36,298 nucleotides of DNA from an uncultured Ilumatobacter sp. (lineage in GTDB: Bacteria; Actinomycetota; Acidimicrobiia; Acidimicrobiales; Ilumatobacteraceae). Both the position numbers and the translations under genes were made by a program. Of this stretch, positions 1 through 36,298 are shown one piece after another. Below the pieces are notes generated by a model, which was given only the letters and a program-made list of their open reading frames with translations, was not told the DNA's origin and made no database searches. The stretch is from NCBI GenBank assembly GCA_937919625.1, contig CALFRK010000177.1, positions 1 through 36,298 on the forward strand, written 5' to 3'. Every line of letters starts with the position of its first letter. The first letter of the stretch is position 1.

Positions 1-143
1 CGCCGGAGAGGCGGACCTGGCTCGCGCCCGGTGGTTCGGAATCGCCGGAGAGGCGCCTGGCTCGCGCCCGGTGGTTCGGAATCGCCGGAGAGGCGGACCT
101 GGCTCGCGCCCGGTGGTTCGGAATCGCCGGAGAGGCGGACCTG
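1..143. repeat. 42-bp tandem repeat array, 3.5 copies, cut by window edge
   Basis: Units lie at 1-42, 43-82 and 83-124, with a partial unit at 125-143. Units 1 and 3 are identical; unit 2 is 40 bp because two bases (ga) are missing. The unit begins cgccggagaggcg, itself a small inverted repeat (cgcc/ggcg). The 2-base deletion would break a reading frame, so the array is probably non-coding. It lies just beyond the 3' end of the lipoprotein gene and continues out of the window to the left. There are no unique spacers, so it is not a CRISPR. Confidence 0.95.
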
Positions 144-155
144 ATGCAGAGCGCG

Positions 156-788
156 TCAGTCGAGCGACAGGCAACCCGAGCCGTCGACCGGTGTGAGAAG
201 TTCGTTCGTGATCGCCCACAATGTCGGCATCGTGTCGAGGTAGCCCTCGGCGACCAACTGTTGCAGGTCGTTCGGATCGATGCCGAGTTCGGCGGCGTAG
301 GTGTCGGCACCGGAGAAGATCTCGGCCAGCTCGCGGGCGCACTGCTCGCCACCGATGGCTTCGATCTGCTCAGCGGTGAACTCGGCGAACAATTCGTCGG
401 CGGTCTGTGGAGGTTCGGTCGACGTGACGATGTCGACGGTTTCCGGCGCGTCGGTTGCAACGGACCCACAGCCGGGGTCGACCGGCACGAGTCGTCCGTC
501 GACGATGTCCCATAGATCTGACTCATCACGGAGGAATTCGCCAAGGAGCATGGCTTCGTCGGGCGCCGGCGCTCCGACGAGCAGTTCGTAGGTCTCCATC
601 GCTGTTCGCAGGGTCGCGGCGTCTTGGCTACAGGCGAGTTCGCTCGCCTGTTGGATCGCCGTGATGCCGGGCTCGATCACGTTCTCTCGGATCACACCGC
701 GTTCGCTGCCGTCGGCTCCGGCGCAGGCCGATACAAGCACGAGCCCAGCGGCCGCCAGTGCGACTCGGGTCAGTCGGCTTTGCAGCAT
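156..788 (-). CDS. lipoprotein with two similar Cys-bounded halves, function unknown
   Basis: A 210-residue predicted exported lipoprotein. The N-terminus is a short basic segment, a hydrophobic stretch and a lipobox VSAC with the modified Cys at residue 22. The mature part holds two related halves: about residues 53-107 and 150-206. Each starts with a Cys followed by a helical segment, then a leucine-rich L.xLV-like region, an LWxI motif, a PVD motif and a closing Cys (GCGS, GCLS). This suggests an internal duplication with one disulfide per half. The pattern (Cys, helix, Y..., LV..., closing GC) recalls small pseudopilin-like globular domains, but that is only a resemblance. The start ATG at 788 lies inside the 3' end of the upstream thioesterase gene (19-nt overlap), so the two are probably translationally coupled. 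I do not recognise the function. Confidence 0.8.
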   Translation of the reverse strand: MLQSRLTRVALAAAGLVLVSACAGADGSERGVIRENVIEPGITAIQQASELACSQDAATLRTAMETYELLVGAPAPDEAMLLGEFLRDESDLWDIVDGRLVPVDPGCGSVATDAPETVDIVTSTEPPQTADELFAEFTAEQIEAIGGEQCARELAEIFSGADTYAAELGIDPNDLQQLVAEGYLDTMPTLWAITNELLTPVDGSGCLSLD

Positions 789-1156
789 TTACTCATGAAA
801 CGGTCGACGTCGACGATCACCCGGGTGACCTTGCCGGCGGCGGCCAGGCCGCCCGAATCGGACGCCGTGACAGTGAACGTAATGCGACGACCCTCGATCT
901 TTTCGAGGTTGGCCTCGACGACGATCTCGGCTCCGATCGGTGTCGGCTGAAGGTGGTCGATCTGCACGCGCATGCCGACCGACGATTGACCCGGCTCGAG
1001 CACGCCGGTAAGCGCCTCGACCGTGGCCTGTTCGAACAGGGCGACGAGCCGTGGGGTGCCCAGCACCTCGATGTCGCCAGACCCGAGCGCCCGCGCGGTG
1101 TCGGCCTCGCCAACGATGAGTCTGGATTCGCCCTTGAGTCCGATCGCTACGTTCAC
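770..1156 (-). CDS. FlK-like hotdog thioesterase
   Basis: A 128-residue single hotdog-fold protein of the fluoroacetyl-CoA thioesterase (FlK) type, which hydrolyses small acyl-CoA thioesters in the cytoplasm. Visible family features are the helix segment LGTPRLVALFEQA (Thr and Glu in the positions used by FlK for catalysis), the following Gln/Ser-Val-Gly turn, and a His in DHLQPTPIG, the third FlK-type catalytic position. The substrate cannot be told from sequence; most FlK relatives in actinobacteria do not act on fluoroacetate. Start is GTG at 1156, supported by a TAGCGT hexamer 8 nt upstream. It is the first gene of a two-gene unit with the lipoprotein. Confidence 0.85.
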   Translation of the reverse strand: MNVAIGLKGESRLIVGEADTARALGSGDIEVLGTPRLVALFEQATVEALTGVLEPGQSSVGMRVQIDHLQPTPIGAEIVVEANLEKIEGRRITFTVTASDSGGLAAAGKVTRVIVDVDRFMSKCCKAD

Positions 1157-1164
1157 CGCTCGTC

Positions 1165-1170
1165 ACGCTA
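1165..1170 (-). promoter_or_regulatory. -10 box TAGCGT, leaderless promoter of thioesterase
   Basis: TAGCGT on the minus strand ends 8 nt before the GTG at 1156, and no Shine-Dalgarno sequence is present. The spacing puts the transcription start at or near the start codon. Confidence 0.55.
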
Positions 1171-1265
1171 ACGCCGCTGAGCCAATCAGCAACCTGGCGG
1201 AGCTTGGATGGTGACGTCAGCGCGGCGCCGATCGTGAGCGCTCGCCGGGCCGGAGCGGCTGCCCC

Positions 1266-1271
1266 TAGGCT
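1266..1271 (+). promoter_or_regulatory. -10 box TAGGCT, leaderless promoter of tldD
   Basis: TAGGCT ends 7 nt before the GTG at 1279. It decides between this GTG and the 25-codon longer frame beginning at 1204, whose extra residues do not resemble TldD. Confidence 0.55.
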
Positions 1272-1278
1272 GCAGCCC

Positions 1279-2670
1279 GTGATCGACCAGGACATCATCG
1301 AAAGAACGCTCGGCGTGGCACTGCGCACTGGCGCCGACTTCGCCGAGATCTATGCGGAGGACAAGCGCAACACATCCGTGGCGCTCGACGATGGCCGCAT
1401 CGAACAGGTCACCTCTGGCCGCGATCGTGGTGCCGGTATTCGCGTCATCAAGGGTGACACCACAGGATTTGCTCACACCAGCGATCTCAGCGAGTCGGGC
1501 CTGGCCGAGGCGGCCTGCGCCGCGGCTGCAGCTGCCAGCCAGGGTGACGGACACACACGCACGATCGCACTCTCCCCGTCGGATTCCCGCACGGTCAACC
1601 AGATTCTGCGGTACCCCGACGAGATCGCCAAGGCCGACAAGGTCGCGTTGGTGCTTCGGATCAACGAAGCGGCCAGGGCGGCCGGCCGCGAAATCGTGCA
1701 GGTCTCCGCCGGTTATGGCGATAGCCGCAAGAAGGTCCTGATCGCCAACAGCGACGGGTTGTTCGCTGAGGACGACATCGTTCGGGTGCTGGCCCGCATC
1801 AGCGTGGTGGCCGACGGCGACACGGGCATGCAGACCGGCTTCCAGTCGATGGGTCAGACCGTGGGTTGGGAAGCGTTCGACTCGGTCGACATCGAGGCGC
1901 TGGCAAGGGATGCCTCCCGGCAGGCGATCGTAAAGCTGAAGGCTCGCCCGGCTCCGTCGGGCCCTGTGCCGGTCGTCATCAAGAACGGGTCGGGTGGCGT
2001 GCTGTTCCACGAGGCGTGTGGGCACGGGCTCGAGGCCGACCATGTGCAAAAGGGTGCCTCCGTGTATGCCGGCAAGATCGGCGAACTGGTCGCCTCGCCA
2101 CTGGTCACACTCGTCGACGACGGCACGTTGCCGACCGAGTGGGGCACGATCGCGATCGACGACGAGGGTCACCCCACGCAGCGCAATGTGTTGATCGACA
2201 ATGGTGTGCTGACCGACTACATGTGGGATCACCTGCGATCACGCAAGCAAGGTCGGGCCCCATCCGGCAACGGCCGTCGGCAGAGCTATATGCATCTCCC
2301 GATGGTCCGGATGACCAACACATTCGTGCTCGATGGCCCTCACGACCCCGACGAGATCGTCAGCTCGACCGAGCATGGAGTGTATGTCAGCCATCTCGGT
2401 GGTGGCAGCGTCAACACGGCCACCGGCGACTTCGTGTTCGGTATGAACGAGGCCTACCTGATCGAAAACGGCGAGATCACCGAGCCGCTGCGCGAGGGCA
2501 ACCTGATCGGCAATGGCCCGCAGGTGCTGCTCGACATCGACATGCTTGGCAACGACTTCGCGATGGGTAACCCGGGCACGTGCGGTAAGGACGGCCAGGG
2601 CGTGCCGGTCGGCGATGGCCAACCGACGCTGCGGGTCAAGTCGCTCACCGTCGGAGGCACTGCATCATGA
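1279..2670 (+). CDS. tldD: metalloprotease TldD
   Basis: A 463-residue TldD subunit of the TldD/TldE zinc protease, a cytoplasmic heterodimer that trims unfolded leader peptides of modified peptides and degrades some antitoxins. The zinc motif HEACGH (HExxxH) is at residues 244-249, inside the family signature GVLFHEACGHGLEADHVQ. The N-terminal domain (GADFAEIYAEDKRNTSVALDDGRIEQV) and the C-terminal segment with GGGSVNTATGDFVFGM and CGKDGQGVPVG are typical, and the length is close to the usual 460-480. Its TGA overlaps the ATG of tldE by 4 nt. No peptide precursor or modification enzyme lies within the window, so its substrate is probably encoded elsewhere. Confidence 0.96.
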   Translation: MIDQDIIERTLGVALRTGADFAEIYAEDKRNTSVALDDGRIEQVTSGRDRGAGIRVIKGDTTGFAHTSDLSESGLAEAACAAAAAASQGDGHTRTIALSPSDSRTVNQILRYPDEIAKADKVALVLRINEAARAAGREIVQVSAGYGDSRKKVLIANSDGLFAEDDIVRVLARISVVADGDTGMQTGFQSMGQTVGWEAFDSVDIEALARDASRQAIVKLKARPAPSGPVPVVIKNGSGGVLFHEACGHGLEADHVQKGASVYAGKIGELVASPLVTLVDDGTLPTEWGTIAIDDEGHPTQRNVLIDNGVLTDYMWDHLRSRKQGRAPSGNGRRQSYMHLPMVRMTNTFVLDGPHDPDEIVSSTEHGVYVSHLGGGSVNTATGDFVFGMNEAYLIENGEITEPLREGNLIGNGPQVLLDIDMLGNDFAMGNPGTCGKDGQGVPVGDGQPTLRVKSLTVGGTAS

Positions 2671-4007
2671 GTGATCTGCTCGACATAGCCGACCGGATCG
2701 TCGCCCAGGCCAAACCCGGTGAACAGCTCGAGGCGTTCGTGTCGCGAGGTGGCGACACCGAGGTACGCGTGTATCAGGGTGAGGTCGAGCACTTTGTCGC
2801 GGCGCAGGCCGAGGGCATCGGAATTCGCGTCATCGGCGAGGGGCGCACCGGATTCGCGTATGCCGGAACGCTCGATCAGGCAGCTGTGGCCGAGGTACTC
2901 GCGGAGGCCCGCGACAACGTGCAGTTCGGCACCGTCGACGAGTGGGCCGGACTCGCCGAGCCCGACGGTGTCGGTGTAACCGACCAGGAACTCTGGAACG
3001 ATGAGCTCGCTGAGTATCCGACCGATCGCAAGATCGAGCTGGCGAAGCAACTCGAGCAGCTGACGCTCGGTATCGACTCGCGCGTTCGTGTCGACGATTC
3101 GAACTATGCCGATGGTTACGGCGAGGCGGCGGTGGCGACAACCACCGGAATCCGCCAGTGGGGCCGCGAAAACGGCTGTTACGTCAGTATCTCCACACTC
3201 GCCGACGACGGCGACGAGACACAGACCGGGTTTGGGTTCAGCGTCGGCCGGTCGCCAACGATGTTCGATCTCCAGAAGGCCGCCAAGGAAGCAGCCGATC
3301 GGGCGACCCGCCTGCTCGGTGCCACGAAGCCATCGTCGAAGCGCACGACCGTAGTATTCGACCCGTTCGTCACGGCGCAACTGCTCGGCATCATCTCGTC
3401 GACATTGAACGGCGAGGCCGTGGTCAAGGGTCGCAGCCTGTTCAAAGATCGACTCGGCGAAGAGGTTGCTCCGTCGTTTGTCAGCCTGATCGACGACCCG
3501 ACCAATCCGCTCGCCTACACGGCAACCGATGTCGACGGCGAGGGCCTGGCCGCGCGTCGCAACTCGCTGATCGAAAATGGTGTGCTGCGCCAGTTCACCC
3601 ACAACTCCTACTCGGCCCGTCGCGCCGGCACCGTCTCGACCGGCAACGCCGTGCGGGGAGGCTTTTCAGGCACCCCTGGGGTGGGCGCTCTGGCGCTTTC
3701 GCTCGTTCCTGGCAGGCGGTCGCAGGAAGAGCTGATCGCCGACATCGACGACGGTCTGCTCGTGCAGAGCGTGACCGGCATCCACTCGGGTGTCAACCCG
3801 ATCAGCGGCGACTTTTCGACGGGGGCGGCCGGCCTGCTGATCTCCAATGGTCAGGTCGGTGCCCCGGTCCGTGAGTTCACGATCGCCTCGACCCTGCAGC
3901 GCATGCTGCTCGACATCGCTGAGGTCGGGGGCGACGTCGATTGGCTACCGATGCATGCGGCCGGCGTCAGCTTGGTGATTCACGACATCACCATGAGCGG
4001 CGCCTGA
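2667..4007 (+). CDS. tldE: TldE/PmbA, partner subunit of TldD
   Basis: A 446-residue TldE (PmbA) homologue, the non-metal subunit that pairs with TldD and forms the peptide-holding half of the chamber. It has the same two-domain fold: an N-terminal segment (EAFVSRGGDTEVRVYQGEVEHF) and a C-terminal beta-rich domain with GNAVRGGFSGTPGVG and SGVNPISGDFSTGAAGLLI. As expected it lacks HExxxH. ATGA overlap with tldD implies translational coupling and 1:1 production. It ends 8 nt before the convergent end of the SDR gene, with no obvious terminator between. Confidence 0.95.
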   Translation: MSDLLDIADRIVAQAKPGEQLEAFVSRGGDTEVRVYQGEVEHFVAAQAEGIGIRVIGEGRTGFAYAGTLDQAAVAEVLAEARDNVQFGTVDEWAGLAEPDGVGVTDQELWNDELAEYPTDRKIELAKQLEQLTLGIDSRVRVDDSNYADGYGEAAVATTTGIRQWGRENGCYVSISTLADDGDETQTGFGFSVGRSPTMFDLQKAAKEAADRATRLLGATKPSSKRTTVVFDPFVTAQLLGIISSTLNGEAVVKGRSLFKDRLGEEVAPSFVSLIDDPTNPLAYTATDVDGEGLAARRNSLIENGVLRQFTHNSYSARRAGTVSTGNAVRGGFSGTPGVGALALSLVPGRRSQEELIADIDDGLLVQSVTGIHSGVNPISGDFSTGAAGLLISNGQVGAPVREFTIASTLQRMLLDIAEVGGDVDWLPMHAAGVSLVIHDITMSGA

Positions 4008-4015
4008 CGAGCGGT

Positions 4016-4846
4016 CTAGCTACGCGGGCTGGTCGCGGCTGGGCTGCGCAGAGCGAGCCCGAGCCCTGTGGCCAGCGAAGAATCCAGTACGACTCGCGTG
4101 GGGCGGATCAGGCCGGACTCGTCGATCGTCGTGAAGCGCAGCCTCGACACGTCCCAGCCATGGCGGTGCGCTGTACGCAGGGCGAGTTCGGCTCGGCTGA
4201 GCGGCTCTGGGCCGCCCAGATGGAGGCGACCTACGAGGTCGGGTCGGTCGGCGAGTGCCACGAGGGCGGCGGCGACATCGTCGACGAGTACGGCCGATCG
4301 GATCTCGTCGGTGAAGAATGCCGTCGTCGACCGGCCGGAGATCACCTCCCGCACGGCGAGTTCATGTACCGACAACTGGTGTGAGCCGTACAAAAGCGAG
4401 GTACGCGCGATCATGGCGTTCGGCATCGTCGCCGCCACGACACGTTCGGCCTCGGCCTTGTGGCGGCCGTAGTTGTGGATCGGTGTCGGATCGTCGACCT
4501 CCCGATACGGCGCCATCCGGCCGCGGAACAAGGCATCGGTCGAAACGTGGACCAGCCGTACTTCGAAACGTTCGGCTGCCAATGCGATGTTGCGGGAGGC
4601 GTCGACGATCGAGGAGTGGTCGTCTTTGCGGTACGCGGTGTGGATGATCGCCGTTGGTTTCCAGTCGCCGATCAGTGAGTTCACCGACTCGGCGTTGCGT
4701 AGGTCGACCGCCTGCGACGATGGCGCGATCACCTCCCACGGTTGGCTGGCACGGCCATTGACGATGTGGCCACCGAGGAACCCCGATCCGCCCGTGACGA
4801 CCATGCGTCGCGGACGGCGATATCGGCTTGGTTTCCGGGTCACCAT
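4016..4846 (-). CDS. SDR-family NAD(P)-dependent reductase/epimerase (RmlD-like)
   Basis: A 276-residue extended SDR enzyme resembling dTDP-4-dehydrorhamnose reductase (RmlD) and NAD-dependent sugar epimerases. The nucleotide-binding motif is GGSGFLGG near the N-terminus, followed by VDLRNAESV, HTAYR, HVSTDALF (Ser of the catalytic triad) and the catalytic pair in YGRHKAEAE (YxxxK). The C-terminal part contains GPEPLSRAELA, typical of RmlD-like proteins. The exact substrate is unknown and no rhamnose genes are nearby. The frame continues upstream, but the ATG at 4846 is chosen because TACGAT lies 7 nt upstream; an ATG at 4804 directly before VVTGGSG is possible. Divergent from uppP, with only 33 bp between start codons. 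Confidence 0.85.
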   Translation of the reverse strand: MVTRKPSRYRRPRRMVVTGGSGFLGGHIVNGRASQPWEVIAPSSQAVDLRNAESVNSLIGDWKPTAIIHTAYRKDDHSSIVDASRNIALAAERFEVRLVHVSTDALFRGRMAPYREVDDPTPIHNYGRHKAEAERVVAATMPNAMIARTSLLYGSHQLSVHELAVREVISGRSTTAFFTDEIRSAVLVDDVAAALVALADRPDLVGRLHLGGPEPLSRAELALRTAHRHGWDVSRLRFTTIDESGLIRPTRVVLDSSLATGLGLALRSPAATSPRS

Positions 4847-4853
4847 AAACACG

Positions 4854-4859
4854 ATCGTA
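4854..4859 (-). promoter_or_regulatory. -10 box TACGAT, leaderless promoter of the SDR gene
   Basis: TACGAT on the minus strand ends 7 nt before the ATG at 4846. It lies 6 bp from the oppositely oriented -10 box of uppP, so the two promoters overlap each other. Confidence 0.5.
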
Positions 4860-4865
4860 TGGCGG

Positions 4866-4871
4866 TACCGT
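4866..4871 (+). promoter_or_regulatory. -10 box TACCGT, leaderless promoter of uppP
   Basis: TACCGT ends 8 nt before the ATG at 4880. This supports 4880 over the in-frame ATG at 4859, which precedes the box. Confidence 0.5.
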
Positions 4872-4879
4872 CGGCGCCG

Positions 4880-5710
4880 ATGTCGATCGTTCATGCCATC
4901 GTGCTCGGACTCGTGCAGGGATTTTCCGAATTCTTACCGATTTCGTCCAGCGGACACCTGCTCTTGACGAGATGGCTGTTCGGATGGGAGACAATCGGTG
5001 ACGAGTCGGTCGAGAAGGCGTTCGACGTGGCGCTGCACTTGGGCACCCTGGTGGCGGTGGTCGCCTACTTTCGAACCGACCTTGTGAAGTACTTTCGCGA
5101 GGGTATTCGGCTGCTGTGGCACCGGGAGCGTCCGGTCGACACCGACGGACGGATCGCTTGGCTGCTCCTCCTGGCCACGGTTCCGGCGGCTTTGGTAGGT
5201 GCGCTACTCGAGAGCGAGATCGACAAACGGCTCGGCAAGCCGGCGATCATCGCTGTCTCGCTGATCGTGTTCGGCATGTTGCTCTGGTGGGCAGACCGGC
5301 AAACGGGCAGCCGCTCGGTGCAAAAGTTCGGCACACGCGATGCCCTGATCATCGGCGCTGCCCAGGCGCTGGCGCTCAACCCGGGCACATCGCGTTCGGG
5401 AATCACGATGACCGCCGCCCGGCAGATTGGTTTCGACCGAGATTCGGCTGCTCGACTCAGCTTCCTGATGAGCGTTCCTGTGATCGCCGGTGCCGTGGTG
5501 TTGAAGGTCGGCAAGCTGTTCCTCGACGGCTTTCCCGATGGCCTGCTGACGCCGATGATCGTTGGCGTCGTCACGAGTTTCCTATCTGGATGGGTTGCCG
5601 TATGGGGCACGTTGCGGCTGGTACGCACACACAGCTTCATGCCGTTCGTCGTGTACCGCGTCGGGCTCGGCGTCGTCGTGCTCGTAGTCATCTGGGCCGG
5701 ATGGCGTTGA
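4880..5710 (+). CDS. uppP: undecaprenyl-diphosphatase UppP (BacA)
   Basis: A 276-residue polytopic membrane enzyme that dephosphorylates undecaprenyl diphosphate so the lipid carrier can be reused for peptidoglycan and other envelope glycans; overproduction is known to give bacitracin resistance. Both family signatures are present: QGFSEFLPISSSGHLLL near the N-terminus (Glu plus SSSGH) and NPGTSRSGITMTAAR in the second half (Arg and Ser-rich loop). Length matches E. coli BacA. Several hydrophobic helices follow, ending in VVLVVIWAGWR. The frame is open further upstream to 4742, but the longer N-terminus has no family likeness. Confidence 0.97.
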   Translation: MSIVHAIVLGLVQGFSEFLPISSSGHLLLTRWLFGWETIGDESVEKAFDVALHLGTLVAVVAYFRTDLVKYFREGIRLLWHRERPVDTDGRIAWLLLLATVPAALVGALLESEIDKRLGKPAIIAVSLIVFGMLLWWADRQTGSRSVQKFGTRDALIIGAAQALALNPGTSRSGITMTAARQIGFDRDSAARLSFLMSVPVIAGAVVLKVGKLFLDGFPDGLLTPMIVGVVTSFLSGWVAVWGTLRLVRTHSFMPFVVYRVGLGVVVLVVIWAGWR

Positions 5711-5743
5711 CCGAACAAAAAGGAGCGCAGCGACGCATCCGCT

Positions 5744-5761
5744 GGGGTGCCGGACCCCTTT
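5744..5761 (+). terminator. possible weak terminator after uppP
   Basis: A 5-bp GC stem (ggggt 5744-5748, acccc 5754-5758) with a 5-nt loop, followed by ttt. It lies between the convergent ends of uppP and the SAF gene. Stem and T-run are short, so this is only a candidate. Confidence 0.3.
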
Positions 5762-5765
5762 CCGT

Positions 5766-6359
5766 TCAGGGTTTGAGCAGCAGGGTGAGCGCGCCGGCGT
5801 CGGCCGCGGCGGGCAGGAGCGGGGCCTCGTTGGCCGGCACGGCCAGCACTGTCACATTATCGAACCCGCCGACGACGATCGCGTCGGCACTCACCACGAA
5901 GCCGTCGCTGGCGACCTGAACCCGATCACCCACCACAGCCCCGGATCGCGGCGACTCGATCACGGGAACCGCCAGCCAGCCGTCAGGTGTCATCGCCTGG
6001 GGCCCGCCGTCGGCGGCGACATCGACCTCGGTGACGATCTCGCCGACCCCAATCCGTTGACGGGCGACGACGCCGTCGGCCTGATCGATCGCTCCCTCGG
6101 GGACCGCCGCGATGGGCATGTCGCGCCGCTCGATCTGAAGCGTGTTGCCGACCTCGATCGGAGCGGTCGCCACCAGCACGCTGCGCGTGGCTCCCCACAG
6201 GTCTCGCTCGGCGTCGACCTGACTCAAGCGCCCGTTGACCGATGCTGCCACTGCCGTTGCGACGACGATGATCAGAACCCACTGGATCCACGGCCGGCGC
6301 GCCAACACGCGACGCGTCGACACGGTGATGGTTGTGATGATGGTTGTAACGGGCGACAT
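5766..6359 (-). CDS. SAF-domain membrane protein (CpaB/FlgA-like)
   Basis: A 197-residue protein with one N-terminal membrane segment (WIQWVLIIVVATAVAASV) and then an SAF domain (RSVLVATAPIEVGNTLQ, DMPIAAVPEGAI, IGVGEIVTEVDV), the beta-clip fold found in pilus assembly protein CpaB and flagellar FlgA. The C-terminal half (GDRVQVASDGFVVSADAIVVGGFDNVTVLAVP) resembles the RcpC/CpaB extension. Its exact function in actinobacteria outside pilus loci is not settled, and no pilus genes are seen here. The ATG at 6359 is chosen because gggaggg (6364-6370) is well placed; the open frame upstream is an artefact. It follows mtnP by 44 nt and probably belongs to the same operon as fmdB and mtnP, a grouping also seen in other actinobacteria. 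Confidence 0.8.
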   Translation of the reverse strand: MSPVTTIITTITVSTRRVLARRPWIQWVLIIVVATAVAASVNGRLSQVDAERDLWGATRSVLVATAPIEVGNTLQIERRDMPIAAVPEGAIDQADGVVARQRIGVGEIVTEVDVAADGGPQAMTPDGWLAVPVIESPRSGAVVGDRVQVASDGFVVSADAIVVGGFDNVTVLAVPANEAPLLPAAADAGALTLLLKP

Positions 6360-6363
6360 CGAA

Positions 6364-6370
6364 CCCTCCC
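6364..6370 (-). promoter_or_regulatory. Shine-Dalgarno gggaggg of the SAF gene
   Basis: The sequence gggaggg lies 4 nt before the ATG at 6359 and fixes that start within a long open frame. It is one of the few strong Shine-Dalgarno sites in the left half of the window. Confidence 0.75.
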
Positions 6371-6403
6371 TGAACATGACAGAACGAGGGGAAGTCGGCA
6401 ACC

Positions 6404-7204
6404 TCAGGTTATCGACGGAACCGCTCGGGCGAGCATGTCGCCAAGGTGCGCCACGTTGTCGCGCATTACCTGCAGCACGGCCTGCATGGTGACGGGGGCG
6501 TGCCCATCGGCACCGGCGTCGTAGTCGGTGACCAGCGCAACGGTGGCGTAGGCGAGTCCGGCCTCGGCAGCCAGCACGGCCTCTGGGTAGCCGGTCATGT
6601 TGACCACCGACCAGCCCATCTGTCGGAACCAAGCGCTCTCTGCCCTGGTCGAGAATCGTGGACCGTTGATGATCACGATCGTGCCGCCGTCGTGGACGGT
6701 GACACCGCTGTCGCGGGCAGCCGACACGAGTACCCGGCGGAGGTCGGTGTCGTAGGGGTCGGCGAACGATTGATGGTGGACCGAACCTTCGCGACCGGGG
6801 GTGCCCTCGGGTGCGCCGACGTCATGAAACGTGTCGGGCCGCCCCCAGGTACGGTCGACGAGCTGGTCGACGACGACGAAGTCGCCAGGGTGCAGCTCGG
6901 GCTGCAACGACCCGCACGAGCACGGCCCGATCAGGGCCCGTACGCCGAGTGATGCCATCGCCCACACGTTGGCGCGGTAGGGCACTCGGTGGGCGGCGAA
7001 CTCGTGGCGGCGTCCGTGACGAGGCAGAAAGGCGACTCGTCGCCCTGCCAGGTCGCCGACGGTGATCGGTGCAGCCGTCGCTCCGTACGGCGTGTGAAGC
7101 TGGATTTCGGTGGCGTCGGAAAGCAGTTCGTAGAAGCCGGACCCGCCCATGATCCCGATCTCGGCGCCAAGCTCGGATGCTCGGTCGCTGAGCGGGATCA
7201 GCAT
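6404..7204 (-). CDS. mtnP: S-methyl-5'-thioadenosine phosphorylase (MTAP family)
   Basis: A 266-residue nucleoside phosphorylase that cleaves methylthioadenosine (or a related purine nucleoside) to base and sugar 1-phosphate, linking polyamine/SAM by-products to purine salvage. Family motifs: IGIMGGSGFY at the N-terminus, TPYGATAAPITVG, FLPRHGRRHEFAAHRVPYRANVWA (phosphate site), GPRFSTRAES and VVNMTGYPEAVLA, then ALVTDYDAG (base-binding Asp). NMTGYPE in place of the mammalian NMTTVPE is usual in actinobacterial members, so specificity for MTA versus other 6-aminopurine or 6-oxopurine nucleosides cannot be fixed from sequence. The ATG at 7204 lies one nt after the TAA of the fmdB-like gene, so the two are surely cotranscribed. 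Confidence 0.9.
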   Translation of the reverse strand: MLIPLSDRASELGAEIGIMGGSGFYELLSDATEIQLHTPYGATAAPITVGDLAGRRVAFLPRHGRRHEFAAHRVPYRANVWAMASLGVRALIGPCSCGSLQPELHPGDFVVVDQLVDRTWGRPDTFHDVGAPEGTPGREGSVHHQSFADPYDTDLRRVLVSAARDSGVTVHDGGTIVIINGPRFSTRAESAWFRQMGWSVVNMTGYPEAVLAAEAGLAYATVALVTDYDAGADGHAPVTMQAVLQVMRDNVAHLGDMLARAVPSIT

Positions 7205-7205
7205 G

Positions 7206-7733
7206 TTAGTCGCTTGACGAGGAGTTGTTGGTCGACGGCTTGGCGGTGGTCGATGAACCACCCGATGAGCCTGATGAACCACCCGACGAGCCTGATGAAC
7301 CACGCGATGAGCCTGATGAACCACCCGATGAGCCTGATGAACCACCCGATGAGCCTGATGAACCACGCGACGAGCCTGATGAACCACCCGACGAGTCGCT
7401 CGAGCTCGAACCGCCAGACGAGTCGCTCGAGCTCGAACTGCCCGAGGATTCGCCGGCGCTGCTTGATGAGCTCGACGAATCTTTCGACGAGCCCGAGCCA
7501 CTCGAGTCGGACGAACCTGATGCGTTGGAGGCCGACTTCTTCGCCGAACGGCTGTCGGTCTTGTAGAACCCATCGCCCTTGAAGGTGACGCCGACCGGCA
7601 AGAAGACCTTCTTGACTGGCAGCGTGTCGCCGCTGTCGGGATGGACGGCCTCGGTCAGGGTGTCGTCGTTGAACGACTGCTGGACCTCGATCGTCTCGCC
7701 GGTATCGATGAACTTGTACACGTACGTTGGCAT
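7206..7733 (-). CDS. FmdB/Ruc-family small protein without cysteines, Ser/Gly repeat tail
   Basis: A 175-residue protein. The first 60 residues match the FmdB family (MPTYVYKF, then FxxDTLTEAVHPDSGDTLPVKKV and GVTFKGDGFYKTDSR). FmdB proteins normally carry a CxxC...CxxC zinc ribbon; here there is not one cysteine in the whole protein, and the first CxxC position reads IDTG. The family includes mycobacterial Ruc (Rv0991c), reported as a chaperone switched on by oxidation of those cysteines and sited beside galU and moeA, as here. Residues about 68-175 are a low-complexity Ser/Gly tail, partly heptads of SSGGSSG/SSGSSRG encoded by 21-bp repeats. It is divergent from galU and heads an operon with mtnP. 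A cysteine-independent chaperone role is inference. Confidence 0.85.
   Translation of the reverse strand: MPTYVYKFIDTGETIEVQQSFNDDTLTEAVHPDSGDTLPVKKVFLPVGVTFKGDGFYKTDSRSAKKSASNASGSSDSSGSGSSKDSSSSSSSAGESSGSSSSSDSSGGSSSSDSSGGSSGSSRGSSGSSGGSSGSSGGSSGSSRGSSGSSGGSSGSSGGSSTTAKPSTNNSSSSD
7252..7395. repeat. 21-bp minisatellite, about 7 units, inside the fmdB-like gene
   Basis: Seven head-to-tail units of gatgaaccacccgatgagcct start at 7252, 7273, 7294, 7315, 7336, 7357 and 7378 (the last cut short). Units differ only at two positions (c/g giving Gly or Arg, and t/c silent). The unit is a multiple of three, so copy-number changes keep the frame and change only the tail length. Because of the repeats the plus strand is also open in two frames; those are not genes. 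Confidence 0.95.
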
Positions 7734-7825
7734 AACGCTTACGAAAGATATCGGGATCAGGGCCCGGCTTCGCGGTCGCGGGGCGCGAGTTCGCTCACGA
7801 CGGGTTCGGACGGGTCGCGTCCACG

Positions 7826-7845
7826 CCGCCGGCCGGCGGTATCGT
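7826..7845 (+). promoter_or_regulatory. galU -10 box TATCGT with abutting 14-bp palindrome
   Basis: A perfect palindrome ccgccggccggcgg spans 7826-7839. Directly after it TATCGT (7840-7845) ends 7 nt before the galU GTG at 7853, the leaderless arrangement. A protein bound to the palindrome would block this promoter. In DNA this GC-rich a 14-bp palindrome could be chance. Confidence 0.4.
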
Positions 7846-7852
7846 CGGGCAT

Positions 7853-8722
7853 GTGCAGGTCCGAACCGCTGTTATTCCCGCCGCCGGTATGGGAACCAGG
7901 TTTCTCCCGGCGACCAAGGCGGTTCCGAAGGAGTTGATGCCGATCGGTGACACGCCGGCGATTCAGATCATCATCGACGAGGCGCTCGGCGCCGGTGTCG
8001 AACACATTGTGATCGTGAACAGCCGTAACAAGCCGGCGATCGAGCGCTACTTCGAGCGCGACGACGAACTCGTCGAAATGATTCGCGCCAAGGGCGACGA
8101 TCGGCTAGCCGACCGACTTGCTGGGATCGGTCGTGATTGGCGCGTCACGTTCGCCTATCAGGACAAGCCACGCGGTCTCGGACACGCCGTCGGATGTGCA
8201 CGCCAGGCGGTTGGCAACGAGCCGTTCGCCGTGATGCTTCCCGACGAGCTGCTGGGCGATTGCTCGCTGCTGGATCAGATGAATGTCGTGTCCGCTGACA
8301 CGGGTGGTGGGGTGGTCGGCGTCACTCAGGTGCCCCGCGAGCTGGTCAGTTCGTATGGCGTCTTGGCCCCATCGGGGCCAGTCAGCGACGACGGGGTGAT
8401 CGCGGTCGAAGATCTGGTCGAAAAGCCGCCCGCTGACGAGGCGCCGAGCAACTACATCCTGATTGGCCGGTACGTGCTGACCCCAGATGTGTTCGACGAA
8501 ATCGAACGACTGACGCCCGGCCGCGGGGGAGAGCTGCAGCTGACCGATGCCTTGCGGGCACAGGTGGCCCGCGGCCCGTTCTCGGCGGTGGTGTCGCGCA
8601 CCGACCGATATGACACCGGAAACCCGGTCGGGTTCCTCGACGCGGCGATCGCTTTCGCGCTTCGCAACCCTGAGATGTCTGATGGCACCAGGGCAGTGCT
8701 GGCCAACCGCGTCTCTGGTTGA
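7853..8722 (+). CDS. galU: UTP-glucose-1-phosphate uridylyltransferase GalU
   Basis: A 289-residue cytoplasmic nucleotidyltransferase making UDP-glucose from UTP and glucose 1-phosphate. The nucleotide-binding signature PAAGMGTRFLPATKAVPKE is at the N-terminus; further family motifs are PIGDTPAIQIIIDEALGAG, YQDKPRGLGHAV, MLPDELL (metal Asp), VEDLVEKPP, IGRYVLTP and DRYDTGNPVGFLDA. Length is normal. The start is GTG at 7853. It opens the galU - moeA/glp - glpR-like run and ends 5 nt before the convergent glycolipid-binding gene. Confidence 0.97.
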   Translation: MQVRTAVIPAAGMGTRFLPATKAVPKELMPIGDTPAIQIIIDEALGAGVEHIVIVNSRNKPAIERYFERDDELVEMIRAKGDDRLADRLAGIGRDWRVTFAYQDKPRGLGHAVGCARQAVGNEPFAVMLPDELLGDCSLLDQMNVVSADTGGGVVGVTQVPRELVSSYGVLAPSGPVSDDGVIAVEDLVEKPPADEAPSNYILIGRYVLTPDVFDEIERLTPGRGGELQLTDALRAQVARGPFSAVVSRTDRYDTGNPVGFLDAAIAFALRNPEMSDGTRAVLANRVSG

Positions 8723-8727
8723 CTCGC

Positions 8728-9303
8728 CTACAGAACTCGGCGATAGCGGCCGTCGAGATCGAGTACTACACCGAACTCATCGACATCGAACTCGACCGTC
8801 GCGTCGCCAGCTGTCACACACCAGCGTCGTTCGCTGAGACGTTCGTAGACCTGGCCAGCAGGGACGACGCCCAGCGTCTCGACATCGATCTCGAGCACGG
8901 ACAACTCGACGGCATCACCGATCTGCAGCGGCACTCGCCGAATCGGGAGCGTGTGGGTAAAGGGTGTGCAACCCAGCGCTACGTCGAACGAGCCGTCGAG
9001 GTCGGCGCGGTGGGCGCCATTGATTTCGCCCCAACGACCGCGGCCGTCGGTGCCCAGCCAGAGGTCGGCCTCGGCCTGATCGCGGAACAGGATGAACTGG
9101 CGCACCTGCCACATAGGCGAGAGCCGGATCACGTATTGAACGTTCTCGCGCTCGACGGATCCAGTGGCGGTCCAGGCCTCGTTCTCCCAGATCAACGAGA
9201 GCGCTTCGCTGTGCTGGCCGTTCCATGTGGTCCAGCGCGCTTCGTAGCCGTCGGCCGGGAATCCCCGCAACATCGCTGATGGCGCTGGCTGGTCGTCGTG
9301 CAC
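8728..9303 (-). CDS. putative glycolipid-binding (DUF1089-like) protein
   Basis: A protein of about 191 residues resembling the Glycolipid_bind family (formerly DUF1089), a beta-barrel related to the lipoprotein-localisation fold. Supporting features are the opening ARWTTWNGQHSEALSLIW, the motif YVIRLSPMWQVRQFILF, DLWLGTDGRGRWGEING and CTPFTHTLPIRRVPL near mid-protein, where the family has its conserved DLG.TP.TNTLPIRRL-like segment. There is no signal peptide or membrane segment. The start is uncertain: GTG at 9303 or ATG at 9273; neither has a clear Shine-Dalgarno or -10 box. It is inserted antisense between galU and moeA and may be a late arrival in this otherwise conserved order. Confidence 0.7.
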   Translation of the reverse strand: MHDDQPAPSAMLRGFPADGYEARWTTWNGQHSEALSLIWENEAWTATGSVERENVQYVIRLSPMWQVRQFILFRDQAEADLWLGTDGRGRWGEINGAHRADLDGSFDVALGCTPFTHTLPIRRVPLQIGDAVELSVLEIDVETLGVVPAGQVYERLSERRWCVTAGDATVEFDVDEFGVVLDLDGRYRRVL

Positions 9304-9336
9304 CGGTCCAGTCTGCCGCCCGGTTGCTGCGACCGG

Positions 9337-9342
9337 TACCGT
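9337..9342 (+). promoter_or_regulatory. -10 box TACCGT, leaderless promoter of moeA
   Basis: TACCGT ends 7 nt before the GTG at 9350, supporting that start over the GTG at 9341, which overlaps the box. Confidence 0.5.
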
Positions 9343-9349
9343 GCGATGT

Positions 9350-10552
9350 GTGACCCCGCTCGAAGATGCCCAGACGTTCGTGATCGGCAGCTGCCCGCCC
9401 CTGCTGCCGGTTGAAACTTTGCTCGACGAGGTCGTCGGCCTGGTGTTGGCGACCGATGTGGTGGCCACCGAACAAGTTCCGCCGTTCGACAATTCCGCCG
9501 TCGACGGGTATGCCGTGATTGCCGCCGACACACAAACCGTGCCGGTCGAGCTGCCCGTCGTCGCCGAGGTTGCGGCTGGGGCCGCCACCGATCATGTGAT
9601 GCGGCCTGGCGAGGCGATCCGGATCATGACCGGCGCACCGTTGCCCGATGGCTGTGATGCGGTAGTGATGGTAGAGCAGACCGAGCGTTTGCCTGGCGGC
9701 CGGGTTCGGATCAATGCGGGTGTCGAGACCGGTGCTGCTGTTCGCAACGCGGGCGACGACGTGCAGCCCGGCGACCTGCTGTTCCGAGCGGGCACCGTGG
9801 TGACCCCGGTGATCGCTGGCGTCTTGGCCAGTATCAACGCCCGCATCCTCAACGCTCACCGTCAGATTCGTGTCGCCGTGCTGTCGACCGGCGACGAGTT
9901 GGTCGAAGACGACCGCCCGCTGCTACGCGGCCAAATCCGTGAGAGCAACCGCCGAACACTGGCCGGACTGCTGCGCGAGACAGGCTGCGACGTGGTCGAC
10001 ATGGGTACCGTGCGCGACGACGAGGCGGCGCTCGAGCTGGTTCTGCGCCGGGCAGCCGACCGTTGCGATGCGATCGTCACAAGTGGCGGCGTCAGCATGG
10101 GCGACTACGACGTCGTCAAGGCGGTGCTGGGTCGGATCGCCGACATGACCTGGATGCAGATCGCGATCAAGCCGGCCAAGCCGTTTGCGTTCGGCACGAT
10201 CGACGGTGTCCCGATCTTCGGGCTGCCCGGCAATCCGGTCAGTTCGATCGTGAGTTTCGAAATGCTCGCCCGCCCGGCGTTGCGGCGCATGATGGGTCAC
10301 CACAAGTTGTCGCGCCCGAGTCATGTGGCCCTCACCGACGACGACCTGACCCGTCGCCCAGACGGCAAGGTGCACCTGTTGAGGGTGCTCGCCAGTTTCG
10401 AGAACGATGGCCGTTGTCACGTGCGCTCGGCTCGCTCCCAGGGCAGCCATCAGCTGGCCGCCACGTCGCTTGCCAACGCGATCGCGATCGTGCCCGACGG
10501 CGACGGCCTACCGGCCGGTTCAGAGGTTGCCGTCGTGATGATGCAGGGCTGA
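9350..10552 (+). CDS. moeA: MoeA molybdopterin molybdotransferase, candidate Glp
   Basis: A 400-residue gephyrin/MoeA-type protein, which inserts molybdate into adenylated molybdopterin. Domain order is standard: N-terminal domain with VPPFDNSAVDGYAV, beta domain (PGEAIRIMTGAPLPDGCDAVVMVE), the central MPT-binding domain with VLSTGDEL and TSGGVSMGDYDVVK, then GLPGNPVSSIVSFEMLARP and the C-terminal domain IV. In Corynebacteriales and Streptomyces the MoeA copy next to galU is Glp, which works in cell division with membrane receptor GlpR. Position two genes after galU, and a GlpR-like gene at 13306, make this protein a Glp candidate. The next gene is moaA, so a cofactor role is also likely; it may do both. 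Confidence 0.93.
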   Translation: MTPLEDAQTFVIGSCPPLLPVETLLDEVVGLVLATDVVATEQVPPFDNSAVDGYAVIAADTQTVPVELPVVAEVAAGAATDHVMRPGEAIRIMTGAPLPDGCDAVVMVEQTERLPGGRVRINAGVETGAAVRNAGDDVQPGDLLFRAGTVVTPVIAGVLASINARILNAHRQIRVAVLSTGDELVEDDRPLLRGQIRESNRRTLAGLLRETGCDVVDMGTVRDDEAALELVLRRAADRCDAIVTSGGVSMGDYDVVKAVLGRIADMTWMQIAIKPAKPFAFGTIDGVPIFGLPGNPVSSIVSFEMLARPALRRMMGHHKLSRPSHVALTDDDLTRRPDGKVHLLRVLASFENDGRCHVRSARSQGSHQLAATSLANAIAIVPDGDGLPAGSEVAVVMMQG

Positions 10553-10583
10553 TAGCCGCTCCCGCAGGTGCCTTATTGTGCCG

Positions 10584-10589
10584 TAGGAT
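10584..10589 (+). promoter_or_regulatory. -10 box TAGGAT, leaderless promoter of moaA
   Basis: TAGGAT ends 6 nt before the ATG at 10596; the 43-nt gap after moeA holds no Shine-Dalgarno sequence for moaA. Confidence 0.5.
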
Positions 10590-10595
10590 GCAACG

Positions 10596-11594
10596 ATGTC
10601 GCATCCGGGGGCCCGTGATCTGATCGACCCGTTCGATCGCGTCGTGCGCGACCTGCGGATCTCCGTCACCGATCGCTGCAATTTTCGTTGCACTTACTGC
10701 ATGCCCGAGGAAGGGATGCAGTGGATGCCTCGCTCTGAGATCCTTACGTTCGAGGAGATCGAACGGTTGGCGCGGATCTGCGTCGAGCGGTACGGCTTCG
10801 ACGGCATTCGTCTCACAGGCGGAGAGCCCACGATCAGGGCTCACATCACGCGGCTGGTGTCGAAGCTGGCGGCGCTCGGCGTCGACTTGGCGATGACCAC
10901 CAACGGCGCCACACTGCGCAACCTCGCCCACGATCTGCGTGATGCCGGGTTGAGGCGCATCAACATCAGTCTCGACACACTCGATCGCGACAAATTCGCC
11001 CGGATGACCCGCCGCGATGAGTTGGCAAACGTGCTCGAGGGCATCGCCGTCGCCAAGCAGGCGGGGTTCGAACGGATCAAGATCAATGCCGTTGTCGAGC
11101 GCGGCACGAACGACGACGAGATCATCGACCTCGCCCGCTTCGGTCGCAACCAAGGCGTCGAAGTGCGCTTCATCGAGTTCATGCCGCTCGACGCCAGCGA
11201 CGAATGGCAGCGCGCCAAGGTGGTTGGGCAAGACGAGATCGTCGCCGCCATCAACGCCGAGTGGCCAATCGCGGTCGTGCCGGCCACCGGTGCCGCCCCG
11301 GCCAACCTGTGGCAGTATCTCGACGGTCACGGCACGGTCGGCGTGATTCCCACGGTGACCAAGCCATTCTGCGGCGACTGCGATCGGGTGCGGCTCACCG
11401 CCGATGGCCAATTCCGCACCTGTCTGTTCGCCACCGACGAGTTCGACATGCGAGACGCTCTGCGCAACGGCGAGACCGACGATCAGATCGCCGGACGGAT
11501 CGAGGCAGCCGTCGGTACAAAGTGGGCCGGTCACAAGATCAATCAGATCAACTTCATCCGCCCCAAGCGCTCGATGAGCCAGATCGGCGGCTGA
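10596..11594 (+). CDS. moaA: GTP 3',8-cyclase MoaA
   Basis: A 332-residue radical SAM enzyme carrying out the first step of molybdopterin synthesis (GTP to 3',8-cyclo-7,8-dihydro-GTP). The SAM cluster motif CNFRCTYC supplies Cys28, Cys32 and Cys35. GGEP appears as LTGGEPTIR. The C-terminal second 4Fe-4S site is seen as FCGDCDRVRLTADGQFRTCLF (CxxC plus a later Cys). The protein ends in Gly-Gly (MSQIGG), the C-terminal tail needed for activity in MoaA. Length is normal. It works with moaC, 1 kb downstream. No moaD, moaE or moaB/mogA is present in the window. Confidence 0.97.
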   Translation: MSHPGARDLIDPFDRVVRDLRISVTDRCNFRCTYCMPEEGMQWMPRSEILTFEEIERLARICVERYGFDGIRLTGGEPTIRAHITRLVSKLAALGVDLAMTTNGATLRNLAHDLRDAGLRRINISLDTLDRDKFARMTRRDELANVLEGIAVAKQAGFERIKINAVVERGTNDDEIIDLARFGRNQGVEVRFIEFMPLDASDEWQRAKVVGQDEIVAAINAEWPIAVVPATGAAPANLWQYLDGHGTVGVIPTVTKPFCGDCDRVRLTADGQFRTCLFATDEFDMRDALRNGETDDQIAGRIEAAVGTKWAGHKINQINFIRPKRSMSQIGG

Positions 11595-11595
11595 T

Positions 11596-12573
11596 TTGCG
11601 GCGCTGGGCTGTCCCCGCCGCTGTCGCCGTAGCGCTCGTTGTCGGCGGTGTCGCTACGGCAGCGTTGACCGCGCTGACCGAGCCGGCCACAGTCGGCACA
11701 CACGCCGAACGGCTTCGCTCGCCCCAGCCATCGGTCGGGGGCTGCGAGGTTTTTCCCGCTGACAATCCTTGGAACGTGGTGGTCGCCGGCGCCCCGTTGC
11801 GATCCGACTCGGCAGCGATCATCGCCGCGATCCAGTCGAACGGTGGCACCAGCCTCCATCCGGATTTTGGTGAGAACCCAAATTACGGTATCCCCTTCGT
11901 CGTCGTCGCCGCATCACAGCTGAGGGTGCCCGTCGTCTACGACCCGTACGGCGATGAGAGCGACCCCGGCCCGTTTCCAATTCCGCTCGAAGCGCCAGTC
12001 GAGGGTGGAGCGGGTTCGTCGGGCGACCGTCACGTACTCGTGGTTCAGTCGGGTTCGTGTGAGCTGTTCGAGTTGTTCGATGCCGAGCGCAGCGGCCAGG
12101 GCTGGAGTGCGGCGAGCGGCGCAAGGTTCGATCTGTCGTCGAACGTACTGCGACCACTTGGTTGGACGAGCGCCGATGCCGCCGGGCTGCCGATTCTCCC
12201 GGGTCTCGTTCGCTTCGACGAGGTCGCTGCCGGCGAGATCCGCCACGCCATCAGAGTGACGTTCTCGCGGACGCAGCGCGGCTACGTCTTACCCGCCACT
12301 CACTTCGCATCGTCGAGCACCGATCCGACACTGCCGGCGATGGGAATCCGTCTGAGGTTGAAGGCGTCGTTCAACGTCGCCTCGCTTACCGGTCAGGCTC
12401 GCACGATCGCCGTCGCCATGCAGCGTTATGGGTTGATCGTCGCCGATAACGGATCTAACTGGTTTTTTCAGGGGGCTCCGAGTCTCGGTTGGGATGACGA
12501 CGACCTGAATCAGCTGAGGTCGATCTCGGGTTTCGAGTTCGAAGTGGTCGACACCGGCCCGGTTGTGCACTGA
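11596..12573 (+). CDS. secreted protein of unknown function between moaA and moaC
   Basis: A 325-residue protein with a signal peptide-like N-terminus (MRRWAVPAAVAVALVVGGVATAALTAL), so probably exported. The start is TTG at 11596, one nt after the moaA stop; no other suitable start precedes the signal sequence. The mature part has distinctive segments: CEVFPADNPWN, NYGIPFVVV, GPFPIPLEAPVEGG, GDRHVLVVQSGSCELFELFDAE, GWTSADAAGLPILPGLVRFDEV, HAIRVTFSRTQRGYVLPATHFASS, PAMGIRLRLKASF and ADNGSNWFFQGAP. I have seen such segments in uncharacterised exported proteins but know no function. Two Cys (CEVF, CELF) could form a disulfide. There are no molybdenum-binding motifs I recognise; its place inside a cofactor operon is unexplained. 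Confidence 0.75.
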   Translation: MRRWAVPAAVAVALVVGGVATAALTALTEPATVGTHAERLRSPQPSVGGCEVFPADNPWNVVVAGAPLRSDSAAIIAAIQSNGGTSLHPDFGENPNYGIPFVVVAASQLRVPVVYDPYGDESDPGPFPIPLEAPVEGGAGSSGDRHVLVVQSGSCELFELFDAERSGQGWSAASGARFDLSSNVLRPLGWTSADAAGLPILPGLVRFDEVAAGEIRHAIRVTFSRTQRGYVLPATHFASSSTDPTLPAMGIRLRLKASFNVASLTGQARTIAVAMQRYGLIVADNGSNWFFQGAPSLGWDDDDLNQLRSISGFEFEVVDTGPVVH

Positions 12574-12640
12574 CACTCCTCGCCCCCGAGTCACGGTGAG
12601 CTGCCGTGCGGGCCGTCTGGGCACTAACGTCGCTGTCATC

Positions 12641-13126
12641 ATGAGCGATCTCGAGTTCACCCATCTCGATCCGCTCGGCCATGCCCGCATGGTCGATGTC
12701 ACCTTGAAAGAGCCGACCCATCGACGGGCGGTTGCACGCTGCAAGGTATTCATGAAGCCCGAGACCACGGCGGCGATCGCCAACCGTGAGGTCAACAAGG
12801 GCGATGTGCTCGCCGTCGCTCGGGTTGCTGGTATCCAGGCCGCCAAGCGCACTTCCGACATGATTCCGCTCTGTCATCCATTGCTGGTCGGAGCGGTGTC
12901 TGTCAACTTCGACATCGGTGACGACCATATTGCCGTCGAGGCATTCGTTGACACGGTCGAGCGGACCGGTGTCGAGATGGAGGCGTTGCACGCCTGTTCG
13001 ATTGCGGCGTTGACGATCTATGACATGTGCAAGTCGGCCGATCGTGGCATGACGATCGGCGAGTTGGCGTTGTGGGAGAAGACGGGCGGACGTTCGGGCA
13101 CATACCGCCGCCCCGAAGAGTCATGA
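12641..13126 (+). CDS. moaC: cyclic pyranopterin monophosphate synthase MoaC
   Basis: A 161-residue MoaC, which turns the MoaA product into cyclic pyranopterin monophosphate. Signatures: FTHLDPLGHARMVDVTLKEPT, RVAGIQAAKRTSDMIPLCHPL (the conserved Lys and SDMIPLCHPL active-site region), and TGVEMEALHACSIAALTIYDMCKS with the catalytic Lys in a later AdrGM segment. Length matches the family. The open frame begins at 12563 but MoaC homology starts at the ATG at 12641; a TAACGT hexamer at 12625-12630 could give a transcript with only a few leader bases. Confidence 0.96.
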   Translation: MSDLEFTHLDPLGHARMVDVTLKEPTHRRAVARCKVFMKPETTAAIANREVNKGDVLAVARVAGIQAAKRTSDMIPLCHPLLVGAVSVNFDIGDDHIAVEAFVDTVERTGVEMEALHACSIAALTIYDMCKSADRGMTIGELALWEKTGGRSGTYRRPEES

Positions 13127-13191
13127 ACCGAACCTTGTGCACATTTTCGACACTCATCGTGGCCGACCTGTGACGAATGCCACGCTCAATG

Positions 13192-13221
13192 TTGCCGACT
13201 GTGTTACGAATGTCGTAGAAT
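13192..13221 (+). promoter_or_regulatory. candidate promoter of the GlpR-like gene
   Basis: TTGCCG at 13192-13197 and TAGAAT at 13216-13221 are separated by 18 bp. Transcription would begin near 13228, leaving a leader of about 78 nt, unusual here since most nearby genes look leaderless. Confidence 0.45.
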
Positions 13222-13239
13222 CGTAATGTAATGTCGTCC

Positions 13240-13266
13240 CATCGACCGCTTGGTCGAGGGTCGATG
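13240..13266 (+). other. mutually exclusive hairpins in the GlpR-like leader
   Basis: catcgacc (13240-13247) can pair with ggtcgatg (13259-13266), an 8-bp stem. Its inner part tcgacc (13242-13247) can instead pair with ggtcga (13252-13257) as a 6-bp stem with a 4-nt loop. Both lie in the presumed 5' leader, about 27 nt before the Shine-Dalgarno sequence. No ligand or regulator is suggested. Confidence 0.4.
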
Positions 13267-13305
13267 TCGACTCGTGACCTAGCCACCGAACGAAGGATCT
13301 ACAAC

Positions 13306-13953
13306 ATGGGCGAACTCGTTTTGCTGGTCGTGGCAGCTGCTTGGGCAGCCGTGCTGATCCCACCGCTGCTGCGCTCCCGCATCGAGAACCGACCCAATTC
13401 GTCGGTCACCGACTTCCGTCGTCAACTCAACAAGCTGCAAGGTGGCGTGCCGCATCGTGCCGGTAGTTCGATGCGCGGAATGGCTCGCCCGCTGGCCCAG
13501 TCGCCGTTGCAGCGCCCTGCTGCCGGTGGTCGCCCGGGTCTGCAGCCGGCTCAGATGCGTCGCAGCGGTTCGGGTCGTGTGCATGGTGGCCAGCCGACCA
13601 GCCATGTCGCCGCTGGTACCCAGGTTCGTGAATCTGCCCAGCGCGGCCGCACGCATGGCGATCCCACGGGTGGCCAGCCCCGGCTCCAACAGCAAAACCA
13701 TCACCGTCAGGCGCACATTGCCCACCACAATGTTTCTGCCGCCGACCAGCTCCGTAGGCGCCGCACGAATGTGCTCTTCATGCTCGTCGTGACCGCTGGC
13801 GCGACCCTGTTTCTGGCGGCTACGACACAAGAACCAGCGTTGTTGTATCTGTTCGCTCTCGCCTTCCTAGCGTTGTGCGGTTACGCCTATCTTCTGTCGC
13901 AGGTTCGCCTGCGCGAAACCAGTTCGTGGGGCAACGACTGGATCAACAGCTAA
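13306..13953 (+). CDS. GlpR/SepX-like membrane protein (Glp receptor candidate)
   Basis: A 215-residue protein with one membrane helix at the very N-terminus ([24 protein letters not shown]), a long polar, basic, Gln/Gly/His-rich linker (about 40-150), and two closely spaced C-terminal helices ([19 protein letters not shown] and [20 protein letters not shown]) followed by a basic QVRLRE tail. This architecture, the opening [hydrophobic][14 protein letters not shown], and the FRRQLNKLQ segment match actinobacterial GlpR (SepX in Streptomyces), the membrane receptor of the gephyrin-like division protein Glp. Its place downstream of galU and moeA fits that family; rimJ, usually between, is replaced by moaA, the secreted gene and moaC. 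AAGGA at 13293-13297 fixes the ATG at 13306. Orthology is inferred, not proven. Confidence 0.7.
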
Positions 13954-14000
13954 CGAGGTCGTGTCACCACCCCGTGCCGGTACACTCCTGACCGGTTTAC

Positions 14001-14073
<73 letters not shown>

Positions 14074-14162
14074 CTTCTCCGTCTTTCGGCGATCGTGACC
14101 CTGGAAACGCATCGAACCCGACGGCCGCTGGTGTGGTCGTGTGGCCGGTCCGATGGCAAGCC

Positions 14163-14185
14163 AATCAGTATCTGATAATCTGATT
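14163..14185 (+). promoter_or_regulatory. vapBC promoter with overlapping operator repeats
   Basis: aatcag (14163-14168) and ctgatt (14180-14185) form an inverted repeat, with a further ctgat at 14172-14176 pairing with the first arm around tat. Inside lies TAATCT (14176-14181), ending 6 nt before the ATG at 14188; GATAAT (14174-14179) is an alternative -10. No Shine-Dalgarno is present, so the mRNA is probably leaderless. The repeats suit autorepression by the antitoxin-toxin complex. Confidence 0.6.
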
Positions 14186-14187
14186 GT

Positions 14188-14430
14188 ATGTCTGAAGTGA
14201 CTGCCACCGACGCCGCCCGTCGGTTCGCCGACCTGCTCGATTCCGTCGAGCACGACGGCCAGCGTTACACGATCATCCGGCACGGCAAAGCGGTCGCTCA
14301 GATCGAACCCGTCTCGCGCGGTCGAGGCGTCGACACCAAATCGTTGCTGCGCCGACACCGGCCAGACTCACGCTGGGCCGACGATCTCGGCGAGGTTCGG
14401 AACCTCTTACAGATCGAGCACCGCACGTGA
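14188..14430 (+). CDS. vapB: Phd/YefM-type antitoxin (VapB)
   Basis: An 80-residue antitoxin. The N-terminal half is the Phd/YefM DNA-binding fold ([41 protein letters not shown] compressed into the usual 45 residues), which binds the operator upstream. The C-terminal 35 residues, rich in Arg and Asp ([19 protein letters not shown]), would wrap the toxin. The last codon and stop overlap the toxin start by 4 nt (GTGA), the standard coupled arrangement. It lies 114 bp after the tRNA-Ala gene. Confidence 0.9.
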
Positions 14431-14831
14431 GCCTTCTGCTGCTCGACACCACGTTCCTGATCGACGCCGAACGCGGTGCGAGCGCACTCGACATGGTCAT
14501 CGACGACGACGACGATGTCGCCATCGCGGCGATCACGGTCGCCGAGCTCAGCGTCGGAGTCCAACTCGCGTCGGCGCGTCAGAAGGGGCGCCGGCAGGCC
14601 TACGTTGACGACGTCATCGCATCCATACCGATCCTGTCCTACGACCACATCGTTGCGATCGAACACGCCGACCTGCTGGTGTCGGTGCGGCGTTCGGGGC
14701 AGCCGCGAGGCGCCCACGACCTGATCATCGCTGCCACGGCGCGTGCCTTCGGACGAACCGTCGTGAGCGCAGATCGACACGCATTCGACGATCTCCCCGG
14801 CATCATGGCGATCGATCACCGCCTGGCATGA
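14427..14831 (+). CDS. vapC: PIN-domain toxin VapC
   Basis: A 134-residue PIN-domain ribonuclease of the VapC toxin class; such toxins cut tRNA, rRNA or mRNA when freed from the antitoxin. The acidic catalytic residues are all in place: Asp7 (LLLLDTTFLID), Glu40 (ITVAELSVG), Asp98 (GAHDLIIAA) and Asp116 (SADRHAF). It therefore looks active. The start is GTG inside the antitoxin stop. The target cannot be told from sequence. Confidence 0.93.
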   Translation: MSLLLLDTTFLIDAERGASALDMVIDDDDDVAIAAITVAELSVGVQLASARQKGRRQAYVDDVIASIPILSYDHIVAIEHADLLVSVRRSGQPRGAHDLIIAATARAFGRTVVSADRHAFDDLPGIMAIDHRLA

Positions 14832-15121
14832 GTCGAACGACCGTCGATTCCGGCAAGCGATTGCTACCGCGATTGCTACCGCGACGTGAAGTAGCCGATC
14901 AATCGAGGGTGCTGACCAGGACATTTGTCGGCGACCTCAGCGGCGTGCGGAGTCCCCCTCAGCTCCACTCTTAGGTTTTTGCCACATCCCAAGGATCCGA
15001 ACCATCAAAGGTTTGGGTCCCCCTTTTTGTTTTGGTCCCTTGTTTGCCGCGCTCGGTCGCCCGCGGCCGCATCACGAGCTCGAGACGGGTCCGGCCGTTC
15101 AGATCGATCGCCTGACATTGA
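14832..15121. other. gene-free stretch after vapC containing the second tRNA-end repeat
   Basis: No credible gene. It contains a tandem pair of the 12-mer gattgctaccgc (14859-14870, 14871-14882), the second att-like repeat (14955-14969), then a T-rich part (ttaggttttt near 14971-14980) and another at about 15020-15035. The T-rich bases just after the repeat could be the original downstream flank or terminator of the tRNA gene, displaced by the vapBC insertion; this is inference. Confidence 0.5.
14955..14969 (+). repeat. att-like direct repeat, right copy
   Basis: An exact 15-bp copy of the tRNA-Ala 3' end and its first flanking bases (left copy 14061-14075). The interval between copies is 894 bp and holds only vapBC. 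No integrase gene is present between or near them. Confidence 0.65.
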
Positions 15122-15127
15122 TACGGT
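15122..15127 (+). promoter_or_regulatory. -10 box TACGGT, leaderless promoter of the 720-residue protein gene
   Basis: TACGGT ends 5 nt before the ATG at 15133, with no Shine-Dalgarno sequence. It supports 15133 as the start rather than the open frame reaching back to 15013. Confidence 0.45.
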
Positions 15128-15132
15128 GCATC

Positions 15133-17295
15133 ATGTCCGATCTCATAGAACAATTCGAAAGGGTTGAGGAACGAGTCGCGGTCTCGGTCGCCGCCGCGCA
15201 GGACACCGCATCCTCGCCAGAGTCGCGCCACGCAGCTCTCGACGAGGCCACAGCCGCAACCCAAGAGCTGCGGCAGCTCAAAGCGAAGATCGACGCTGCT
15301 GGTGATCCCGTTCTTCAGTCTCGAGCAAAAGACCTTCTCGAAGACGCCAACGAGGCGATCGCCAGGACCAAGATTCTGGTACCCCCAAAGCCCGTCGGCG
15401 GAGGAGCAGACGACGGGCGGCTGCAATCGATGGGCGACCTCTGGAGCAACCTTCCTGGGCGCCCCCACGACCGCTCGGGGTTCGAAGCCCTCGAGGCCCG
15501 GCGATGTGAACTCTGCAAGTTTCTCCGTACGAGGCCCGACCGGAGTGAGCTCCAAAAAGCACTCGACTGGGACGCGGAACGAAAGCAACTAATCGTGCAG
15601 GTGATTCTCGCCGAGGATCAGATTCTCGAGGACTGGGCTCGTCGACAGGTGCCCTACTCCGACGCCGATCATGACGCGCTCGCCAACGCGTACGAAGGGC
15701 TCGGCCAGGTACGAGACGAGCTCGACAAGATCGCCGAATCCGACGCCGAGGCGGCGATCTTGCGCGACAACCTGAACTTTCTCGCCGAGACCCACCAGGC
15801 ATTGCGCGAGTGCATCGCTGACGTCGATGGCTCGAAAATCCAGAAGTCCGCCAAGAGCACCAACAAGGGTGTCGGCGGCGCTACCAAAGTCTTGAAGAAT
15901 ATGCAGGAGCGTGGACTCACGAACAAGCTCGGCGAGCTTCAGAAGATAGCGCAAAAAGGGAGCAGCTCCGGAAACAAGCTCCTGCAGAACTTCGCCAAGA
16001 ACGCTAAGGCGGCTGAAGTGGGTAGCTCGAAGGTGGGGGGCCAGGCGATCAGAGCTGGAGGCGCAGGGAAGTTTGCCGAGGCGATCGGAGCCGGCGGCAT
16101 GGGCCTCATGCGGATGCTTCACGAGGTGACCGAGCGGCAGCTGATTGAGATCGAGAACCGTCTGAGCGGCAACGCCGGCATCGCGTTGGCGGCTCGCAAC
16201 AACCTTGACGGAGCCCGCGCAGAAGTTCGGGCGAGACGGATCGGCGAGGCGAAGAAGCAGATCGACGCCGAACTCGCAGCCAATCGCCTGCCGCCGTTTG
16301 AGATTCACAAACTGTCCGACTCGGACACCGGCAACTACCTAGACAAGAAACTCTACGAGCGCGCTGGGGGCGACTCGCTCGAACGTGTTCATCGCGACAG
16401 CGGACGCAAGAGCAGCTTCGCGCCATCATCGGCCTACAGCGGGTTCTACCTCGACAATGGCGACCTTTGGGACAGCGCCACCGATGCGGCGCTCCTCGAG
16501 TGGTGCAAGAAACATTGCAACAGCCACTCCGGGACAAAGGACAACCGCACGGGCTTCAATTTCACCGACCCCAAGTTCGTTCTGGCTTTGGTCGCCGTCC
16601 TCCTGATCGCGATTGCCGGCGTCTTCGTCATAGCCAACGGAGACTCGACGAGCAACAATGCCAGCGAGGAGCCGACGCAGCAAGATGCGGTCGACGATCA
16701 GGGTCAGCCGGACACAGAGCAACCCTCCGAGGATCTGACCGGCCCATCCGAAACCGCTCCAGCCGAGGATCTGACCGGCCCATCCGAAACCGCTCCAGCC
16801 GAGGATCTGACCGGCCCATCCGAAACCGCTCCAGCCGAGGATCTTAAAGAAAACACCGACGAGGGGCCCGAGATCGCACCCGGGATCTACACATTCGCAG
16901 GCCAGGTCAACAACGTCTGCGGGGGCAGCTACGAGGTCTTCCTTCGCCTCACCCGATTCCTGAACGGTGAAATTACCCTCGACCAGCTTCTCGTCGCCGG
17001 AGGGGGCGCGTTTCAAACCTCGTCAGGGACGGCATCGGGTGCGGTAGCGATTGCAACGATGCAAGGGCCGAGTCTGTTCGAGGTGTGGCTACTCGTCCAG
17101 GTGTTAGACACGTTCGTGATCTACAACGTCTACGGCCCCACGGCCTCTGCGCTCCCCACCGAGGGTGCTTCGGCGAGCGACTACGCCGGCGTCGCCAACG
17201 AGTCGGATCTCGCCGGCGCCGTCGGAGCGGGAGACGGATCGTGTGCGTCGGAGGTTACCGACGTCACCGTCGACTACTCGGCTTTCCCTGGGTAG
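15133..17295 (+). CDS. large single-pass membrane protein, function unknown
   Basis: A 720-residue protein I do not recognise. Residues 1 to about 480 are polar and helical, with several likely coiled-coil stretches (FERVEERVAVSVAAAQ, ATAATQELRQLKAKID, GLGQVRDELDKIAESDAEAA, VTERQLIEIENRLSG) and a Lys/Gly/Ser-rich middle (KSAKSTNKGVGGATKVLKN, QKGSSSGNKLLQNFAKNAK). One membrane helix follows at about 482-503 (FVLALVAVLLIAIAGVFVIA). Then come an acidic Pro/Thr/Glu tether with three exact 12-residue repeats and a C-terminal domain of about 110 residues with two Cys (NNVCGGS, GDGSCASE) that could form a disulfide outside the cell. Likely topology is N-in, C-out. It stands alone between the tRNA-linked vapBC island and the thiolase, and may be accessory DNA. 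Confidence 0.75.
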   Translation: MSDLIEQFERVEERVAVSVAAAQDTASSPESRHAALDEATAATQELRQLKAKIDAAGDPVLQSRAKDLLEDANEAIARTKILVPPKPVGGGADDGRLQSMGDLWSNLPGRPHDRSGFEALEARRCELCKFLRTRPDRSELQKALDWDAERKQLIVQVILAEDQILEDWARRQVPYSDADHDALANAYEGLGQVRDELDKIAESDAEAAILRDNLNFLAETHQALRECIADVDGSKIQKSAKSTNKGVGGATKVLKNMQERGLTNKLGELQKIAQKGSSSGNKLLQNFAKNAKAAEVGSSKVGGQAIRAGGAGKFAEAIGAGGMGLMRMLHEVTERQLIEIENRLSGNAGIALAARNNLDGARAEVRARRIGEAKKQIDAELAANRLPPFEIHKLSDSDTGNYLDKKLYERAGGDSLERVHRDSGRKSSFAPSSAYSGFYLDNGDLWDSATDAALLEWCKKHCNSHSGTKDNRTGFNFTDPKFVLALVAVLLIAIAGVFVIANGDSTSNNASEEPTQQDAVDDQGQPDTEQPSEDLTGPSETAPAEDLTGPSETAPAEDLTGPSETAPAEDLKENTDEGPEIAPGIYTFAGQVNNVCGGSYEVFLRLTRFLNGEITLDQLLVAGGGAFQTSSGTASGAVAIATMQGPSLFEVWLLVQVLDTFVIYNVYGPTASALPTEGASASDYAGVANESDLAGAVGAGDGSCASEVTDVTVDYSAFPG
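16729..16836. repeat. 36-bp minisatellite, three identical units, in the 720-residue protein gene
   Basis: Three identical 36-bp units (16729-16764, 16765-16800, 16801-16836) encode EDLTGPSETAPA three times, just outside the membrane helix. Perfect identity at the DNA level indicates recent duplication; the unit keeps the frame. Confidence 0.97.
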
Positions 17296-17418
17296 ATGAT
17301 CGCCTTCGACGCCGTCTGTCTCGTCAACTGGCGCAGGGCTCTACCCGGCCGCGGGGCGATAGACGCCACATCCAGCGACCCCGGGCGCTCCGAGTCGAGT
17401 CGGTCTGATCTGACTCGG

Positions 17419-17463
17419 TAGCGTCGTTGCGGACTCGATCGTCACTTTCCACCCAGACAGGAG
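17419..17463 (+). promoter_or_regulatory. promoter -10 TAGCGT and Shine-Dalgarno AGGAG of the thiolase gene
   Basis: TAGCGT (17419-17424) would start transcription near 17431, giving a leader of about 40 nt that carries AGGAG (17459-17463), 7 nt before the ATG at 17471. A 7-bp inverted repeat, ccgagtc (17390-17396) and gactcgg (17412-17418), abuts the -10 box and might be an operator or the end of the previous transcript. The rest of the 175-nt gap shows nothing more. Confidence 0.5.
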
Positions 17464-17470
17464 CGCCACC

Positions 17471-18643
17471 ATGCGCGAGGCAGTATTTGTTTCCTATGCC
17501 CGTACCGGCCTTGCCAAGGCCGGCCGCGGCGGCTTCAACATGACCCCGGCGATGTCGATGGCCGCACATGCCATCAGCACCGCCGTCGACAGGTCGGGCG
17601 TCGAGCGCGAGGCTGTCGAAGACGTCGCCCTCGGAAATGGTGCCCACGGCGCAGGCAACCTCGGACGCCTTGCCAGCCTGTTGGCAGGGCTGCCAACCAC
17701 GACCGGTGGTAACACGATCCAGCGCCATTGCTCGTCGGGCCTCAACTCGATCGCGGTTGCCGCCAACTACATCAAGGCCGACGGCGCCGACTGTGTCGTC
17801 GCCGGTGGTGTCGAGTCGATCTCGATCCCCAGTCCGGGTATGGGGGGCTCGGTCAACATGGACCCGCGTCTGCCTGAGATGTACCCAGCGGTCTACATGG
17901 CGATGATCGAAACGGCCGACATTGTCGCCGAGCGCTACGGCGTGTCGCGTGAGTATCAGGACGAGTACTCGTACAACTCGCAGATGCGGATGGCTGCCGC
18001 CCAGCAGAACGGCTTGTTCGAGAACGAGATCGTACCGATGCACACCAAAATGAAGCTCGTCGACCGCGAGACCAAGCAAGAGACGATCGTCGAATACACC
18101 GTCGACGGTGACGAGTGCAACCGCCCTACCACCACCCTCGAGGCGCTCGCCAAGCTGCAGCCCGTTCGTGGTGATGGCAACTATGTCACCGCAGGCAACG
18201 CCAGCCAGCTCTCCGACGGCGCCGCCGCAGTTGTGATGATGTCCGACGCGGAGGCCGCTCGCCGCAACATCGAGCCGATGGGCGCCTTCAAGGGCTGGGC
18301 GGTTGCCGGCTGCGAGCCAGACGAGATGGGCATCGGTCCGATCTATGCGGTTCCAAAGCTGCTCAAGCGGCACGGCCTGACGGTCGACGACATCGACATC
18401 TGGGAGCTCAACGAGGCGTTCGCCAGCCAGTGCCTGTACTCACGTGATCAGCTCGGCATCGACCCTGAGAAGTACAACGTCAACGGTGGCTCGATCGCGA
18501 TCGGTCACCCGTTCGGTATGACCGGCACGCGTTGTGCCGGTCACGTGCTGCTCGAGGGTAAGCGCCGCGGCGCCAGGTGGGGCGTCGTCACGATGTGCAT
18601 CGGCGGAGGCCAGGGTGCCGCCGGCCTGATCGAGATCTACTGA
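17471..18643 (+). CDS. acetyl-CoA acetyltransferase (thiolase)
   Basis: A 390-residue thiolase, which either condenses two acetyl-CoA or cleaves 3-ketoacyl-CoA in beta-oxidation. The nucleophile is Cys87 in TIQRHCSSGLNSIA; the second active-site pair is His346 in NGGSIAIGHPFGMTG and Cys376 in VVTMCIGGGQGAAG. WELNEAFASQ is also present. The length is standard. Sequence does not separate biosynthetic from degradative use; the enoyl-CoA hydratase at 35943 and the usual fatty-acid lifestyle of actinobacteria favour beta-oxidation. It converges with pepN, overlapping it by 7 nt at the 3' ends. Confidence 0.95.
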   Translation: MREAVFVSYARTGLAKAGRGGFNMTPAMSMAAHAISTAVDRSGVEREAVEDVALGNGAHGAGNLGRLASLLAGLPTTTGGNTIQRHCSSGLNSIAVAANYIKADGADCVVAGGVESISIPSPGMGGSVNMDPRLPEMYPAVYMAMIETADIVAERYGVSREYQDEYSYNSQMRMAAAQQNGLFENEIVPMHTKMKLVDRETKQETIVEYTVDGDECNRPTTTLEALAKLQPVRGDGNYVTAGNASQLSDGAAAVVMMSDAEAARRNIEPMGAFKGWAVAGCEPDEMGIGPIYAVPKLLKRHGLTVDDIDIWELNEAFASQCLYSRDQLGIDPEKYNVNGGSIAIGHPFGMTGTRCAGHVLLEGKRRGARWGVVTMCIGGGQGAAGLIEIY

Positions 18644-21204
18644 CCGTTACCATCGGTAACGCTTTGGCGCAGGGCTTCTGCTAGGGGGGTTTCGTTGCGG
18701 GCCCGCACGCCGGCGTTGACGTGCTGGCGCTCGAGGATTTGTTCGAGCGTCTTGGCTGCCTGCTGGATCGGGTGTTCTGAGAAGAACGCCTGCACATCGG
18801 CGACTTGTGTCGGGCTATCGAGCAATCTCACCGTTTCGACCATACGGCTGATCGTGTTGCGGGGAAAGCGTTCGTTGGCCTCGACCCAGTTGCGGCGCAG
18901 GAAGTCCCAGGATGCTGCGCCATGTCGAAGATTGCCGATACAAGCCCGCAACAGGAACGGAGCGTTCTGGGTTCTCACCTCGTCGCTCATCGCCAGCTCG
19001 CAGGTGCGGTTGACGAGCTCGGCGTCGTCGAACTCGGCCAGCGCGTATAGATGTCGTAGCTGCACTTGGGGTGTGGCGCCACCGGTGACCTGACCGTACA
19101 TCCGCTCATAGTCGGTTGCGTCGCCTGTGGCGGCGACGATGCCGGTCGCCGCGGCCACCAACTCGGCATCCACCGACGTCGAGTCGTTCGACCAGTCGTC
19201 GTAGCAGCGGCGGGCCCAATCGCAGGCATCGGTGTCGCCGCCCTGCACGGCCAGCGTCGATAGCAGCAGGCCGCGCAGCTTGGCCGTAAGCTCGGACTCG
19301 CCCTGAGTTGGTTCACCGACCGCGTCGAGCGCCGGAGCGACGAGGGCGACGACGCGCCGTTGGTACCCTGTGACCGCCGCATCGTCGTTTGGGAGCAGCC
19401 GGCGAACACCGCGCAGGCCGATCGCGATGCTTTGCCATACTCCGTACTCGCGTTCGTCACCGAACCGTTCGACCAGCTCGACGAACTCGATCGCGTCGAG
19501 GTTGCCGGCCGTGACGGCGTTCCAGGCGTCGTCGACCAGGTTGTAGCGCTCGAGTGTCGACATCGTGGCGACGAACTTGCTGGTTAATCGCATGCGCAGA
19601 TCGTCGGAGTAAGACACCCGATAGAAGCCGTGCCCACCGGCGTTGATGACCGGGGCGCCATCGCCCAGTGAGATTCGCACCTGATCCCCGTCGAGCAGCA
19701 CCGAGTCGGTGCGGTCACCCTGACGAACTACCAATGGAATCGCCCACAAAGAAACCGAGGCATCGTCTGGATCGAACGAGAACCGGCGTTGCGACAGCAC
19801 GAGCTCGTCGCCGTGAATCGAGGCCGACACCAGCGGGTATCCAGGCTGCCAGATCCACGAATCCATCATGCGCCGCACCGGCTGGCCCGAAGTGTGCTCG
19901 ATAGCGTCCCAGAGGTCACTGGTTTCGGTGTTGCCGTAACTGTGGGTCGTCAGGTAGTGCCCGACACCGACCCGAAACTGCTGCTCGCCGAGATATTGCT
20001 CGAGCATGCGCAGCAGGGCACCACCTTTTTGGTACGTGAGCACGTCGAACATGCCCTCGCAATCGGCGGGCGATCGCACCTCGTACTCGACCGATCGGGT
20101 CGACGACAACGAATCGACCTCGAAGGCGGCGCTGCGCTCGAGCCCAAAGAATGTCCAGCGTTCCCACTCGGGGCGAAAGGCATCGCAAGCGGCCAGCTCC
20201 ATGAATGTGGCGAACGCTTCGTTCAGCCAGATCCCGTTCCACCAATCCATCGTGACCAGGTCACCGAACCACATGTGTGCCAGCTCGTGAGCAACCACAT
20301 CGGCGACCAGCTGGCGCTCACCTTGGGTAGCGGTGGCGGGATCGACGAGCAACAGATTCTCACGGAACGTGATGCACCCGAGGTTCTCCATAGCTCCGGC
20401 GGAAAAATCCGGCAGGGCGACCAGGTCGACTTTGTCGCTGGGGTAGGGGATGCCGTAATAGGTCTGGAACCAGCGCAAGCAGAACGCCGCCACATCGAGT
20501 CCAAATCCGGTCAGGCTGGCCTTGCCGGGCAGGTGCACGATACGAATCGGAATTCCGTCGACATCGACCCATTCGGTGGCCTCCAGGGGGCCGACCACGA
20601 ACGCCACGAGATACGAACTCATGATCATCGTGTCGGCGAACCGCACGACCACCATGCCGTCTGCGTTGAGATCGTGCCCGATCTCGGGGCCGTTAGACAC
20701 GGCCATCAGATTCGGTGCCACGATCAGCGTGACACCGAACACGGCCTTGAAGTCTGGCTCGTCCCAGCACGGGAAACTGCGCCGGCAATCGGTCGACTGC
20801 ATCTGGGTCGTTGCGATGACGTGCTCGGCCCCGTCATTGTCGCGGTAGGTGCTGCGATAGAACCCCCGTAGTTGATCGTTGAGGATGCCCCGGAAGGTGA
20901 ACGACAACACGTGCTCGCCGGGCGATACACCATCGATCGGCGTGACGAACAGTCGCTCAGAGGCATCTTCGAGCCTGAACGGTGCCGGTTGCCCATCTAG
21001 CGCGCAGCTGTCGATCTGGAGTTCGATCGAGTTCAACACCAGCACGACGACCGGCTCGTGGACCGTGATCGTGATGTCTACCGTGCCGCCGAACGTCGCC
21101 GATTCGAGATCGGGTTCGAGCGCGAGGTCGTAGCGAACCGGTACAACCGATCGCGGGAGGCGAAATGGGTCGAGTGGATCGGCCTGCGTATCGAGAGCTG
21201 TCAC
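18637..21204 (-). CDS. pepN: M1-family aminopeptidase N
   Basis: An 855-residue zinc aminopeptidase of family M1. Exopeptidase motif GAMENLG precedes the zinc site HELAH (His306, Glu307, His310) with the third ligand Glu329 in WLNEAFATFME, 18 residues on. The N-terminal beta domain (VPVRYDLALEPDLESATFGGTVDI) and a long C-terminal helical ERAP1-like domain complete the architecture of actinobacterial PepN. It has no signal peptide, so it is cytoplasmic, finishing peptide breakdown. The start is GTG at 21204 with TACGAT 8 nt upstream; the open frame beyond this is antisense to the kinase gene and unrelated to M1 proteins. Confidence 0.95.
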   Translation of the reverse strand: MTALDTQADPLDPFRLPRSVVPVRYDLALEPDLESATFGGTVDITITVHEPVVVLVLNSIELQIDSCALDGQPAPFRLEDASERLFVTPIDGVSPGEHVLSFTFRGILNDQLRGFYRSTYRDNDGAEHVIATTQMQSTDCRRSFPCWDEPDFKAVFGVTLIVAPNLMAVSNGPEIGHDLNADGMVVVRFADTMIMSSYLVAFVVGPLEATEWVDVDGIPIRIVHLPGKASLTGFGLDVAAFCLRWFQTYYGIPYPSDKVDLVALPDFSAGAMENLGCITFRENLLLVDPATATQGERQLVADVVAHELAHMWFGDLVTMDWWNGIWLNEAFATFMELAACDAFRPEWERWTFFGLERSAAFEVDSLSSTRSVEYEVRSPADCEGMFDVLTYQKGGALLRMLEQYLGEQQFRVGVGHYLTTHSYGNTETSDLWDAIEHTSGQPVRRMMDSWIWQPGYPLVSASIHGDELVLSQRRFSFDPDDASVSLWAIPLVVRQGDRTDSVLLDGDQVRISLGDGAPVINAGGHGFYRVSYSDDLRMRLTSKFVATMSTLERYNLVDDAWNAVTAGNLDAIEFVELVERFGDEREYGVWQSIAIGLRGVRRLLPNDDAAVTGYQRRVVALVAPALDAVGEPTQGESELTAKLRGLLLSTLAVQGGDTDACDWARRCYDDWSNDSTSVDAELVAAATGIVAATGDATDYERMYGQVTGGATPQVQLRHLYALAEFDDAELVNRTCELAMSDEVRTQNAPFLLRACIGNLRHGAASWDFLRRNWVEANERFPRNTISRMVETVRLLDSPTQVADVQAFFSEHPIQQAAKTLEQILERQHVNAGVRARNETPLAEALRQSVTDGNGQ

Positions 21205-21212
21205 GTCGCCGG

Positions 21213-21218
21213 ATCGTA
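21213..21218 (-). promoter_or_regulatory. -10 box TACGAT, leaderless promoter of pepN
   Basis: TACGAT on the minus strand ends 8 nt before the GTG at 21204. Confidence 0.5.
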
Positions 21219-21304
21219 CTGGCCTAATCAACGACGAGACACGAAACTGCGCGCTCAACCTGGACCGCGAGCCTAGCGACTCAGCGGCAACCGTGTGGGC
21301 GCGG

Positions 21305-21310
21305 TAGCGT
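21305..21310 (+). promoter_or_regulatory. -10 box TAGCGT, leaderless promoter of the PfkB kinase gene
   Basis: TAGCGT ends 8 nt before the GTG at 21319. It is divergent from the pepN promoter, with about 115 bp between the two start codons. Confidence 0.5.
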
Positions 21311-21318
21311 GCCCGCTC

Positions 21319-22326
21319 GTGACTTCGATTGGCGACAACAGGCTGACGGACGGCGCCCGGTTCGATGTGGTCGGCATCGGCAACGCCCTTGTCGACGTGA
21401 TCGCGCACGCCTCGGACAAGTTTCTCGCGGACCATGATCTGATCAAGGGCAGGATGGACCTCGTCGATACCGACCGGGCCGTCAGCCTGTACCAAGCGCT
21501 CGGTTCGGCGGTTGAGATGAGTGGCGGGTCGGCTGCCAACACGATGTGTGGCATCGCCAGCTTTGGTGGCACGGCCGCCTATGTCGGCAAGGTCACCGAC
21601 GACGAGCTGGGCCGCGCGTTTGGTCATGATCTGCTTGCCGTCGGAGTGCAGTTTCGGCCTGGCGATCACCGCAACGAGATCCCAACCGGACGTTGCATCA
21701 TCGTGGTGACGCCCGATGCCGAGCGCACCATGAACACATATCTCGGGGCGTCCAGCATGCTCAGCGTCGACGATCTTGACGACGACGCGATCGCGGCTGG
21801 CAAGGTGCTCTACATGGAGGGCTACCTGTACGACCGTGACGAGGCGAAGACGGCGTTTCGTCACGCTGCCGCAGTCGCCCACAAAGCTGGGCGGCTGGTG
21901 TCGCTCACCCTCTCCGACTCGTTCTGCGTTGGTCGCCATCGCGACGACTTTCGTTCTTTGGTCAGTGACGAGGTCGACCTGTTGTTCGGCAACGAGACCG
22001 AGCTGATCGCGTTGTACGAGACCGACACATTCGAGCAGGCCGTCGCCGAGTTACGCCAGCACTGCCAGATGGCCGCCGTGACGATCGGCGCCAAGGGCTC
22101 GATCATCGTCACTGGCGACGAGCTGATCGAGGTGCCCGCCGTTCCGGTTCGCAAGGTGATCGATACCACCGGCGCCGGTGATCTGTATGCGGCCGGATTT
22201 CTGCATGGCATGACGGTCGGCAAGCCGATCGACGAATGTGCTTACCTGGGTTCGCTGGCGGCGGCCGAAGTGATCTCGCACGTGGGTCCTCGTCCGCTGG
22301 TCGAGTTGCGTACGCTGGTTGGGTGA
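21319..22326 (+). CDS. PfkB-family kinase, adenosine kinase-like
   Basis: A 335-residue ribokinase/PfkB kinase. Motif 1 is MSGGSAANTMCGIASFGG, and motif 2 with the catalytic Asp is VIDTTGAGDLYAAGFLHG (DTTGAGD). GIGNALVDVIAHASDKFL at the N-terminus and YMEGYLYD fit the bacterial adenosine kinase-like subgroup, which phosphorylates adenosine to AMP. Other PfkB sugar or nucleoside kinases cannot be excluded. Context favours a nucleoside: it overlaps by GTGA with a phosphosugar mutase and lies close to upp, adenosine deaminase and a nucleoside transporter. Confidence 0.85.
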   Translation: MTSIGDNRLTDGARFDVVGIGNALVDVIAHASDKFLADHDLIKGRMDLVDTDRAVSLYQALGSAVEMSGGSAANTMCGIASFGGTAAYVGKVTDDELGRAFGHDLLAVGVQFRPGDHRNEIPTGRCIIVVTPDAERTMNTYLGASSMLSVDDLDDDAIAAGKVLYMEGYLYDRDEAKTAFRHAAAVAHKAGRLVSLTLSDSFCVGRHRDDFRSLVSDEVDLLFGNETELIALYETDTFEQAVAELRQHCQMAAVTIGAKGSIIVTGDELIEVPAVPVRKVIDTTGAGDLYAAGFLHGMTVGKPIDECAYLGSLAAAEVISHVGPRPLVELRTLVG

Positions 22327-23918
22327 CCAATAACGATCCGCGTGCCGCCGCCGACCGATGGTTGGCGGCCGAACCCGATGACGACATCCGCCTCGAGCTG
22401 CAGGCCCTGATCGACGGCGATCCGACTCAACTCGCCGAGCGCTTTGCAGACCGTCTCCAGTTCGGCACCGCCGGGCTGCGTGCCGCCGTTGGTGCCGGCC
22501 CGCTGCGAATGAACCGGCTGGTCGTGCAGCAGGCCGCCGCCGGGGTCGCCCAGTACCTCTTGAAAAACGATCCGGGCGCACGGCGGCGGGGCGTCGTGAT
22601 CGGCTTCGATGCCCGTCGCAAGAGCGACGTGTTCGCGCTCGACACCGCCCGCGTGATGGCGGCCGTCGGAATCCCGGCGCGACTGTTCGACCAAATGGTC
22701 GCCACGCCGGTGTTGGCATGGTCGATCACCGAGCTCGACGCCGCAGCAGGAATCGTCGTAACGGCGTCGCACAACCCGCCCGCCGATAATGGCTACAAGG
22801 TGTACCTGGGCGACGGTGCCCAGATTGTGCCACCACACGACATCGGCATCTCGGCCTGCATCGATGCCGTCGATCCAACCGAGGTGCCGATGGTCGCCGC
22901 CGACGATGCCTTGATCACCAGCGTCGGCGACGAGTTGGTCGATGCCTACCTGGCGGCGATTCCGGCTGTTCGTCGCCGCCCTGACGTCGCCGGTGTTCCG
23001 GTGGCCTACAGCGCCATGCATGGTGTCGGTGGCGCCACACTGGTACGAGCGTTCGAGGTCGCAGGGTTCGATCCGCCGCATCTCGTCGCTGAGCAGTTCG
23101 AGCCCGACGGCACGTTTCCGACCGTTTCGTTTCCGAATCCAGAAGAGCCTGGGGCGATGGACCTGCTGATGGAGCTTGCGCACCGCGTCGACGCCCAACT
23201 GGCAATCGCCAATGATCCCGACGCCGATCGCCTGGCCGCCGCGATCCCGCAGCCCGACGGATCGTGGCGGCGGCTTGGCGGCGACGAGATCGGGTGGCTG
23301 TTCGCCGACTACCTGCTCGGCCTCGACGACGATCCCGACCGGCTGGTGATCACGACGCTCGTGTCGTCGTCGTTGCTTGGCAAGATGGCCGCTCACCATG
23401 GCATCCATACGGCCGAGACGTTCACCGGGTTCAAGTGGATCGCCCGGGCGGTGCTCGACCATCCAGAGCTCAACTTCGTACTCGGCTACGAGCAGGCTCT
23501 CGGGTATCTCGTTGCCAACCAACCGCTCGACAAGGATGGCATCAGCGCTGCCGTGTTGTTCACCGAAGTCGCCTCGGTCGCAGCCGCCGAGGGGCGCACG
23601 CTTCAACAGTGGCTCGACGACATCGCCGCCAGGTATGGCCGCCATATTCTCGCCGATGCTGCAGTTCGTATGACCCCTGTCGAAGCCGCCGCCAAGGTGG
23701 CGGCACTGCGAGCCGACCCACCTGCCCAGATCGGCGGGCGCTCTGTGATCAGCATCGAGGAATATCCCGAGGCCGACCTGCTGCGATTCGAGCTAGACGG
23801 CGGCGTACGTGTCCAGATCCGCCCCAGCGGCACCGAGCCGAAGGTCAAGCTTTATGGCGAGGCGGTCGACGAGGATCCGACGCCATTCGTTGCGGCCTTG
23901 GCCGCACTGCTGGTCTGA
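22323..23918 (+). CDS. PmmB-type phosphohexomutase/phosphopentomutase
   Basis: A 531-residue alpha-D-phosphohexomutase family enzyme. The phosphoserine loop is VVTASHNPPADNGYKVY; the metal loop is IANDPDADRLA; the sugar-binding loop is GYEQALGYLV, and the phosphate-binding loop is IRPSGTEPKVK. The N-terminal region with LQFGTAGLRAAVGAGPLRMN matches the long PGM2/PmmB subfamily, whose members include phosphopentomutases. In mycobacteria the PmmB gene sits near upp and add, as here; so conversion of (deoxy)ribose 1-phosphate to the 5-phosphate during nucleoside breakdown is a reasonable inference. The GTG start overlaps the kinase stop. Its 3' end overlaps the convergent glycosyltransferase by 67 nt. 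Confidence 0.9.
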   Translation: MTNNDPRAAADRWLAAEPDDDIRLELQALIDGDPTQLAERFADRLQFGTAGLRAAVGAGPLRMNRLVVQQAAAGVAQYLLKNDPGARRRGVVIGFDARRKSDVFALDTARVMAAVGIPARLFDQMVATPVLAWSITELDAAAGIVVTASHNPPADNGYKVYLGDGAQIVPPHDIGISACIDAVDPTEVPMVAADDALITSVGDELVDAYLAAIPAVRRRPDVAGVPVAYSAMHGVGGATLVRAFEVAGFDPPHLVAEQFEPDGTFPTVSFPNPEEPGAMDLLMELAHRVDAQLAIANDPDADRLAAAIPQPDGSWRRLGGDEIGWLFADYLLGLDDDPDRLVITTLVSSSLLGKMAAHHGIHTAETFTGFKWIARAVLDHPELNFVLGYEQALGYLVANQPLDKDGISAAVLFTEVASVAAAEGRTLQQWLDDIAARYGRHILADAAVRMTPVEAAAKVAALRADPPAQIGGRSVISIEEYPEADLLRFELDGGVRVQIRPSGTEPKVKLYGEAVDEDPTPFVAALAALLV

Positions 23919-25468
23919 AACAACACGAACCGCGAGTTGCGCCACACGACCGTGAACCGTTCGGGCTGCCCCAGTAGCAGGTTGGTTTGTTCGGCATCGG
24001 TCTCCGTGACGAAAAGGTCTGGCTCGATTTTGGTCGGCATCGGGTGATAGGCGTCGAACTGCACCGAAAGACGCCCGGTCTCGAACGCCATCGCCCGTGC
24101 CTTGGGAGCCGCGACCACATCGTCATCATCGGTGAACTCGATTACCGCCTCGAACATGGCGACCGCGTCGGGGTGGGTTGGCCCCCACTCGATCTGCCTT
24201 TGCTCGGCGAATGCCGTCGCTCGATCGACGCGGAGATTGGCGTGGCCGAGGTTGCCGGCCACGATTGCAGCGAAGGCGAGCGTGACAACGATCGTAGGTA
24301 GCAGTGGCAGGCGCCGGTTCCGCAGCAGTGTTCGGAGGGCGACCGCGGCCAGCAACATCAGCAAGGGCGCGACGGTGCACATGTAGCGGTCGAGCGACAC
24401 CGGAAAGCTGCCGCCGATCACCAAGGCCACCACTGCGTAGGCGACAAGATGCAGATCGCGGCGACGGTTTCGGGTCACCGCCAGGGCGATCCCAACGGTC
24501 GCCAGCAGCAGGTAGGCGCAAACCGCGATCCAGCCGAGGGCGACATTGTCGAAGACGGTCGGGTTGGATTCCCACGAACGCCTGAGCCCGGCGACGTCAG
24601 CGAGACGGTCGACGTGGTCGCCGACCAAGCGCCATACATTGGAGATGCCGGCACCGGGGTAGTGGGGCACAAGCGCGCTCGGCAACAGGAGTTGCAGCAG
24701 CTCGACGGTAAGCAGCGCTGTGGTGTGCGGGAGCAGCAGCCTAAAAACCATCGAGCGGGAGGCTGAACGATCGTGCCACCAGCGTTGGCCGCGTACGGCG
24801 ATCAAGGCGGCGACCTGGGCGGCGGCGATCGCCGCAACGATCGCCAGACCCTCGCGCCGAACCGAGAAGGCGGCGGCGGCCCCGACCCCGAGCCCGATCA
24901 GCGGCACGATGGCGCCGTCGGTTTGGGTCAACACCCCGCAAGCGGCGGCCCGGTCGAGCCCGACCAGCACCACGGCGGTGACAGCCATAAACGGCCACTC
25001 CGACTGGATCAGCTCGGTCCAATCGAGCAACAGCGGAGTGAGGGTGACGGCAACGACGCCGGTGAGCGCGGCCAGCGTGCCGATCCGAGATTTGGCGAGC
25101 AGGTACCAGGCGCAGGCAAACACACAGGCGCTGAGTACCGGCACGATCGTGAGTCGGTCGAGATCGTTGCCGAGTACGGCCACGAACGGTGCCAGGATCA
25201 GTGGGAAACCCCACGGATAGAGGGGCGGGCTGAACACCGCACCACGAGACATCTCGACCGTGAACCGATTGGTGTCGATCACCATTGCGGGATCCCCGTC
25301 GAGCAGTCCATTCGCCTGCCGTAGATAGAGCGCCCAGTCGTCGCCCCACCAGTGCCCTGGCTGGCGCGAGGCGAACATGATCGCCGCCATACCGCCGACG
25401 ATCAGTGCCAGGGCGGCCGGCGCGACGTACGGGGTGAGCGACCGTAGCCGCTGGCGGGCCGTGGTCAC
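23852..25468 (-). CDS. GT-C-type membrane glycosyltransferase-like protein
   Basis: A polytopic membrane protein of about 538 residues with 10 or more hydrophobic helices. The first helix (APAALALIVGGMAAIMFA) is followed by an outside loop with WWGDDWALYLRQANGLL, whose acidic pair is in the place of the catalytic Asp of GT-C enzymes such as ArnT and mannosyltransferases. Further along are YPWGFPLILAPF, LLDWTELIQSEWPFM and SLDRYMCTVAPLLM, and a soluble C-terminal part. GT-C enzymes move sugars from polyprenyl-phosphate donors on the outer face. The start is uncertain: GTG at 25468 avoids overlap with upp, but 25522 and 25528 are also open. Probably cotranscribed after upp. Confidence 0.7.
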   Translation of the reverse strand: MTTARQRLRSLTPYVAPAALALIVGGMAAIMFASRQPGHWWGDDWALYLRQANGLLDGDPAMVIDTNRFTVEMSRGAVFSPPLYPWGFPLILAPFVAVLGNDLDRLTIVPVLSACVFACAWYLLAKSRIGTLAALTGVVAVTLTPLLLDWTELIQSEWPFMAVTAVVLVGLDRAAACGVLTQTDGAIVPLIGLGVGAAAAFSVRREGLAIVAAIAAAQVAALIAVRGQRWWHDRSASRSMVFRLLLPHTTALLTVELLQLLLPSALVPHYPGAGISNVWRLVGDHVDRLADVAGLRRSWESNPTVFDNVALGWIAVCAYLLLATVGIALAVTRNRRRDLHLVAYAVVALVIGGSFPVSLDRYMCTVAPLLMLLAAVALRTLLRNRRLPLLPTIVVTLAFAAIVAGNLGHANLRVDRATAFAEQRQIEWGPTHPDAVAMFEAVIEFTDDDDVVAAPKARAMAFETGRLSVQFDAYHPMPTKIEPDLFVTETDAEQTNLLLGQPERFTVVWRNSRFVLFQTSSAAKAATNGVGSSSTASP

Positions 25469-25493
25469 GACCGCGCCGTGTCTGGCGACGTTT

Positions 25494-26129
25494 TCAGACG
25501 CCGGTGCCGAATTGGCGGTCACCGGCATCGCCGAGACCCGGCACGATGTATGCGTGCTCATTGAGGTGGTCGTCGATCGCGCCCGTGAACACATGCAGGT
25601 CGAGGCCTTCGTCGCTGAGCCGCTGGATGCCCTCAGGGGCGGCGAGCGCGCACACGACGGTAATCGGGGTTGGGGCGCCGCGCTCGGTGAGCAGGGCGAT
25701 CGTGGCAACCAGCGAGCCGCCCGTGGCAAGCATCGGGTCGATCACGATCACCGGGCGCCCGGCCAGCGACTCCGGAAGCCGGTTGACGTACGGCTTTGGT
25801 TCGAATGTTTCCTCGTCGCGAGCGATGCCGATGAAACCTACGTCGGCGATTGGCATCAGTTCCTGGGCGGCGTGCACAAAACCGAGCCCGGCTCGCAACA
25901 CCGGAACGATCACTGGCTGCACCGCCAAACGGCGAGCCGGGGCCGTGGTGATCGGAGTCTCCACGGTGCCTTCGACCGTTGGCAACGACTTGGTCGCCTC
26001 GGCCAGCAGCAAGGTGCCGATCCGTTCGAGGTTGGTGCGGAACATCGGGTTAGGTGTGTCGCGGTCACGGATGCGGGCGAGCGCATCGGCGACGAGCGGG
26101 TGATCGACGAGGGTGACGGTGACGGGCAT
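25494..26129 (-). CDS. upp: uracil phosphoribosyltransferase
   Basis: A 211-residue UPRT that makes UMP from uracil and PRPP. The PRPP loop is VIVIDPMLATGGSLVA; other family segments are HPLVADALARIRDRDTPNPMFR, PVLRAGLGFVHAAQELMP, GIARDEETFEPKPYVNRLP and the uracil-binding C-terminus YIVPGLGDAGDRQFGT. Length is standard. The ATG overlaps the adenosine deaminase stop by ATGA, so translation is coupled. Grouping of upp with add also occurs in mycobacteria. Confidence 0.97.
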   Translation of the reverse strand: MPVTVTLVDHPLVADALARIRDRDTPNPMFRTNLERIGTLLLAEATKSLPTVEGTVETPITTAPARRLAVQPVIVPVLRAGLGFVHAAQELMPIADVGFIGIARDEETFEPKPYVNRLPESLAGRPVIVIDPMLATGGSLVATIALLTERGAPTPITVVCALAAPEGIQRLSDEGLDLHVFTGAIDDHLNEHAYIVPGLGDAGDRQFGTGV

Positions 26130-27208
26130 CAGAGAGCTCCCATGGATGATTCGGCGTTGAGCAGTGCATAGCGCGGCTTGATCAGGCCGTTGATGATTTT
26201 TAGACGCTCGGGAAATGGGGCAAACGCCGACTTCATGGCGTTGATCGTCAGCCACTCGAAGTCGTTCAGCCCCCAGCCAAAGGCCTCGCGTAGCTGCAGC
26301 ATCTCATTGGTCATCGACGTGTCGCTGATCAGGCGGTTGTCGGTGTTGAGCGTGACCCGATATCGCAGCCGTCGCAACATGCCGATCGGGTGTTCGGCGA
26401 TCGATGCGCAGACACCCGTGTTGACGTTGGAGGTCGGGCACAGCTCGAGACAGACGCGGCGATCGCGGACGAAGGCAGCGAGCGGCCCCAGCCGTTCTTC
26501 GCCCGGCGGGCCGGTGATGTCGTCGACGATTCGGACGCCGTGGCCCAGCCGGGCCGCACCGCAGTATTGCAGCGCCTCCCAGATCGACGGCAGACCGTAC
26601 GCCTCACCGGCGTGGATGGTCGAATGGAAGTTCTCGCGCATCACGAACTGGAAGGCGTCGAGATGCCGCGATGGTGGGTACCCGGCCTCGGCGCCGGCGA
26701 TGTCGAACCCGACCACGCCGCGGTCGCGGTTCTTCACGGCCAACTCAGCGATCTCCAGGCTGTGGTCAGCGGTACGCATCGCCGAGCAGATGGCATAGAG
26801 CGTGAGGTCGGTATCGGCCGAGCCGCGCTCGAATCCGCGCAGCACGGCGTCGAGCACCTCCTGCAGCGACAGACCAGCCTCCGTGTGCAGCTCGGGGGCG
26901 AACCGCACCTCGGCGTACACGACGCCGTCGGCGGCAAGGTCTCTGGCACACTCGAAGGCGACTCGCTCGAGCGAGTCGGAATGCTGCATCACCCCAACCG
27001 TGTGGGCGAACGTCTCGAGGTAGAGCACCAGGTCGTTGCGCTTGGCGCCACGGTTGAACCAGGCCGCCAGCTCGTCGACATCGTTGGTTGGCAGCTTGTC
27101 GTAGCCGTGTTCCTGGGCGAGTTCGAGCACGGTTGCCGGCCGGAGCCCGCCGTCGAGGTGATCGTGGAGGAGCACCTTCGGGGCACGGTGGACGAGCTCA
27201 TTGATCAT
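26129..27208 (-). CDS. add: adenosine deaminase 1
   Basis: A 359-residue adenosine deaminase converting adenosine to inosine. Zinc ligands are in HDHLDGG (two His), HAGE (His, with catalytic Glu) and NTDN (Asp); GHGVRI supplies the other active-site His and [10 protein letters not shown] the Gly loop. PTSNVNTG is conserved. The Asp-Asp of mammalian ADA is Asp-Asn here, as in the second copy and other actinobacterial enzymes, so this is not a defect. The start at 27208 is supported by TACGGT 6 nt upstream. First gene of an add - upp - glycosyltransferase unit and divergent from the QueF-like gene. Confidence 0.95.
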
Positions 27209-27214
27209 CGTTCC

Positions 27215-27220
27215 ACCGTA
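27215..27220 (-). promoter_or_regulatory. -10 box TACGGT, leaderless promoter of add - upp
   Basis: TACGGT on the minus strand ends 6 nt before the ATG at 27208. Confidence 0.5.
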
Positions 27221-27249
27221 TCGCTGCTCACCACCTCCCACAGCGTAGA

Positions 27250-27282
27250 AGTTGGGAGTTGTGCCAGGCACATCTCCCAACT
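27250..27282. promoter_or_regulatory. 33-bp near-perfect palindrome between add and queF-like gene
   Basis: Two 16-nt arms (27250-27265 and 27267-27282) around a single central base, identical as inverted repeats except for one T/T mismatch. The outer arms read agttgggag and ctcccaact; the inner core is tgtgccaggcaca. It lies between two divergent -10 boxes and would cover the -35 zone of the QueF-like gene. Since both neighbours are transcribed away from it, it cannot be a terminator; an operator is most likely. Confidence 0.7.
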
Positions 27283-27297
27283 CAACCTCGCAACTCG

Positions 27298-27303
27298 TAG
27301 CCT
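27298..27303 (+). promoter_or_regulatory. -10 box TAGCCT, leaderless promoter of queF-like gene
   Basis: TAGCCT ends 6 nt before the ATG at 27310. Confidence 0.5.
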
Positions 27304-27309
27304 GGGGCC

Positions 27310-27687
27310 ATGACTGACGGACTGACCGTGCTCGGGGCAACCGTGCGCCACGCGATCGACCATGTGGAGGTGTTCCCGGCGCCCGCCAATGTCACGCTGG
27401 TCACCTTCACGAATGACGAATTGGCGTCGATGTGCCCTGTCACCCAGCAGCCAGATCTGTCGACGGTGGTGATCGAGTACGTGCCCGACGCCTGGTGCGT
27501 TGAATCGAAGAGCCTCAAGCTCTACCTGTGGGGATTCCGCGATCGTGCCGTATTCGCCGAGGCGATGTCAGCCGAGATCGCCGGCGAGATCATGACGACA
27601 GCGAAACCAACGCGTGTCACGGTGACGTTGACGCAAAGGCCGCGCGGCGGCATCGAAGTACAGGCCGTCAGCGAGCTGATCCGCTGA
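27310..27687 (+). CDS. queF: QueF-like tunnel-fold enzyme (preQ0 reductase family), altered active site
   Basis: A 125-residue protein of the QueF family, NADPH-dependent 7-cyano-7-deazaguanine reductases that make preQ1 for queuosine. Visible motifs: [28 protein letters not shown] with nucleophile Cys42 and Asp49, [22 protein letters not shown] with the substrate-binding Glu65, and PRGGIEVQ. The catalytic His-Glu pair of QueF (FHE, His96-Glu97 in B. subtilis) is FAE here, Ala83-Glu84, and the preceding RNH is RDR. At 125 residues it is also shorter than the usual 150-165. No other queuosine gene is near. It may be a slower QueF, or a relative with a different nitrile or pterin-like substrate. 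Divergent from add across a large palindrome. Confidence 0.8.
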
Positions 27688-27696
27688 CCGACCAAC

Positions 27697-27723
27697 GCCA
27701 CGTTGTGTCTGACACAACGTGGC
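27697..27723. terminator. bidirectional terminator between queF-like gene and sulP
   Basis: A perfect 12-bp stem (27697-27708 and 27712-27723) with a 3-nt loop (ctg). It sits between the convergent stops of the two genes and its last base is the first of the sulP stop. No T-run follows on either strand. Confidence 0.75.
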
Positions 27724-29249
27724 TAGTGGACGCTGACGTTGCCTGTCGTGCGGGTGTGTAGGCGTTCGGCGTGCTCGTTCATGCCGACCAGCTCGGCGTG
27801 GATGCCGCGTTGCTCGAACTTGGCGACCACGGTGTCGAGTGCTGCGACGGCCGAGGTATCCCAGATGCGGGCGTCGGTGAGATCGATCTCGACCCGTTTG
27901 ACCCGGACGGCGTCGTAGTCGAAGGCGTGCACGATGTCGTGCGTCGAGGCGAAGAACAGCTCGCCGGTGACGGCGTACAGGCGCTCGACATTATCGGGGT
28001 CGACGACGCTGGTGACCTTCACGAGCCCGCTGACGTGGCGTGCGAAGTACACGACCGACAGCGTGACGCCGGCGCCGACGCCATAGGCGAGGTTGTGGGT
28101 GAACACGACGATCGCAACAGTTGCGGCCATGATCACCGACTCGGCGAGGGGATGGGACTTGATCGCCGACGGGCTGATGCTGCGCCAGTCGAACGTGCCG
28201 ACCGACACCATGATCATCACGGCGACGAGCGCCGCCATCGGGACCTGGGCCACGAGGTCGCCGAGGGCAAGAATCAGCACCAGCAGAAACACCCCGGAGG
28301 CGAGCGTCGACAAGCGGGTTCGCCCACCTGAGCGGAAGTTGATCATCGACTGGCCGATCATGGCGCACCCGGCCATTCCGCCGAGGAAACCTGTGGCGAC
28401 ATTGGCAACGCCCTGGCCGCGAGCCTCGGTGTTCTTGTCTGAGTTGGTGTCGGTCAAGTCGTCGAGCAGCTGGGCGGTCAGCAGCGATTCGAGCAGCCCG
28501 ACCAGGGCCAGCGTGAGTGCAAACGGGAAGATGATCGTGAGCGTCTCGAACGCCAACGGCAGCTTGGGCAGCGCCACGAACGGCAAGCTGTTGGGCAGCT
28601 CGCCCATATCGCCGACCGTGGGCAGATCGATGTGCCAGATCATTGCGGCACTGGTGATGGCGACGATCGCGATAAGCGGGGACGGTACGGCCTTGGTGAT
28701 GCGGGGCAGCCCGTAGATGATCGCCAGCCCGACCAGGATGGCGGCGCTGTTGATGAGCAGTCGATCGGTGCCGGAGGCCTCGTCGGAGAGCAGGATGTGG
28801 GGCACCTGGGCCATGAAGATCAAGATCGCCAGCGCATTGACGAAGCCGAGCATCACGGTGCGTGGCACAAACCGCATCAGTTCGCCGACGCCGAGATAGC
28901 CCAGCCCGACCTGCAGGATGCCGGCCAGGATGGTGGCGGCGAACAGGTACTCGATGCCGTAATCCTTGACCAACGGCACCAGCACCAGTGCCATGGCGCC
29001 GGTTGCGGCGGAGATCATGCCGGGTCGGCCACCGGAGAAGGCGATGATGATGGCGATCGAGAACGAGGCATACAACCCGACTTTGGGGTCGACGCCGGCA
29101 ATTATCGAGAACGAGATCGCCTCAGGGATCAGAGCGAGTGCCACGACCAAACCCGACATCAGGTCGGTCTTCGGGCGTTGGATCCATTGCTTGCGATCGA
29201 GGACGCCGTGGGCGCGCGCGCCAGAAACAAATGCAGTGAGGGAGGTCAT
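27723..29249 (-). CDS. SulP-family anion transporter with STAS domain
   Basis: A 508-residue inner-membrane transporter of the SulP/SLC26 family. The first membrane region has the family signature [31 protein letters not shown] and [19 protein letters not shown]; about 12-14 helices follow, with [42 protein letters not shown] in the middle region (given here as overlapping short family motifs QGVANV, GGMAGC and GQSMIN). A C-terminal STAS domain covers about residues 405-500 ([30 protein letters not shown]). The substrate may be sulfate, bicarbonate or another small anion; the length and motifs resemble BicA-like members but do not settle it. No sulfur-assimilation genes are near. A TAGGGT at 29322-29327 (-) could be the -10 box. 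Confidence 0.88.
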
Positions 29250-29355
29250 CGAGACTTTCGGGGGATTTCAGGGGGGCATGACGCCCTGGAACCCGAGTGG
29301 TCACCGACGCCTGAATCGACAACCCTACGGGGAGATCGGCGGGAACGGCATTCCG

Positions 29356-30444
29356 TTAAGGCGCCCGCAACGCTGCGAAAGCGGGTTCGACCTGGTGCTT
29401 GATTATGTTGCGTCGAACCTCGAGCGGGGCGAACCCGCTCATCACGCCGTTGACGACCAGTTGTTCGATCTCGCCCCAGTCGAGACCGAACGTGCTGGAC
29501 ACCGCCAGCATCTCGGACGATGGCATGACGCCGCTCATCAACCGATTGTCGGTGTTGACGCTGACATTGAAGCCGTGCCGCAGCATCGGACCGATCGGGT
29601 GCGAGGGGAGATCGGGCACGGCCCCGACGTGGACATGGCAGGTCGGGGCCATCTCGAGTGGAACCCGGTGGTCGAACACGTAGCGGGCAAGCGGCCCGAG
29701 TTCGAGCGAGCCATCCTGGCGGGTGGTGATGTCGCTGCGCAGGCGCACCCCATGGCCAATCCGGTGGGCGCCGTGTTGCAGGGCATCGTCGATCAGTTCG
29801 AGGTCTGGCGGCTCGGAGGCGTGGATCGTGACATTGATATGGCGCTGACGGGCGAAGGTCAACGCCTCGGCGTGGAGTGAGGGCGGCCAGCCTGTTTCGG
29901 CTCCAGCGAGGTCGAACGCCACCACTTTGTCATCGTGGTCGCGCATGTGGTCGATCAGCCGCACGATTTCCATCGAGCGCTGCTCGGTGCGCATTGCACA
30001 ACAGATGGCGTTGACCAGAATCGTCTTACCATTCGCGGCGGCCTCCCGTTCGCCGCGCCGTAGCCCGGCCGTGACAGCGCCGACGACAGCCTCCAGCTCC
30101 AGCCCGTTCTGCTGGTGCAACTCTGGGGCGAACCGCACCTCGGCATAGACGACACCGTCGTTGGCCAGGTCGAGGGCTGCCTCGGCGGCGACGCGTTCGA
30201 TGTGGGCCTCGGTCTGCATCACGGCGAGCGTGTGCTCGAACGTGGCCAGATACTGCAGCAGGTCCTTGGCGGCGGCTCCGGCCGTGAACCATGTCTGCAG
30301 CGCCTCGGGTTCGGTCTGCGGCAACTGCCAGCCGATCTCGTCGGCCAACTCCAGCACGCTCGCCACACGAAGACCACCGTCGAGATGGTCGTGCAGCAGC
30401 GACTTGGGAACCGCGCGAGCGGCGCCAGATTCAGCGAGGCTCAA
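29356..30444 (-). CDS. add: adenosine deaminase 2, last gene of the nucleoside transporter operon
   Basis: A 362-residue adenosine deaminase paralogue. Zinc and catalytic residues are retained: HDHLDGG, His and Glu in HASE (canonical HAGE), GHGVRL, and Asp in NTDN. Differences from copy 1 at 26129-27208 are Ser for Gly in HASE and PTCHVHVG where copy 1 has PTSNVNTG, both near the substrate pocket. So it is probably active but may prefer another 6-aminopurine nucleoside or related compound. Its start overlaps the permease stop by 4 nt, showing it is cotranscribed with the BMP-type ABC transporter and would act on what that transporter brings in. Confidence 0.92.
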   Translation of the reverse strand: MSLAESGAARAVPKSLLHDHLDGGLRVASVLELADEIGWQLPQTEPEALQTWFTAGAAAKDLLQYLATFEHTLAVMQTEAHIERVAAEAALDLANDGVVYAEVRFAPELHQQNGLELEAVVGAVTAGLRRGEREAAANGKTILVNAICCAMRTEQRSMEIVRLIDHMRDHDDKVVAFDLAGAETGWPPSLHAEALTFARQRHINVTIHASEPPDLELIDDALQHGAHRIGHGVRLRSDITTRQDGSLELGPLARYVFDHRVPLEMAPTCHVHVGAVPDLPSHPIGPMLRHGFNVSVNTDNRLMSGVMPSSEMLAVSSTFGLDWGEIEQLVVNGVMSGFAPLEVRRNIIKHQVEPAFAALRAP

Positions 30445-31835
30445 TGATCACCCTTGCGAAACGGAATGCCGACCGCCTTGGGCGGCCGCAACCGTTGTGC
30501 CGCAAAGACGAGCACGAGCAGCACGAGCACGTACGGCATCGTGTTCGGAAGCCATGTTGGCGCTGCGTCAGTGGCGAGGTACCAGATCAGGGATATCAAT
30601 CCGAGACCAGCTGCGAGCAAGCTGAGGCGCCCGTTTTCAGTGGTGCCGAGTGACTGCAGCATGCGCACGTATGACCCGGTCGGTGAACCCGTGTCAGCCG
30701 CATCGAGCTCGGGTCGCCTCGCATTGCGAGTGCTGCGACCCAAACCGACGGCGGTCGCGAACAAGCCGATGGCGATGACCAATAGCAGTCCACGCGTGGC
30801 GACGCCGCTTCCTTCGGAGTCGAAGTCGACCAGGGCGAGACCGAACGGGTAGCTGAACAACATCGCTCCGGCAAGAACTCCGAGCGCTCGCCAGTTTCCG
30901 AAGATCAGTGCTGCAAGGGCAATGAAGCCGCGGCCTGTGGTTTGGCCGCCACGGTAAAGCCCAGCCAACTCGAGCACGATGTACGCACCTGCCAACCCGG
31001 CGAACGCACCGCTGATCACCACCGCCAGGTACTTGTGTCGAAAGACATTGATGCCGAGCGACTCGCCGGCGGTCGGGTTCTCGCCACAAATCCGAATTCG
31101 AAGGCCAACCCGGGTACGCATCAACAGCCATGCCGAAAATGGCACGCACAGCAGGGCCAGCAGCGTGAACAGCGAGACGCCGGCGACGAGGCCGCGCAGC
31201 AATCCCGCTCCGTCCGATATGAGGAAGATGTCTCCGTCGCGAATCCAGCCCAGTAAATTGGCGATACCTGGAACTGTGAACTTGTCGAAGCCGTCGACGC
31301 GTGGCGACTGGGACACAGATCCGCCAGGTCTGCCACTGAAGACGCGCTCGGCCATATATCGGGTCAAGCCTGGGGCGAGGATGTTGATGGCGACACCCGA
31401 GACGATCTGGTCGACGCCGAACGTGACGGTCGCGATTGCGTGGAGGAGCCCGCCCAGGGCCCCGCCGATCAAACCGGCCAACAAGCCTGCCCACGGCGAA
31501 TCCCACTGGAGGGCGCCCCAGGCACCGAACCATGTTCCGAGAATCATCATGCCTTCGAGGCCGATGTTCACGACTCCGGCTCGTTCGGAGAACAGGCCGC
31601 CGAGGCCGGCCAGCAAGATCGGGATGGCCCACCGGACCATCGCTCTCGATGTGCCTTCATCAGTGAGCAGGGAGGTGTCGCTGACCATTTGAACGAGGGT
31701 GAGTACCAGTACGCCGAGGGTGGCCGCGCCCGACCATCTGGCCCATGCAGGGAGCGCCTTGAGTGCCGTGGCGAGATCTTGTCGCGGAGAATCCGGGCCC
31801 GGCGTCGTGTGCTGGATGTCGGTCACTGAGCTCAT
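30441..31835 (-). CDS. nucleoside ABC transporter permease (NupQ-like)
   Basis: A 464-residue membrane permease of the BMP-linked nucleoside ABC transporters (B. subtilis NupQ, S. mutans BmpD type; BPD_transp_2 fold). Typical segments: AGLGGLFSERAGVVNIGLEGMM (ERAGVVNIGLEGMM is the family signature), ATVTFGVDQIVSGVAINILAPGLT, and RIRICGENPTAGESLGINV followed by KYLAVVISGAFAGLAGAY, where the coupling helix contacts the ATPase. About nine hydrophobic segments. The N-terminal 40 residues are extra and polar; the C-terminal 70 include one more likely helix. 4-nt overlaps on both sides tie it to the second permease and adenosine deaminase 2. Confidence 0.92.
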   Translation of the reverse strand: MSSVTDIQHTTPGPDSPRQDLATALKALPAWARWSGAATLGVLVLTLVQMVSDTSLLTDEGTSRAMVRWAIPILLAGLGGLFSERAGVVNIGLEGMMILGTWFGAWGALQWDSPWAGLLAGLIGGALGGLLHAIATVTFGVDQIVSGVAINILAPGLTRYMAERVFSGRPGGSVSQSPRVDGFDKFTVPGIANLLGWIRDGDIFLISDGAGLLRGLVAGVSLFTLLALLCVPFSAWLLMRTRVGLRIRICGENPTAGESLGINVFRHKYLAVVISGAFAGLAGAYIVLELAGLYRGGQTTGRGFIALAALIFGNWRALGVLAGAMLFSYPFGLALVDFDSEGSGVATRGLLLVIAIGLFATAVGLGRSTRNARRPELDAADTGSPTGSYVRMLQSLGTTENGRLSLLAAGLGLISLIWYLATDAAPTWLPNTMPYVLVLLVLVFAAQRLRPPKAVGIPFRKGDH

Positions 31836-32941
31836 GCCGCTGCCTGTGCCATCTGTGCTGCGCGACGTACTTCATCGCGTTGTTTGATTCGGTTGACGAC
31901 TTCGTAGACGACCACCGCCACCAGCAGAATTGTTGCCTGCATGATGACGACAATCTCGCTCGAAGCCAAAGAACTGACCTGAAGGATCGCAGCGCTGGAG
32001 TCGAGGAAGCCGAAGAGGATCGCAGCAATCGCCATGCCTGGCGCTGTATTTCGACCCAAGAGCGCGACCGCGATACCGGCAAAGCCGAGGCCCTGGATGA
32101 ATCCCTGGTCGTAGGAATGATTGTCGGAGAGGATTTCGGGCATGCCGACGAGCCCGGCGACAGCGCCACCGGCGATCATGGCGATCAGCACCATCCGTTT
32201 CGGGGGTACCCCGCCTGCACGAGCGGCGGTCGGGTTCATGCCGGACGCTCGGACATCGAAGCCGAACCGGCTTCGGTTGATGATGACGTGGTAGATAATC
32301 CCGATCACGATCGCCAACACGAAGACACCAGTGAGATGGCGTCCCTTGGTGATCTCACGGGTGAAGATCTCAACGAAGCCGTTGAGATTTGGTAGCCATC
32401 CGGACTCGGCGATCTGTGGTGTGCCTTGATTGGCGGCAGTCGGATCATCGATGAAACGTGGTAGCAGGCCGGCGACCAGGGCGCCGACCGCTATGAAGTT
32501 CAACATGATCGTCGAGATCACCTCGTTGACACCGCGGGTCACCTTCAACAGCCCCGCCAGCCCCGACCAGGCTGCACCGACGAACATCGCGGTGAAGATG
32601 ATGACCGCGACATGCAGCGGCCCCGGCAGACCAACCTTTGATCCGACAACCGCTGCCGCGAATCCGGCCAGGATGTACTGGCCCTCGACACCGATGTTGA
32701 ACAGGTTCATCCGGAAGCCGATAGCGGCCGCGACGGCCGCCAGGTAGAGCGGGGTAGCTCGATTCAGCGTGTCGATCATGGACTCGAGCTTTGTCCCGTT
32801 CTCGAGCATCGTCTTGAACGTTTCGATCGAGTCGGACCCCGACACCTCAAGAACGATGGACGAGATTGCGATTGCGACCACGGCTGCGATGGTTGGGGCG
32901 GCTAGCGCAAGCGCGATGCGGCGCAGCGTCGATGCGTTCAT
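31832..32941 (-). CDS. nucleoside ABC transporter permease (NupP-like)
   Basis: A 369-residue permease, partner of the NupQ-like protein. It shares the same fold and signature (AAAIGFRMNLFNIGVEGQYILAG) and has the coupling loop RASGMNPTAARAGGVPPKRMVLIAMIAGGAVAGLVG. Other segments: TRGVNEVISTIMLNFIAVG and GLGFAGIAVALLGRNTAPGMAIAAILFG. Eight or more membrane helices. The ATG overlaps the ATPase stop by 4 nt, with gggggagaag just upstream as Shine-Dalgarno. The two permeases form the heterodimeric membrane channel. Confidence 0.93.
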   Translation of the reverse strand: MNASTLRRIALALAAPTIAAVVAIAISSIVLEVSGSDSIETFKTMLENGTKLESMIDTLNRATPLYLAAVAAAIGFRMNLFNIGVEGQYILAGFAAAVVGSKVGLPGPLHVAVIIFTAMFVGAAWSGLAGLLKVTRGVNEVISTIMLNFIAVGALVAGLLPRFIDDPTAANQGTPQIAESGWLPNLNGFVEIFTREITKGRHLTGVFVLAIVIGIIYHVIINRSRFGFDVRASGMNPTAARAGGVPPKRMVLIAMIAGGAVAGLVGMPEILSDNHSYDQGFIQGLGFAGIAVALLGRNTAPGMAIAAILFGFLDSSAAILQVSSLASSEIVVIMQATILLVAVVVYEVVNRIKQRDEVRRAAQMAQAAA

Positions 32942-34488
32942 TGCGCTTCTCCCCCTACTTGATCGGCGTGTTCGGCTTGTGATGCCGCCCCTGTCATATA
33001 ACTTCCGAGAGTTCGCGGGTTGACCTCTGCCGGGTCGAGCGTGGCGACGAGTCGGCCGTGGAACATCACCACGATCGTGTCAGACAGACCGATCAGTTCG
33101 TCGAGGTCGGCTGAGATCAAGAGCGTCGCGAGACCAAGCGACCGGGCCTCGCGGATCTGATTCCAAACGTCGGCCTGAGCGCCGACATCGATACCACGAG
33201 TTGGGTGGGCGGCGATCAGGACTGTTGGAGACGCAGCCATCTCGCGGCCGATGATCAGCTTTTGTTGGTTGCCACCCGATAGGCCCCGAGCGGTGACTTC
33301 GACGCTTGGAGTGCGGACGTCGAAGTCGGTGCGGATCTCTTCGGTTCGCCCTCGGGCCCCGGTTCGGTCGAGCCAGAAACCGTGTGAGAACGGTGCCACC
33401 GTCTGATGACCCAGTGCAGCGTTCTCCCACAGAGCGGCATCGAGTAGCAGGCCTTCTTGGTGTCGGTCCTGAGGGACGTATCCAAGACCAGATTCGCGTC
33501 GGTGACGCACGGGCGCCTTCGTGATGTCTTCATCGGCCAACTTGATGATGCCGGTCGAGATATGTGCGGTGCCGATGATGGCGTCGATCAGTTCCGTCTG
33601 CCCATTGCCTTCGATTCCGGCGATTCCGAGTACTTCACCGCGTCGTACCTGGAGCGACACATTGTCGACCGCGGGTCGCCTGTCATCGTCGAGCACGGTC
33701 AGGTTGGTAACGGACAGAGCAACCTCGTCGGTGACGGTGGAGTCGCCGGTCTCCGGCGATGGGAGTTCGGATCCGACCATCAGCTCGGCAAGATCGGACG
33801 CCGTCACCGAGTCGGCATCGACCGTGGTGACTGTCTTCCCGCGTCGGATGACGGTGATTCGGTCGGAGATCTCCAGCACTTCTTGGAGCTTGTGATCGAT
33901 GAAGATGATCGTCGCCCCGCTGGCTTGAAGCTCGCGGAGATTTCGGAACAGCTCTTCCACCTCCTGCGGTACGAGGACGGCCGTTGGCTCGTCGAGGATC
34001 AGGATCTTGGCACCGCGATACAGCACCTTGATGATCTCGACCCGCTGGCGTTCGCCGACCTCCAAAGTCTCGACGAGATCGTTCGGATCGACCTTGAGTC
34101 CATACGCCTCACCGACCTCGCGAATATGCTTTTCGGCCTCTTCGAAATCGATCCTTCCGCCAAACTTGGTCGGCTCCGATCCGAGGATCACGTTATCGAG
34201 CACGGTCATCTGCTCAGCCAACATGAAGTGCTGATGCACCATCCCGATACCCGCCGCGATCGCGTCCGTCGGCGAGGAGAAGTGGATCTCTTCCCCGTGA
34301 ATCGACATCGTGCCCTCGTCGGCACGCTGCATCCCGTACAGGATCTTCATCAATGTTGACTTGCCGGCCCCATTCTCGCCACAGATGGCGTGAATCTCGC
34401 CGAGCTCGACCCGAAGGTTCACGTTGTCGTTGGCGATGACGCCTGGAAAGCGTTTCGTTATTCCGACAAGTTCAATGGCTGCGGTCAC
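32938..34488 (-). CDS. nucleoside ABC transporter ATPase, two nucleotide-binding domains (NupO-like)
   Basis: A 516-residue double ABC ATPase of the NupO/RbsA type that powers the two permeases. Domain 1 has Walker A GENGAGKST, a signature-like ETLEVGERQRVEI and Walker B ILILDEPTAVL. Domain 2 has a degenerate Walker A region (GIEGNGQTEL), a good signature LSGGNQQKLIIGREM and Walker B-like VLIAAHPTRGIDVG. One weak domain is normal in this family. The start is GTG at 34488, fixed by the strong Shine-Dalgarno AGGAGGT (complement at 34494-34500). It is 160 bp after the binding-protein gene, across two hairpins. Confidence 0.95.
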   Translation of the reverse strand: MTAAIELVGITKRFPGVIANDNVNLRVELGEIHAICGENGAGKSTLMKILYGMQRADEGTMSIHGEEIHFSSPTDAIAAGIGMVHQHFMLAEQMTVLDNVILGSEPTKFGGRIDFEEAEKHIREVGEAYGLKVDPNDLVETLEVGERQRVEIIKVLYRGAKILILDEPTAVLVPQEVEELFRNLRELQASGATIIFIDHKLQEVLEISDRITVIRRGKTVTTVDADSVTASDLAELMVGSELPSPETGDSTVTDEVALSVTNLTVLDDDRRPAVDNVSLQVRRGEVLGIAGIEGNGQTELIDAIIGTAHISTGIIKLADEDITKAPVRHRRESGLGYVPQDRHQEGLLLDAALWENAALGHQTVAPFSHGFWLDRTGARGRTEEIRTDFDVRTPSVEVTARGLSGGNQQKLIIGREMAASPTVLIAAHPTRGIDVGAQADVWNQIREARSLGLATLLISADLDELIGLSDTIVVMFHGRLVATLDPAEVNPRTLGSYMTGAASQAEHADQVGGEAQ

Positions 34489-34493
34489 GCAGC

Positions 34494-34500
34494 ACCTCCT
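34494..34500 (-). promoter_or_regulatory. Shine-Dalgarno AGGAGGT of the transporter ATPase
   Basis: On the minus strand aggaggt ends 5 nt before the GTG at 34488, a near-perfect anti-16S match. It contrasts with the leaderless starts elsewhere. Confidence 0.8.
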
Positions 34501-34545
34501 CGTTGTGGCTGATCAGAAGTCGTAGGCCCCTGCGAAAACGCCGAA

Positions 34546-34635
34546 GCGGAGGCCGAACATAGTCGACCTCCGCCTCAAGTTGTTCAATGGAGTCCCCGGG
34601 ATTGTTCCGAGGAACGGTTCGCTGCAGAGCGAACC
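34546..34635 (-). other. two hairpins between the binding-protein and ATPase genes
   Basis: Hairpin 1 pairs gcggagg (34546-34552) with cctccgc (34567-34573), 7 bp with a 14-nt loop. Hairpin 2 pairs ggttcgct (34616-34623) with agcgaacc (34628-34635), 8 bp with a 4-nt loop, just after the binding-protein stop. Neither has a T-run. They could stabilise or partly end the transcript so that more binding protein than ATPase is made. Confidence 0.5.
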
Positions 34636-34648
34636 TCCGTGTTTGGGG

Positions 34649-35794
34649 TCAGGGTGCGGTCGGGACCGTGATGGTCCCGGCGACGATCTGAGCCTTGTAG
34701 TCCTCCATTTGGGCAATCTGATCGGCGCTGAGGAAGTCGCCTGACGTCGAGTACCCGACGCCATCAACCGACAGGTCGTAGACGACGTTGCCGGCGGTGA
34801 AAGAACCGGCCGTTTGCGACTTGATCGCTTCGTACACAGCGACGTCGACACGCTTCAGCATCGAGGTGAGAATGTATTCACGGACGTCCTCGCTCGCAGT
34901 GAAGTACTGATCAGAGTCGACGCCAATCGCCCAGACCTTGGTGCCCGACTCTTCGCTGCGCTCCTTGGCGGCTTCGAACAGACCTGCACCAGACCCACCC
35001 GCGGCGTGGTACACCACGTCGGCGCCTTGGTCGAACATGGCGAGTGCGATCTCCTTGGCCCGGTCGGCGGAGAAGAATCCGTCGAAGTCAGGTGCCATGG
35101 TGATGTACTGCGGAATCACGGTGATGTCGGGGTTGACAGCGTTTACGCCAGCGGTGAAACCAGCCTCGAACTTTTCGATCAAGCCGAAGCCGCCGACACC
35201 GCCGATGAAACCGATCGTGTTCGACTCGCTGTTCAGCGCCGCCGCGACACCGACCAGGAACGAGCCCTGCTCTTCGGCGAACGTGAGGCCGGCGATGTTG
35301 TCGGCATAGGGCACAGCGCCGTTGTCGAAGTCGAGCATCGCCGAATCGATGACCGCAAAGTTGGTGTCGGTGTTGTCGGCGGCGACGGAAACGACATCGC
35401 CCTCGAACAGGAAGCCAACCGCAACGACCAAGTCACTGCCGTCGGCCTGCAACTGCAGGAGTTCGGCTCGGTTCGAGCCGTCGGCGTTCGGCTCGGCGTC
35501 GGTGAACGAGATGCCAAAGTCGATGACAGCGCGGTCGATGCCCGCTGCAGCCGAGTCGTTGAACGACTGGTCGCCTCGCCCACCAATGTCAAACGTCAGG
35601 CCGACGTTGATCGATTCGGCCGGTGCGTCGGTCGCTGCCGGTGCGTCGGTCGCTGCCGGTGCGTCGGTCGCTGCCGGTGCGTCGGTCGCTGCCGGTGCGT
35701 CGGTGGTTGGAGCTGCATCGTCGTCGCCGCCGCAGGCCGCGAGGACCAGTGCTGCAGCGAGACCCGCTGCCAGTAGACCTTTGGTCTTGATCAT
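34649..35794 (-). CDS. BMP-family nucleoside-binding lipoprotein
   Basis: A 381-residue substrate-binding lipoprotein of the BMP/PnrA family, which captures purine or pyrimidine nucleosides for the ABC transporter. The signal peptide ends in lipobox LAAC with Cys21. Residues about 29-59 are a tether of repeated ATDAPA units. The binding domain then shows VGLTFDIGGRGDQSFNDSAAAG (family FDxGGxxDxSFN), VVAVGFLFEGDVVSVAAD, GFIGGVGGFGLIEKFEAGF, DVVYHAAGGSGAGLFEAAKE and VWAIGVDSDQYFTA. A gggggaaac-type Shine-Dalgarno precedes the ATG. It heads the bmp - ATPase - permease - permease - add operon. Confidence 0.95.
   Translation of the reverse strand: MIKTKGLLAAGLAAALVLAACGGDDDAAPTTDAPAATDAPAATDAPAATDAPAATDAPAESINVGLTFDIGGRGDQSFNDSAAAGIDRAVIDFGISFTDAEPNADGSNRAELLQLQADGSDLVVAVGFLFEGDVVSVAADNTDTNFAVIDSAMLDFDNGAVPYADNIAGLTFAEEQGSFLVGVAAALNSESNTIGFIGGVGGFGLIEKFEAGFTAGVNAVNPDITVIPQYITMAPDFDGFFSADRAKEIALAMFDQGADVVYHAAGGSGAGLFEAAKERSEESGTKVWAIGVDSDQYFTASEDVREYILTSMLKRVDVAVYEAIKSQTAGSFTAGNVVYDLSVDGVGYSTSGDFLSADQIAQMEDYKAQIVAGTITVPTAP
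35622..35704. repeat. 18-bp minisatellite, 4.6 units, in the binding-protein tether
   Basis: Units of ggtgcgtcggtcgctgcc at 35622, 35640, 35658 and 35676, with a partial unit at 35694, encode repeated ATDAPA in the stretch linking the lipid anchor to the binding domain. The complete units are identical. Confidence 0.95.
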
Positions 35795-35825
35795 GTTTCC
35801 CCCTTGTGGGACAGGAATTGGTGGA

Positions 35826-35850
35826 TGTTCACGTGAACACAGTGACGATA
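35826..35850 (-). promoter_or_regulatory. operator palindrome and -10 box upstream of the binding-protein gene
   Basis: tgttcacgtgaaca (35826-35839) is a perfect 14-bp palindrome. TATCGT on the minus strand at 35845-35850 is a plausible -10 box whose start point would fall near 35838, inside the palindrome. A regulator bound here would block transcription of the transporter operon. Confidence 0.55.
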
Positions 35851-35905
35851 CCCGCTGGTAGCTCCTAGATGCGCAACTTGACGCGTTGTCGTACCGATCG
35901 ATCGA

Positions 35906-35917
35906 TCACGTGAACAC
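35906..35917. promoter_or_regulatory. second copy of the operator core near the enoyl-CoA hydratase start
   Basis: tcacgtgaacac (35906-35917) repeats exactly the core at 35829-35840, 77 bp away, but its left arm is less symmetric (atcacgtgaac). It lies 25 bp before the ATG at 35943, where it could control the divergent gene. Confidence 0.5.
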
Positions 35918-35942
35918 GGTCGGGTTTTGTCAGACTGATTGA

Positions 35943-36298
35943 ATGTCCCTTGTTCTCACCGATATCACCGATGGCGTTGCACGCCTCACGCTCAACAATC
36001 CTGACGAACGCAACACGATGACGGCTCCGATGGTCGAGGCGATCGTCGAGGCGATGGATGTATTCGAGGCCGACGAATCGGTCGGGGCAATCGTCGTCAC
36101 CGGCGCCGGCACGGCGTTCTGTGCGGGTGCCAATCTCGGCAACCTTGAGACGGCGACCCGAGAGAGCCTTGCCAAGGTGTACGAGGGTTTCCTCCGGATC
36201 GCCCGTAGTCCGCTGCCGACGCTCGCAGCCGTCAACGGCCCGGCCGTCGGGGCTGGTATGAACCTCGCTCTGGGTTGCGACGTTCGGATCGCCGCCAC
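35943..36298 (+). CDS. enoyl-CoA hydratase/isomerase family protein, N-terminal part
   Basis: The first 118 residues of a crotonase-fold protein; the gene runs off the right edge. Seen in order: VARLTLNNPDERNTMTAPMVEA, AIVVTGAGTAFCAGANLGNL (first oxyanion-hole region, CAGANL) and LAAVNGPAVGAGMNLALGCDVRIAA (second oxyanion region, GPAVGAGMNLALGCD). These proteins hydrate or isomerise enoyl-CoAs in beta-oxidation and related pathways. The catalytic acidic residues lie partly beyond the window, so the exact reaction cannot be told. No Shine-Dalgarno or clean -10 box is seen before the ATG. Confidence 0.92.
   Translation, partial: MSLVLTDITDGVARLTLNNPDERNTMTAPMVEAIVEAMDVFEADESVGAIVVTGAGTAFCAGANLGNLETATRESLAKVYEGFLRIARSPLPTLAAVNGPAVGAGMNLALGCDVRIAA

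Follow-up and report, generated by a model that had tools for sequence, protein, structure and literature searches.

The gene order galU, moeA homologue, glpR is described for Corynebacterium glutamicum in the available text on its Glp-GlpR system (PMC10522489), and the same order recurs in the DNA analysed here, a stretch of 36,298 nucleotides (the window) from an Ilumatobacter-like genome of the class Acidimicrobiia. This raises the question of whether the pair already acts in cell division in this organism, as the first-pass annotation proposed, or whether a cofactor enzyme and a membrane protein are neighbours with separate functions. All six genes named in that annotation lie on the + strand in the order it gave, as borne out by profile matches and coordinates. 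As it described, MoeA stands in a group of moa genes close to GlpR, with moaA, a presumed secreted protein and moaC between moeA and a membrane protein of the GlpR/SepX family. The features of the locus are as follows.

7853..8722, + strand: GalU-type UTP-glucose-1-phosphate uridylyltransferase, 289 aa, the upstream landmark of the locus (PF00483, E 1.7e-30; TIGR01099, E 3.3e-81, below cut-off)
8728..9240, - strand: putative glycolipid-binding protein between galU and moeA (PF06475, E 1.5e-29)
9341 or 9350 (alternative starts)..10552, + strand: MoeA, molybdopterin molybdotransferase (PF03453, PF00994 and PF03454, all over cut-off)
10596..11594, + strand: MoaA, GTP 3',8-cyclase (TIGR02666, E 5.2e-113, over cut-off)
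11596..12573, + strand: presumed secreted protein with an N-terminal hydrophobic segment, without family match
12563..13126, + strand: MoaC, cyclic pyranopterin monophosphate synthase, start probably at 12641 (TIGR00581, E 4.2e-59, over cut-off)
13306..13953, + strand: GlpR/SepX-family membrane protein, 215 aa (NF050099, E 1.9e-8; alignments A1 and A3)

The opposite-strand PF06475 gene that separates galU from moeA is absent from the first-pass account; its relatives occupy the equivalent position in seven further loci of the family. The presumed secreted protein gave no match in Pfam and NCBIfam profile searches to E 1, and a relative was found in 11 of the 62 loci with at least 2.5 kb of sequence downstream of MoeA.

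Compared with the C. glutamicum locus, as far as the available description goes, the window locus has moaA and moaC, and no rimJ was found within the window. It had been proposed that the locus is a merged one, with moa genes standing where rimJ normally is. This is not supported by the Glp-bearing loci examined, all eight of which have rimJ and four of which (L061-L064) carry moaC and mogA between glp and rimJ; having both, these four also rule out moaC as a replacement of rimJ. Because of this arrangement, moaC at the window locus fits an inherited layout, and the locus would be the Acidimicrobiia version of an old actinobacterial order, (plsY) - galU - moeA - moaC - (mogA) - (rimJ) - glpR - (translin-like).

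Across the class, GlpR was found in 108 of 119 genomes (19 of them weakly) and a MoeA_N match in 79. GlpR lies downstream of the MoeA_N match, on the same strand and within 7 kb, in 64 of these 79 MoeA-bearing genomes, and galU lies upstream of moeA in 68 of the 71 relatives with at least 2 kb of upstream sequence. Two MoeA-bearing genomes gave no GlpR match, G014 within 6.6 kb of downstream sequence and G212, where the locus is cut by a contig end. Twelve class genomes have a clear GlpR (at least 32 bits) and no MoeA_N match, many class genomes being drafts in which single absences may be gaps. MoaA was searched for in these twelve and found in none, each shows one MoCF match, carried by an ORF of 419-542 aa, and the GlpRs of six, scanned singly, all match curated SepX/GlpR models. 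As these twelve genomes without detectable MoeA indicate, GlpR can persist without MoeA. Reduced loci take the forms plsY-galU-glpR-translin (L210), plsY-galU-moaC-glpR (L054) and plsY-moaC-glpR-translin (L209). In family f9, with genomes of roughly 1 Mb, the GlpR match reaches only 19-27 bits in 19 of 26 genomes, and two of these weak proteins scanned alone matched no NCBIfam model. Dismissal of the weak matches as noise was rejected, because in the two scanned cases plsY lies on one side and a translin-like gene on the other, the arrangement of L210; the weak matches are probably real and were kept, and the main conclusion does not depend on them.

The reading considered fairly likely is that the order is an ancestral neighbourhood in which GlpR/SepX and MoeA function apart here, with Glp recruited later from a glpR-adjacent MoeA. 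MoeA, together with the adjacent MoaA and MoaC and with a MogA/MoaB-sized protein and MoaE encoded elsewhere, would make the molybdenum cofactor. GlpR/SepX, predicted as an N-terminal helix and a C-terminal hairpin with a disordered basic linker between them, would most likely act together with FtsZ and SepF as a membrane scaffold at the septum, with no need of MoeA. GlpR/SepX is probably an old, division-associated membrane protein, and Glp would have arisen later, where a glpR-adjacent MoeA was relieved of catalysis. Running counter to separate functions, MoeA and GlpR have stayed linked in 64 of 79 genomes amid a varying set of other genes, which could reflect a working partnership, and the retention of a glpR-adjacent MoeA after active-site decay in two lineages hints at a second role.

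This decay is seen outside the class, among stretches that were chosen and are not a random draw, the label "C. glutamicum-type" being based on the tree. Family f29 contains both states of the glpR-linked MoeA: that of G065 is intact (13/13 catalytic positions), those of G079 (8/13) and G093 (6/13) are decayed, and G093 also carries a distantly related intact MoeA elsewhere in its genome. A single origin of the decayed f29 forms and C. glutamicum-type Glp was rejected (p-AU 3e-52). Judged by residues and tree, there have been at least two independent losses of the active site in a glpR-adjacent MoeA outside the class, in C. glutamicum-type Glp and in f29. The decayed f29 pair scores higher with the Glp than with the MoeA model (322 vs 275 and 317 vs 267 bits), and in the intact f29 sister L092 the MoeA model is slightly ahead (426 vs 421 bits). 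A preference for the Glp profile was nevertheless rejected as a mark of decay, given that four loci in f24, f30 and f32 have an intact MoeA that also favours the Glp model (e.g. L075, 436 vs 335). The suggestion in the first-pass annotation that the locus shows the setting in which an enzyme was recruited to division is a reasonable one and gains strength from the parallel loss of catalytic residues in f29, although the window MoeA itself carries no signs of recruitment.

The same observations bear on an alternative in which moonlighting is ancestral, a single MoeA making the cofactor and binding GlpR at the septum in the manner of gephyrin, with Glp as the remnant once catalysis moves elsewhere or ceases. 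Consistent with this idea, catalytically intact MoeA linked to glpR recurs in several families outside the class; in G117 and G138 the only MoeA match exceeds the Glp cut-off and retains D228 and D259; and both the mixture of intact and decayed forms in f29, with an intact MoeA elsewhere in G093, and the rejected common origin with C. glutamicum-type Glp speak for it as well. However, GlpR is retained in the twelve genomes without detectable MoeA, and where a second copy was gained, the decay may have followed a second role that was newly acquired and not an ancient one. Moreover, the loop that C. glutamicum Glp requires to bind FtsZ and GlpR, according to the available text (PMC10522489), is missing from the window MoeA: the FtsZ-binding loop (M361-L370) is absent there, whereas the loop insertion and pocket residues are present in 5/5 C. 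glutamicum-type Glp. Ancestral moonlighting is on balance considered unlikely. The same low standing is given to its extended form, in which the glpR-adjacent MoeA would have been bifunctional since early in the phylum (cofactor synthesis and septal docking on GlpR, a bacterial counterpart of gephyrin), the single dual protein surviving in several lineages including that of the window, catalysis being lost independently in C. glutamicum-type Glp and f29 with the division role kept, and GlpR being older and able to work alone.

Separate functions in the window organism are further supported by the properties of its MoeA. A genome-wide search for MoeA_N, answering the call of the first-pass annotation to count MoeA copies, gave a single match; a 414-aa MoCF protein on contig C60, considered as a second MoeA, is CinA (NF001813, 381 bits, over cut-off). 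The window MoeA keeps 12/13 of the catalytic positions of E. coli MoeA, with D228, D259 and K279 intact, compared with 9-10/13 in C. glutamicum Glp and four relatives (the catalytic-residue table uses 8 of 80 loci). Its match to PDB sequences is 260 bits for E. coli MoeA and 152 bits for Glp 8bve. The genome also encodes MoaE and a 182-aa, MogA/MoaB-sized MoCF protein outside the locus, beside its own MoaA. On its three Pfam domains and catalytic residues, the protein is a canonical MoeA and not Glp, and from its residues, single copy and moa context it is apparently active as a molybdotransferase. In sequence, fold and catalytic residues it resembles canonical MoeA, Cnx1E and the gephyrin E domain, from which it differs in adjoining glpR, in having no MogA fusion and in that receptor binding is only hypothetical for it. 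The structure model (pLDDT 89) matches Cnx1E best (Z 38.2, rmsd 2.2); for E. coli MoeA (1g8l) the values are Z 36.9 and rmsd 4.7, for Glp (8bve) Z 36.4 and rmsd 5.9. A reading of the model as an enzyme-like closed form was rejected and these matches carry little weight, since 1g8l and 8bve are tied on Z and the training of AlphaFold2 predates 8bve.

It is very improbable that MoeA and GlpR of the window already form a division system like the Glp-GlpR of Corynebacteriales, even though this would account for the shared order galU, moeA, glpR and for a score of 362 bits with the Glp model NF045515. This score is under the cut-off of 475 and also lower than the 372.6 bits of the E. coli-type NCBIfam MoeA model (itself under its cut-off of 440). 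The catalytic residues are intact, and no other MoeA was detected in the genome to supply the cofactor. The FtsZ pocket residues are HDASCHM instead of the VLLMYLF, or nearly so, of 5/5 C. glutamicum-type Glp; L061-L064, the other four loci that score above the Glp cut-off, likewise lack the loop and pocket residues. The two Pro-rich hinges of Glp are not both present, the stretch corresponding to hinge 2 (AHRQIRVAV) having no Pro and that of hinge 1 having some, with box limits that are approximate. Placing the protein in a MoeA/Glp tree, as had been proposed, left it inside the class clade (support 100/96 and 100/97) and outside the 13-row clade that holds all Glp (99/98). The MoeA set for this had 4 of 155 matches removed by a length filter; the first, thinned tree excluded six class rows (L101, L105, L046, L042, L047 and L162), and the second, which took in 12 of 19 newly added MoeA, was built without fourteen rows, for the most part paralogues on long branches and E. 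coli. The Corynebacteriales-kind reading is already disfavoured on these grounds, and the proposal of a MoeA-GlpR division pair is not supported in the window, given the missing Glp signatures and the persistence of GlpR where MoeA is gone. Relative to C. glutamicum Glp as available in its description, the window MoeA is single, catalytically intact and without the FtsZ/GlpR-binding loop.

The membrane protein, by contrast with MoeA, does belong with its division-associated namesakes, as the first-pass annotation held. It matches three NCBIfam SepX/GlpR models (NF050099, E 1.9e-8; NF045516, 1.1e-4; NF050100, 0.011), all below cut-offs. The start at 13306 agrees with 25 homologues, each begun at the corresponding start codon, which align from there. 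Its structure model (mean pLDDT 62, about 88 in the last two helices, with a low-confidence linker) has a helix at 2-26, a short helix at 35-46 within a conserved motif, a disordered basic linker, helices at 145-174 and 177-209 and a short tail; hydropathy agrees with three modelled transmembrane segments. Profile A1, built from class members, detects the rimJ-adjacent GlpR in 8/8 Glp-bearing loci. As a control it was run on 11,594 ORFs (training rows included), where it matched one ORF in each of 117 loci, and on the reversed ORFs, where no match reached E 1e-3 and two reached E 0.01. Its training set includes four GlpRs from MoeA-less genomes (L035, L037, L039 and L054), first detected with NF050099, of which L037 and L054 were rescanned individually. 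An unrelated three-helix protein of similar outline, and no functional GlpR/SepX, would fit the scores far below curated cut-offs (34.6 vs 150 bits) and an identity to class members as low as 19%, yet it is highly doubtful against the matches to three curated models, the 8/8 recovery of GlpR at its known position with no reversed ORF at E 1e-3, and the equivalent locus position in several other families. Neither outcome that had been named as refuting the first-pass proposal occurred: profile similarity to GlpR/SepX exists, and no other galU-linked glp-glpR pair was found, the genome showing no second MoeA_N or GlpR match.

Within this family, the available text on C. glutamicum GlpR (PMC10522489) describes the same single N-terminal helix, disordered linker and helix pair; the window linker is basic (pI 12.0) whereas the C. 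glutamicum IDR1 is acidic (pI 4.05), and the second disordered region, IDR2, is missing. SepX of Streptomyces venezuelae, in the accessible part of its description (PMC8748795), is of the same three-helix SepX/GlpR family with a disordered part between helices, and compared with it the window GlpR is almost without a C-terminal tail. The SepX partner given there, DynB, is doubtful in the window genome, where Dynamin_N gave two short matches of about 35 residues, one over cut-off only jointly with its neighbours (33.7 bits), and joint work of GlpR with DynB was set aside. The FtsZ of the window genome has the C-terminus DDDDDDFDVPSFLK, and a SepF (PF04472, E 4.5e-23) is encoded near it on the FtsZ contig; a septal role of the window GlpR would fit this setting.

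According to the available text of PMC10522489, glpr and glp, when present, occur together, and the glp clade is confined for the most part to Actinomycetes; according to that of PMC11733289, bacteria with Glp have two or more copies of MoeA, and other MoeA may or may not have second functions. No description of the galU-moeA-moaC-glpR layout in Acidimicrobiia was found in the open-access papers searched, mainly by titles and the openings of abstracts. The present analysis adds three points that can be checked: genomes with GlpR and no detectable MoeA, genomes in which the only MoeA is intact and lies next to glpR, and a further, independent case of active-site decay in a glpR-linked MoeA. Some of this may already stand in supplementary tables. 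With these living intermediates it becomes testable in what sequence of steps a metabolic enzyme was recruited to cell division; the sequences compared suggest that the membrane protein is the older partner and that the adjacent enzyme became a division protein later and more than once.

The plus strand of the window encodes, in this order, GalU, MoeA, MoaA, an unassigned protein that begins with a hydrophobic segment near its N-terminus, MoaC and a membrane protein (13306-13953). The first-pass annotation described this arrangement, which is real and informative. The source genome lies near Ilumatobacter: the nearest named relatives of the window MoeA are labelled mostly Ilumatobacteraceae, Acidimicrobiaceae or Acidimicrobiia. 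Four further genes accompany the locus:

7206-7733, minus strand: FmdB-like zinc-ribbon protein with a long Ser/Gly-rich repetitive tail (weak PF09723 match)
8728-9240, minus strand: putative glycolipid-binding protein (PF06475), between galU and moeA
14427-14831, plus strand: PIN-domain VapC-like protein, directly 3' of glpR
15013-17295, plus strand: protein of 760 aa and no clear family, which has a membrane segment and repeats EDLTGPSETAPA in tandem

The FmdB-like gene overlaps an extended frame of the phosphorylase gene at 6404-7573. Seven further loci of the family have relatives of the PF06475 gene at the same spot, on the opposite strand in the gap between galU and moeA.

The window MoeA had been read as part of a Glp-GlpR division locus, Glp being the MoeA homologue that functions in division with GlpR (SepX in Streptomyces) in Corynebacterium glutamicum. 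The MoeA copy count suggested at the time gave one MoeA_N match in the genome, which also has one MoaA, one MoaE, a CinA and a MoCF protein that at 182 aa is as large as a MogA or MoaB. E. coli MoeA has 13 catalytic positions, of which the window protein keeps 12 (K275 is replaced by Q), and D228 and D259 are intact in all 21 rows labelled class A. In C. glutamicum Glp and four relatives (L065-L068), D228 is changed and position 279 is H; these five share an FtsZ pocket and an inserted loop, whereas the window MoeA is without both. According to an excerpt of PMC10522489, this loop is required for binding of FtsZ and GlpR in C. glutamicum. Two maximum-likelihood trees place the window MoeA inside a clade of its class, Acidimicrobiia (support 100/96 and 100/97), and outside the 13-row clade holding Glp (99/98 in both). 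Its fold model is nearest to Cnx1E, with E. coli MoeA and Glp equal on Z but rmsd larger for Glp. With this placement, the kept catalytic residues and the missing loop, the proposed partnership in division is not supported, and the window MoeA is, judged by its sequence, a cofactor enzyme and not a Glp.

A single MoeA over the cut-off is found in 75 of the 79 MoeA-bearing genomes of the class, and the other four (G030, G202, G210 and G054) have two or three each; in G030 and G054 there are tandem MoeA pairs.

The proposed GlpR/SepX identity of the membrane protein fared better: three NCBIfam SepX/GlpR models match it, each under its cut-off, and by these matches it is a GlpR/SepX relative. W13, R152 and R153 are invariant in an alignment with 23 class members, as are S32, S33, F37, R39, Q40 and L41 among 25 closer relatives. 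In the structure model residues 2-26 are helical and 35-46, covering the conserved motif, form a second, short helix; a disordered linker (computed pI 12.0) and, at higher confidence than the rest, helices at 145-174 and 177-209 follow.

Linkage of the two genes is widespread in the class. Among 119 genomes, 108 gave a match to GlpR (class-derived profile A1, E 1e-3) and 79 one to MoeA_N; in 64 of these 79, GlpR lies no more than 7 kb downstream of the MoeA_N match and shares its strand, in two it is elsewhere on the same contig, in 11 on another contig, and in two it was not found with this profile and threshold. When 80 named loci around MoeA were compared, GlpR was present in 46 of the 49 with at least 5 kb of downstream sequence and absent from three (L133, L158, L178). 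Locus L177 is titled Bifidobacterium breve (MAG TE-11nov19-73), yet its MoeA and layout are of Acidimicrobiia type, and the title looks wrong.

Outside the class, in stretches that were chosen and not drawn at random, the order galU-moeA-moaC occurs in families f24, f29, f30, f32, f36 and f54, with glpR following in most. At eight loci, L061-L068, the MoeA scores above the Glp cut-off, and all eight have rimJ and GlpR: L065-L068 are ordered galU-glp-rimJ-glpR, and in L061-L064 moaC and mogA separate glp from rimJ (galU was not seen in L064). MoaC is thus part of an old layout, which the first-pass reading took for a merger of a division locus with molybdopterin genes. MoaA at the galU locus was seen only within the class, and not in every family of it (it is missing at L053, L058, L060 and L199). 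Other MoeA genes are placed differently: at L085, L086, L088, L090 and L093-L100, among others, neither galU nor glpR is present in the stretch.

In family f29, outside the class, a Glp-like protein seems to have arisen a second time, as a MoeA with a decayed active site directly before glpR:

L223, 2008-3234: decayed MoeA
L193, 2708-3952: decayed MoeA

In genome G065 of this family the order is galU-moeA-moaC-mogA-glpR and MoeA keeps 13/13 catalytic positions; G079 has galU-moeA-glpR with 8/13 and no further MoeA match at E 1e-20, and G093 has moeA-glpR with 6/13, along with a distant intact MoeA (12/13) adjoining moaA and moaC elsewhere. The decayed frames are full length, with all three MoeA Pfam domains; they are sisters (100/96), and the pair is sister to the G065 protein (100/100). 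A single origin with C. glutamicum-type Glp was rejected (p-AU 3e-52), the constraint grouping having been picked after the first tree had been seen. D228 and D259 are intact in 46/46 rows labelled A or B and 10/10 further ones; a few of the intact rows are without galU or glpR at the stretch edge, and one, L178, has neither moaC nor glpR in its 9 kb. In both decayed lineages moaC is absent between moeA and glpR, and this coincidence of moaC loss with MoeA decay (2/2) is suggestive and no more.

GlpR also occurs without MoeA. Among 40 class genomes lacking MoeA_N, 12 have a GlpR scoring at least 32 bits (eight of family f4, one of f5, two of f12, one of f13), family f9, with genomes of about 1 Mb, gives a weak match in 19/26, and nine of the 40 have none. 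MoaA was sought in the 12 clear cases, G028, G204 and four f9 genomes, and found in 0/18; the 12 have one MoCF protein apiece. Six of the 12 GlpRs were scanned singly, and SepX/GlpR models match all six (L037 4.5e-10, L207 1.5e-8, L054 3.2e-8, L214 1.1e-6, L209 1.9e-6, L210 8.8e-4). Some of the loci partly resemble the full locus minus pieces:

L054 (genome G009, no MoeA_N): plsY-galU-moaC-glpR
L209 (genome G181, no MoeA_N): plsY-moaC-glpR-translin
L210 (no MoeA_N in genome): plsY-galU-glpR-translin
L205 and L206 (f9): plsY-short GlpR-translin
L205, 6600-6962, and L206, 6205-6579: the GlpR-like protein between plsY and the translin-like gene, 120-124 aa with almost no linker

At f4 loci L035, L039 and L207 none of plsY, galU, moaC or translin was seen as a neighbour. 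In G009 and G181 moaC is kept beside glpR without detectable MoaA or MoeA. A translin-family gene (PF01997, barely over cut-off) lies directly 3' of glpR at many loci (L210 5152-5787, L205 5973-6599 and others). The clear GlpRs in genomes lacking MoeA_N indicate that GlpR probably has work needing no MoeA.

In the pathway, cyclic pyranopterin monophosphate is made by MoaA and MoaC, and molybdate is inserted by MoeA. The window MoaA and MoaC would provide this intermediate and MoeA would then insert molybdate, for which its catalytic residues give support. The helix at the N-terminus of GlpR and the hairpin at its C-terminus would anchor it in the membrane, and it would probably gather division proteins through the conserved 32-41 motif and basic linker. 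FtsZ of the window genome ends in DDDDDDFDVPSFLK and a SepF is encoded on the contig that carries FtsZ; we would guess that the acidic FtsZ tail contacts the GlpR linker. DynB, the SepX partner in Streptomyces according to an excerpt of PMC8748795, gave only two short, weak matches in the window genome.

Two published statements, each taken from an excerpt, are affected. Glp-bearing bacteria are said to have at least two MoeA copies (PMC11733289), and G117 (L063) and G138 (L064) run against this, each with one MoeA match, which passes the NCBIfam Glp cut-off and keeps D228 and D259. The co-occurrence of glpr and glp (PMC10522489; larger database, 244 taxa) is departed from by GlpR in genomes of the class without a MoeA_N match. 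The wider comparison of loci and genomes suggests an order of events in which GlpR was there before its partner and a neighbouring MoeA was recruited afterwards, on at least two occasions.
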